A DNA stretch of 38,302 nucleotides from Chloroflexota bacterium (GTDB taxonomy: Bacteria; Chloroflexota; Dehalococcoidia; Lucifugimonadales; Australimonadaceae). The stretch is taken from assembly GCA_027618515.1 (NCBI GenBank), contig JAQCEV010000017.1, positions 1 through 38,302 on the forward strand. The letters are read 5' to 3'. Positions 1-38,302 of this stretch are shown in pieces. Every line of letters begins with the position of its first letter. Positions within the stretch are counted from its first letter, which is position 1. The translations under genes and the position numbers were made by a program. The notes beneath the pieces were generated by a model. That model was not told where the DNA came from. It saw only the letters and a program-made list of their open reading frames with translations, and searched no databases.

Positions 1-89
1 GTGGCGTCGCCACCACAAGCCGCTAGCACAACCGCAAACACTGCACCGAGCAGCGTTAGGGCAGCAGCCTTCTTGAAACTGAACCTCAT
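1..89 (-). CDS. TctC-type tricarboxylate-binding lipoprotein, N-terminal part only (runs off left edge)
   Basis: Only the first 29 or so codons are inside the window. They encode a lysine-containing N-region (MRFSFKK), a hydrophobic stretch and a lipobox LAAC followed by Gly-Gly-Asp, so this is a type II signal peptide. The peptide is almost identical to the start of the TctC-like lipoprotein at 2506-3720, and the DNA around the start codon is also closely similar. I infer that it is a second TctC-family periplasmic binding lipoprotein of a TTT transporter. A strong ribosome binding site (GGGAGGAAG) lies just upstream of the ATG. The rest of the protein is not visible, so the family call rests on the paralogue. 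Confidence 0.75.
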   Translation of the reverse strand, partial: MRFSFKKAAALTLLGAVFAVVLAACGGDA

Positions 90-113
90 CTACTTCCTCC
101 CAATGATGTCCCT

Positions 114-127
114 CAGGCACGTGCCTG
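114..127. promoter_or_regulatory. 14-bp perfect palindrome upstream of the partial TctC gene
   Basis: CAGGCAC followed directly by GTGCCTG, ending 25 nt upstream of the ATG at 89. At the aligned position upstream of the second TctC copy (3745-3758) the sequence differs but is again self-complementary. It may be an operator or a 5'-UTR hairpin. Confidence 0.45.
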
Positions 128-256
128 GGGCATGTGTAACCTAGCCGCTGCGCTTGGCCAGCAACCGAAAAAACCCTATCTGCCTCACGGGGAGTTGTCA
201 ACTCTGGTACGATTCGATGGCTCGGTGTTGACTGTGCGTAAGTGGGAGACAAAGCA

Positions 257-284
257 GAAGCGCCGACCTGTTGGCCGGCGCTTC
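257..284 (-). terminator. Hairpin terminator downstream of the TctA gene
   Basis: The arms GAAGCGCCG (257-265) and CGGCGCTTC (276-284) form a 9-bp stem. It lies about 28 nt past the stop codon of the minus-strand TctA gene and before the promoter region of the next TctC copy. The following minus-strand sequence is only modestly T-rich. Confidence 0.5.
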
Positions 285-312
285 TTGTTACTTCCAGTGA
301 TGGTCTGCTGTG

Positions 313-2364
313 CTAGTTGCCGAGGATCTCGCGGTTAATCCACTCAGGGAACGCCGCCTCAGGCCAGATGATGAACAGCAGGTTGTCCGCCATGACAAAT
401 TCGAACATGAACACCATGAACACGGCAACGGCTACGCCGACCCAGCGGAGGCGGTTGTTCATCAGCATGATCGGCAGCCACGCTGCGAGTGCGAGCGCAC
501 CGTAGCGGAGGCCAACGAACCCAGAGATCATGACAAACCCGAAGAGTCCGCTGGAGACGATGATGGCGGCCGCCTTGAAACCCGGCGCAGTCAAGCTGAG
601 CATGCCCAGGTCCATGATGCTCGAACGCCGACTCGTCCGGTTCTTCAGGTGGAAGAACAGTTGAAGCAGCGACAGGAAGATGACACCGCCTGACATGAGC
701 TTGGGCAAGAACGCTGCGGTCGGGGTGAACCCGCCCGCCGATGCGTACATAGCCATGCCTCCACCCACCATCAACAAGATGGGGATGTTCTTGACGTCGA
801 TCAAGGCTCCCATCAGGGAGACCGGGGCAGCGGGCTCGGTGCTGATGCCAGCCGCAGCATTCTCAGCATCCTCCCGTGCGAACGTGTCTGCGGCTTGCTT
901 CTTGCCGGAACGCCAGAAGAAGTACGCGGAGAGAACGGCGATCACTACGAGGACGATCGACAAAGGCCGCGTGACCACGCCTATGGCTCCGTGGATGTTG
1001 ACCGCCGACTGGAAATTCAACTCGATGACAGGCCCAAGAATCACTCCCAGCAGCAGCGGGGGGCGCGGCCACTGGAACAACTTCATGATGAGACCTATGC
1101 CCATGAAGGTGAGCATGATGGGAATCGCGAGCCAGTTGGTCATGTTGACCACACCGGTCAGGAACGCGATCGGGATGATCACGCCACCAATGATCGGGTA
1201 TGGCAGCCGGGTGAGCTTCGCAAGCTGGCCGGTAGCCAAAATACCGAGGCCGGTGACCATGACGTTGCCGATGGCCAGGGTGATGACCAACAGGATCGTG
1301 ACGTCGGCGAACCTGCCCAACATCTGAGGGCCTGGCGTTACGTCCATGGCGACCATGGCGATAAGCACGATAGCCCATGCCAGCCCACCAGGGACACCCA
1401 GTGCCAGAGTTGGGATCGCTTGACCGGCTTCTTTGGAGTTCTGGGCCGATTCTGCAAAGAGCACGCCGTCAAGGGAGCCCTTGCCGAATTGACTCTTGTC
1501 CTTGGTGAAGAAGATACCGAAGGCGTAGGCAAGCCAGTCGATGACCGCAGCACCAACACCAGGGATAGCCCCCATGAGGACGCCGAAGAGGGACTGGCGA
1601 ATCATGACCCGCCATTGGCTCAGGCCGTACTTGGTTCCGCGCCAGACTTCAGCAGTGCTGATGACCGCATCAGGCGGCGCAACGGATCGGCGGGCCATGG
1701 AGAGGTCGAGCATCTCCGGCAAGGCGAAGAGGCCAAGAGTAGTTGCGATGAGCGGAAGACCGCTCCAAAGGGCGGGCTGCTGGAACACGTATCGCACGTC
1801 ACCCGTGATGGGGTTGATGCCGACGGTACCGAGCAGGATGCCTAGGGCGCCAGCGGCCAGGCCTTTGACCATCGCGCCGGTGCTCAGGGCCGAGACCATG
1901 GCGATGCCAAAGAAGGCCATAGCGGCGATCTCTGGGAAGCCGAAGGAAAGGACGAACGGCTTGATGATCGGGATGAGCGCCGCGAGTACGACGGCACCGA
2001 CGATTCCACCAAACATGGACACGCCGTAGACGGCGCCTAGCGTATGCGCAGCTTTGCCTTGTCTCGCAAGTTGATGGCCTTCTAAGAAGGTCACCTGCGT
2101 GGCAGCACCTGGTTGCCCGAGCAATATCGCGGGGATCGAGTCCAGCGTGTTGTTCACGCCAGTCATTGACGCCAGCATCACGAGACCGATCGCAGGGTCA
2201 TCCCGGAAGAATTCCACGATGAACGGGATGGAGAGCGCCATGATCAGGACGCCTGATGCGCCCGGGATGATGCCGGTCACTGCCGCTATCAACACGGCTA
2301 CGGTCACGGCGATCCAGTAGACGGGGTTGCCTAGATTGGCTAGGGCTTCGGTTATCTCACTCAC
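313..2364 (-). CDS. TctA-family transporter permease with C-terminal TctB-like region
   Basis: Large membrane subunit of a tripartite tricarboxylate transporter, which imports carboxylates using an ion gradient and a TctC binding protein. The 683-residue protein is almost entirely hydrophobic. Residues about 1-500 match TctA, including the early G-x-I-P-G-A-S-G stretch and an internal I-P-G-V-G-A repeat of it. A charged linker near residues 495-520 is followed by about 160 residues with four further membrane segments. Because TctA alone is about 500 residues, this extra part is most likely the small TctB subunit fused on. The start is GTG with GGAG 6-7 nt upstream. It lies 141 nt downstream of the TctC gene on the same strand, with a hairpin in between. 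The substrate cannot be read from sequence. Confidence 0.88.
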   Translation of the reverse strand: MSEITEALANLGNPVYWIAVTVAVLIAAVTGIIPGASGVLIMALSIPFIVEFFRDDPAIGLVMLASMTGVNNTLDSIPAILLGQPGAATQVTFLEGHQLARQGKAAHTLGAVYGVSMFGGIVGAVVLAALIPIIKPFVLSFGFPEIAAMAFFGIAMVSALSTGAMVKGLAAGALGILLGTVGINPITGDVRYVFQQPALWSGLPLIATTLGLFALPEMLDLSMARRSVAPPDAVISTAEVWRGTKYGLSQWRVMIRQSLFGVLMGAIPGVGAAVIDWLAYAFGIFFTKDKSQFGKGSLDGVLFAESAQNSKEAGQAIPTLALGVPGGLAWAIVLIAMVAMDVTPGPQMLGRFADVTILLVITLAIGNVMVTGLGILATGQLAKLTRLPYPIIGGVIIPIAFLTGVVNMTNWLAIPIMLTFMGIGLIMKLFQWPRPPLLLGVILGPVIELNFQSAVNIHGAIGVVTRPLSIVLVVIAVLSAYFFWRSGKKQAADTFAREDAENAAAGISTEPAAPVSLMGALIDVKNIPILLMVGGGMAMYASAGGFTPTAAFLPKLMSGGVIFLSLLQLFFHLKNRTSRRSSIMDLGMLSLTAPGFKAAAIIVSSGLFGFVMISGFVGLRYGALALAAWLPIMLMNNRLRWVGVAVAVFMVFMFEFVMADNLLFIIWPEAAFPEWINREILGN

Positions 2365-2412
2365 GGTTCGCTCCGCTGCCCATGGGCAGTTCCCTGCAGA
2401 CTTTCAGAAAAC

Positions 2413-2437
2413 GGCCTCACTCCCGTCGGGTGAGGCC
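2413..2437 (-). terminator. Intercistronic hairpin (attenuator-like) between TctC and TctA
   Basis: GGCCTCAC (2413-2420) pairs with GTGAGGCC (2430-2437). Read on the minus strand, the stem is followed at once by GTTTTCTG, so it resembles a rho-independent terminator. It sits between the binding-protein gene and the permease gene and could let only some transcripts continue. Confidence 0.55.
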
Positions 2438-2505
2438 CACTGCATCGATGATTGGCTTTCAAACGCGATGGGCCGCCCACTTGGGGCGCCCACTTATATA
2501 AGCGT

Positions 2506-3720
2506 CTAATTCACGAACTTGTTGAAGACCTCTTCCTGAAGGGCGTCAATAGTCGCCCGGTTATCCAAGAAGGCCTGGGTGGTGTCAATCAACTCCTGCT
2601 GCGCCTGTTCGCCAGCGGTGAAGGTGCTTGCGATGCCAGTGAAGTTCTCTAGGTCTTCGACGAACTGGGGGGTGTTCATGGCAGTATCGAGCGCGTCACG
2701 CAGGGCCTTGAGAGGGCCTGGGTCCATGTTCGGAGGGCCGATGATGTTCTTGGACGCATAGGTCCTAGTGCCCGTGATCGACGCCCACTCCTTCTTTTCT
2801 TGGTCAGTCGTTAGGGAATCCCCCGCGTTGGGGCACGGGAACTGCTTCTCGCCGTTGTCTCCGAGACTGTAACCAGGGAACGACATGTCGAAGAAGCCAC
2901 GGATGAAGCCACTCTCTACCCAACCAGGACGCTGGGTGGGGAGCTGGCCCCAGACGGTGGAGGTGTACCACGCAGTGGTGTCACCACGCTCCATCATGAG
3001 GTACTGCTCAGCAGAACCTGCGGCCGCAACGTTCTTGATCTCGATCGGCATATTCCGCTTGAGCGCCATGTACGCCGGAGCCAACTGAGATCCGATGTCA
3101 GCGGGGGTCGGGGCGGAAGTGCCGAAGATCATCTTCTCGCCATTGGGCTGGTCGAATGCGTCGGGGCCACATTCGTAAGGAACGGTACCGCGAACCAACC
3201 AAACCGCGTCCTTACCGGAGGTGACGCCAATCATGGACACTTCACGCATGTCCCACTCGGCGACCTCGTTGATCTGGTCGAAGATGCCGGCAGTGGCCTC
3301 CAACGACATGATGAAGCCATCGCCTGGCTTATTCCAGACGAAGTTACGCTGCGTGACGTTTGGTGTCATGTTGGTTACGACGATCCGAGGCTTGCCAGGG
3401 ATGTACTCCGCCCATGACTTGGACATGAATCGGGCTTGGGCGTCTGTGCCACCACCAGGGTTGTATCCGACCATCAAGCGGATGGTCTTGCCCTTGAAGT
3501 AGGCCTCAGCGTCGAAGCTGGGTGTCGGGGTTGCGGCCGGGGTCGGGGTTGCGGGCGCGGCAGTCGGCGTCGGCACACCAGGGGCCAAAGTTGCGGTCGG
3601 AGTCGCTGGCGGCTGCGTTGGGGTCGCTGTGGGGTCGTCGCCACCACAAGCAGCCAGCACAACCGCAAACACTGCACCGAGCAGCGTCAGAGCGGCAGCT
3701 TTCTTGAAACTGAACCTCAT
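2506..3720 (-). CDS. TctC-family (Bug-type) tricarboxylate-binding lipoprotein
   Basis: Extracytoplasmic substrate-binding subunit of the TTT transporter, 404 residues. A type II signal peptide with lipobox LAAC ends near residue 25. Residues about 26-68 are a low-complexity Thr-Pro-Ala linker, typical of surface lipoproteins that hold the binding domain off the membrane. The mature domain starts near 'YFKGKTIRLMVGYNPGGGTD', the hallmark first strand and glycine-rich loop of TctC proteins. The length exceeds the usual 320 residues because of the linker and an insert around residues 265-300. The ribosome binding site GGGAGGAAG is very strong. It is first in an operon with the TctA gene. Its first 30 residues and leader DNA are nearly duplicated at positions 1-113. 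Confidence 0.9.
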   Translation of the reverse strand: MRFSFKKAAALTLLGAVFAVVLAACGGDDPTATPTQPPATPTATLAPGVPTPTAAPATPTPAATPTPSFDAEAYFKGKTIRLMVGYNPGGGTDAQARFMSKSWAEYIPGKPRIVVTNMTPNVTQRNFVWNKPGDGFIMSLEATAGIFDQINEVAEWDMREVSMIGVTSGKDAVWLVRGTVPYECGPDAFDQPNGEKMIFGTSAPTPADIGSQLAPAYMALKRNMPIEIKNVAAAGSAEQYLMMERGDTTAWYTSTVWGQLPTQRPGWVESGFIRGFFDMSFPGYSLGDNGEKQFPCPNAGDSLTTDQEKKEWASITGTRTYASKNIIGPPNMDPGPLKALRDALDTAMNTPQFVEDLENFTGIASTFTAGEQAQQELIDTTQAFLDNRATIDALQEEVFNKFVN

Positions 3721-3970
3721 CTACTTCCTCCCAATGATGTCCCCCAGGGGTAGCCCCTAGGGCGTGTGTATCCTGGCCGCTGGCCGTCGGCGAGCGACCG
3801 CAAAACCCTACCCGCCTCGACAAGAGATGTCAATTCCGCGACCGGTGTGAAAAGGTGCATAATCGGGCTCGCCCCATTTTAAGAGCGCGTGCGCGCATGC
3901 GCGTGCGGGATCATCCTGACACCCCCCCTGCCTTTCCTGACACGCCCCCTGCCCTTCCATCACTGCCAAC
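3721..3970. promoter_or_regulatory. Divergent promoter region between TctC and the flavin monooxygenase
   Basis: This 250-nt non-coding stretch holds the TctC leader. It includes a palindromic element at 3745-3758 (AGGGG, TAG, CCCCT), matching in position but not in sequence the palindrome at 114-127. A minus-strand GGATACACA just upstream of it may be a -10 element. Nearer the plus-strand gene are a run of alternating purine-pyrimidine near 3890-3907 and two 21-nt tandem repeats at 3915-3956. No clear -35/-10 pair was identified for the plus strand. Confidence 0.4.
3915..3956. repeat. Two tandem 21-nt C-rich repeats
   Basis: The unit at 3915-3935 (CCTGACACCCCCCC then TGCCTTT) is repeated at 3936-3956 with two substitutions. 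The pair ends 14 nt before the GTG of the flavin monooxygenase gene, so it lies in its promoter or leader. Its function is unknown. Confidence 0.6.
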
Positions 3971-5023
3971 GTGAGGTGTTCCCTGTCCTCTGAATTGACT
4001 CTTAGCGTCGTTGACCAATCCCCGATGCGTCACGGCGAAACAGGCGCGCAGGCGCTACGGGATACGGTGGAGTTGGCGAAGGCCACCGAAGCGCTGGGCT
4101 ACTCCCGCTTCTGGGTAGCCGAGCACCACAGCGCTGGCACTTTCGCGGGCACGAGCCCGGAGATCCTGATCGGCCAGATACTGGCGCATACCTCTCGCAT
4201 ACGGGTGGGAAGCGGTGGGGTGATGCTGACCCATTACTCCGCACTGAAAGTAGCTGAGCAGTTCAGGGTGCTGGAGTCGTTCTACCCCGGTCGCGTAGAC
4301 CTGGGAATCGGTCGTGCGCCTGGCAGCGATCAGCGCACGATGCTTGCCCTGGCGTACCCGAAGCGTCCGGTAGACGTTGAGACTTTCCCTCAGCAGGTCG
4401 TGGACGTGGTGGGATATCTGTACGATGCGCTCCAGCCCGATCACCCATTCGCAGCGCTGAAGGCGGCGCCTGGCGGGAAACCTGAGTCGGCACCCGACAT
4501 CTGGCTGCTGGGGTCGTCGGATTACTCGGCGCGGCTGGCGGCTCAGCTGGGATTGCCGTTCGCGTTCGCGGATTTCTTCGGAACGACCAGCGGGCACGGG
4601 CCTGCGGTGGCGGAGATCTACAGGCGAGAGTTCCAGCCATCAGAGTTGTGCGCGGAGGCTCGGTTGAATGTGACAGTGCAGGTGATCTGCGCGCCGACCG
4701 CTGAGGAGGTACAGCGGGTGACTGCGAGCCGGAACTTCAACCGGGCTCGGCGGGTGCTGGCAGCGCAGGGCGAGGAGATCAGGGAGGGCCTGCTTCCGCC
4801 TGAGGAGGCGGCGGCGATGCCGTTGACGGAGGCTGCACGAGCACATGTGCAGCAGTACGTGGATGGGTGCATCGATGGCGACCCCGACCAGGTGAAGGCG
4901 GGGATACTGACGGCGTCGGAGCGATACGAGACGACGGACATCGGGATCGTGTCGATCGCGTACGCGTTGGTTGACCGGATCCGCTCCTACGAGCTGGTAG
5001 CGCGAGCGTTCGGGCTTCTCTAG
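3971..5023 (+). CDS. LLM-class flavin-dependent oxidoreductase (luciferase-like monooxygenase)
   Basis: Predicted reduced-flavin-dependent monooxygenase of the bacterial luciferase-like superfamily, cytosolic TIM barrel, 350 residues. The N-terminal strand 'LSVVDQSP', the 'SRFWVAEHH' motif near residue 45, 'RIRVGSGGVML' near residue 75 and 'VDLGIGRAPGSD' near residue 108 are characteristic of the one-component MsnO8/YhbW-like group. The start is uncertain: GTG at 3971 has no clear ribosome binding site, and an in-frame TTG at 3992 would begin closer to the conserved first strand. It is monocistronic and converges with the Rieske gene, whose stop is 12 nt away. The substrate is unknown; such enzymes in this kind of gene neighbourhood are thought to attack recalcitrant organic compounds. 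Confidence 0.88.
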   Translation: MRCSLSSELTLSVVDQSPMRHGETGAQALRDTVELAKATEALGYSRFWVAEHHSAGTFAGTSPEILIGQILAHTSRIRVGSGGVMLTHYSALKVAEQFRVLESFYPGRVDLGIGRAPGSDQRTMLALAYPKRPVDVETFPQQVVDVVGYLYDALQPDHPFAALKAAPGGKPESAPDIWLLGSSDYSARLAAQLGLPFAFADFFGTTSGHGPAVAEIYRREFQPSELCAEARLNVTVQVICAPTAEEVQRVTASRNFNRARRVLAAQGEEIREGLLPPEEAAAMPLTEAARAHVQQYVDGCIDGDPDQVKAGILTASERYETTDIGIVSIAYALVDRIRSYELVARAFGLL

Positions 5024-5035
5024 TCCGAAATTCGT

Positions 5036-6301
5036 CTAGCTCGTAACGGGCTCGGGGAACATGGACGCCCGTGTCTGTTCGCGGAAGTCGGCGGTTGCGG
5101 ACATGACCGTGTCGATAGCGACGACGTTGTAGTAGGTGTCGCCGGTGCCAGCGGGGTCACCGCCGTCTGCTACGACTCTGACGCCCTGTGCGAGTTGCTT
5201 GCGCATGATGATGATGGCTTTGTCCGCAGGGCCGAGGTGCTCGATGGAACGATCGACGATGGGGCCCATGCTTTCCTGCACGGCGTGATCCTGGACGTTG
5301 ACGCCGAAGATGCCGGTGAAGGTGAACTTCTTCTGTGCCTCGCGGTCGATGAGATAGTCGTTGGTGAGGGCCCGAACTTTCTTGAAGTCCGGCGTCTGTT
5401 CGCCGGGGCCAGTGCCGAGGATACGGGCGACGAGTTCCTGATCCTCCATGCCTGTTCCTGAGGGACTGTACTCCCAGTTGTAGACCATGCAGGTGTTGTC
5501 ATCCATCGGCACCCACATGTGACCGGCGACGATGTCGTTGCCCGAGAAGGGCTCCTGGCGTATCTGGGTGAACGGCATGATGAAGTGATATCCGCGCACG
5601 TGGAGCTTGTCTTCATCGAGTTGGCGGATGCCGTAGTAGGCGTAGCCGTAGTCGGTCTCATCGACCTCTAGCTTGGGCGCTTTGCCTCGGACAAAGGGCA
5701 TGGACGGGCTGACGCCCGGCAGGTCAGTGTCGTTGGTGAGTCGACGGTGGAGGATCGGTGCGTGGGAGGTGTCGAGCCCACCTTCCATGGCTTGGAGCCA
5801 GTTGCACTCTTCATAGGTCTTGTTGACGTGGCGTTGGTCCTCAGGGGCCTGAGTCCATGCGAATTCCGGGAGCGGCGGTTGCTTGTCGGCTGGGCCCATG
5901 AACGTCCAGATGAGCCCGCCCATCTCCGCCGTGGGGTAGGCCACGTTCTTGATCTTCTGGCTGAAGTCGGTGTCGTTGGGCTCATTCATCTGGTGAACGC
6001 ATTGGCCCGTGTGGTCGAACTTCCAACCGTGGTAAACGCAGCGAAGGCCGTCCTCTTCGTTGCGCCCGAACCAAAGGGATGCGCCTCGATGCGGACAGGA
6101 CTCAGCCATGAGGCCGACGCGGCCAGATGTGTCACGGAAGGCGATCAGCTTTTCGCCGAGGAGCCGAACGCGCAGAGGAGAGCCATCGGGTTCGACTTCC
6201 CATGACATACCGACGGGCATCCAGTAGCGCCGCATGAGGTTCCCCATGGGGGTACCGGGGCTAACGAGGGTTAGGGCGTCGTTCTCTGTTTGGGTGAGCA
6301 T
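5036..6301 (-). CDS. Rieske [2Fe-2S] ring-hydroxylating oxygenase, alpha subunit
   Basis: Oxygenase component of a phthalate-dioxygenase-type Rieske non-haem iron system, 421 residues. The Rieske cluster ligands are C69-P-H71 and C88-V-Y-H91. The mononuclear iron site shows D177-T-S-H180-A-P-I-L-H185, matching the D-x2-H-x4-H pattern in which the two histidines bind iron and the aspartate bridges to the neighbouring cluster. The ATG has a strong AGGAGG 7 nt upstream. No ferredoxin or reductase partner is adjacent, so electrons must come from elsewhere. It is similar in layout to the oxygenase at 21148-22440 and to the fragment at 19898-20366. The substrate is not predictable. Confidence 0.93.
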   Translation of the reverse strand: MLTQTENDALTLVSPGTPMGNLMRRYWMPVGMSWEVEPDGSPLRVRLLGEKLIAFRDTSGRVGLMAESCPHRGASLWFGRNEEDGLRCVYHGWKFDHTGQCVHQMNEPNDTDFSQKIKNVAYPTAEMGGLIWTFMGPADKQPPLPEFAWTQAPEDQRHVNKTYEECNWLQAMEGGLDTSHAPILHRRLTNDTDLPGVSPSMPFVRGKAPKLEVDETDYGYAYYGIRQLDEDKLHVRGYHFIMPFTQIRQEPFSGNDIVAGHMWVPMDDNTCMVYNWEYSPSGTGMEDQELVARILGTGPGEQTPDFKKVRALTNDYLIDREAQKKFTFTGIFGVNVQDHAVQESMGPIVDRSIEHLGPADKAIIIMRKQLAQGVRVVADGGDPAGTGDTYYNVVAIDTVMSATADFREQTRASMFPEPVTS

Positions 6302-6438
6302 TTCCAGGCCTCCTGCGTGCTGCCATGTTACGCCCCTATCCAGGGGGAGAGTTCTGGATCAGCGGAAGTGATCCAGTTGTCCAGGCCGTGCGTATCAGGA
6401 GCGTTGAGAGATCAAGGGGCAAGCTGGTGCAAGACGTG

Positions 6439-7905
6439 ATGAAGTCCTACGTGGTGTTGGTTGCAATGGCGGTGCTCCTGACGGTGCCCGGTTGCACAGG
6501 CGATCCCACGCCGACGACCAGCGCACCCGCGACGGCCACTCCTCGATCGACTCCCAATGCTGTGGCAACGGCCACGCCTGGGCCGACGGCGACAGCCACG
6601 CGAATCCCAGTCCCGGAACCAACTGCTACCCCAACGCCGGTGCCCGGCGCAACGTCTGTGGTGCTAACGCCCGACGCGGACGCGACGTTGTACGACCGAG
6701 GTACGCTCCAAGCGGCGAACGGCGCGGGCGAGTCGTTGTTCTTTGGGTCGACCAACGGTAGCGAGGCACGCCGCGCGCTTATCAGGTTCGACGTCGGAAC
6801 GGCGATCCCGGCGGGCTCGACCATCGCCAGCGCTCGGCTGGTCATGACTGTAGATCGCGCCCGGGGTGAGGCTGACGAGTCGACGCTTTACCTCGTGACC
6901 TCGAGCTGGGGGGAAGGCAGGGCAGAGTCGGAGACTGCCGGGGGAGGCAGCGGCACGACGCCTGATGACGGCAGTGCGACCTGGGAGCACCGATCGTTCC
7001 CCGATGTCGCGTGGGAACAGTCCGGGGGCGACTACGAACCGGAACCCCACGCAATTATCGTCGTCCAGCCTCCGCCGAGAACACAGACGGTCGAGGTGAC
7101 GTGGGGCTCAACGGGAGAGATGGTGGAGGACGTTCAGAATTGGTTGACCAGTCCTGCGTCCAACTTTGGGTGGATCATCCTCGGCAACGAGGGCACTGCC
7201 CAAACTGCCAAGCGGGTCCCTTCAAGAGAGAACGACAATAGCGCGTTGCGGCCTCAGCTGATCGTCGAATACATTCCGGCCACTGGTCCGCAATCGGTTG
7301 ATCTCATGCCTTCGCAAGACACGACCATCTACGACGACCCCACGTTGGCCAATGGCGCGGGGGAGTGGCTGTTCGTTGGTGCGACTCGTCGCGGTGCGCT
7401 CCGTCGCGCGCTGGTAGCGTTCGACGTAGCAAGTGCGATCCCTGCGGGAGCGACCGTGAACGGCGTGACGCTGACGTTGACGGTGTCGCAGACGACAGCC
7501 GGGGATGAGCCGGTTGCGCTCCACCGCGTGCTGACGCACTGGAGCGCTGGAACGGCAGACGCCGAATTCAACGAGGGAAAAGGCGGCCCGGCGAGCGCCG
7601 ATGACGCAACTTGGCTTGGGACCGGGATAGACGGCGATCAATGGGTCACGCCAGGCGGTGACATCACGAGCGTGGCGTCAGCGTCAGCGACGGTGGGCGG
7701 CCGTGACCAGTCGTTCCAATGGACATCGGCAGAGGCGGTCGCGGATGTTCAGGGTTGGCTCGACGATCCGTCGACGAACCATGGTTGGTTACTCGTAGGA
7801 CGCGAGGATTCGACGCGGACCGCGAAGCGGTTCGACTCTATGGAGAACATCTCAGGCTTCCCGGAGCCCCGCCCGCCGATCCTGACCATCCGGTACACGC
7901 CGTAG
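6439..7905 (+). CDS. Lipoprotein with two DNRLRE domains
   Basis: Predicted surface lipoprotein of about 488 residues. From the ATG at 6439 it begins MKSYVV, followed by a hydrophobic core and the lipobox VPGC, then a long Thr-Pro-Ala-rich linker. Two similar domains of about 200 residues follow. Each opens with a 'D-x-T-x-Y-D' strand, then 'NGAGE-x-L-F-x-G', 'RRAL-x-x-F-D-V' and 'AIPAG', and later 'W-L-x-x-P' with 'GW-(I/L)-x-(L/V)-G' and a terminal Arg-Pro. This matches the DNRLRE family of extracellular beta-sandwich modules. An in-frame upstream start at 6325 is possible, but the signal peptide argues for 6439. It probably has a structural or adhesive role; no catalytic site is visible. 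Confidence 0.78.
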   Translation: MKSYVVLVAMAVLLTVPGCTGDPTPTTSAPATATPRSTPNAVATATPGPTATATRIPVPEPTATPTPVPGATSVVLTPDADATLYDRGTLQAANGAGESLFFGSTNGSEARRALIRFDVGTAIPAGSTIASARLVMTVDRARGEADESTLYLVTSSWGEGRAESETAGGGSGTTPDDGSATWEHRSFPDVAWEQSGGDYEPEPHAIIVVQPPPRTQTVEVTWGSTGEMVEDVQNWLTSPASNFGWIILGNEGTAQTAKRVPSRENDNSALRPQLIVEYIPATGPQSVDLMPSQDTTIYDDPTLANGAGEWLFVGATRRGALRRALVAFDVASAIPAGATVNGVTLTLTVSQTTAGDEPVALHRVLTHWSAGTADAEFNEGKGGPASADDATWLGTGIDGDQWVTPGGDITSVASASATVGGRDQSFQWTSAEAVADVQGWLDDPSTNHGWLLVGREDSTRTAKRFDSMENISGFPEPRPPILTIRYTP

Positions 7906-8018
7906 CCAAGGCGATGAGCCCGTCCGCGTGCGTTGGCCCTGACTCCTCCCTGTTGACCAAGCGTGCTGCGCAGCTTCTAATACCGCGCGTAATGGCTGGT
8001 CACACAAGGAGTTGAATC

Positions 8019-8405
8019 ATGGGCAGACGGCAGAGTTTCGAGATTCCAGGCGTGCACCACGCGGCGCCGATCCCTTATGGGGCGCGGGTGGGCAACGTCA
8101 TCTATTCATCGGCCATCCAGGGCATCAACGCGGACACCGGCGAGATCAGCGAGGATGTGGCGGATCAGGCGAAGCATTGCTTCAAGAACCTGGCCACGTT
8201 TTTGCAGGTGGCGGGGGCAACTCCTGACGATATCGTGCGGATGACGTGCTTCCTGAAGGATCTGAACGACCGCGAGATCCTGAACAACGAGTGGAACGCG
8301 CTGTTCCCAGATGAGCACGACCGCCCTGCCCGCCACACGTCGCAGTACGATCCGCCACGAGGAATGAAGATCCAGATAGAGATCGTCGCCGTACTGGAAG
8401 ACTAG
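8019..8405 (+). CDS. Rid-family (YjgF/YER057c/UK114) protein
   Basis: Small cytosolic trimer-forming protein of 128 residues. The family signature is clear: 'GNVIYSSAIQGINADTGE', then 'VADQAKHCFKNLATFLQVAG' split across a helix, and the C-terminal 'KIQIEIVAVLED'. RidA proteins hydrolyse reactive enamine/imine intermediates using an arginine near position 105. In an alignment by eye that arginine is not at its usual place (the local sequence is SQYDPPRGM), so this may be one of the Rid subfamilies without classical deaminase activity. AAGGAG lies 7 nt before the ATG. The next gene begins 23 nt downstream, suggesting an operon with the Peripla_BP_6 protein. Confidence 0.88.
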   Translation: MGRRQSFEIPGVHHAAPIPYGARVGNVIYSSAIQGINADTGEISEDVADQAKHCFKNLATFLQVAGATPDDIVRMTCFLKDLNDREILNNEWNALFPDEHDRPARHTSQYDPPRGMKIQIEIVAVLED

Positions 8406-8428
8406 CAACGCTGGGCGCGGAGGGAACG

Positions 8429-9535
8429 ATGACGAGTTCAAAGCCACTCACGGTGGGCGTTAGCCTCCCGCTGACGGGACGATTCGAGAAGTCAGCAGGC
8501 GTTTACTACGACCGCGCGTATCGGCTGTGGGAGAAGCAGATCAACCTGGACGGGGGTCTGCTAGGTCGACCGGTTGAGCTTGTGGTGTATGACGATGAGA
8601 GCGAAGCCGCGAAGACGGGTGAGAATTACGCGCGCTTGATCGATGGAGATCACGTGGACCTGCTGCTGGGGCCATGCCACAGCTTCCTGGTGGAGGCTGC
8701 GGCACCCATCGTGGAGGCAGCAGGGAAGCTGCTCATCCAGGGCAGCGGTAGCTCTCACGAGTTGTTCAGGAAGGGCAGTCGGTCGTTGTTCCTGTGCTGG
8801 TCCGGGTGCGATTTCGACTACCCGAAGAGCTTTCTGGAATTCGCGACGAGCGATGCGTCTCCGAGGAAGGTGGAGTCGATAGCCCTCGTCTACACGGACT
8901 GGCGCATCGGGAACGCCGTGGCGGAAGGCGTGAGGCATCACGCCCGTGCGATGGGCATCCCGATCAACTTCGAGGAGGGCATCGGCGATCCGCCAGTGGA
9001 CTACGCGGGGATGATGCAGCGGGCATTCGCGACGAAGCCCGATGCGCTACTGATCGGGCTCGACCACGTGCGGACGGATAAGCCGATGGACGAGGCGGTG
9101 ACGGCGGCACTTGCGGCAGGGTTCGAGCGGAGTCAGATATGGCTGTCTGATAACCCGTCGCCGAAGGATCTGCGGATGGGGGATGCGATGGACGGCATCT
9201 ACATGCGAGGGAGTTGGGTTCCGGAGGATCAGTCGCCTCTGTCAGTGGCGTTCCGCGACGCGTTCAAGGACGAGTACGGATACGTGCCGGAGTACCACTC
9301 GGCGGGCGGGTACGCGTGCTGCCAGGTACTGTCGCAAGTCGTCGCGTCCACGGGCGGCACGGATGCGGCGGTGATGCGCGAGGCGTTGCTGCGTGACTCG
9401 TTCGACACGGTGATGGGCGAGTTGCGGTTCACTGAGTCGGGTTTGCCGGACGCGACGATCCAACTCTGCCAATGGCAGGGCGAATCGCTAGAGGTCGTGT
9501 ACCCAGAGAACGCGAGGACGAAGCCTGCGCGATAG
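8429..9535 (+). CDS. Peripla_BP_6-type ligand-binding protein lacking a signal peptide
   Basis: Protein of 368 residues of the leucine/isoleucine/valine-binding family. The first strand 'LTVGVSLPLTGRF' begins at residue 7, followed by 'INLDGGLLGRPVELVVYDDES' as in branched-chain amino acid and amide-binding proteins. There is no hydrophobic signal sequence or lipobox, and the ATG has a strong GGAGGG about 7 nt upstream, so a longer secreted form is unlikely. No permease or ATPase gene is adjacent. It could be a cytoplasmic ligand sensor analogous to AmiC, or be secreted by another route. The upstream Rid gene is probably co-transcribed. Confidence 0.82.
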   Translation: MTSSKPLTVGVSLPLTGRFEKSAGVYYDRAYRLWEKQINLDGGLLGRPVELVVYDDESEAAKTGENYARLIDGDHVDLLLGPCHSFLVEAAAPIVEAAGKLLIQGSGSSHELFRKGSRSLFLCWSGCDFDYPKSFLEFATSDASPRKVESIALVYTDWRIGNAVAEGVRHHARAMGIPINFEEGIGDPPVDYAGMMQRAFATKPDALLIGLDHVRTDKPMDEAVTAALAAGFERSQIWLSDNPSPKDLRMGDAMDGIYMRGSWVPEDQSPLSVAFRDAFKDEYGYVPEYHSAGGYACCQVLSQVVASTGGTDAAVMREALLRDSFDTVMGELRFTESGLPDATIQLCQWQGESLEVVYPENARTKPAR

Positions 9536-9538
9536 CCG

Positions 9539-9982
9539 CTAGTCCTCGTCCACATCCACGCCGTTGATGACCATCACTGGCTGGGCGGGGTCGCGGACAA
9601 GGTCGTCGATGGTGCTGCCGAAGATGGTTCGGGCGATTCCAGATCGACCGTTGCTCACCCCGACGATGAGCTCCGCCCCTTGTTCCTTCGCGACGGATAG
9701 CAGTGCTTCGGAGGCGCTTTCGCTGACGACGTTGTGGGTCTCAACGGGGATACCAGCGGCGCTAACTCGCGCGTGGATCGCTTCGAGGTAGGTCGTCGCG
9801 TCATCTTCCAATTGTTTGTCCACCGCAGCCACATTGAGAGGGGCGGCGGGGGTGCTGGACTTCGGAATCACGCGCACGAAGATAAGCGTGGCCCCGTACG
9901 CCTTGGCGAGGGACTCCGCATATGGCAATGCTTGCTCAGCAAGTTTCGAGCCATCAAGTGGAACGACGATTCTTTTGAACAT
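9539..9982 (-). CDS. Universal stress protein (UspA family)
   Basis: Single-domain Usp protein of 147 residues. It has the N-terminal strand 'RIVVPLDGSKLAEQALPYA' and the C-terminal 'GRSGIARTIFGST' nucleotide-loop region, ending with the usual 'P-V-M-V-I' strand. In an ungapped alignment the first glycine of the ATP motif G-x2-G-x9-G-(S/T) is replaced by Val, so ATP binding is uncertain. AGGAG lies 7 nt upstream of the ATG. It lies 38 nt downstream of the IscA-like gene and is probably the last gene of an operon that starts with the SDR. Confidence 0.9.
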   Translation of the reverse strand: MFKRIVVPLDGSKLAEQALPYAESLAKAYGATLIFVRVIPKSSTPAAPLNVAAVDKQLEDDATTYLEAIHARVSAAGIPVETHNVVSESASEALLSVAKEQGAELIVGVSNGRSGIARTIFGSTIDDLVRDPAQPVMVINGVDVDED

Positions 9983-10020
9983 CGGTGACTCCTGAACGGA
10001 ACGTTGGGATGCGGAAGCGC

Positions 10021-10323
10021 CTAGAAGACGTCGAGCGTAAAGCCCATGCCTGCTGGCGTGTCCTTGTAGTCGAGGACCGAACGCGCGAGCTGGTCAGCGA
10101 CCTCACGCTCGACGAGCAACACCGGCCTGCCCTCCCATGACACGGAAACGTCACCGGGCCCGCGAGAGTCGATGACGATGCCGAACTCGCCACCGCCCGT
10201 CCACGTGGGCGGGATGGCGAGGCGCAGGTACTGGCCAGGGTCGAGGCCACGACCGTCGGCGGTGGCTCGCAGTTGACGTTTCGCTTCGTCGGTAGCCTGG
10301 AACGCTTGCTTAGGCGTAGTCAC
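10021..10323 (-). CDS. IscA/HesB-like protein lacking the Fe-S cysteines
   Basis: About 100 residues from the GTG at 10323; an in-frame GTG at 10341 would give 106. The layout follows the HesB/IscA fold: an N-terminal helix, 'YLRLAIPP', a Gly-rich turn, '[11 protein letters not shown]', '[14 protein letters not shown]', and a C-terminal '[14 protein letters not shown]' matching the family's 'IDY...G.GF.F' ending. None of the three conserved cysteines that bind iron or the cluster is present; there is no Cys in the protein at all. It is therefore probably not an A-type cluster carrier. The GTG at 10323 overlaps the upstream TGA as GTGA, indicating translational coupling. The role is unknown. 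Confidence 0.7.
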
Positions 10324-10514
10324 GCTAGTTTCCCATGGCACTTCTTGTATTTCTTACCGCTGCCGCAAGGGCAAGCCTCGTTTCGCCCGACCTTGCGACC
10401 ATCAGTCATAACGTCGAACTGCCGTTGCGACGCGTTGCGGGCAGTGCAGGCCGCGCAGGTGCACGCGGGTGGATGATCCGAGTACCAGTTGGTCCGTTCT
10501 CCGCCGATTACCAA
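10320..10514 (-). CDS. Small SEC-C zinc-binding protein
   Basis: A 64-residue protein ending with the SEC-C motif '[14 protein letters not shown]', the zinc-binding tail also found at the C terminus of SecA, where it contacts SecB and ribosomes. A second cysteine cluster, [10 protein letters not shown], lies near residues 14-23 and may bind another metal. The start is TTG at 10514, supported by AGGAG 6 nt upstream. It lies 19 nt after the SDR stop and overlaps the IscA-like gene by 4 nt, so the three genes look like one transcript. Its partner is not known. Confidence 0.82.
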
Positions 10515-10533
10515 GTTGTTCTCCTGCTGACTT

Positions 10534-11277
10534 CTACGGGTTCCTAGTGACCACGAACAGCTTGCCTGATTCGTCTAGGTCCAACAGGCGACCACTCATT
10601 TCCATCGGAACCTGGGAGGCTAGGAGGAAACGGTCGCCAGCGAATTCCGGCCCAGGCATGCGTGAGCGGGCTTCTTCAGGCGCGTTCTCAGTTGCGATTG
10701 CCGCGCCGGGTGAGATGGCGACGACGCAGATGTTGGCGTCACGTACCTCTTCGGCGTGGTAGTCGGTGAAGTGGACGATCGCCTCTTTGGACACTGCGTA
10801 GGTTAACGCACCTGCGGGAGACTTGCCGCCCCCACCGTAGAGATTGACGATGTGTCCGCCACCAGCTTGCTCCATGTAAGGTGTGGCATGCTTGCTGCAG
10901 AGGAACGTGCCCCCAAGGTTCACGCCCATGACGTTCCAGAAGAAGCTTTCGTCCATGTCGCGGATTGCGGGCCATCGGGGACCGCCCCACATGAAGTGCG
11001 GCACGATGCCAGCGTCGTTGATGAGGATGTCGATGCTGCCGAACTTCTCAGCAACCTCGGCCATGGCGTCGCGAATGGTTTCTTCGCTCCTCACATTTGT
11101 GGGAATCGCGATGGCCTGCCCCCCAAAATCGAGGAGTTCGCTGTGCGTCTTGGCCAGCGCCGCCTCGTCAATATCGAGGATGGCAACCTTGGCGCCCTCT
11201 TCGGCGAAGCGGTGGGCGATGTAGCGACCGATGCCGTTAGCGCTACCGGTGATGGCGACCGACTTATCTTTAAGCAT
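10534..11277 (-). CDS. Short-chain dehydrogenase/reductase (SDR)
   Basis: NAD(P)-dependent oxidoreductase with a Rossmann fold, 247 residues from the ATG at 11277, which has GGGAG upstream. Visible motifs are the cofactor loop TGSANGIG (10-17), D-I-D after the second strand (favouring NAD), NDAG (87-90, usually NNAG) and Y160-x3-K164. The catalytic serine expected 13 residues before the tyrosine is absent: this region reads N-L-Y-G-G-G-G. Either a different residue serves or activity is altered. It is the first gene of the run SDR, SEC-C, IscA-like, Usp. The substrate is unknown. Confidence 0.87.
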
Positions 11278-11412
11278 GCGTTTCTCCCTAGTGACGAGGT
11301 ACGCGGACGCTAGTGCTTTGGGGGCGTTCGCGTCAAGGGGTGCCGTTGACACACCCCCGGGACGCCGGTAGGGTCGGTGAGAGCGAATGCGGGAGATAGC
11401 AGGAGGCATTGC

Positions 11413-12129
11413 ATGGCGACTGAAGAGCGTGCGGGACATCATTGGCAGGAGCCGGAGCGCGTGGCCGAGTACATCGACCGCATGGATCGGCAGGCGGCCG
11501 AGCGAGCGGTGATCTTCGATCTGATGGCGAAGCTGGTGCCTGCCGAGCCGGATGCGGCGATCTCGGTGCTGGATGTAGGCAGCGGCTACGGGCCGGTTGC
11601 GGCCGCTGTGCTGGATGCGTTCCCGAATGCGCATGCCATAGGGATGGATATCTCGGATGCGATGATGGATCGCGGGCGTGAGCGCATGGCCCGCTTCGGC
11701 GATCGCTTCGAGTATATGGTTGGCGACTTCGCCGACGGTACGCTGCCGGAGCAGGCGGTCGCAGCCGGGCCATTCGATTTAGTGGTGTCGGCGCGAGCGA
11801 TCCACCACCTGCCCGCCGAGGGAATGGCGAGCCTATACGCAAGCATCAGCGCGAGCATCAAGCCCGGCGGTGCGTTCTTCAACCTGGATACGGCGTCGCC
11901 GGAGAACAATTCGCTAGACGATGTCTTCCGGAAGGTACGCCGCGCCGAGAACCCCGTCGTTCGCCCCACGTATCGCAGCCCTGACCAGCAGGCGCACGAC
12001 ACGCTGTTGCACCACAAGGATGCGACTTTGCAGAAGCATTTCGATTGGCTTCACGCTGCTGGGTTCACGACGGTGGATTGCTTCTGGAAGCGGATGAATC
12101 AGGCACTCGTGGGTGGTTATAAGGCATGA
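11413..12129 (+). CDS. Class I SAM-dependent methyltransferase
   Basis: Cytosolic methyltransferase of 238 residues. Motif I 'ISVLDVGSGYGPVA' near residue 55 binds S-adenosylmethionine, followed by an acidic 'IGMDISDAMMDRG' at the end of strand 2, 'GPFDLVVSARAIHHLP' as motif IV and 'LKPGG'-like 'IKPGGAFFNLD'. The ATG at 11413 is preferred over the upstream in-frame start because AGGAGG lies 8 nt before it. The gene's TGA overlaps the ATG of the FAD oxidoreductase by 4 nt, so the two are co-translated. The acceptor is not predictable; the arrangement may indicate a shared amine or small-molecule substrate. Confidence 0.88.
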   Translation: MATEERAGHHWQEPERVAEYIDRMDRQAAERAVIFDLMAKLVPAEPDAAISVLDVGSGYGPVAAAVLDAFPNAHAIGMDISDAMMDRGRERMARFGDRFEYMVGDFADGTLPEQAVAAGPFDLVVSARAIHHLPAEGMASLYASISASIKPGGAFFNLDTASPENNSLDDVFRKVRRAENPVVRPTYRSPDQQAHDTLLHHKDATLQKHFDWLHAAGFTTVDCFWKRMNQALVGGYKA

Positions 12130-13244
12130 CCACTGGACATTCTGACGTAGTGATCGTGGGCGGGGGAATCGCGGGTATCGCGACGGCCTACTACCTGGCA
12201 AAGGCTGGTATCAAGAGCACGGTGATCGAGCGCGATGGGCTGGCGAGCCATGCGTCGGGGTTCGCGTATGGCGGGCTGTCTGGGGGCATCCCCAACGGGC
12301 CGGAGCCGAATCAGCCGATCATCCAAAAGAGCATGGGCCTGTTCAGAGAGCTCGCTCAGGAATTGCCTGGCCAGACCGATGTCGATATCCAATACCAGCA
12401 ACGACCAGCGCTCAAGATTGCGCTGAACGAGGCTGAGGTCGCGGAAGCGACACGCTTCTTGACTTGGCAGCAGAACCAGCCGGGATACAACGTGGAGTGG
12501 ATCGGCGCGGTGGACGCGCTCATGCTGGAACCCCGGATAAACCCAGAGGTTTTGGGTGCGCTGTACGTCGAGGGCGGCAGCGATGTCGAGCCATATCGCC
12601 TGACGCTGGCACTGGCGGGGGCGGCAGAGAAGGTGGGCGTAACGATCCGTACGGGCGATGTGGTTGGTTTACGCCACCACGGCGCGCAGGTCCGGGGCGT
12701 TGCGCTCGACGGCGAGGAGATCCAGGCAGACACGGTCGTGCTGGCGATGGGGCCGTGGAGCGGCGCGATCACCGAGTGGACGGGGGTCAATGTGCCTGTG
12801 CGTCCGCTGAAGGGGCAGATCATCCGTTTGCAGGCTGGTGGCGATCCGTACGAGTACAGCATCGGCCACCACAAGAATTACGCGATGACGAAGCCAGCCG
12901 ACAACTTCGTGTGGTGCGGCACGACGGAGGAGGAAGCGGGGTTCGACGAGTCGAAGACTATAGATTCGCGGGACGCCATCATCGAGTCGACGTTGCTGAT
13001 GCTGCCAGCGCTGGCGGACGCTGATCTGGCGTTGCAGACGGCGTGCATCCGTCCGGTGACGCCAGACAACGTGCTAATGCTCGGTGGCATGCCGGGGATC
13101 GACGGGCTGTACCTGGCGACCGGCGGGGGACGCCAGGGGATCATGATGGGGCCGGGCATGGGCAAGACGATCGCGGATCTGATCGCGACTGGCGCGACCG
13201 ACGTTGATATGACGCCCTACAACGTGGGGCGCTTCACGAGCTAA
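12126..13244 (+). CDS. FAD-dependent oxidoreductase (DAO / glycine oxidase-like)
   Basis: A 372-residue flavoprotein of the D-amino acid oxidase/sarcosine oxidase family. It opens with the dinucleotide-binding motif 'VIVGGGIAGIATAYYL' and an acidic 'VIERD' at the end of strand 2. Mid-protein 'VVLAMGPWSG' and 'PVRPLKGQIIRL', and the C-terminal 'GLYLATGGGRQGIMMGPGMGK', are family hallmarks of FAD contact. Such enzymes oxidise secondary amines or amino acids and release H2O2. It is translationally coupled to the methyltransferase upstream by an ATGA overlap, and converges with the GH15 gene 12 nt away. Confidence 0.9.
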   Translation: MTTGHSDVVIVGGGIAGIATAYYLAKAGIKSTVIERDGLASHASGFAYGGLSGGIPNGPEPNQPIIQKSMGLFRELAQELPGQTDVDIQYQQRPALKIALNEAEVAEATRFLTWQQNQPGYNVEWIGAVDALMLEPRINPEVLGALYVEGGSDVEPYRLTLALAGAAEKVGVTIRTGDVVGLRHHGAQVRGVALDGEEIQADTVVLAMGPWSGAITEWTGVNVPVRPLKGQIIRLQAGGDPYEYSIGHHKNYAMTKPADNFVWCGTTEEEAGFDESKTIDSRDAIIESTLLMLPALADADLALQTACIRPVTPDNVLMLGGMPGIDGLYLATGGGRQGIMMGPGMGKTIADLIATGATDVDMTPYNVGRFTS

Positions 13245-13256
13245 GCGTCGGAGTGT

Positions 13257-15065
13257 TTAGCCGATGGTATCCCCAGGGAGGTCGCTGAGGTTGCGTGCAG
13301 TGTGGATGAAACCGATGTGGCTGAAGGCTTGGGGGAAGTTGCCGAGGGCTTGGCTGGCGGCGGGGTCCCACATCTCAGCGAATAGACCTAGATGGTTCGC
13401 TTTTGAGAGCAGTTCTCCGAACAGGCATTGGGCCTCGTTCTGCTCTCCTATGAACGCCAGTGCGCCGACGAGCCAGAAGCTGAGGATGAAAAATGCGCCC
13501 TCCCCTTCGGTAAAACCGTCGTCGGTTTCCTCGGCGATGTAACGCCGAACAAAGGGACCGTCCGCCAGCTCCCGCTGGACGGCTTGTACGGTGGAGCGCA
13601 CGCGAGGGTCGTCCGGTGGCAGGAAACCCACGAAGGGGATCAGCAGCGCAGAGGCATCGAGCGCGTCTGTGCCGTAGGCCTGGACGAATGCTTGCTTGGT
13701 GTCAGACCAGCCATTGGTCAAGATGTCGGCGTGGATCTCCTCAGCGGCGGCGCGCCAAGCTGCGATCTTGCCAGTCTTGTCATGGGCTTCACCAAGCTTT
13801 GCGGCGCGGTCCAAAGCAACCCAGCACATGATTTTCGATGAAACGAAATGCTGTTGCTGACCTCTGACCTCCCACATGCCGTTGTCGGGCAAGTGCCACG
13901 ATGCGGCTGCGAGGTCGGCAACCCTGGTGACGAGATCCCAGGCTTCTTTCGATAGCGTACCGTGGAAACGGTGGTAGGTGGCGAGGCTCAGCACAATCTC
14001 ACCAAACACGTCGAGCTGCCGGTGGGAGGCGGCGCCGTTACCAATCCTGACGGGAGAGGCACCTAGATATCCTTCTAGGTGGTTGAGTTCGTACTCCTTC
14101 AGGTCACTATCCGGGGCGATGCCGTACATGACCTGCATCGTATCGGCTTCCACTACGCATTGTTTCATTAGCCATTCCAAGTACTCTTCGCCCTCCCAGG
14201 CGTCGCCTACGCGGTAGAGGATGCCGACGGTCCAGGCGGAGTCTCGCAGCCATGAGTAGCGGTAGTCCCAGTTACGGGTGCCACCGATGAACTCCGGTAG
14301 CGAGGTAGTGGGCGCTGCGATTATTGCGCCTGACGGGTCGTAGGTCAGCAGGCGGAGGGTGAGCACAGAGCGGATAACTTGGTCGCGCCAGCGTCCTTGG
14401 TAATTGAGTCCAGCTACGATGTCATGGGTGATTCGTACGGATCGAGCAAGCTTTCTCTGAACGTCTTCGGAGGTGAGGGGGTTGCGTGGCAGGTTGCCGT
14501 AAGCAGCGACCATGTCGACCGACTGCCACTCTGCCAGGTCGAACTCGGCGACCGCACGTTGACCGCCATCGGAGGCAGGCTCGATCGCGAAAGGCATCGC
14601 GCTGAGGAGCGACACGCGGTGCTGCCCATGATCCGCCACGATGCCATACGGCCCTGCGGCGAGTGATGTCTGTCCTCGTGCGTAGTCGAGGCGCGGCTGG
14701 AACTCAGCGCGCATGCGGACGGCGCCACGGTCGCAACGGACGATGCGCACTATTTCATGAGGGGCTTCCGCACGGTGGACAGAGGAGTGGGTCATGAAAT
14801 CGATCACGGTGACGGAGCCGTGATCAGTCGTGAATGTGGTTTCGAGGACGGTAGTTTCGAGCTGGTACCGCTGAGTAGAGGTGAACGGGCCGACCGGTGA
14901 GATGGTGAAACGACCGCCCTTCGTGTGGTCCAGGATGGCTGCAAACACGGAGGGAGAATCGAAGCGCGGGAAGCAGGCCCAGTCGATGGAGCCATCGAGG
15001 CTCACCAGGGCGGCGGAGTTCATGTCGCCGATGATGCCGTAGTCATGGATGGGCCGGTAAGTCAT
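13257..15065 (-). CDS. Glycoside hydrolase family 15 protein (glucoamylase / trehalase-like)
   Basis: A 602-residue cytosolic protein with no signal peptide. Residues 1-220 form the N-terminal beta domain ('PIHDYGIIGDMNSAALVSLD', 'DGSIDWACFPRFDSPSVFA') typical of bacterial GH15 trehalases and glucoamylases. The (alpha/alpha)6 catalytic barrel follows, with N-W-D-Y-R-Y-S-W-L-R-D at 265-275, the acidic H-L-E-G-Y at 329-333 and 'TEGEGAFFILSFWLV' near residue 545, where the second catalytic Glu is expected. It would release glucose from trehalose or alpha-glucans. It lies 65 nt downstream of the glucose-6-phosphate dehydrogenase gene on the same strand, suggesting that the glucose feeds the oxidative pentose phosphate route. 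Trehalase and glucoamylase cannot be separated by eye. Confidence 0.9.
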   Translation of the reverse strand: MTYRPIHDYGIIGDMNSAALVSLDGSIDWACFPRFDSPSVFAAILDHTKGGRFTISPVGPFTSTQRYQLETTVLETTFTTDHGSVTVIDFMTHSSVHRAEAPHEIVRIVRCDRGAVRMRAEFQPRLDYARGQTSLAAGPYGIVADHGQHRVSLLSAMPFAIEPASDGGQRAVAEFDLAEWQSVDMVAAYGNLPRNPLTSEDVQRKLARSVRITHDIVAGLNYQGRWRDQVIRSVLTLRLLTYDPSGAIIAAPTTSLPEFIGGTRNWDYRYSWLRDSAWTVGILYRVGDAWEGEEYLEWLMKQCVVEADTMQVMYGIAPDSDLKEYELNHLEGYLGASPVRIGNGAASHRQLDVFGEIVLSLATYHRFHGTLSKEAWDLVTRVADLAAASWHLPDNGMWEVRGQQQHFVSSKIMCWVALDRAAKLGEAHDKTGKIAAWRAAAEEIHADILTNGWSDTKQAFVQAYGTDALDASALLIPFVGFLPPDDPRVRSTVQAVQRELADGPFVRRYIAEETDDGFTEGEGAFFILSFWLVGALAFIGEQNEAQCLFGELLSKANHLGLFAEMWDPAASQALGNFPQAFSHIGFIHTARNLSDLPGDTIG

Positions 15066-15130
15066 GATCCTCAGAATTAGGCCGGATTAAGAGATTGGGC
15101 GCGAACCGGCCCAAACACGGCAGCACGGGG

Positions 15131-16594
15131 CTATCCATGGGTACAGAGCGATCGCCACGCGTGGCCGAAGCGGGCGAGGAGGGCATCGGCATCTGTCGGG
15201 CCCCATGACGTTGGCGGGTAGCCTGCGATAGCAGGCCCGTCGGGAGCCGCCCAGGCCTCAATCAAGGGGTCGACGATGTTCCACGCGTGCTCGACCCAGT
15301 CGCCACGGATGAACAGGCCGGCGTCGCCAGAGAATGCGTCCTCTAGCAAGCGCTCGTAGGCCTCTGGGAGGCGTTGGCCTTGGTAGGCGGTCTCGTAGTG
15401 GAATTCCATGTTCCGGGCGGCGCTGAGCAGCCCTTGGTCGGGAATTTTCGACTGGAAGCTCAGGTGGATCCCCTCGTCCGGCTGGATGCAGATGCCGAGG
15501 GAATTAGGCTCAACTTCTTGGTCGCTCGCCCCATCGAATAGGGAGAGTGGAGGGCGCTTGAAATTGATGACGATCTCGGACACTTTGCTCGCGAGGGCCT
15601 TACCGGAGCGCAGGTAGAAAGGCACGCCCTGCCAGCGGTCGTTGTCGATGAGCAGGCGTATGGCGGCGTAAGTAGGCGTGCGGGAGCCGGGCGTGACGCC
15701 ACGCTCGGCCAGGTAGCCGTCGTATTGGCCCATAGTCGCGTTCAGGGCGAACTCATCTCTCGACCAACGGCGAACCGCACGAACGACATCTACCTTCTTG
15801 TCGCGGATGGCGTTGGCCTCCAACGTAGCAGGTGGCTCCATGGCGACGACGGACATCAGTTGGAGGAGGTGGTTCTGGAGCATGTCGCGCACGACTCCCG
15901 ACGTGTCGTAGTAGCCAGCGCGCGAGCCGACGGTGACGTCCTCCGCGACGGTGATCTGGACGTTCTCGATGAAGTCGCGGTTCCAGATGGGCTCGAACAT
16001 GGCGTTGGCGAACCGGAACACCAATAGATTCTGGACGGTCTCTTTGCCAAGGTAGTGATCGATCCTGTAGGTCTGACTCTCCTGGAAGGCCGTCCGGACG
16101 GTTTCATTCAACGAGTGTGCGGATGCCTCGTCATGGCCAAATGGCTTTTCGATGACCACACGCCGCCAGCCGTCGGTCTCATCGTTGAGGCCGAATCGGC
16201 GCAAACCTTCGATGGCGGGGCCGTGGAACTCGGGGGCGACGGAGAGATAGAAGAGGCGGTCGGCACGATCGAAGGGCGCTTCGCAGGACTCGATGAGTTG
16301 CGCCAAGGCGTCGAACGATGAAGGGTCGCTGAGATCACCGCGAACGTAGTAGAGGTGCTTGGCGAACGCATCCCACTCTGTGCGACTGCCGCCGAAATCG
16401 CCGAAATCTCGGACGCCCTCCCACATCATCTCTCGATACGCAGCGTCGGTCAGGTCGCGACGTGCGAACCCGACGATGTCCAGGTTCTCTGGCAAGCGCC
16501 CCTTGCACTTGAGGTTGAACAGGGCTGGCAGCAGCTTGCGTTGAGTGAGGTCGCCGGTGGCGCCCGCGATAACCACAGTGGTGGTCGTGCTCAT
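15131..16594 (-). CDS. zwf: Glucose-6-phosphate 1-dehydrogenase
   Basis: Oxidises glucose 6-phosphate to 6-phosphogluconolactone with NAD(P)+, the entry step of the oxidative pentose phosphate pathway. The 487-residue length is standard. The coenzyme fingerprint is G11-A-T-G-D-L (a Gly-Ala-Ser-Gly-Asp-Leu variant), followed by EKPFG at 149-153 and the active-site signature R-I-D-H-Y-L-G-K at 177-184, with the catalytic His-180. The start at 16594 is chosen because AGGAG lies 6 nt upstream, rather than the in-frame ATG at 16612. It is followed by the GH15 gene and diverges from the MFS pair. Confidence 0.96.
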
Positions 16595-16757
16595 CACTTC
16601 TCCTGTTTGCAATGCGATCAGGTATCGAGGAGGGCTAGGTCGATGGCCTTGCGCGATTCATTGGATGCTTTGGCGCGGTAAAAGGGTATCGGGTGGGCCG
16701 CAGGTCGCCTGGGATGGGATAGCATGCAAGCGACCTTCGAAGGTAGAGGTATGTCCA

Positions 16758-17978
16758 GTGCACCAACCGTCGGCTACGACATTGAGCGCTCGCGCCGAGA
16801 TGCGCGCGACGGCGTTGATCTACACGGCCTCGTTCAGCTACATGATCACGCTGGGCTTCACGATGCTGTTGGTGCCGCTGTACGCGCTGCACTTGGGATT
16901 CGACCTGGCTGAGCTGGGTATCATCGTGAGTTCGCAGGCACTGTTCGGCCTATTCTTGAGATTGTTCACTGGCGCGTTCTGCGATCAATTCGGAGAGCGC
17001 TGGGTGCTGTGGGGTAGCTTCAGCACGATGGTGGCGGGCGCGGCGATCTTTGCGTACTCGGGCACGTTCTGGGCGCTGATCCTGGCGCAGACGTTCTTGG
17101 GCATCTCTCGGGCGACCTACTGGACGTCAACGCAGTCCTACAGCAGCAGGATCAACCCCGCGAAGTCAGGAACATTGCTGGGGCGCATGAGCAGCTCTGG
17201 AACGGCTGGCCAGATGGTAGGCGCGTTTCTCGGTGGGGTGATCGCAGAAACCATGGGCTATGGCTGGGCGTGGGCGGCAGTGGTCGGGCTTGGTGTCGTG
17301 GGGTTTGCGGGATCATTGGTGCTGCCCGTTCTCCCGCGCAAGGATGTCCGGCGTGGGTTCAAACAGGCGCTGGCTCCCATCCCCACGCTGGCCCGGACGC
17401 CAAGCATGGGCATGGCGGGGTTCACTGCGTTCGTTGCCTCGACCTCAATGACCATCGCCGTGATCCTGCTGATTCCCTACCTGCGTGAACTTGACAATGG
17501 GGAGGCTACGATAGGAGCAGTCCGAACCGTTGGGTCAGCAGGCAGCGTGGTGATCGGTATCTTCTTCGGCCGGATAATTGGGAGGTTCGGCCAGCAGAAC
17601 CTGTATATGTTCGTGCTGACGTTGCTGGGCCTGACGATGTTGGCCGTTCCGTTGGTAGGTGGAGGGTTGCTTGCGCTGAGCATTGTGATGTTCGCCTACG
17701 GCACGCTGCATGGCGTGCTTGGTCCGCTGTACCCGCTCACCGCATCGACCTACAGCTCGCAGGAGCAGCGCGGGATGGCGATCGCTTACGTTGGGCTGTA
17801 CTGGGCGACCGCGCAGATAGTGGTTCCGGCCGCGTTCGGGCTCATCGCGTTGAACTGGGGTCTGAAGGATTCATTCTGGTTCGCCGGGGTGATGTTCCTG
17901 GGATTCGCGATCGCGATGCCCATCCTGTTCCCGCTACTCACCAAGCGACGCTCCCAGGTCAGTGAGCCGGTGGCTTGA
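16758..17978 (+). CDS. MFS transporter (first of a tandem pair)
   Basis: Major facilitator superfamily permease of about 406 residues with 12 predicted membrane segments. The conserved loop between segments 2 and 3 reads 'GAFCDQFGERWVLW', a variant of the MFS motif A. GTG at 16758 is preferred as start because it has GAGG 8 nt upstream and gives the same N-terminal length as the paralogue; an in-frame ATG at 16800 is an alternative. It is clearly paralogous to the next gene (shared 'LIY-x-ASFS', 'LVPLY-x-LHLG', 'SMGMAG'), with which it overlaps by 4 nt. No substrate can be named. Confidence 0.87.
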   Translation: MHQPSATTLSARAEMRATALIYTASFSYMITLGFTMLLVPLYALHLGFDLAELGIIVSSQALFGLFLRLFTGAFCDQFGERWVLWGSFSTMVAGAAIFAYSGTFWALILAQTFLGISRATYWTSTQSYSSRINPAKSGTLLGRMSSSGTAGQMVGAFLGGVIAETMGYGWAWAAVVGLGVVGFAGSLVLPVLPRKDVRRGFKQALAPIPTLARTPSMGMAGFTAFVASTSMTIAVILLIPYLRELDNGEATIGAVRTVGSAGSVVIGIFFGRIIGRFGQQNLYMFVLTLLGLTMLAVPLVGGGLLALSIVMFAYGTLHGVLGPLYPLTASTYSSQEQRGMAIAYVGLYWATAQIVVPAAFGLIALNWGLKDSFWFAGVMFLGFAIAMPILFPLLTKRRSQVSEPVA

Positions 17979-19174
17979 GCACGGGAACCGCGATACTGCC
18001 CTTGGCCACTGAGAAACGTGCGGCGTCACTGATCTACGCGGCGTCGTTCAGCTTCATGATCTCCCTGGGCTCGATGCAGGTACTGGTGCCTCTATACGGA
18101 CTGCACCTAGGTTACGACATCAAGGCGTTGGGGCTGATCCTGAGCGCGCAGGCCGTGCTGCCTATCTTCACCCGCTTCTTCGGCGGCGCTATCGCCGATC
18201 GGTTCGGTGCTCGATACGTGCTGTGGTTCTCGTTCGGCGCGATGGTCGCCGCAGGCACGGTACTGTCGCTCTCAGGCGTGTTCTGGGCGCTGATCGCCGC
18301 GCAGACGTTGCAGGGGATGTCGCGCTCCACCTACTGGACGGTGACGCAGTCCTACGCGACGCGACTCAACCCGGATCTTGCGGCCACGCGTTTAGGTGGG
18401 CTAAGCAGCTCTGGCAACGCAGGAAGCATCATCGGCACGGCGCTGTCGGGGTTCCTGGCGTTCGGGCCAGGCTACGGTGTCGCCTTCGGGATGGTTGCGG
18501 CATTCGCTTTGGTAGGTCTGCTGGGAAGCGTTGCGCTGCCCAACCTGCCACGCCCCAGCACGAAGCGTGGATTCAGAGCGGCGCTAGAGCCGATCCCGAG
18601 CGTGGCGTCGAGTCGTTCGATGGGGATGGCCGGGATCAGCGCATTCATTGGCTCGACCTCCACGATGCTGGGAATCATCCTGATCATCCCGCTCATGAAG
18701 GACGCGGCGTTCAACGAGTCGGAGATCGGTATCGCGCGCACGATCACCGCCGTGGGGAGCCTGACGGCAGGCTTGCTGTTCGGCAAGCTTATGGGGCGGC
18801 TGGGCCTGATGCGACTGCACTCGGTGGCGTTCGGGCTGCAGGGGCTGACATTCTTGATCGTACCGCTGACGGCCACTCACCTAGCGAGTGGCCTGCCCAT
18901 CATGTACATCTACGGTCTGTTCGCTGGCGTGATGGGCTCGCTCTACCCCATGTCTGCGGCGACGTGCAGTCGCCCGGAGCACCGTGGCACAGCGATGGCG
19001 TACGCAGGCCAGTTCTGGGGGTTAGCGCAACTGGTCATCCCGGCGGCATTCGGCTTCATCGCAGCGGCGGTCGGGTTGGATGCATCCCTGTACATGAGCG
19101 GCGTGATGTTCGTCGGGCTAGCGTTCGTGATCCCTGCGGTGTATCCGTTCATGACGAAAGGCGGGGTCAAGTGA
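17975..19174 (+). CDS. MFS transporter (second of a tandem pair)
   Basis: A 399-residue, 12-segment MFS permease, paralogue of the gene immediately upstream. Its loop 2-3 motif 'GAIADRFGARYVLW' is closer to the canonical G-x-x-x-D-R-x-G-R pattern than that of the first copy. The start is TTG at 17975, overlapping the upstream TGA as TTGA, which explains the poor start codon through coupling. Its own TGA overlaps the GTG of the following lipoprotein. The pair may act as a heterodimer or reflect a simple duplication with diverging specificity. Confidence 0.87.
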   Translation: MSTGTAILPLATEKRAASLIYAASFSFMISLGSMQVLVPLYGLHLGYDIKALGLILSAQAVLPIFTRFFGGAIADRFGARYVLWFSFGAMVAAGTVLSLSGVFWALIAAQTLQGMSRSTYWTVTQSYATRLNPDLAATRLGGLSSSGNAGSIIGTALSGFLAFGPGYGVAFGMVAAFALVGLLGSVALPNLPRPSTKRGFRAALEPIPSVASSRSMGMAGISAFIGSTSTMLGIILIIPLMKDAAFNESEIGIARTITAVGSLTAGLLFGKLMGRLGLMRLHSVAFGLQGLTFLIVPLTATHLASGLPIMYIYGLFAGVMGSLYPMSAATCSRPEHRGTAMAYAGQFWGLAQLVIPAAFGFIAAAVGLDASLYMSGVMFVGLAFVIPAVYPFMTKGGVK

Positions 19175-19866
19175 GTCTGGCGCGAGCAGGGCGGATCGTC
19201 GGCCTCATCCTGGTTCTGATGAGCACCCTGAGCGTGTTCGTGGGGTGCTCAACAATAATCGCAAAGACTCCGATACAGATCGTGGCTGCGGCCGCTCGCG
19301 ATCATTCCATCCACACGCTGACGACGGGAGACACCTCGTACCTGTCGCGCAAGCTGATCATGGTGCGGTCGAGCGGCACTGATCTTCGTGCAGGCAACGA
19401 CGGAACCGCGAACTTCGAGCTCCACCATGAAGCGTTATACGAGCGAAAGCTACCTGACTTTGAGCAAGTGACGGTCAGCACGTGGCGCGAGTACGGCGAC
19501 GAGCCAGGCGTGCGGTATCCAGCGGCTGAGTGCGAGCAAACGGTCGTCATCGACATCACCGATTCATTCGACAAGGTGTGCGATGGGACGTGGATGCGCG
19601 ATGCGATGATCCGCGGGCCCGCGGACGTGGTAGCAGACCTACGCAAGGTCATCGATATTGACGCGCTTACCCGCGTTGAGGATGCTGAATACCGAGGCAT
19701 GCGAACAGGCGTCTATGAGGGCTTTCACAGTGAGCGTGGCGAGTTGAAGCTCGTGGCATTCATGATCGGCATGGACGACGGAATCATCCGGTGGGCACGG
19801 CTAGCAGGCGCGACGATGGTGGTCGAGTGGGAGCACTTCGACATCACTGGGACGCCAAGCCCCTAG
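19171..19866 (+). CDS. Hypothetical lipoprotein
   Basis: A 231-residue protein of unknown family. From the GTG at 19171 (GTGA overlap with the MFS stop) it starts with VSLARAGR, a hydrophobic stretch and a lipobox-like F-V-G-C-S near residue 27, so it is probably lipid-anchored outside the membrane. The rest is a soluble domain rich in beta-strand-like segments with two further cysteines (in 'AECEQ' and 'KVCDG') that could form a disulfide. The size and pattern resemble LolA/LppX-type lipid-carrying lipoproteins, but no decisive motif was seen. Its coupling to the two MFS genes suggests a shared export or uptake job. Confidence 0.7.
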   Translation: MSLARAGRIVGLILVLMSTLSVFVGCSTIIAKTPIQIVAAAARDHSIHTLTTGDTSYLSRKLIMVRSSGTDLRAGNDGTANFELHHEALYERKLPDFEQVTVSTWREYGDEPGVRYPAAECEQTVVIDITDSFDKVCDGTWMRDAMIRGPADVVADLRKVIDIDALTRVEDAEYRGMRTGVYEGFHSERGELKLVAFMIGMDDGIIRWARLAGATMVVEWEHFDITGTPSP

Positions 19867-19897
19867 GTTGGGGCGTGACTCCCGGTATTCCCTGCGG

Positions 19898-20366
19898 CTA
19901 GCTCGTCTCGCCGCGATGAGCGTAGGCCGTCGAGAGCTCAGCCATGACGTCTGGTGTGCCACGACGGTCGTCGGCGAAGGGCCCACCACGGCGGTCGTCA
20001 CCGGGGAAGAACGAGTCTTCTTGCGGCAGGACGATGCACTGGTTCTCAGCCGGGTCGCGGAACGTGTTGATGGGGTCGCCGCCGTCCTGAACGATATGGA
20101 TCTGCTCGTCCAGCATCTTCCTGGACATGATGACGCCAACGTCGATGGAATTCAGCGTCTCGGTAGAGCGATCCGTGATGGCGCCCTGGGCAATCCATAT
20201 CATGTGGTCCTGGTGTGGGACGAGATCAAGGACGTACTTGCCGTCGGCGTCCCAGATCGGGACGATTTCAGACGGCACGATCTCAGGGTTCTCGATCGTC
20301 TCGCCGGGCGCTGGCAGGTGACACATGTAGCGGACGTGGAGCGTGTGCTCGTCGTCAATGGGCACG
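19898..20366 (-). pseudogene. C-terminal fragment of a Rieske oxygenase alpha subunit
   Basis: About 156 codons encode only the last third of a Rieske oxygenase. The sequence 'VPIDDEHTLHVRYMCHLP' aligns with 'VPMDDNTCMVYNW' near residue 270 of the oxygenase at 5036-6301. It continues with 'DRSTETL' and the 'GGDP' region to a normal stop. The Rieske cluster domain and the iron-binding histidines are missing. Upstream of codon V-P-I-D-D the frame stays open, but it is antisense to an amidohydrolase and shows no Rieske homology. The 5' part of the gene was lost at a sharp junction near 20363-20370. It is not expected to make an active oxygenase. Confidence 0.82.
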
Positions 20367-21011
20367 ATGGATGTGGCGATCGAGGAGTTGCGATGGGCGG
20401 TGCAGCACGGCTGCTGCGGCGTGACGATGCGGCCCGTCGAAGATGCGCGCACGCTGGTGAATCCGTACTTCAACCCTATCTTTGAAGAAGCGCAGAATCT
20501 TAATATCCCCATCGCCGCGCACATCGGGAACTCGAACTTGGGCTTCCGCGATCTGATGGCGACAGACGGCGTTGGTGGTACGTTCGGCACGTTCCGGCTC
20601 ACCTCAGTCGCGGCCTGCCACTCGATCATGTCACGAGAGATGTACAAGGAGTTTCCGACGCTGCGCTGGGGCATCATCGAGGCTTCGTCGCAGTGGATCC
20701 CGTTCGTGATTCACGACTTGCGCCGCCGACTGGAAACACGGGGCCGCAAGCTTCCGGACGAGGCAATGAAGACCAATAACATCTGGGTGACGTGCCAGAC
20801 CGACGACGATATCTCATACGTCGCGGGCTACGCGGGCGACGGTCAGCTGGTGATCGGTACGGATTATGGTCACGAGGATCAGTCCAGCGAGATACAGGCG
20901 ATGCGCAACGTGCGGGATAAGGGCGACGTTGACGCAGGGCTGCTCGATAAGATCATGGGCCAGAACGGCGTTGACCTGTACGGGATTGATATGGCTCAGA
21001 TAGGGCGCTAG
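20367..21011 (+). pseudogene. C-terminal fragment of an ACMSD-type amidohydrolase
   Basis: About 214 codons match the last 200 residues of the amidohydrolase at 30309-31361: 'MDVAIEELRWAVQHGCCGV' aligns with 'MDAVPEQLKFAKENGAVGI' near residue 148 there. Downstream 'AAHIGNSNLGF', 'WIIE'-like 'WGIIEASSQWIPF' and 'GTDYGHEDQSSE' (a metal-binding Asp region) are intact. The N-terminal 147 or so residues, including the first metal-binding motif, are missing. Possible starts at GTG 20343, ATG 20358 or ATG 20367 have no good ribosome binding site. It joins head to head with the Rieske fragment, so both genes lost their 5' ends together. Confidence 0.82.
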
Positions 21012-21076
21012 GTTCCGGCAAGACCGAGAGCTGCCGTCCAATGATGGCGGCGTGTGCACAGGAATATCAGACGAAG

Positions 21077-21111
21077 AGAGAAGGGGCCTGGCGGTGCCAG
21101 GCCCCTTCTCT
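21077..21111. terminator. Bidirectional rho-independent terminator
   Basis: A 16-bp perfect stem, AGAGAAGGGGCCTGGC (21077-21092) with its complement at 21096-21111, closes on a GGT triloop. It is followed by TTATTT on the plus strand; an A-rich start serves the minus strand. It lies between the convergent amidohydrolase fragment and the Rieske oxygenase. The stem shares its core with the terminator at 27648-27674. Confidence 0.9.
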
Positions 21112-21147
21112 TTATTTCTCGTGTCGGTGAGGGTCAGCCAGCGCTGG

Positions 21148-22440
21148 CTACTCTTTCCCGTTCCCTGCAGTGGCGGCGGACATCTCGTGGACGCCATGAC
21201 CAGCGTTCGATCCTGTACCGTTGGCGGTGGCCTTCTTCTTGGCCAGATGCGGGTAGACTTTTCGCCAGTCGCTGCCCTTGGGGTAGTGGGCCGCGAAGGT
21301 GTCGATGTGATCCTGCGGGAGCTCCGGGTCCTTGGACGTGTGGGGCAACGGCAATCCCTTCTGGAAATTCTCGACCGCCTTCAACAGGAATCTACGGACG
21401 GCAATGACGCCTTTATCGCTTACGGCAAGATGCTCTGTAGTGCGATCGTAGACCCGGCCCATGGACTCGGTCGCCATGGCATCGTGGCCCAAGAAGTTCA
21501 TGCCGAGACCTAGGAACGTCTTCGTGCGCTGCTCCTCACGGTCGATCAGGTAGTCGTTGTCCGCGCGGCGGTGCCGGACGAAGCCTGGCCCGATCTGGTC
21601 GCGGCGAGGTATTTCTTCATCAGGCGCCATGGGCTCTGCGGTCATGCCGAAATCCCACCGCCACGAACTACCATCGTCGATGGGCACGTACATGTGCACT
21701 TCACGGGTCCGCGCTGGCACCCAGACCGACAGCGGCATAACGAAGCTGGACACGCGGAAATAGGTCTCCTCTCCAGCGTCTCGGATGGCGACCATGCGGA
21801 CGCCGAAGTCGGTGTCCTCCGTGGTGTACTCCGGGTACTTGTCGAGGTACGTGTCCTCGTAGCCCTTGGCGCCGAAGATGCGGTGAAGGAAGTTGAGGTG
21901 GGCGGAGTCGCACTCGCCCTCGAGCCCCTGCAGCCACGAGCAATCCAGGTAAGACTTGGCTGCGTAGACGCGGTTGAGCGGCATCTTCATGAATTCGTAG
22001 TTGGGCACAGCGGGCATCTCGTCGGCGGGGCCCATGTAGGTCCAGATGATGCCGGCGGCCTCGTGGGTCGGGTACGCGGGGTGCTTGATCTTGTTCCGAA
22101 ATACGCTGTTGGGGGGCTCGGCGGGCGTTTCGAGGATGGTGCCTTCGACATCCATCTTCCAGCCGTGGTATCCGCAGCGCAGGCCACAGTTCTCGTTGCG
22201 GCCGTAAAAGAGAGACGTGCCGCGATGCGAACAGTGCTCGGCCACGAGCCCGATACGGCCGTCAGTGTCACGGAAAGCCACTAGTTCTTCACCTAGGATC
22301 GGCACACGAACCGGAGGGCAATCTGGCTCAGGGATCTCCTCGGACATGAGCGCCGGGATCCAGTAGCGACGCATGACCTCTCCCAACGGTGTTCCCTTGC
22401 GGGTTTCGTTGAGCCATGCATTCTGTCTCTTGGTGAACAT
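21148..22440 (-). CDS. Rieske [2Fe-2S] ring-hydroxylating oxygenase, alpha subunit
   Basis: Intact Rieske non-haem iron oxygenase of 430 residues from the ATG at 22440, which has GAGGGG 6 nt upstream. Cluster ligands are C70-S-H72 and C89-G-Y-H92. The iron site is D178-S-A-H181-L-N-F-L-H186. A low-complexity tail of about 30 residues rich in Lys, Ala, Thr and Gly follows the catalytic domain. It belongs to the phthalate-dioxygenase-like group that works as an alpha-only oligomer with an external reductase; no reductase is adjacent. It diverges from the selenoprotein gene. The N-terminal 'KGTPLGEVMRRYWIPA' is very like that of the oxygenase at 5036-6301. Confidence 0.94.
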   Translation of the reverse strand: MFTKRQNAWLNETRKGTPLGEVMRRYWIPALMSEEIPEPDCPPVRVPILGEELVAFRDTDGRIGLVAEHCSHRGTSLFYGRNENCGLRCGYHGWKMDVEGTILETPAEPPNSVFRNKIKHPAYPTHEAAGIIWTYMGPADEMPAVPNYEFMKMPLNRVYAAKSYLDCSWLQGLEGECDSAHLNFLHRIFGAKGYEDTYLDKYPEYTTEDTDFGVRMVAIRDAGEETYFRVSSFVMPLSVWVPARTREVHMYVPIDDGSSWRWDFGMTAEPMAPDEEIPRRDQIGPGFVRHRRADNDYLIDREEQRTKTFLGLGMNFLGHDAMATESMGRVYDRTTEHLAVSDKGVIAVRRFLLKAVENFQKGLPLPHTSKDPELPQDHIDTFAAHYPKGSDWRKVYPHLAKKKATANGTGSNAGHGVHEMSAATAGNGKE

Positions 22441-22592
22441 CGTCAGCCCCTCTGATAATCGTCGACTTAGCGGCCAATCGCATCTTACGACAGCGATACG
22501 CCATTGTCCCTCTGGCAAGCTGAATCCAAACGACGCCTTGGAGCATCTTAGAGGCTGCGTGCTGTACGCCGCACGAACTAGGAGTAAACCCC

Positions 22593-23117
22593 ATGCCTGA
22601 TTGGCTGATCCAGGGCGACAAGATTCCGCCCATCACGTTGAACCTCATCGATGGTGGCACGCTAACGCTGCCGGACGACACGCCTGACCGCTACGTTGCG
22701 TTGCTTTTCTATCGCGGCAATTGGTGACCGTACTGCAGGCGCCAGTTGGCGTCGTACCAGGAAAAGCTTGAGGAATTGACCACGCTTGGGGCGACGGTCG
22801 TGGCGGTATCCGTTGAGTCGCTGGAGTCCACCCAAGAGATGGTGGAGAAATACGGCCTGACTTTCCCGGTCGCTTACGGCGTAACGGACGATCAGGTTGA
22901 GGGCTTCCACCCGCTGTACAACGAGGATCACCACGGCAGGTACATCCAGCCGATGGAGTTCCTGCTGCTGCGCAACGGGAGCGTTTTCGGGTCTATGTAC
23001 GCGTCCGGGCCGGTGGGTCGGATGGGCGTGGAGGAAGTGCTCAACTCCATCCGCAGCCGCGAGCGCCGCAGGTTGGAGCGCGAGGCGGAAGAGGCTGAGG
23101 CCGCGAAAAAGGGCTAG
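22593..23117 (+). CDS. Peroxiredoxin-like selenoprotein (in-frame TGA read as selenocysteine, U-P-Y-C)
   Basis: One continuous frame of 174 residues from ATG 22593 (AGGAG 8 nt upstream) to TAG 23115-23117, interrupted only by TGA at 22725-22727, codon 45. Both sides belong to one AhpC/TSA-like thioredoxin-fold protein: before it 'YVALLFYRGNW', after it 'PYCRRQLASYQEKL'. In homologues this site reads R-G-x-W-C-P-Y-C, so the TGA replaces the redox-active (peroxidatic) Cys and leaves U45-P-Y-C48. Later hallmarks are 'VVAVSVES', 'GLTFPVAYG' and 'ASGPVGRMGVEEVL'; the tail is a charged helix. A SECIS-like hairpin follows the TGA. It probably reduces peroxides or disulfides with a selenenylsulfide relay. 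Without selenocysteine insertion only a 44-residue stub would be made. Confidence 0.88.
22725..22757 (+). promoter_or_regulatory. Bacterial SECIS-like element with UGA selenocysteine codon
   Basis: TGA at 22725-22727 is followed by a hairpin. GTAC (22730-22733) pairs with GTAC (22754-22757), TGCA (22734-22737) is a one-sided bulge, GGCGCC (22738-22743) pairs with GGCGTC (22748-22753, one G-U), and the apical loop is AGTT (22744-22747). The loop lies 16 nt after the TGA and has G at its second position. Both fit the known requirements for SelB recognition in bacteria. Confidence 0.75.
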
Positions 23118-23122
23118 TGGGT

Positions 23123-24115
23123 CTAGCCCAACTTGGGCGCACCAACTCCAGGGTTCAACGCGTTGCCAGGTATCCCACCGCCGACCACGGTGAGGATGCT
23201 GTCGACCACGGCGCGCTGGGTGCCGCGACGGGCGGCGTCGGTGTTGGAAACGGCATGGGGTGTCATCAACACGCGGTCTGCATCGAGCCCCCGCAGTGGG
23301 TCATCGGCTGGCAACGGCTCTTCGTGGAACACGTCCAGCGCTGCGCCCGCGATCCAGTCTTCGTTGATCGCACGGATCAACGCTTGGTCGTCGACGACAG
23401 CTCCGCGTGCCGTGTTTATGAGCAGGGCGTTGGGTTTCATGGCGCGCAGTTCTGCTTCGCCGATGAGGCCTCGCGTCTCGGGCGTCAGGGGCACGTGTAG
23501 CGTGACGATGTCCGATTGCTGCAACAACGTTGGTAGATCCACCATTTCAACGCCAAGCTGACTGGCGACGGTGGGGTTGGGTGTCCGTGTGTACGCCAAA
23601 ATGCGAGCGCCCCAGCCAGAGATGTGTCGCGCAACGCTTTGTCCGATCGCGCCGAAGCCGACGATGCCGATGGTGCTTCCATGAATGAGCGTGGCTCGCT
23701 CAGTGCCGTCATCACGCCAGTCGCCATTGCGTAGGCGACCAGACCTGAGTTGCAGGCGCTTGGCCGAAGCAAGCATCAGCGCCAATGTCCCCTCAGCCAC
23801 CCCTGCCGTGCTGGCCTCCGTCTGCGTATTGCACACGAGTACCCCTGCCGTCGTTGCAGCGCTGACGTCGATCTTGTCGTAGCCCACGTAGGGAGTGATG
23901 GCCAGCTTCAGCTTGGGCAGCGCCGCCAGGATGGTCGGGGTGATGACGTTGTAGATCAAGCAATCAGCGTCGCCCGCAGCCTCAACGAGTTCGTCTTGGG
24001 TCAAGCGGGTCACCGCTTGGCTGCGAGCAGGCCCGAAGATCAATTCGTGACCAGCTTCGCGCAGTGGTTCGTAATCGTCGGCGGAGCCAACGAGGGTTAT
24101 GACAGCGATCTTCAT
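23123..24115 (-). CDS. D-2-hydroxyacid dehydrogenase (phosphoglycerate dehydrogenase-like)
   Basis: NAD-dependent dehydrogenase of 330 residues. The nucleotide-binding loop is G-F-G-A-I-G at 153-158. The catalytic set is present: R237 in 'NTARGAVVD', E265/E266 in 'DVFHEEPLP' and H287 in 'TPHAVS'. The 'NTQTEASTAGVAEGTLALML' region is typical of the family. Without an ACT or regulatory domain, this is a short form that may act on 3-phosphoglycerate, glyoxylate/hydroxypyruvate or another 2-hydroxyacid. It lies 17 nt downstream of an amidohydrolase gene in an apparent MFS-amidohydrolase-dehydrogenase operon, which suggests catabolism of a carboxylate. The stop is 5 nt from that of the convergent selenoprotein gene. 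Confidence 0.92.
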   Translation of the reverse strand: MKIAVITLVGSADDYEPLREAGHELIFGPARSQAVTRLTQDELVEAAGDADCLIYNVITPTILAALPKLKLAITPYVGYDKIDVSAATTAGVLVCNTQTEASTAGVAEGTLALMLASAKRLQLRSGRLRNGDWRDDGTERATLIHGSTIGIVGFGAIGQSVARHISGWGARILAYTRTPNPTVASQLGVEMVDLPTLLQQSDIVTLHVPLTPETRGLIGEAELRAMKPNALLINTARGAVVDDQALIRAINEDWIAGAALDVFHEEPLPADDPLRGLDADRVLMTPHAVSNTDAARRGTQRAVVDSILTVVGGGIPGNALNPGVGAPKLG

Positions 24116-24132
24116 GGTGATGTGTTTGTCCG

Positions 24133-25290
24133 TTAGGCCGTTATGCCAAATAGTTTTGCGGGGTTGTCCCAGAGGATCTTGCGCTTGTCAGCGTCGGAGA
24201 TGCCAGGCAGCGCGAGGAAGGTGTCGACGGCGCTCGGGAAGAGCGAGTCACTATGGGGGTAGTCGGTGGAGAAGAGCAGGTTGTCTGACCCTATGTAATC
24301 GATGACGTACTTGCCGACCTCTTCCTCGGGCTCTATCTCGACGTAGCACTGACGTTTGAAGTACTCGCTAGGCGGCAGTGGCAGGTCGATCCCCAGCGTG
24401 GGCAGATCAGGACGACTGGACTCCCACTTCTCGTCCATGCGCCACAAGAGCCAGGTCAGCCAAGAAGCGTTGACCTCCATCATCACGGGCTTCAAGTTGG
24501 GGAAGCGGTGCAGGACACCACCGAGGATGAGTTCCGCGAGTTCAGTCTGCGCATGGAACGGGTTACCCATGACCTGGCCAACGAGCTGCGTCCGTGGGTG
24601 GCCGTCGTAGCGGTGGGCGATGTTGTCCTTGAGGTAGAGGCTGGGGGGCGGGCCGTGCAGACCGAACGCCACACCCAAGTCGTTGAGCTGCGCCCAAAGT
24701 GGATCGAAGAAATCATCGCAGAGCAGGTTGCCATCGACGGCTCCGCCGGTCATGGCCACGCCCACTGCGCCCAACTCTTCAACACAACGACGAGCTTCCT
24801 CGGCGGCGATGGTCGCTTCGTGCGGGGGGAGCCATCCCCAGAATTTCATGCGGTCCGGGTTATTCTTAACGAAGTCGGCGGCGAAGTCGTTGTAGACGCG
24901 ACAGAGTGCGAGCGAATGCTGAGGGTCGAGGCCGTCGAAGCGGACGATGCCCATACCGACGGTAGGCATCATGACCCCAACGTCGATGCCCTCAACGTCG
25001 AAACCCCCGATGAAGTTCTCGGGCGTTGGGTCAGCGGTCACCTTGGCCAACAAGGGCTGGTCGGCGACGCGCCGGAGCGCTCGTTCACGGACGAGGCGCG
25101 GGCCTGAGGTTCGTGGGACGTCTTGGCCCTCGACCCTTGCCTCTGCGCCACCCTCCCCGGTCTTGCCCTTATCCAACGATTTGATAGCCGTCTTGGACCG
25201 CCACGGCTCGGGTAGGTTGCGCTCCCAAAGATCGTGGGGCTCCAGGAAGTGGGGCTCCGCATCGATGATCTTGAATCCAGCCTTGGCCAT
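24133..25290 (-). CDS. Amidohydrolase family protein (ACMSD-like)
   Basis: TIM-barrel metal-dependent hydrolase or decarboxylase of 385 residues from the amidohydrolase_2 / ACMSD family. The first strand reads 'IIDAEPHFLEP', where most relatives have D-x-D/H-x-H; here an acidic residue precedes the P-H. 'AFGLHGPPPS' near residue 220 supplies the mid-barrel His, and 'LLFSTDYPHSDS' near residue 345 supplies the metal-binding Asp. The C-terminal 'KRKILWDNPAKLFGI' is diagnostic. GGAG lies about 10 nt upstream of the ATG. It is the middle gene of an operon with MFS and 2-hydroxyacid dehydrogenase. The substrate is unknown, probably an aromatic-derived acid. Confidence 0.9.
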   Translation of the reverse strand: MAKAGFKIIDAEPHFLEPHDLWERNLPEPWRSKTAIKSLDKGKTGEGGAEARVEGQDVPRTSGPRLVRERALRRVADQPLLAKVTADPTPENFIGGFDVEGIDVGVMMPTVGMGIVRFDGLDPQHSLALCRVYNDFAADFVKNNPDRMKFWGWLPPHEATIAAEEARRCVEELGAVGVAMTGGAVDGNLLCDDFFDPLWAQLNDLGVAFGLHGPPPSLYLKDNIAHRYDGHPRTQLVGQVMGNPFHAQTELAELILGGVLHRFPNLKPVMMEVNASWLTWLLWRMDEKWESSRPDLPTLGIDLPLPPSEYFKRQCYVEIEPEEEVGKYVIDYIGSDNLLFSTDYPHSDSLFPSAVDTFLALPGISDADKRKILWDNPAKLFGITA

Positions 25291-25352
25291 AGGTACACGC
25301 TCCGACGAGGGGGTGGGCGGATGCTAACGGCGCGTCGTACCCGGAGCAAGCG

Positions 25353-26636
25353 CTATGGGGACGGGGCACGCTCTGCGTACGAGTCGAGAGCTGCTTGACG
25401 GAGGTCTTTGAGGTTGTGCGACTGCTTGGACGGCGCGATGTAGAGCACGCTGGCGGCGATCAGCATTACACCGCTGACGATGATGGCGGCAGGCGCGCTC
25501 AATACGGCGATGCTGCTGAACTGTAGCTCACCCATGGGCCTGATGCTGGTGTGGACGATGCTCCAGACGCCCATGACTCGACCACGCAATTCCGTGGGCA
25601 CGAGCATCTGTAGGTTTTGTTGAACAGCGACGTTGCCTGCGGAGGCACCGGTGCCCACGAGGAAGAAGATGAAGAGCGACACCCAGTAGATGGGCGTGAC
25701 CCCCAACGCGATCATCGACCCTCCCAGCAGGATCGGAGCCAGAACGAGGGTGCGGCGTTGCTGGCTAGGCCTCCCGTAATGCGAGGAGATGATCACGCCT
25801 GCCATGCTGCCGACGCCTTGGGCGGCCCACATGTAGCCAAGCTTATCGGGGCCAACGTGCAGGATGTCCTTGGCGATTACAGGAAGCAGGATAGTGAACG
25901 AGATGCCGAAGAACATGGTGTACCATGCCAAGCCAATCAGAAACGCGAAGATGCGCTCCCGCCAGATGAAGCGTGCGCCTTCAGCCATGCTCTTGAGCAT
26001 GCTGCCTGCGTAGGCGCGCTTGATGGGTGGCAGGTGAATCTTCATCAACATGACGGTGTAGATGCTGATGCCCGCGACGGTGATAAGCAGTACGGTGCCG
26101 GCTGCGATGCGCGGCGAGCCGGTCATGTCCATCATCAACCTAAGAACCAAGCCACCTACGACTGGTGCACCGATACGCGTGCCTGGATGGATGGAGGAGT
26201 TGAGGCCGACGGCGTTGGGCATGGACGCTCGGTCGACCAGGTGGGGGAACATCGACTGACGCGCGGGATTCTCGAAGGAACCCACGGCGGAGTGGACGAA
26301 CGCGATGGACAAGATGTGCCAGATCTCCAGCACTTCGGTGAGGGCGAGTACCGCAAGAAAGCCAAGCAGCACGATGTTGCCGATCTGCACCATGATCAAC
26401 AGCTTGCGTTGATCGAACTTGTCGGCGATGACGCCACCAACCAAGACGAGAGCCGTGGCAGGGATGGCCTGCGCTATGGCGAACGCGCCGAGGGCCAGCT
26501 TGGAACCGGTCATCGCGTAGATAAGCCACGGCTCCAGCATCCAGAGCATCTGCTGCCCCGAAACGGAGATGACGTAGCCGAACCAGAAGATGCGGAAATC
26601 GCGGTGTTGAAGGGCTGAGAAACGATTCTTGAACAT
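25353..26636 (-). CDS. MFS transporter (MFS_3 / EntS-like)
   Basis: Membrane transporter of 427 residues from the ATG at 26636. It begins 'MFKNRFSALQHRDFRIFWFGYVIS', here noted only in part (first motif F-S-A-L-x-H-R-D-F-R-x-F-W), the classic opening of the EntS/MFS_3 group. The 2-3 loop 'GVIADKFDQRKLL' matches motif A with Asp-Lys. Twelve hydrophobic segments can be counted. A longer in-frame start exists to 26924 but its peptide is not membrane-protein-like. It is first in an operon with an amidohydrolase 62 nt downstream. This group mostly exports drugs or siderophores; direction and substrate are uncertain here. Confidence 0.88.
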   Translation of the reverse strand: MFKNRFSALQHRDFRIFWFGYVISVSGQQMLWMLEPWLIYAMTGSKLALGAFAIAQAIPATALVLVGGVIADKFDQRKLLIMVQIGNIVLLGFLAVLALTEVLEIWHILSIAFVHSAVGSFENPARQSMFPHLVDRASMPNAVGLNSSIHPGTRIGAPVVGGLVLRLMMDMTGSPRIAAGTVLLITVAGISIYTVMLMKIHLPPIKRAYAGSMLKSMAEGARFIWRERIFAFLIGLAWYTMFFGISFTILLPVIAKDILHVGPDKLGYMWAAQGVGSMAGVIISSHYGRPSQQRRTLVLAPILLGGSMIALGVTPIYWVSLFIFFLVGTGASAGNVAVQQNLQMLVPTELRGRVMGVWSIVHTSIRPMGELQFSSIAVLSAPAAIIVSGVMLIAASVLYIAPSKQSHNLKDLRQAALDSYAERAPSP

Positions 26637-26762
26637 GTGCAGGGAATCAGTGTAACGCCTGCGATCCTCACTGCTCCTGGCCAGAGGGTGACCTGGTCGC
26701 CAAAACGCGGTAGCCTCTCGCCAACATCCGGGCTCGACGCCCACCCAGGAGACGCTTCTCAG

Positions 26763-27608
26763 ATGACTATCGAGACAACCAAGACCAGCGACGGGATCAC
26801 GTTGCACGGAATGCTGCACCCCGCAGCCAACCCGCGCACGGATCTGCTCGTTGATTCCATGCTTTTTGTCCACGGCTCCAACGGCAACTTCTACTCCTCT
26901 GCAGGAGTCGAGCGCGCCAGGCACTTCTCAGACCTAGGCATCCCCGTCGGCGTGTTCAACACCCGTGGCCACGATGTGATCGCGGGCGCAGGCCAGTCTG
27001 GTGGCAAGAAGGTCGGCAACGCGCACGAGCACCTTAGCGACACGCACCTGGATATAGAAGCGATGGTCAATTTCATGGCGGAGCAGGGCTTCAGCCGCGT
27101 GGGGTTGCTCGGCGCTAGCCTGGGCACGGTTCGCGTGGTGATGTCCCAGGCCAAGAATCAAGACTCGCGCGTGGCGGCTGTGATCGCAGTGGGCCCGCTG
27201 CGCTTCTCCGACAAGTATTACCGTGCATCAGAGATGGCCGCTCTCCACATCAAACACTACGAGGAAGCCAAGGCGCTGGTGGATGCTGGTGAGGGCGGAC
27301 GGATCATCCAGACCGAGTTCCCCAACCCGGGTGGAATATTCACCGCAGAGGTGCATCTGGATCGCCACTGCTCCGAGCACTACGACATCTGCGCACAGCA
27401 CACGGATCTGGTGAAATGCCCACTACTCGTGCTCACAGGCACCGAGGAGAAGCACCCGCGGATGCTTGACGTGGGCAAGGATATGGCTGCATTGGTGGGC
27501 GACAAGAACCCCGGGTTCAAGTGGGTTCACGTTGAGGGCGGAGATCATGGTTTGCACAGCTTTGAGGACCGCTTCAACAAAGAGGTGATGGAGTTCCTAG
27601 GCGCATAG
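26763..27608 (+). CDS. Alpha/beta hydrolase
   Basis: Cytosolic hydrolase of 281 residues. 'MLFVHGSNGNFYSS' supplies the oxyanion-hole region (H37-G), 'GLLGASLGTVR' the nucleophile elbow with S119, and 'VEGGDHGLHSF' near residue 260 the catalytic His. The acid is expected after 'LLVLTGTEEKHP', where an Asp is more usual than the Glu seen. ATG 26763 is preferred to the long upstream extension because AGGAG lies 11 nt before it and homology starts at 'DGITLHGML'. It diverges from the MFS operon and ends in a strong terminator. The substrate is unknown; esters or dienelactone-like compounds are possible. Confidence 0.85.
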   Translation: MTIETTKTSDGITLHGMLHPAANPRTDLLVDSMLFVHGSNGNFYSSAGVERARHFSDLGIPVGVFNTRGHDVIAGAGQSGGKKVGNAHEHLSDTHLDIEAMVNFMAEQGFSRVGLLGASLGTVRVVMSQAKNQDSRVAAVIAVGPLRFSDKYYRASEMAALHIKHYEEAKALVDAGEGGRIIQTEFPNPGGIFTAEVHLDRHCSEHYDICAQHTDLVKCPLLVLTGTEEKHPRMLDVGKDMAALVGDKNPGFKWVHVEGGDHGLHSFEDRFNKEVMEFLGA

Positions 27609-27647
27609 GTAGCCCTCCTCACAGCATGTGATGCTCCGAATAAGAGA

Positions 27648-27674
27648 GAAGGCCTGGCGAATCGCCAGGCCTTC
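27648..27674. terminator. Bidirectional rho-independent terminator
   Basis: GAAGGCCTGGCG (27648-27659) pairs with CGCCAGGCCTTC (27663-27674) around an AAT triloop, then TTCTATCT. It ends the alpha/beta hydrolase gene. The stem is a shorter version of that at 21077-21111, including the flanking AGAGAGAAGG. Confidence 0.88.
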
Positions 27675-27716
27675 TTCTATCTCAGCTATTTATCTATTGG
27701 GCGGGCGGGGCTGGTG

Positions 27717-27742
27717 GCTAGCTAGCTAGCTAGCTAGCTAGC
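27717..27742. repeat. GCTA tetranucleotide microsatellite (6.5 copies)
   Basis: Six perfect GCTA units plus GC lie in the intergenic region between two convergent genes, about 50 nt past the stop of the minus-strand VPS62-like gene. The repeat is self-complementary (GCTAGC), so it can also fold. Confidence 0.95.
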
Positions 27743-27791
27743 CAATCGCTGTCCTTCGCACGGGTGGCGCTCCTGGCCCTGCCGGGCCTGC

Positions 27792-29360
27792 TTAGAAGCT
27801 TCCCCACGAACCAGGCAATTCCCCAGCACAGACCGTGCATGGCCGACACACCGTGTCGGCCCAGAGGTACGGGTTGTCCCATGGCAGACCCGACTCAGCA
27901 GGGCCCTGCGGGCCTGAGTAGCCACCCGACAGCGATACGCCTACCGCGCCCCAATGGCCTTGATAGTTCATCCACTCGAAATTGAACGCACAGTTCCCGG
28001 TGCAATCCTTGTCGTGATCCAGGTGGCCCCAAAGCCCTGTTTTCTCATCGGGGTCGGGGATAAGAACGACCTGCTCGGGAATCAACGGTGATCCCTCAGT
28101 TTCGTCAGGGGCAAAATCGACGTAGTCGAGGATTTCCTTGCCGAACAGCGCGGCATCGATCGATGTAACGCGAAGACCGGCGACAGCTCGTTCGGCGAGG
28201 AAGGCGCCAGCCTCGAAGTAGAACGCGTGGGAACCAGCAGCCACGTGCAGCACTGGGCGATTGTCTTGGTGTTCGACGTGCTCCCAATGACGTAGCTCGC
28301 CCGCCTCATGCGAGGAGATCGCGACTGCTACGGGCTCGGCACCGCGAACCAGGACCAACGCTGATTCCCAGTCGCCCTCGTGCTCGTTGGCCCAGTCGTT
28401 GTAGTAGTAGCAGAACCAGTACTGGATGGCAGTGACTCCATCAAGGTTGGGGTCCAACACCCGGGCGTAGCAGGTCACCGGGTAGCGATCAGCATCGCGC
28501 GCGAGAATCCTCGAGTACGCGGACCAATGCGCGTCCCTATCCGCGCGATGGATTGGCTTGCCGTCGCGCGGGTGGCGGTAGAACAACTCGCTGTCCTCTG
28601 TGTACTCATGGGCTGGTTTCACTCCCTGGATCAAGCCCATGTGGAGGCCCGGAGGGAAATGCGTTCGGCGATTGAGCACCCATAAGGCAGTGCTACGCAT
28701 GAAACGAACGGGCCACAGCACGAATGTAACGAACCCAGAGAATTCTCGAACGAGAACGCTGGTCAGTAGAACCGCAGCGGTGGGCACGGCCATAACTATA
28801 GCGATATACCAAAGCGCACCGGCTCCGAACGTGACCAACCAAGCGGTCGCCAAGCCTGCGGTGACAATGAAATGGTTCAGATGGTGCCAGGAGTCGACGG
28901 GAGTGAGGACCGGTGAGCGCAAGGTCGTTAGGTAGAGTGCGCCAAGGAAGATGAGCGCTCCGGTATCGATGCCCGTTTTCGGCTTGCCTTCCAGCGCCTG
29001 ACCTAGTGCCAAAATCACTAGCGTTGCGACGACGGTTGCAGCGATGGGCCAGAAGAAAAATCGAGCGAAATCTCGATAGGCTCGGGTGAACCAGAGCGAT
29101 AGCACCGGTAGCGGTGGGCGTGGATCCCATGCCTGAGCGTGATTCAGGATCAATCGGATATCCCGTGGATAAAAATCGCGCGTGATGTGGGCACCAGAGA
29201 TCGTTTTGGACGCGGATCGGGCGCGCAATCGAGTGAACCGGTCCCTCAAGCTGGACCCAGCGGTGCGGTTTGGGGGTATCTCCGGCCACACCATGAGCAC
29301 CGGCGCGAACCGCTCCGCTAGCAGCTGCCGCGGTGAGCGTCGATCAGCAGAGTCATTCAA
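27792..29360 (-). CDS. Membrane protein with a C-terminal VPS62-like domain
   Basis: A 522-residue protein. Residues about 105-215 contain four or so membrane segments, preceded by a cytosolic region beginning 'LLAERFAPVLMVWPE'. The C-terminal half is soluble and carries aromatic, acidic motifs: 'IQYWFCYYYNDW', 'NEHEGDWESALVLV', 'AISSHEAGELRHWEHV' and 'HVAAGSHAFYFEAG'. These resemble the Vps62/DUF946 family, known mainly from fungi and plants and also found in bacteria, whose biochemical function is not established. The start is uncertain: TTG at 29360 lacks a clear ribosome binding site. The conserved H-E-G-D-W-E and G-S-H residues could bind metal. No operon partner. Confidence 0.68.
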   Translation of the reverse strand: MNDSADRRSPRQLLAERFAPVLMVWPEIPPNRTAGSSLRDRFTRLRARSASKTISGAHITRDFYPRDIRLILNHAQAWDPRPPLPVLSLWFTRAYRDFARFFFWPIAATVVATLVILALGQALEGKPKTGIDTGALIFLGALYLTTLRSPVLTPVDSWHHLNHFIVTAGLATAWLVTFGAGALWYIAIVMAVPTAAVLLTSVLVREFSGFVTFVLWPVRFMRSTALWVLNRRTHFPPGLHMGLIQGVKPAHEYTEDSELFYRHPRDGKPIHRADRDAHWSAYSRILARDADRYPVTCYARVLDPNLDGVTAIQYWFCYYYNDWANEHEGDWESALVLVRGAEPVAVAISSHEAGELRHWEHVEHQDNRPVLHVAAGSHAFYFEAGAFLAERAVAGLRVTSIDAALFGKEILDYVDFAPDETEGSPLIPEQVVLIPDPDEKTGLWGHLDHDKDCTGNCAFNFEWMNYQGHWGAVGVSLSGGYSGPQGPAESGLPWDNPYLWADTVCRPCTVCAGELPGSWGSF

Positions 29361-29711
29361 TGGGCCACTCGTCCAGAAAACAGATAATCACCATGTCCAA
29401 GACTACCCCTAGCGGCGCGCGTTGTCGTGGGTGAATCCCCCCCTGGAAAAAGGTTATTCGCGAATCGATACCGCCTTAACAGCCAAGCTCCGGCCAGCAA
29501 GGGGGTGCGGCCGGAGCTTTGGGAGAGGACATCCCTTTGGCGGAACGACAACCGCCGGGGCAGGAATGTCACAATAAACATACAAGTAATCTTGGTCATG
29601 CAGATGGGTGCCTGCCCCAAGTTTACGTGTGTGATTGCCCGCCGATCCTTGTGAAAAGCAGGTATTATCACCGGGTTCAACCACCTCTGCTCTCTTCCGA
29701 CAGGAGTCCTG
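29361..29711. other. Intergenic region, 351 nt, with one strong hairpin
   Basis: No convincing gene is visible between the divergent VPS62-like and TIGR03086 genes. An 11-bp perfect stem, AAGCTCCGGCC (29485-29495) with GGCCGGAGCTT (29509-29519) around a 13-nt loop, is the main structure. It lacks a T-run on either strand, so it is not a classical terminator. Promoters for both flanking genes must lie here but no clear pair was assigned. Confidence 0.5.
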
Positions 29712-30293
29712 ATGACTACTCAAGCCAATTCCGAAGCCAATGCGCCGATGTACTACCAGAAAGCTACTGCGAATACCCGGCGTCTGGTAGCCGCAGTGAA
29801 TCCCGATCAGTGGGAGGCCTCTACTCCGTGCTCCGACTGGAACGTGAAGCAGTTGGTGAACCACATGGTCAGCGGTGTGTTGAACGTGGCGTCGATCATG
29901 GGCGGCGATGGACCGCAAAACTTAGGTGACGTGCTCGGGGATGATCCGATCAAAGCCTTCGATGCTGCGTGCAAGGCAGCGATCGCGGCGTTCAGCGAGC
30001 CCGGCGCGATGGGGAAGATGGTGCAAACCCGGCGTGGCGAGCAGGTAGCGGGAGATTACGCGCTGGGCCAAGTGCAAGAGGCGCTGGTGCATGGCTGGGA
30101 CCTAGCGGTGGCGATCGGCGCGGACACGACCATGGACGCCGAACTCATGGGCGTGAGCTACGCCCGAGCGGTCCTCAACCGCGAGCGGCTGAGGACCGGG
30201 GGATCGAAGGCGTGGGGCGAGTCTGAAGCAGACACTTCGGAAAACGCGGACACGCAGACGAAATACCTGGCGATCCTCGGCCGCTCTCGGTAG
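29712..30293 (+). CDS. TIGR03086-type DinB / MDMPI N-domain metal-binding protein
   Basis: A 193-residue four-helix-bundle protein of the DinB/maleylpyruvate isomerase N-terminal superfamily. 'WEASTPCSDWNVKQLVNHM' gives H51 of the metal triad, and 'EALVHGWDLA' gives E123 and H127 in the characteristic E-x3-H-x-W-D-L-A motif. This matches the TIGR03086 group, common in Actinobacteria and Chloroflexota. Relatives use a bound metal with thiol cofactors such as mycothiol or bacillithiol, but no activity is established for this subgroup. AGGAG lies 5 nt before the ATG. It stands alone and converges with an amidohydrolase. Confidence 0.85.
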   Translation: MTTQANSEANAPMYYQKATANTRRLVAAVNPDQWEASTPCSDWNVKQLVNHMVSGVLNVASIMGGDGPQNLGDVLGDDPIKAFDAACKAAIAAFSEPGAMGKMVQTRRGEQVAGDYALGQVQEALVHGWDLAVAIGADTTMDAELMGVSYARAVLNRERLRTGGSKAWGESEADTSENADTQTKYLAILGRSR

Positions 30294-30308
30294 GCAGTAT
30301 TGGGCTGC

Positions 30309-31361
30309 CTAGAGGCCGTAGAGTCTGCTGGGGTTGGTATCGAGGATCTTCGTCAAAGTCGCCGCCGGAAGAGTTCCTGACTCTTTCAGCAAACGCAACG
30401 CCTCCAGCTCGCTGGAGGTGTCGTTGTGTCCGTAGTCGGAGCCGATCATGAGGTTGTCGTCACCCACTGCGTTGATGATGTACTGAAAATCATCGTTGGT
30501 CTGGCAGGCGACGAACATGTTGTTGTCTGCAAGCACGTTCTTGGTAAGCACCCTGCCCTGCCGTTCGAGCCTGCGCTCCAGGTCGATCAGAATGTAGGGG
30601 ATCCAGTTGGCGGCGACTTCGACGAATCCGAAGCGTAGGTTCGGAAACTTGGAGGGGATGTCGCGGGCGAGCAGTGAGTGGAACGCCGAGATGACGGGCA
30701 CCTTATTGCGAGAGTAGGCGTCGCCCTCGGTGAGACTGACGAACGATGGGTTGCCACAGCCCGCGTGGAAGCAGATGGGCAGGCCCAGCTTTTCAGCGAC
30801 TTCATACATGGGGAAGAAGTAGGGATCGGCCGCCTGGCGGTCGCCTTCGAATCCACGCATGAAGATTCCAACAGCGCCGTTCTCTTTGGCGAACTTGAGT
30901 TGCTCGGGCACGGCATCCATGCTCAGCAGAGGTGGTACCGCAACCCAACGTAGGCGCCCGTCTGATTGCGACCACGTGTCGGCCATCCATCGGTTGTAGC
31001 TCTTAGCGAGGGCCAGATCAACAGCGGGCTTCTGGGAGATCTGCGTGAGGTAGATCGTCGGGTAGAGCACTTGGACGTCGACATCGAGCTGATCCATATG
31101 GGCAAGGCGTGCTTTGATGTCCCCTAGGGTTCGGGTTTCCATGGTCGTCTGCGCGAAGCCGGATTGATTCTCGGACGACGTACCACGCGCTGCAGCGCCG
31201 AACGGCCTACGGGCAGGCGAACCGTCGATCAGCCAGAACGGCTCGTCGGGTTCGTCGGGGGACACATACGGCTGCGGCCGCAAGTGCTCGTCGGCCGCGT
31301 CCAGATAAGCCCACGTGTGGTCAGCTTCGATCACATGACAGTCAGCATCGATAACAGGCAT
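30309..31361 (-). CDS. Amidohydrolase family protein (ACMSD-like)
   Basis: A 350-residue TIM-barrel metal-dependent hydrolase. The first strand 'VIDADCHVIEADHTW' carries a single His (H9) with an Asp-Ala-Asp before it. 'PICFHAGCGNPS' supplies the mid-barrel His and 'LMIGSDYGHNDTSSELEAL' the metal Asp. The C-terminal 'ILDTNPSRLYGL' is typical. It is the intact relative of the truncated amidohydrolase at 20367-21011, sharing 'WIPY/F', 'CQTNDD/CQTDDD' and 'SDYGH/TDYGH'. GAGGAG lies 8 nt upstream of the ATG. It is probably transcribed alone, about 170 nt from the VOC gene. The substrate is unknown. Confidence 0.9.
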   Translation of the reverse strand: MPVIDADCHVIEADHTWAYLDAADEHLRPQPYVSPDEPDEPFWLIDGSPARRPFGAAARGTSSENQSGFAQTTMETRTLGDIKARLAHMDQLDVDVQVLYPTIYLTQISQKPAVDLALAKSYNRWMADTWSQSDGRLRWVAVPPLLSMDAVPEQLKFAKENGAVGIFMRGFEGDRQAADPYFFPMYEVAEKLGLPICFHAGCGNPSFVSLTEGDAYSRNKVPVISAFHSLLARDIPSKFPNLRFGFVEVAANWIPYILIDLERRLERQGRVLTKNVLADNNMFVACQTNDDFQYIINAVGDDNLMIGSDYGHNDTSSELEALRLLKESGTLPAATLTKILDTNPSRLYGL

Positions 31362-31531
31362 CCCTATCTCCTCTGCAATTCAGGCTCTGCGATTCAGTCC
31401 ACCGCTGGGCCGGGCCGGACAGATTTGCGTGCCGGACGTTCGTCGCGCGGCGGTGGTATAGGACGGACGATACTCCATCGGACTCTGGTTTGCGAGAGTT
31501 GATTTCGGACGGATGCCGACCATGTAGTGCA

Positions 31532-31891
31532 TCAGCCTGTGGTCAGGCAGAACTCGTTCCCGTCGGGATCGGCGCACACAACGAGAGGGTCGCCGTTGGT
31601 GTTGTCGACACGTTGGACAAGGCGGCCCCCAATGGCCAGCACTCGTTCGAGGGATGCGCTGAGGTTTGTGACCTCAATATCAAGATGAACGCGATTCTTG
31701 CCTGCTTTGAGTTCAGGCACTTCCTGGAGCACCAGATCAACGCCGATCGGCAGCTTGGCCCTGCGGAAGTTGGGCTCGAAGGAGGCGCCGAAATCCTGCC
31801 CCATGAGGGCGGACCAGAATGCGGAGGCGCGATCGATGTCGGTTACATCAATGACGATTGCTCCGAGCCTGCCTATGGGTTGTTTAGCCAT
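31532..31891 (-). CDS. VOC (glyoxalase/bleomycin resistance) family protein
   Basis: A small protein of 119 residues with two beta-alpha-beta-beta-beta modules. It opens with 'LGAIVIDVTDIDRASAFW', has 'NRVHLDIEVTNL' at the start of the second module (a probable metal-binding His) and ends 'VVCADPDGNEFCL', with a Glu in the usual metal position. Relatives include glyoxalase I, ring-cleaving dioxygenases and antibiotic-binding proteins. This form is close to uncharacterised actinobacterial/Chloroflexota proteins. GGGAG lies upstream of the ATG. It is on the same strand as the amidohydrolase about 170 nt downstream, but a shared transcript is uncertain. Confidence 0.88.
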   Translation of the reverse strand: MAKQPIGRLGAIVIDVTDIDRASAFWSALMGQDFGASFEPNFRRAKLPIGVDLVLQEVPELKAGKNRVHLDIEVTNLSASLERVLAIGGRLVQRVDNTNGDPLVVCADPDGNEFCLTTG

Positions 31892-32050
31892 GGGCGTCTC
31901 CCTCTCCCGTTAGTTGAAAGCGGACGCGAATCACGATACCGGAATGAGCGGAAATATGGCGGTTCTTGTGGCTGAGTGTGGCGTTGCGTTACGTGCACGC
32001 ATATGATACCAAGCCATGCACAAACCGATGGTGAACGTTGGCGTTATTCT

Positions 32051-32068
32051 GTACGAAATTCGTCGTAC
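32051..32068. promoter_or_regulatory. Dyad-symmetric site upstream of the ABC binding protein
   Basis: GTACGA and TCGTAC arms flank a 6-nt AT-rich centre, 34 nt upstream of the ATG at 32103. The symmetry suggests a regulator-binding site. It does not match the Fur consensus. Confidence 0.35.
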
Positions 32069-32102
32069 CAGTTCGTCGGCGGGAATACTTTGGGAGGTAG
32101 CG

Positions 32103-33344
32103 ATGAAGATCAGCTCGCGCTTGATGCTCGTGATGCTTGTGGCGGTGATGTCGTTAGTGGTGGCCGCTTGTGGCGCTGAAGCGACGGCGACGCCGGTTCC
32201 ACCGACTGCTACACCTACTCAGTCAGGCCCGGAGGCAACGCCGACGCCAGATGCGGATGCGGTGTTCGCGGCTGAGTGGGAAGCCCTCATCGCAGAGGCC
32301 AAGGCCGAGGGTGAGTTGAGCCTGGTGTTCGGCGGCTCTGCCGGCCGAAACTACCGAACATTGATCGACCACTTCCAGGAACTGTTTGGGATTCAGGTCA
32401 TCTTCTCGCCGGGTAGCGGCTCGAAGCAGACCGAGCGGGTTCTGGCCGAGCAATCCGCAGGGGAGTTCCTCGTCGACGTACTGATGATCGGCGGAACGTC
32501 CGCTGAGCGGCTAACCGCCGCCAATGGACTTCAGCCCATCAGGCCATGGTTCATCCATCCTGAGATACTCGACGAGAGTGGATGGTACAAAGAGCAGCTT
32601 TGGTTCACTGACGCGGAACGTCAGTTCGTTCTGAACAACGGCGCGACCGCATCGCCAGTCAACCTGACGATGCGTTACAACACTGAACTGGTTAGCCAGG
32701 CGGACATCGACGGATGGGGGTCGATCTTCGATTTCTTGGACCCCAAGTGGACAGGCAAGATCGTCGCGCTGACGCCGGAGACAGGCGGGGCAGGCGGAAC
32801 GTACTACGGCCTGATGGCCAACCCAACAGTAGACGCTGAAGCATTCCTCACAAAACTCTTCGACCCGGCATTGGATGTCTTCTTCACTGAAGATTTCCGG
32901 CTCATCGCAGACGGTGTGGCGAACGGCAAGTTCGCCTTCGGCATCCTGATCGGTTCAGCCGGACGAGACATCGATGAGCTTGAAGAGCTCGGCTTGCCTG
33001 TGAAGGAGCTGATCAAGGAATTGAAGGAAGGATATGACCTGAGCGGTGCCGGGAGCGGCGACAACATCATGGTGCCGATCAACCCTCCTCACCCGGCTGC
33101 AGCCAAACTATTCCTCAACTGGTACCTCAGTCGCGAGGGGCAGATCGCCAAGCATCAGATCTCGGACGGCAATCCGAACCCGAGCTTGCGGGAAGACATC
33201 CCGTGTGACGGCAACGTGAAGCAGGCCAACTGCAGGGTCGCGGGCAAGGACTACTTCTACCCGACAACAGACCCCGCGTACACGTCTCGTCGCGAGGAGT
33301 TCCTCCAACTATCTAGGGACCTGTTCCGGGCGGCACGGCAGTAA
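32103..33344 (+). CDS. ABC transporter substrate-binding lipoprotein (Fe3+/AfuA-like, SBP_bac family)
   Basis: A 413-residue binding lipoprotein. From ATG 32103 (GGAGG 5 nt upstream) it has a hydrophobic signal ending in lipobox V-A-A-C, then a Thr-Pro-rich linker to about residue 50. The domain begins 'WEALIAEAKAEGELSLVFGGS', as in iron(III)- or phosphonate-binding proteins of the AfuA/FbpA type, and includes 'FEDLLDPKW'-like 'IFDFLDPKWTGKIV'. The typical tyrosine pair for ferric iron is not clearly present, so a metal ligand should not be assumed. It is followed 81 nt downstream by a fused two-domain permease. The linker type is the same as in the TctC lipoprotein. Confidence 0.87.
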   Translation: MKISSRLMLVMLVAVMSLVVAACGAEATATPVPPTATPTQSGPEATPTPDADAVFAAEWEALIAEAKAEGELSLVFGGSAGRNYRTLIDHFQELFGIQVIFSPGSGSKQTERVLAEQSAGEFLVDVLMIGGTSAERLTAANGLQPIRPWFIHPEILDESGWYKEQLWFTDAERQFVLNNGATASPVNLTMRYNTELVSQADIDGWGSIFDFLDPKWTGKIVALTPETGGAGGTYYGLMANPTVDAEAFLTKLFDPALDVFFTEDFRLIADGVANGKFAFGILIGSAGRDIDELEELGLPVKELIKELKEGYDLSGAGSGDNIMVPINPPHPAAAKLFLNWYLSREGQIAKHQISDGNPNPSLREDIPCDGNVKQANCRVAGKDYFYPTTDPAYTSRREEFLQLSRDLFRAARQ

Positions 33345-33360
33345 CGTAAGGATCTAGCTC

Positions 33361-33390
33361 GTAGGCGCTCCGGGTGACCGGAGCGCCTAC
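33361..33390. terminator. 13-bp intercistronic hairpin with GTGA (GNRA) loop
   Basis: GTAGGCGCTCCGG (33361-33373) pairs with CCGGAGCGCCTAC (33378-33390) around GTGA. There is no T-run after it, so it more likely stabilises the 3' end of the binding-protein mRNA or acts as a partial terminator between binding protein and permease. Confidence 0.6.
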
Positions 33391-33425
33391 CGTTGGTCGA
33401 AGAGTGATCGGTCGAGAATCCATCT

Positions 33426-35234
33426 ATGCAGAACTCGCCGACAAACGCCTATAGGCTGAAAAGCCCGCGGATCACCCGGGGCCATTTCATTATGGCCGGG
33501 GTTCTCGCGATCCTGGGGTTTTACCTGATCTGGCCAATAATGCTGTTGCTCATCAACAGCTTCAATACGGCGCCAGACTCGCTAGTCGGTGATCCGATCT
33601 GGGGTTTGGATAACTGGAAGAACGCGTGGTCCGAGCCGGGGCTGCTCAAATCGCTGTTCAACAGCATCATGATCTGGTCCTTCGTGGTGGGCATCAGCTT
33701 CCCCATCTCTGTGTTGATCGCGTGGACGCTAGCGCGGACGAACATCCCTCACTCCCATACCATCGAATTCCTTTTCTGGATCTCGTTCATGATGCCGGGG
33801 ATATCTACGACCATCGCGTGGATCACCCTTATGGACCCAGACATCGGGTTCCTGAACACGCTCATCGAGAAGTTACCGTTCGTCGACCAGGGCCCGTTCA
33901 ACATATTCAGTGTGGCAGGGATCGTTTGGGCCCACATCATGGCGAGCGGAATCTCCATCAAGGTGATGCTCCTGACCCCAGCGTTCCGCAACATGGACGC
34001 TAGCCTCGAGGAGGCCGCTCGGGTCAGCGGAGCGTCGAACTTACGAGCGATGTTGCGCGTGACGCTACCGCTGATGATCTCGCCGATGGCCCTAGTGTTC
34101 GCGCTCCAACTGCTGCGTATCTTCCAGTCGTTTGAGACGGAACTGTTGCTGGGGACACCGATCAATTTCTACGTGTACTCGACGAAGATTTTTGCGCTGA
34201 TCCGTCAAGACATCCCGCAGTACGGCGAGGCAACCGTGCTCGCTAGCCTGACGTTGTTGATCATCGGGGCGATCATCCCCATTCAGCGCTGGATCATCCA
34301 ACGCAAGCGGTACACGACGATCACAGGGAGCTTCAAGCCTGGCTTGATCGACCTCGGCAAGTGGCGCTGGGTGATCTTCGGGACGCTGCTCACGTTGCTT
34401 ACGCTGCTTACGCTGGGCCCGGTGCTCGTACTCATGGCGGGTAGCTTCATGACACGCATGGGGTACTTCCAGATCAACGATGTTTGGACCACGACCCACT
34501 GGGGAGCGGTGCTTTCGGACAATTTGTTCCGGAAGGCACTGACCACAACAATCTTGTTGGCGACCACCTCGGCGCTTGTGAGTCCGATCATCTTTTCGTT
34601 GATCGCCTACATCCTGGTGCGCACCCAGTTGCCTGGCCGATGGGCTCTTGATCTGGTCATCTGGGGGTCAGGCGCGGTTCCTGGGATATTGTCAGGACTT
34701 GGCTTGCTCTGGCTGTTTTTGGGGACGCCGTTCCTCAACTGGATGTACGGAACGATCTACGCGCTGTTGCTAGTGGTCGCGATCCAGGGTAATACGACTG
34801 GCACCAACATCATGAAGGGTGTGTTCATCCAGGTCGGGTCGGACATGGAGGAGGCCGCTCGCGTTTCAGGCGCAGGCTTCTTCCGTACCTACTTCAGGAT
34901 CTGGATACCGTTGCTCATGCCATCGTTGATCCTGCTGGGCACAATGAATTTCGTAGTCGCCGCAGGCACAACCAGCAGCATCATCCTCATCGCGTCCCGA
35001 GGTACCATGACCCTGTCCTTGCTCGCGCTGGAGTTCGCTGATCCGTCGGTTGGACTACGGGAAGAGGCAAGCATCGTTGGCTTGTTCATCATGGCCATGA
35101 CGGTGGGCATCGCAAGCGTGGCGCGGGCCTTTGGACTGAAGCTTGGTATCCGACACGAGCAGCGAAGAAAAGAAGTCGCTGCGGCCCGGGCTGATGCTCA
35201 GCCTCTGGGGGTGCCGGACCCTGCAGCCGGATAG
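33426..35234 (+). CDS. ABC transporter permease, two fused membrane domains (FbpB-like)
   Basis: A 602-residue inner-membrane protein with about 12 hydrophobic segments. It contains two permease halves, each with the EAA loop that contacts the ATPase: 'LEEAARVSGASNLRAMLRVTLPL' begins near residue 193 (L-E-E-A-A-R-V-S-G) and 'MEEAARVSGAGFFRTYFRI' near residue 475. This two-in-one layout is typical of FbpB-type iron permeases. It follows the binding protein in an apparent operon. No ATPase gene follows: the next gene is a cupin. The ATPase must be encoded elsewhere or shared. The ribosome binding site before ATG 33426 is weak. Confidence 0.92.
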   Translation: MQNSPTNAYRLKSPRITRGHFIMAGVLAILGFYLIWPIMLLLINSFNTAPDSLVGDPIWGLDNWKNAWSEPGLLKSLFNSIMIWSFVVGISFPISVLIAWTLARTNIPHSHTIEFLFWISFMMPGISTTIAWITLMDPDIGFLNTLIEKLPFVDQGPFNIFSVAGIVWAHIMASGISIKVMLLTPAFRNMDASLEEAARVSGASNLRAMLRVTLPLMISPMALVFALQLLRIFQSFETELLLGTPINFYVYSTKIFALIRQDIPQYGEATVLASLTLLIIGAIIPIQRWIIQRKRYTTITGSFKPGLIDLGKWRWVIFGTLLTLLTLLTLGPVLVLMAGSFMTRMGYFQINDVWTTTHWGAVLSDNLFRKALTTTILLATTSALVSPIIFSLIAYILVRTQLPGRWALDLVIWGSGAVPGILSGLGLLWLFLGTPFLNWMYGTIYALLLVVAIQGNTTGTNIMKGVFIQVGSDMEEAARVSGAGFFRTYFRIWIPLLMPSLILLGTMNFVVAAGTTSSIILIASRGTMTLSLLALEFADPSVGLREEASIVGLFIMAMTVGIASVARAFGLKLGIRHEQRRKEVAAARADAQPLGVPDPAAG

Positions 35235-35310
35235 ACGACGAGACTTCGTCCACGATCTACGATCAAGCTCTTGAATCAAATACACGGCGTCACACGCTCG
35301 GAGGTTACTC

Positions 35311-36429
35311 ATGGCAGACGAACGCATAGAGACTTGGAAGCTAACTCCCTTCGAACGGTGGGTGCGTTCCGAAGAACTTCAGGTGATCACGACCCACACG
35401 GTGTTCGATGTCTACAACGAGCCGCTGTCTCCGTGGAAACGCGCCGGAGTCGATGCTGCGTTGCTGGATCTGACGCACTATCCGGTGCCAGGCCGCACCA
35501 TCACCAACAACACTGGCATCCGCTACCTGGCGGAGATCCCGCCAGGAGGCACATTCAACGCTGAGAAGCATATGTACGAGGAAATCTTCTACGTCGCGAA
35601 GGGCCGCGGTGCCACGACGGTGTGGCAGGAGGGCGGCGCGAAGCAGACGTTTGAGTGGCACGAAGATAGCGTGTTCGCGATCCCGATGAACGCATGGCAC
35701 GAGCATTACAACGCAAGCGGAACTGACCCGGTGCGCTTGTACGCGGCAACGAATATGCCGACCGTGTTCAATCTGTACGACAGTGAAGATTTCGTCTTCA
35801 ACTGCAATACGGTCTTTGAGAACCGGTTCAGCGCGTCAGACGATGGTTACTTCAGTGCGAACGCGAATCGCTTGGGGGATCGGCTGATGGAGGCCAATTT
35901 CATCCCGAGCGTGACGGCCATGGCGCTCGATCAGTGGAACTACCGAGGCCCCAGCACGAATATGCATATCCTGATGGCGGGCGGGCGGATCATCTGCCAC
36001 CTGTCAGAATTCCCGGCAGGGTCCTACAAGAAAGGCCATGGTTTCGGGACTGGCGACATGGTGACGCCCGCTGATGGTCAGGCCAACGATACGAGTTATA
36101 TGTTCCTGAGCGGCGATGGCTACGACCTCCAATGGCCTCCTGGAACCTACCCGGGCCCCGGAGTTGAGCCGCAGCGGTTCGACTTCAAACGAGGATCGCT
36201 GATGTCGAACGGTAATGGGGGTCACCAGCACTTCAACGCTAGCAACGAGACGGCGCGCTACTTGGTGTTCCGGCAGGGGAACCCTGCGTTCGCAGGCCGC
36301 GGCATGAAGGCTGGCCAAGGCTCCAACCAGATCGAGTACGAGGACGAGGATCCGTCGGTGCGCGCGATGTTCGAGGCCGTGTGCGCTGAGCGTGACGTTG
36401 AGGTAACGCTCGCAGACGCTGGGGACTAG
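35311..36429 (+). CDS. Bicupin domain protein
   Basis: A 372-residue protein with two cupin barrels. The first shows 'PPGGTFNAEKHMYEEIFYVAKGRG' (first motif G-x5-H-x3-E-E, here H-M-Y-E-E) followed by 'IPMNAWHEHYN'. The second has 'LSEFPAGSYKKGHGFGTGD', the region with the first His, and 'GGHQHFNASNETARYLVF'. This architecture resembles gentisate 1,2-dioxygenase and other bicupin oxygenases, but by eye the full metal-binding set is not canonical, so the function is open. GGAGG lies 7 nt before the ATG. It is 76 nt downstream of the permease and may be co-transcribed, perhaps acting on the imported compound. Confidence 0.82.
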   Translation: MADERIETWKLTPFERWVRSEELQVITTHTVFDVYNEPLSPWKRAGVDAALLDLTHYPVPGRTITNNTGIRYLAEIPPGGTFNAEKHMYEEIFYVAKGRGATTVWQEGGAKQTFEWHEDSVFAIPMNAWHEHYNASGTDPVRLYAATNMPTVFNLYDSEDFVFNCNTVFENRFSASDDGYFSANANRLGDRLMEANFIPSVTAMALDQWNYRGPSTNMHILMAGGRIICHLSEFPAGSYKKGHGFGTGDMVTPADGQANDTSYMFLSGDGYDLQWPPGTYPGPGVEPQRFDFKRGSLMSNGNGGHQHFNASNETARYLVFRQGNPAFAGRGMKAGQGSNQIEYEDEDPSVRAMFEAVCAERDVEVTLADAGD

Positions 36430-36450
36430 CCCCCAACTGTCACGTGAATC

Positions 36451-36487
36451 AACGCGCCCTCGTAGGGCCAAGCAACCATGGCGCGTT
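36451..36487 (+). terminator. Hairpin downstream of the bicupin gene
   Basis: AACGCGCC (36451-36458) pairs with GGCGCGTT (36480-36487) around a 21-nt loop, followed by TGC. It is a plausible but weak terminator, about 20 nt after the stop. Confidence 0.4.
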
Positions 36488-36560
36488 TGCTATCACTCGG
36501 CCTCATGAGCGATTCCAGGCGCCCACTGCCGCCAAAGGCTGAGCCGGAGCGGGCCTCGTC

Positions 36561-36602
36561 ATGAAGCGCTACGATTAGCGGAGGCCAATCGTGGCGCTTC
36601 AT
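36561..36602 (+). promoter_or_regulatory. 16-bp hairpin enclosing ribosome binding site and start codon
   Basis: The arm 36561-36576 (ATGAAGCGCTACGATT) is complementary, with one G-U, to 36587-36602. The 10-nt loop (36577-36586) contains GGAGG, and the GTG start at 36591 lies in the 3' arm. Folded RNA would bury the start codon. Confidence 0.65.
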
Positions 36603-38302
36603 TCTGTAGGCTCTTTACGCTTGATCACGGCTTCGATTTCCACCCAACCGATAACGGCCACGAAGCCGACTCTGACGTTCTTGGCGCGCGCTATCGAAGC
36701 GACGTGGCTGGCTGGCGCGTTCTTGATCCCCGTCACGGTGATGCATGAGAACTTCATGTTGGGCTACGTGCAGATGCCCAAGGTGTTCTTGCTGCGGTCG
36801 CTCGCGTTGCTGCTCGTAGCGCTGGTCTCGTTAGAATGGGCGCTCTCGGGCCCCCAACGCGACGCGGCCGGAGATGACGACTCAAGCCGCTGGAAGAAAC
36901 GGTGGGCTCGCACGCAAGCCCATCCGGCGCGGTTGATTTTGTTGGCGACGGCCACGGTATTGGCAGCCAACGTTATCTCCATGCTGCTGTCGCCGCTTCG
37001 CACGGTCTCGTTCGGGGGCAACAACCCAGGCTTGGACACGTACGGCCTCTACAGCGTGCTGGCGTATCTGGTTTTCTTCGCGGTTGTTGCGCCGGGGCCA
37101 GGTCGGATGCGTTCTGTGGACACTAACCGCTGCTCCAGCCTTGGTCAGCGTTTATGGGATAGCTCAGCATCTTGGCTTTGATCCGCTCAAGGACGTGGTC
37201 GGTCGCCCACCGCGCCCGGAAATGACCTTCGGCAACCCTATATTCGCGGCGGCCTACCTGATCATGACCATGCCCCTGACCGTTGCCGCACTGATGATGC
37301 ATCGCGGGCGGATGTCCACCGTTGCCGAAGTCGCGTTGGGTGGCGGACTGCTCGCAGCTCCGCTGACCGCCGTGATTCTCACCCTCAGTCGCGGGCCGTG
37401 GGTCGGAGGCTCTGCGGGAATCGTCGTGTTCTTGATAGGTATCACCTGGCTGTACGGGTGGCGCGAGGCACGACGACCAGCAGGAATGATTGCGATAGCG
37501 GCAGCGATTCTCCTGGTCGTAGGTCTCTTACCTGTGGCGAACACCCCTGCGGTTAGCCTCTCGACGCTCGTTGGCCGGATCACCTCGATCGGTCCGGCGC
37601 TATCGGGCGGAGTCTCCGATCGGGCGGCCATCTGGCAGGGAGGCTGGCAGGCTGCGACGGGGACTGGGTGGGTGGACACCGCACGGTTTCCTGAACTGCC
37701 CGGCCTCACGGTTCCGATCCTACGGCCCCTCATCGGCCACGGTCAGGACACGTTCGGGTACGCCTTCACAGCGGCTGGTGGAACCACATCCACGTCTGCG
37801 CTGCCATCGCACGCGCACAACTTTCTCCTTCACACGGCGGTGGAGCTTGGCGCCCTAGGCGTGGCGGCTTTCGTGTTCTTGTTCGTGTCGTTGATGGTCG
37901 TGCTCATACGCCTCCTGTACCACTCCAAGCAGAAGAACGCCCCCTACTGGTTCAACTACCTAGTGGTAGCACTCATCGCGGTGGTGGTCTCCCGCGGTAT
38001 CGAGCAGATGTCGGGGAAGGCACAAATCTCAGATCTCCACCTGATGTGGATATTGGCAGCGGTCGTTGTCGCGCTACCGACCCTGATTTCCAGCGTGTCG
38101 ACGGATCGCACATCAACCTTAGGTGGCAGTGGCGAGCGCAGAGCCAACCGGAGGCCAGCACGTCGGAGTTCCGTAGCCCGCACGGGTTTCAGTTCTTGGG
38201 CTCCCGCATCGATGAGCCGGTGGGCGGTGGCCGGAACAGTGATCGTAAGAGGTGGCTCCGGAAAACTGAACAGTGGGGATAAGTGGATTCCCTGCTCCGG
38301 TC
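36591..38302 (+). pseudogene. O-antigen ligase (Wzy_C)-like membrane protein, frameshifted, 3' end outside window
   Basis: A multi-spanning membrane protein of the O-antigen ligase/polymerase family. The first frame (GTG 36591, GGAGG 6 nt upstream) encodes several membrane segments, then goes out of homology after 'FFAVVAPGPG' and stops at 37181. The +1 frame picks up from about 37114 with 'ALVSVYGIAQHLGFDP', 'RPPRPEMTFGNPIFAAAYL', 'LTLSRGPWVGG', and 'PSHAHNFLLHTAVELGALG', typical of the family's large periplasmic loop and following helices. It stays open to the window end. One extra base near 37090-37113, perhaps in GGGG at 37094-37097, explains this. It may be a true mutation or a sequencing error. 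Confidence 0.78.

Follow-up and report, generated by a model that had tools for sequence, protein, structure and literature searches.

Deletion pseudogenes that arise between neighbouring bacterial genes resemble the locus described here in four respects: the remnants are joined at one point, there is little or no microhomology at the joint, intact relatives exist, and no decay is seen. The present locus differs in that two divergent genes seemingly lost their 5′ ends to a single event, which is a difference of layout and not of mechanism. One of these genes encodes a Rieske oxygenase, and ring-hydroxylating dioxygenase paralogues are reported to have expanded in SAR202 Chloroflexota (PMC6946804). 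The genome studied here, which may belong to SAR202, likewise carries dozens of Rieske paralogues; that paper treats the expansion, and its main text uses neither “pseudogene” nor “deletion”. The other gene belongs to the Amidohydro_2 metal-dependent hydrolases (PF04909), of which the piece found here shares the C-terminal part and lacks the N-terminal D-x-H metal-site segment. No account of this junction was seen in the part of the published literature covered by our search.

The window, a stretch of 38,302 nucleotides, is one contig (C61) of a 3.0-Mb genome assembled in 178 contigs and 93.8% complete. Two of its genes are cut at their 5′ ends at one common breakpoint, at which a C-terminal Rieske piece on the minus strand and a C-terminal amidohydrolase piece on the plus strand stand head to head. 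Coordinates are given in Table 1. Pfam recognized only the ends of both profiles: the Rieske piece contains part of the LigXa-type C-terminal domain (PF19301, positions 206–259 of 304; E 1.3e-06), and the amidohydrolase piece matched positions 93–289 of 289 of PF04909 (E 3.4e-07). These matches, together with the full-length amidohydrolase of a related genome, confirmed the original prediction that both genes had lost their 5′ ends.

Table 1. Features at and around the junction (window coordinates)
Feature	Position	Strand	Basis or remark
MFS transporter 2 (MFS2), left synteny anchor	17975..19174	+	G001 ortholog, 80.5% amino-acid identity over 399 codons
Orphan lipoprotein-like ORF, 231 aa	19171..19866	+	GTG start overlaps MFS2 stop by 4 nt
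Rieske (LigXa-type) oxygenase, C-terminal 155 residues, 5′-truncated, native stop	19898..20365	-	Pfam, alignment
Breakpoint between the two fragments	20364..20369	.	0–3 nt microhomology
Amidohydro_2 protein, C-terminal 213 residues, 5′-truncated (146 residues missing relative to G001)	20370..21011	+	Pfam, G001 alignment
Perfect 16-nt inverted repeat, 3-nt loop, terminator-like	21077..21111	.	Between convergent amidohydrolase and full Rieske 3′ ends
Intact Rieske oxygenase, convergent with the amidohydrolase	21148..22440	-	Pfam, motifs; arrangement also in three genomes of genus g2
AhpC/TSA-like redox gene, probable UGA-encoded selenoprotein	22593–23117	+	In-frame TGA

Homology to Rieske oxygenases ended at the V of VPIDDEHT (20363–20365); the residue preceding this V was R in all 48 aligned related C-terminal halves and I in the window fragment. 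Amidohydrolase homology set in at T-M-D-V-A-I-E-E, that is, at 20364 or 20367–20370, the D corresponding to residue 147 of the 359-residue amidohydrolase of the related genome G001. Where the one homology ends and the other begins places the junction at about 20364–20369, in agreement with the earlier statement that the two meet within a few bases at 20363–20370. Only 0–3 bases are shared at this point, and no evident repeat able to mediate an assembly join was found there. To the left, the MFS1 and MFS2 genes overlap by 4 nt (TTGA), as do MFS2 and the lipoprotein-like ORF (GTGA), and the stop codons of this ORF and the Rieske piece lie tail to tail, 31 nt apart. The G+C content and third-position G+C (0.73–0.81) of this block match the surroundings. 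Judged from its sequence, the locus is in good order on either side of the junction, and the junction alone looks abnormal.

G001, the only other genome of the same genus that was compared, is collinear with the window on both sides of the junction. The window's order is kept there (MFS1, MFS2, full amidohydrolase, 2-hydroxyacid dehydrogenase, a second amidohydrolase (AH385), MFS3 and hydrolase), with amino-acid identities of 75–94%. Because the collinear amidohydrolase of G001 is full length, the window copy lacks the first 146 residues. The lost part includes the N-terminal D-x-H metal-binding segment, which is absent from the fragment; the G001 protein has it as D-T-H at residue 7. A search of the assembly with the N-terminal half of the G001 protein did not find the missing 5′ half; the best match was a full-length paralogue (60%). 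Short forms of both genes conserved in relatives had been named as a finding that would speak against the deletion; for the amidohydrolase no short form was seen, the gene being long at 12 of 12 related loci.

Among the sequences searched, the best match to the Rieske piece reached about 49–53%; for want of a close ortholog, a specific search for its missing half was impossible. Judging from paralogues, this half would comprise ∼265–275 codons (about 0.8 kb). When the N-terminal half of a paralogue was used as query, 69 matches were obtained in the same genome, and no orphan half such as was expected stood among them. Weak matches lay on contigs C12 and C83 (E about 5e-4 to 1e-3), and matches with broken frames on C34, C69 and C174. 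The Rieske [2Fe-2S] motif C-x-H...C-x2-H and the mononuclear iron motif H-x4-H are both absent from the fragment and present in both intact Rieske genes of the window that were tested. We take these motifs and the D-x-H segment to be ligands of the respective enzymes, and both catalytic centres are thus predicted to be lost from the remnants. The part that is left is well preserved: of the columns in which at least 90% of 48 relatives agree, the piece covers 23 and departs at only 1, and a 24th such column falls beyond the break.

The amidohydrolase piece contained no stop, gap or frameshift over 213 codons, and its pN/pS relative to G001 was 0.132, compared with 0.042–0.208 for seven neighbours that are intact; synonymous sites were nearly saturated in this comparison. 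Because the piece is undamaged and its pN/pS lies within the range of its neighbours, the break appears to be recent; with the Rieske piece also well preserved, both truncations would be recent. Relative-rate counts for the piece were mixed. With the closest outgroup (G013a), window-specific and G001-specific changes numbered 13 and 10, and six g4 outgroups gave 10:9 to 11:8; four other outgroups gave 15–17 changes on the window branch and 5–6 on the G001 branch (chi2 3.9–6.6). For FADox, MFS1 and MFS2, three nearby genes that are intact, the window branch was equal to or slower than that of G001 in 12 of 12 comparisons. Strong relaxed selection on the piece was rejected on these mixed counts; a mild recent acceleration is possible.

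The ancestral arrangement was sought at 12 related loci, where 3.2–8.2 kb upstream of the amidohydrolase was examined. The divergent pair of full-length Rieske and amidohydrolase genes anticipated in relatives did not turn up at any of the 12 loci. Rieske genes lay downstream of the amidohydrolase on the same strand at six loci and downstream in convergent orientation at three, and at two loci the stretch read contained none. At the remaining locus, that of G001, the stretch has a single Rieske gene, which is encoded on the other strand 7.2 kb upstream and is the ortholog of an intact window gene (5036–6301), not of the fragment. In G001, MFS2 lies 113 bp from the amidohydrolase and the spacer is empty, with neither the lipoprotein gene nor the Rieske piece between transporter and amidohydrolase. 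The three convergent pairs are those of genus g2 (G008, G011 and G002), whose Rieske gene is 67–69% identical to the intact one to the right of the junction and 28 bp to 3.0 kb distant from the amidohydrolase. That g2 keeps this pair indicates that the right side of the window is an old arrangement, partly lost in G001. The collinear place in G001 (L029, 4551–4764) contains neither the intact Rieske gene nor the probable selenoprotein gene (window 21148–23117), a second difference in gene content next to the junction.

Since neither fragment is visibly decayed and the breakpoint is common to both, one recent event that cut both genes is the simplest reading, and we consider a single recent deletion across both 5′ ends, leaving two pseudogene remnants, the probable explanation. 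A full Rieske gene would have stood divergently beside the amidohydrolase just before the event, an ancestor to which the good order of the left side lends indirect backing. The deletion in this lineage would have removed the 5′ part of the Rieske gene, the intergenic region and the first 146 codons (438 bp) of the amidohydrolase, and the remnants would then have been joined with 0–3 nt of microhomology. They are presumably non-functional pseudogenes, tolerated through paralogue redundancy. The two halves of this proposal differ in standing. The amidohydrolase truncation is shown by G001, whereas the loss of the Rieske 5′ half is only inferred: a divergent pair occurs at 0 of 12 loci, and no Rieske gene stands at the corresponding place in G001. 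The single deletion put forward in the original prediction is thus upheld as regards the common breakpoint, the intact G001 amidohydrolase, the absent 5′ half and the lack of decay, and not as regards the ancestral pair. Neither the Rieske piece nor the lipoprotein gene occurs at this place in G001, so the proposal also needs either a previous gain in the lineage of the window or a loss from G001. A loss in G001 is plausible, given that its genome is smaller, that a first look gave fewer Rieske candidates (32, versus 67 in the genome of the window) and that the adjacent full Rieske gene kept in g2 is missing from it.

The empty spacer of G001 also fits a different history, in which an incoming block composed of the lipoprotein gene and an already incomplete Rieske gene displaced, in one step, the 113-bp spacer and the 5′ end of the amidohydrolase. 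The Rieske piece without a close ortholog would suit such a block, as would the lipoprotein gene, for which 250 genomes of the order offered no relative. However, its left edge must then have produced the GTGA start/stop overlap by chance, its G+C and codon-position G+C equal those of the surroundings, and the loss in G001 is plausible as it stands; we regard replacement as unlikely. To the same low degree we credit an assembly artefact, in which a segment was skipped or a gap badly closed and both genes are whole in the living cell. The genome is a draft in 178 contigs, the junction was assessed from the assembly alone, undecayed fragments are what truly intact genes would leave, and a missing piece of 1–2 kb could have dropped out of the bin. 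A random mis-join is nevertheless improbable, because gene order on both sides follows G001; moreover, the missing half of the amidohydrolase is not found in the assembly, and with 0–3 common bases no mediating repeat is evident. The assembly join that had been offered as the alternative to a deletion is disfavoured on the same grounds, namely collinear flanks, no second copy and no evident mediating repeat.

Head-to-head 3′ halves would also result if an inversion broke two co-directional genes, and an amidohydrolase followed by co-directional Rieske genes is what 6 of the 12 relatives have. Such an inversion, or a reciprocal exchange, would have joined the two 5′ halves elsewhere, but searches with the N-terminal half of the G001 amidohydrolase and that of a paralogous Rieske gene gave neither orphan half of the expected kind in this 93.8% complete genome, which speaks against such an event; the flanks are also collinear with G001. 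We rejected this reading as exceedingly improbable. Only slightly less remote is the view that the short forms are functional products under selection. Neither frame is interrupted, third-position G+C is coding-like in both, and the amidohydrolase piece has in-frame starts and a normal pN/pS; yet the catalytic motifs are missing, the related amidohydrolases are long in 12 of 12 cases, and a recent break accounts for the absence of decay. The junction also creates an uninterrupted minus-strand frame of 259 codons (20677–19898), which runs antisense across the amidohydrolase remnant and then through the Rieske piece; the antisense of the matching G001 stretch has stops in all three frames, and the frame is open in the window. 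That this chimera is a new gene that could make a protein is very improbable.

If a single deletion took place, it was ordinary pseudogene formation, an ordinary kind of event, and the junction opens no new mechanistic question. The genome has about 50 matches to the Rieske oxygenase C-terminal domain, and such abundant intact paralogues could make the loss of both genes tolerable. The locus would then illustrate gene turnover in a lineage whose catabolic enzymes form large paralogue families, where a pair of redundant genes can fall silent in one recent event. Neither piece should be annotated as a short enzyme.

Three more Rieske genes of the same genome (G000:C34:174-1351, G000:C69:16130-17190 and G000:C174:7806-9093; L079, L080 and L081) showed homology that changes frame. 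They may be broken genes or may contain sequencing errors; if broken, decayed members may be no rarity in this family.

The lipoprotein-like ORF was not matched by Pfam. Among 250 genomes of the order it had no relative, and 393 genomes of the class yielded a single weak match (E 4.8e-4); it contains VFVGC, which we take to be a lipobox-like motif. The inverted repeat beyond the amidohydrolase stop looks like a two-way terminator. In the AhpC/TSA-like gene, the in-frame TGA coincides with the active-site position in W-[TGA]-P-Y-C, which we read as a selenocysteine U-x-x-C motif. A tRNA-Sec match (71 bits; G000:C59:39440-39533) and SelA (G000:C16:5256-6338) are present in the same genome, and a 52% paralogue (C154:45264-45752) likewise reads through one TGA. 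The gene thus probably encodes selenocysteine. The mechanical ORF listing places its start too late, at 22746.

Follow-up and report, generated by a model that had tools for sequence, protein, structure and literature searches.

The analysed window is a stretch of 38,302 nucleotides, contig C61 of a draft genome of 3.0 Mb (G000; 178 contigs, 93.8% complete). It contains a gene which, when TGA is read as selenocysteine (Sec, U), forms a single open frame of 174 residues ending at a TAG stop, with codon 45 as the only in-frame TGA (Table 1). Translation thus confirms the original prediction that one frame passes through one TGA. The deduced protein begins with MPDWLIQGDK, carries the Sec in the context FYRGNW-U-PYCRRQLA and terminates in AAKKG. 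In place of a TxxU or TxxC motif it has a UxxC motif, U45-P-Y-C48, and residues 45 and 48 are the sole Cys/Sec, and hence redox, residues of the protein. The AhpC-TSA domain PF00578 matches the read-through protein with an E value of 4.6e-21 (75.5 bits, the cut-off being 26) and covers residues 8-106, that is, across the TGA, so both sides of this codon belong to one AhpC/TSA-like protein, as had been proposed. The ribosome binding site expected at the true start is present as well. A mechanical ORF caller yields just a 123-aa fragment starting at an internal TTG (22746) within the loop region of the hairpin described below; ordinary annotation would indeed truncate the gene.

Table 1. Features of the selenoprotein locus and its direct neighbours (window coordinates)
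Feature	Position	Strand	Basis or remark
Prx-like gene with Sec (UxxC, AhpC/TSA family)	22593..23117	+	read-through frame, PF00578, homologues, AlphaFold2
Shine-Dalgarno-like AGGAG	22580..22584	+	direct sequence reading; spacing 8 nt to ATG at 22593
Sec codon UGA, residue 45, first UxxC position	22725..22727	+	codon tally in 81 homologous genes
Cys48 codon, second UxxC position	22734..22736	+	alignment of 52 sequences, invariant 52/52
Predicted bacterial SECIS hairpin	22730..22757	+	RNA fold, loop conservation and pairing register across family, published model criteria
Outer stem GUAC/GUAC	22730-22733 with 22754-22757	+	
Upper stem GGCGCC/GGCGUC, 6 bp	22738-22743 with 22748-22753	+	
Loop AGUU, 4 nt, 16 nt after UGA	22744-22747	+	
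LigXa-type Rieske oxygenase, divergent	21148-22518	-	
2-hydroxyacid dehydrogenase	23123-24115	-	gene end 5 bases past TAG

With a minus-strand gene on either side, the gene is alone on its own strand. Farther off on the contig there are amidohydrolases, MFS transporters (two of them in tandem at 16545-19174, with a 4-base overlap), a luciferase-like monooxygenase and a G6PD. At about 20300-20700, the apparent tail of a LigXa-like Rieske oxygenase (ORF 19898-20677, minus strand, assigned by eye) abuts an amidohydrolase (20343-21011, plus strand) of which the first third is missing; by eye, this looks like an assembly junction or the scar of a rearrangement. The gene has no neighbours that are shared between families; only the family f123 keeps a common flank. 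In four of its loci (L197, L201, L206 and L209), a long ORF that by eye resembles NuoG/formate dehydrogenase (937 aa in L209) is found in the vicinity of the Sec gene; it was not seen there in other families. Among 16 genomes sampled in the host's own family, only G000 has a close copy, a distribution suggesting that the gene has been gained, or repeatedly lost, within the family. Mis-binning of the contig would be another way to account for such an isolated copy; against this, the G6PD encoded on the contig has relatives at 55-62% within that family.

Read-through of stop codons was allowed in the searches for homologues, which covered 400 genomes from the phylum and 250 from the order; matches with one TGA are recurrent in both. 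In 81 distinct homologous genes extracted from the fetched loci, the codon corresponding to codon 45 is TGA in 66, TGC or TGT in 14 and TCA (Ser) in one. The TGA therefore falls where homologues carry the first Cys of CxxC, as had been claimed, and the exchange between TGA and TGC/TGT at this codon, which had been suggested as a check, does exist among relatives. Of 247 genomes in the order, 43 contain the exact nucleotide motif that surrounds the TGA; the reversed control pattern gave 0 matches among those listed for these genomes. A scan of genome contigs with the Cys-substituted protein returned distant Cys homologues only, because the search pattern required Cys, and no relative turned up when viral contigs were scanned with the family alignment. 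Tallies of matches with two TGAs do not demonstrate a UxxU form: the five fetched examples (L082-L086) have one TGA inside the gene, the second being the stop. The genome G000 also contains a second, diverged Sec copy with TGA (C154:45264-45752, L081; 52% identical), which has the motif W-U-T-N-C and a strong hairpin that follows the same design.

In all ten pairs computed, dN/dS is at most 0.25 both upstream and downstream of the TGA, part of the pairwise dS values being saturated. For example, dN and dS are 0.089/1.054 upstream and 0.074/1.029 downstream for the pair L052/L054, and 0.010/0.457 and 0.067/0.891, respectively, for L067/L072. Third-position changes predominate on either side. 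Both halves are thus under purifying selection, including the downstream half, for which relaxed selection had been named as a refuting sign. A nonsense mutation in an ordinary Cys-type gene, or a sequencing or assembly error, could produce the same codon by a single TGC-to-TGA change, and the genome is a draft in 178 contigs. However, TGA is present at this very codon in 66 distinct genes spread over many families in the order and phylum, both halves are intact and under purifying selection, and the second copy in the same genome has the TGA too. Such a pseudogene or error is extremely improbable and is refuted by the comparative data; the frame is an intact gene, not a pseudogene.

The host genome was examined for the selenocysteine machinery, and selA, selB, selD and a tRNA-Sec are all present. 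The tRNA-Sec (C59:39440) scores 71.4 bits, above the cut-off, and has the anticodon UCA, in agreement with ARAGORN and with inspection by eye. The genes selA (contig C16), selB (C174) and selD (C112) score 497, 347 and 363 bits, respectively. This selD (L020:1501-2430, minus strand) is a selenoprotein gene too, its active site, CAG-U-AGKF, containing one TGA codon. In the order, selA is above the cut-off in 201 of 250 genomes. When the two tables are read side by side, selA is present in every one of the about 50 genomes that combine a strong TGA form with a completeness of at least 90%, and the TGA-form genomes without it are, without exception, less complete drafts. The genome G543, which is 91% complete and has the Cys form, is without selA above the cut-off.

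Stop codon usage in G000 is unusual. Among 55 long ORFs from the window and other loci of the genome, 38 end in TAG and 6 in TGA, while TGA is expected as the prevalent stop because of the G+C content of 61%; this may reflect avoidance of UGA as a stop. Rarity of TGA as a stop would also suit a UGA that is read through without Sec, either recoded as Trp or Cys or passed by leaky termination. Against this, TGA still terminates genes in G000 and its relatives, and a complete Sec machinery coexists with a SECIS-like signature that is limited to TGA genes. Furthermore, the exchange partner of TGA at codon 45 is Cys and, among the 81 homologous genes, never Trp, which rules out recoding as Trp. Read-through of the non-Sec type is therefore very unlikely.

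The hairpin predicted just past the UGA has a fold energy of -12.2 kcal/mol over its whole length and of -9.0 kcal/mol for the upper hairpin. A published model of the bacterial SECIS describes a loop of 3-9 nt with a G among its first two nucleotides, a stem of 4-16 bp, a spacing of 16-37 nt from the UGA and a minimum free energy of at most -7.5 kcal/mol (PMC13188914). The hairpin agrees with this model in every point (4-nt loop, G second, 6 bp, 16 nt, -9.0 kcal/mol). Taken by itself, it is not unusually stable in comparison with synonymous shuffles (p 0.16), nor exceptional against dinucleotide shuffles (z -1.6). Across the family, hairpin energy against synonymous shuffles has a mean z of -0.5 to -0.8 for TGA genes and of +0.28 for the others. 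This per-gene test is weak, and a family-level codon test was therefore used. Many of the nearest TGA homologues have an imperfect stem.

At the family level, the loops of the 66 TGA genes read AGTTG in 46 cases, AGTTA in 14, AGCTA in four and AGCTG in two; AGTTR is thus found in 60 of 66 TGA genes versus one of the 15 others. TTR encodes the Leu of the loop in the same proportion (60/66), versus 132 of the 1029 Leu codons elsewhere in these genes (13%; Fisher p 3e-42, with related genes treated as independent), and the Gln codon is CAG in 66 of 66. No such codon or loop bias is seen in the 15 Cys/Ser genes (7/15). The arms pair in register in 87% of cases in TGA genes, compared to 15-49% when slid by 1-3 nt; the Cys/Ser genes show neither this pairing nor the constant CAG. 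In the 60 TGA genes that have it, the AGTTR loop is fixed via synonymous codon choice. In the gene studied here, the Arg codon is CGC where CGG is usual for the family and the next Ala codon is GCG where GCC is usual; the stem is shifted by one base and closes a 4-nt loop, the change on both sides preserving the pairing. The signal for a SECIS is one of the family, not of this single gene.

It may tentatively be proposed, at somewhat less than even confidence, that the codons of the Arg-Gln-Leu stretch after the UxxC motif are each maintained for the SECIS hairpin (CGG-CAG-TTG-GCC) and not for a need of the enzyme. By the same reading, it is conceivable, if not the favoured expectation, that lineages that have exchanged Sec for Cys lose this constraint and drift to RHL, NLQL or RQQL. 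If so, an RNA signal would dictate protein sequence, and a Sec active site would freeze its neighbouring residues.

In the maximum-likelihood tree, the Sec/Cys label needs just four changes. Three Cys genes (from G543, G047 and G418) form one clade with a support of 99/90, nested among Sec genes within the same 97/92 clade as the gene of the window. This nesting makes at least one Sec-to-Cys exchange likely, the fork being partly open. In the genome G491, tandem copies lie about 45 nt apart (L087:514-1551, plus strand), the first with TGA and the second with TCA (Ser); the TCA copy is full length and retains Cys48, and its nearest relative (L064) has TGA. The family also provides clean examples of Sec exchanged for Cys or for Ser, and in these the SECIS signal vanishes along with the Sec codon.

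An AlphaFold2 model based on 52 sequences (pLDDT 95.8, pTM 0.90) is placed among the peroxiredoxins by Foldseek and by VIA-align (Z about 20), an example being Bcp4 (3hjp; Z 20.9, rmsd 2.1 over 156 residues). In the model, Sec45 is located at the start of helix 46-57. Residues R41, W44, C48 and L52 are invariant in the alignment of the 52 sequences. When aligned to the peroxiredoxin of PDB 6q5v, C48 corresponds to the peroxidatic Cys, U45 to the Thr and R41 to the Pro of PxxxTxxC; this canonical motif is thus absent. The catalytic Arg in the strand after DxxGxVR is also absent, since the column that corresponds to it in the alignment to 6q5v (132) holds F, L or A in most of the 52 sequences. 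The designation as peroxiredoxin-like therefore holds for the fold but not for the catalytic motif.

One could imagine that the protein is a genuine peroxiredoxin selenoprotein in which Cys48 is the peroxidatic residue and Sec45 its resolving partner rather than the attacking residue. The peroxiredoxin fold and the invariance of C48, aligned with the peroxidatic Cys, speak for this. On the other hand, the Pro, Thr and Arg that activate a peroxidatic Cys are missing, and the N-terminal position of UxxC, here occupied by Sec45, is the nucleophile position of thioredoxin-fold oxidoreductases. A genuine peroxiredoxin thus seems unlikely. With Sec at the Thr position and C48 at the peroxidatic position, thioredoxin-like chemistry is favoured; most probably, the enzyme acts as a UxxC oxidoreductase of the thioredoxin-like kind that is built on a peroxiredoxin scaffold. 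Reduction of peroxide by the enzyme is possible, but since it lacks the Thr and Arg of peroxiredoxins, peroxidase activity is doubtful.

On comparative grounds, the gene almost certainly encodes a Sec-containing Prx-like redox enzyme, with UGA decoded as Sec by means of the machinery and the hairpin, as was originally predicted; this is supported by the presence of the machinery, the exchange between TGA and Cys and the pattern of selection. SelA would make Sec-tRNA-Sec with selenophosphate supplied by SelD, and SelB carrying this tRNA would bind the hairpin just past the UGA, so that Sec is presumably delivered at codon 45 in place of termination. The protein would then fold as a domain of the peroxiredoxin/thioredoxin type. 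Most likely, the selenolate of Sec45 acts as the nucleophile on a peroxide or a disulfide; a selenenylsulfide between Sec45 and Cys48 would be formed, and thioredoxin or a low-molecular thiol might reset the enzyme.

These data point to a selenocysteine enzyme, and to a selenocysteine trait that spans almost the whole order, in a large bacterial group whose standard annotation stops at UGA. In the annotation of its genomes, a stub of 44 residues or a fragment of 123 residues is likely to stand in for an antioxidant-type enzyme, and the selenium demand of the group is likely underestimated. What appears to be new is the presence of two copies in G000 and of dozens across the order that are caught by no NCBIfam model; none of these models reaches its cut-off with the read-through protein. 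No report linking this clade, in which selA is so widespread, to the Prx-like family was found in the literature searched, and a search on SAR202 and selenoproteins found nothing on the topic. The gene content is consistent with a SAR202-type genome, as had been suggested.

The protein is best classed with the known family of 'Prx-like' UxxC selenoproteins (PF00578), the published members being compared by description. Prx-like UxxC selenoproteins of pfam00578 were described in the Sargasso Sea survey (22 sequences; PMC1088965), Prx-like 1 selenoproteins are represented by 225 sequences in the GOS data (PMC2398784), and the group appears in recent reviews. With these it shares the PF00578 domain, a thioredoxin-like UxxC in place of the TxxU of peroxiredoxins, Cys homologues and bacterial Sec decoding. 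The AhpC/TSA fold, dependence on Sec and thiol redox chemistry are also common to the PrxU-type Sec peroxiredoxins, in which, however, Sec is the peroxidatic residue of PxxxTxxU, while here it stands three residues earlier, at the Thr position. SelL and SelL-related redox proteins (NF040769) have a Prx-like fold and a motif of the CxxC/UxxU type as well; the match is weak (31.7 bits, far under the curated cut-off of 120 bits), and the protein described here has a single Sec and no UxxU. Finally, ResA-type thiol:disulfide oxidoreductases have a CxxC at the same place, and 3c71 is the best phmmer match in the PDB, but the fold matches better to peroxiredoxins and the score of 36.9 bits lies far under the NCBIfam cut-off of 170 bits for ResA.

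Follow-up and report, generated by a model that had tools for sequence, protein, structure and literature searches.

A probable bacterial SECIS element downstream of an in-frame UGA in a peroxiredoxin-like gene of Chloroflexota

Results

The peroxiredoxin-like gene

The window, i.e. the whole analysed stretch of 38,302 nucleotides (contig JAQCEV010000017.1 of a Chloroflexota genome), contains a peroxiredoxin-like (Prx-like) gene with an ATG start, an in-frame TGA and a TAG end (Table 1). With this TGA read as selenocysteine (Sec, U), no further stop occurs between 22593 and 23117, and the translation reads MPDWLIQGD...LLFYRGNW-U-PYCRRQLASYQ... If TGA were read as a stop, the remaining gene fragment would be a 123-aa ORF with a TTG start at 22746; an annotation pipeline working in this way would therefore break the gene.

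The gene product matched the Pfam model AhpC-TSA with 75.5 bits (cut-off 26) and its AlphaFold model reached a pLDDT of 94.7. Structure matches of this model were Bcp/PrxQ and other peroxiredoxins, with ResA further down the list. The protein carries a UxxC motif (U45-P-Y-C48) with Sec in the position of the Cys, but no TxxU motif, as residue 42 is Gly. The SelL-related redox protein model (NCBIfam NF040769) gave 31.7 bits, which is below its curated cut-off of 120. The protein is probably a thiol peroxidase or a thiol:disulfide oxidoreductase.

Elsewhere in the window, two Rieske-type oxygenase-like ORFs were recognised by eye from their motifs on the minus strand (5036-6301 and 21148-22440). 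They sit among many amidohydrolase-like and transporter genes.

Table 1. Features of the Prx-like gene, its hairpin and the same-genome paralogue (positions in the window unless another contig is named).
Feature	Position	Strand	Remarks
Shine-Dalgarno-like AGGAG	22580..22584	+	8 nt upstream of ATG; putative role, from sequence
Prx-like selenoprotein gene	22593..23117	+	174 codons, ended by TAG; codon 45 is the in-frame UGA
UGA as selenocysteine	22725..22727	+	catalytic Cys position, motif W-U-P-Y-C; TGA at the equivalent codon in 106 distinct homologues
Lower stem 5' arm GUAC (proposed)	22730..22733	+	pairs with 22754-22757
Cys48 codon	22734..22736	+	presumed resolving Cys of UxxC; column 48 invariant in a 59-sequence alignment
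Bulge UGCA	22734-22737	+	4 nt between lower and upper stem
SECIS upper stem 5' arm GGCGCC	22738..22743	+	homologous stem conserved and covarying
SECIS apical loop AGUU	22744..22747	+	presumed SelB contact; G at loop position 2
SECIS upper stem 3' arm GGCGUC	22748..22753	+	same basis as the opposite arm
Lower stem 3' arm GUAC (proposed)	22754..22757	+	energy evaluation and pair 6-33 test
Second Prx-like gene (L173)	1079-1765		contig C154, match 45264-45752; in-frame TGA, W-U-T-N-C

Shape and energy of the hairpin

An earlier note on this DNA had placed a SECIS-like hairpin directly after the TGA at 22725-22757, with an AGUU loop starting 16 nt after the UGA and G at loop position 2. These coordinates proved to be exact, the TGA lies in frame and the loop was found as described. 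The same note had drawn a two-part stem of 4 bp, a 4-nt bulge and 6 bp. The 6-bp upper stem (GGCGCC/GGCGUC, one of its pairs being G-U) held, while the lower 4 bp turned out to be one of two near-isoenergetic forms. The drawn structure has -11.1 kcal/mol, a rival form in which one A is bulged out (UGC 22734-22736 with GUA 22754-22756) has -11.3 kcal/mol and the upper hairpin by itself has -10.4 kcal/mol. Because these values are so close, the lower part of the hairpin is ambiguous in the single sequence. When bases upstream of the UGA were included, a different structure was obtained in which the UGA itself is paired.

The hairpin was compared with the bSECISearch consensus model for bacterial SECIS elements (Fig. 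2 of PMC13188914) and matched its spacing and loop rules as the note had proposed. The published limits are an upper stem of 4-16 bp, a spacing of 16-37 nt from the UGA to the apical loop and a minimum free energy of -7.5 kcal/mol or lower (PMC13188914). The hairpin has 6 bp, 16 nt (the lower limit of the range) and -10.4 (upper hairpin) to -13.1 kcal/mol, respectively, and AGUU fits the loop rule with G at position 2 followed by U (PMC13188914). Rfam gave no family match anywhere in the window at gathering score, and nothing relevant around the UGA site with permissive settings.

Comparison with chance

The fold that included upstream bases reached z = -1.62 against shuffled sequence, and 9 of 200 shuffles were as good. 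All 1,231 TGA trinucleotides of the window were scanned on both strands; a contiguous hairpin within the published limits followed 6.3% of them, and an equally stable compliant one 4.0%. In 5,000 synonymous recodings with codons taken from the genes of the window, the hairpin was matched in 1.7% (p = 0.017) and the minimum free energy in 5.0% (p = 0.050). Judged by the window alone, the hairpin thus stands modestly above chance, which is suggestive, and the shuffled-sequence test by itself would leave the SECIS question open. The earlier note's demand that the fold be favoured over shuffled sequence was borne out for synonymous recodings, modestly here and clearly across the family, while shuffling gave the above z-score only. 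It is the comparative data that decide in favour of a SECIS where the window sequence cannot.

Conservation of UGA and hairpin among homologues

Homologues were searched in 250 genomes of the same order. The gene is present in 104 of them, nearly all with TGA at the codon equivalent to codon 45. Cys replaces Sec in L109 and L114 (L224, L225 and L229 were added by a search of the class) and Ser does so in L111.1. The minimum-energy fold of nt +6 to +45 was compliant with the bacterial SECIS model in 88 of 105 TGA homologues, the other 17 having no compliant hairpin within this range. In 76 of these 105 folds, an AGUU or AGUUR loop begins at exactly 16 nt from the UGA, and the sequence AGUU(R) stands at the loop in 98/106 TGA homologues. 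Against synonymous recoding, the mean z was +1.60 for codons +3 to +11, compared to +0.30 in a control segment further downstream.

In a clade of seven homologues with W-U-S-Y-C (L116, L117, L119, L136, L139, L140 and L154), the loop is AGCU, Leu is encoded by CTA or CTG and the hairpin at the usual position is poor; this clade may use a different SECIS. In L210 (genome G105), TGA is kept together with His at +6 (CAU) and a loop AUUUG without the conserved G.

The loop register varies within the order. The full CGCC-AGUU-GGCG register was found only in the window gene and in its same-genome paralogue (L099/L173), which is 52% identical and carries the hairpin GCCGCC-AGUU-GGCGGC at equal spacing. 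Most relatives have CGGC-AGUUR-GCCG, i.e. a 5-nt loop that is one step out of register, and some homologues of genus g48 (L189, L191, L195 and L200) stand between the two forms, with CGCC-AGUU-GGC plus a bulge. Coordinated synonymous changes at the codons for Arg and Ala separate the 4-nt from the 5-nt form.

Silent sites and covariation

Since the element must also encode protein, the earlier note had assumed a double constraint, and this is visible as codon choice. Leu+7, the source of the loop UU, is UUR in 99/106 homologues (80/495 at neighbouring codons), Gln+6 is CAG in 105/105 (47/82 at neighbouring codons) and Arg+5 is CGG in 87/105 (52/251 at neighbouring codons). Ala+8 is mostly GCC across the TGA homologues.

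The pairing in Sec-encoding orthologues that the note had asked for was found as well, with compensatory changes at synonymous sites. Pairs were numbered from the U of UGA, which puts position 15 at the third base of codon +4 and position 29 at the second base of codon +9. Pair 15-29 is paired in 88 of 106 homologues, compared to 67.5 expected and a maximum of 81 in 20,000 shuffles in which position 15 was permuted among homologues sharing the residue. Val+4 is GUU where the second base of residue +9 is A, and GUG where it is C. With one representative per identity cluster, the signal held at 90%, 80% and 70% identity (p = 0.006 at 70%, n = 40) and lost significance at 65% (p = 0.18, n = 23). 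The whole stem is 89% paired in register versus 12-46% with one arm slid, and L201 and L208 have U18-A26 in place of G18-C26. Parsimony on the protein tree gave 8 compensatory and 10 breaking changes for pair 15-29; this count is weak by itself because unrelated variable pairs score alike (15-30: 8 of 49 changes compensatory).

In the lower stem, the basal pair 6-33 is paired in 63/106 homologues versus 43 expected (p < 0.001; p = 0.009 at 70% clusters). Its neighbour 6-32 is significant too, as both depend on the Trp/Tyr codon. Pair 9-30 showed no covariation signal in the homologue test. Since 6-33 is partly confounded in this way and 9-30 gave a null result, covariation in the relatives supports the lower stem only in part.

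It could be argued that UGA encodes Sec here while the hairpin is a by-product of codon bias and of the encoded motif PYCxRQLA, with SelB recognising something else. This motif is highly conserved indeed, and a good hairpin is missing at the usual place in some TGA homologues. However, silent positions follow their pairing partner, as in pair 15-29, and UUR for Leu and CAG for Gln are strongly over-used compared to neighbouring codons. The explanation is also at odds with the homologues that have lost Sec. Among the five same-class Cys homologues, none has a hairpin comparable to the SECIS and four have CUN at Leu+7. The loop G is lost in one Cys homologue (L225, loop AACU on a CGCC/GGCG stem) and in the Ser homologue L111.1 (loop AAUU), suggesting from these two cases only that the G may go where Sec goes. 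A by-product is thus very unlikely, and the silent-site evidence is unusually clean for this SECIS.

At the locus of L111.1 (L111, G096:C43:47922-48932), the Prx-like gene is present in tandem, as a Sec and a Ser copy, and the Ser copy retains the stem. The hits of a close-relative search of the genome contigs were mostly distant Cys homologues, from Bacteroidota among others, and served as controls only.

Sec machinery and meaning of UGA in the genome

All of selA, selB, selC and selD were found in the one genome, each above its cut-off: SelA with 497.1 bits, SelB with 346.9 bits, tRNA-Sec with 71.4 bits and a UCA anticodon, and SelD with 362.8 bits. The SelD gene (L214, C112:7197-8117) itself contains a TGA, and a strong hairpin with the loop GGC follows the UGA. 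A further locus of the genome (L211, contig C50, 956-2002) holds an open frame of 349 residues with an AhpC/TSA-like part, a long C-terminal extension and an in-frame TGA (R-W-U-P-F-C); a candidate SECIS has a GUG loop 21 nt after this UGA.

Across the order, tRNA-Sec was above cut-off in 98 of the 104 genomes holding the Prx-like gene. In the other six (G050, G156, G178, G212, G213 and G222), the tRNA-Sec gene may lie in unassembled sequence.

A sequencing error or a pseudogene, in which TGA would be a mutated TGC or TGG or a true stop and the hairpin incidental, is a most improbable explanation. One base change from TGC to TGA would be enough in an assembly of 178 contigs, and the hairpin by itself is weakly significant; yet the 106 distinct homologues with TGA at the equivalent codon come from independent genomes, the frame is open on both sides and the paralogue in the same genome has TGA too.

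Both release factors are present (RF2 with 468 bits, RF1 with 466.5 bits); UGA is therefore also a stop in this genome. A global reassignment, by which this lineage would read UGA as a different amino acid, could be suspected from the rarity of TGA as a stop in the window (TGA 1 and TAG 17 of 23 long ORFs). It was rejected as having a negligible chance, given RF2, the use of TGA as the stop of 11 of 50 long ORFs from loci of the genome outside the window (TAG 33 of 50), the UCA anticodon of the tRNA-Sec, the replacement by Cys and Ser in homologues and the TGG codon of the adjoining Trp44. TAG stops thus predominate at a GC content of 61%.

Discussion

The hairpin is almost certainly a bacterial SECIS element directing Sec to codon 45 of the Prx-like mRNA. 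When the ribosome nears this codon, the hairpin at 22738-22753 with its AGUU loop would bind the C-terminal domain of the SelB encoded in the genome. SelB, carrying Sec-tRNA-Sec, would deliver it to the A site at the UGA (22725-22727). Translation would run on through the hairpin, and the product would be a selenoprotein whose active site is U-x-x-C.

That the 4-nt AGUU loop represents a switch of the SECIS register which co-evolved with SelB in this lineage appears doubtful. The homologous set allows one to ask how SelB tolerates 4-nt versus 5-nt loops. Bacterial SECIS elements are hard to predict because of their location within coding regions and their variation from gene to gene. About 100 homologous elements at a fixed position, with a near-invariant loop GUU and a silently kept stem, form a clean set for calibrating SECIS prediction.

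Prx-like thiol:disulfide oxidoreductase selenoproteins (PF00578, UxxC) are a published category (PMC9312934, PMC13188914), the members of which are listed as predicted (PMC13188914). Prx-like Sec proteins were described from the Sargasso Sea (PMC1088965) and as GOS Prx-like 1 (PMC2398784). On Sec use in Chloroflexota/SAR202, nothing specific was found in the literature searched. The protein described here resembles the Prx-like UxxC families, as judged from their descriptions, in its AhpC/TSA domain, its Sec at the Cys position and the downstream bacterial SECIS. It differs from the GOS Prx-like proteins in that the order has almost exclusively Sec forms, whereas Cys forms outnumber Sec forms there by 2,740 to 225 (PMC2398784). 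With the TxxU Sec peroxiredoxin (PMC13188914, PMC1088965), it shares the AhpC/TSA fold and the placing of Sec where the peroxidatic residue is presumed to be. Its sequence R-G-N-W-U-P-Y-C is different from that type, with no Thr at U-3 and with Cys at U+3.

In the E. coli fdhF element, the loop lies about 2 nt further from the UGA and a single U is bulged out; this bulged U was not seen in the hairpin here. In common with published bacterial SECIS elements (PMC13188914), the hairpin is a stem-loop inside the coding sequence directly after the UGA, with a 4-nt loop and a 6-bp upper stem, but its spacing is at the permitted minimum. The Prx-like UxxC family and the SECIS mechanism are already known and the gene described here is a new, well-supported example.
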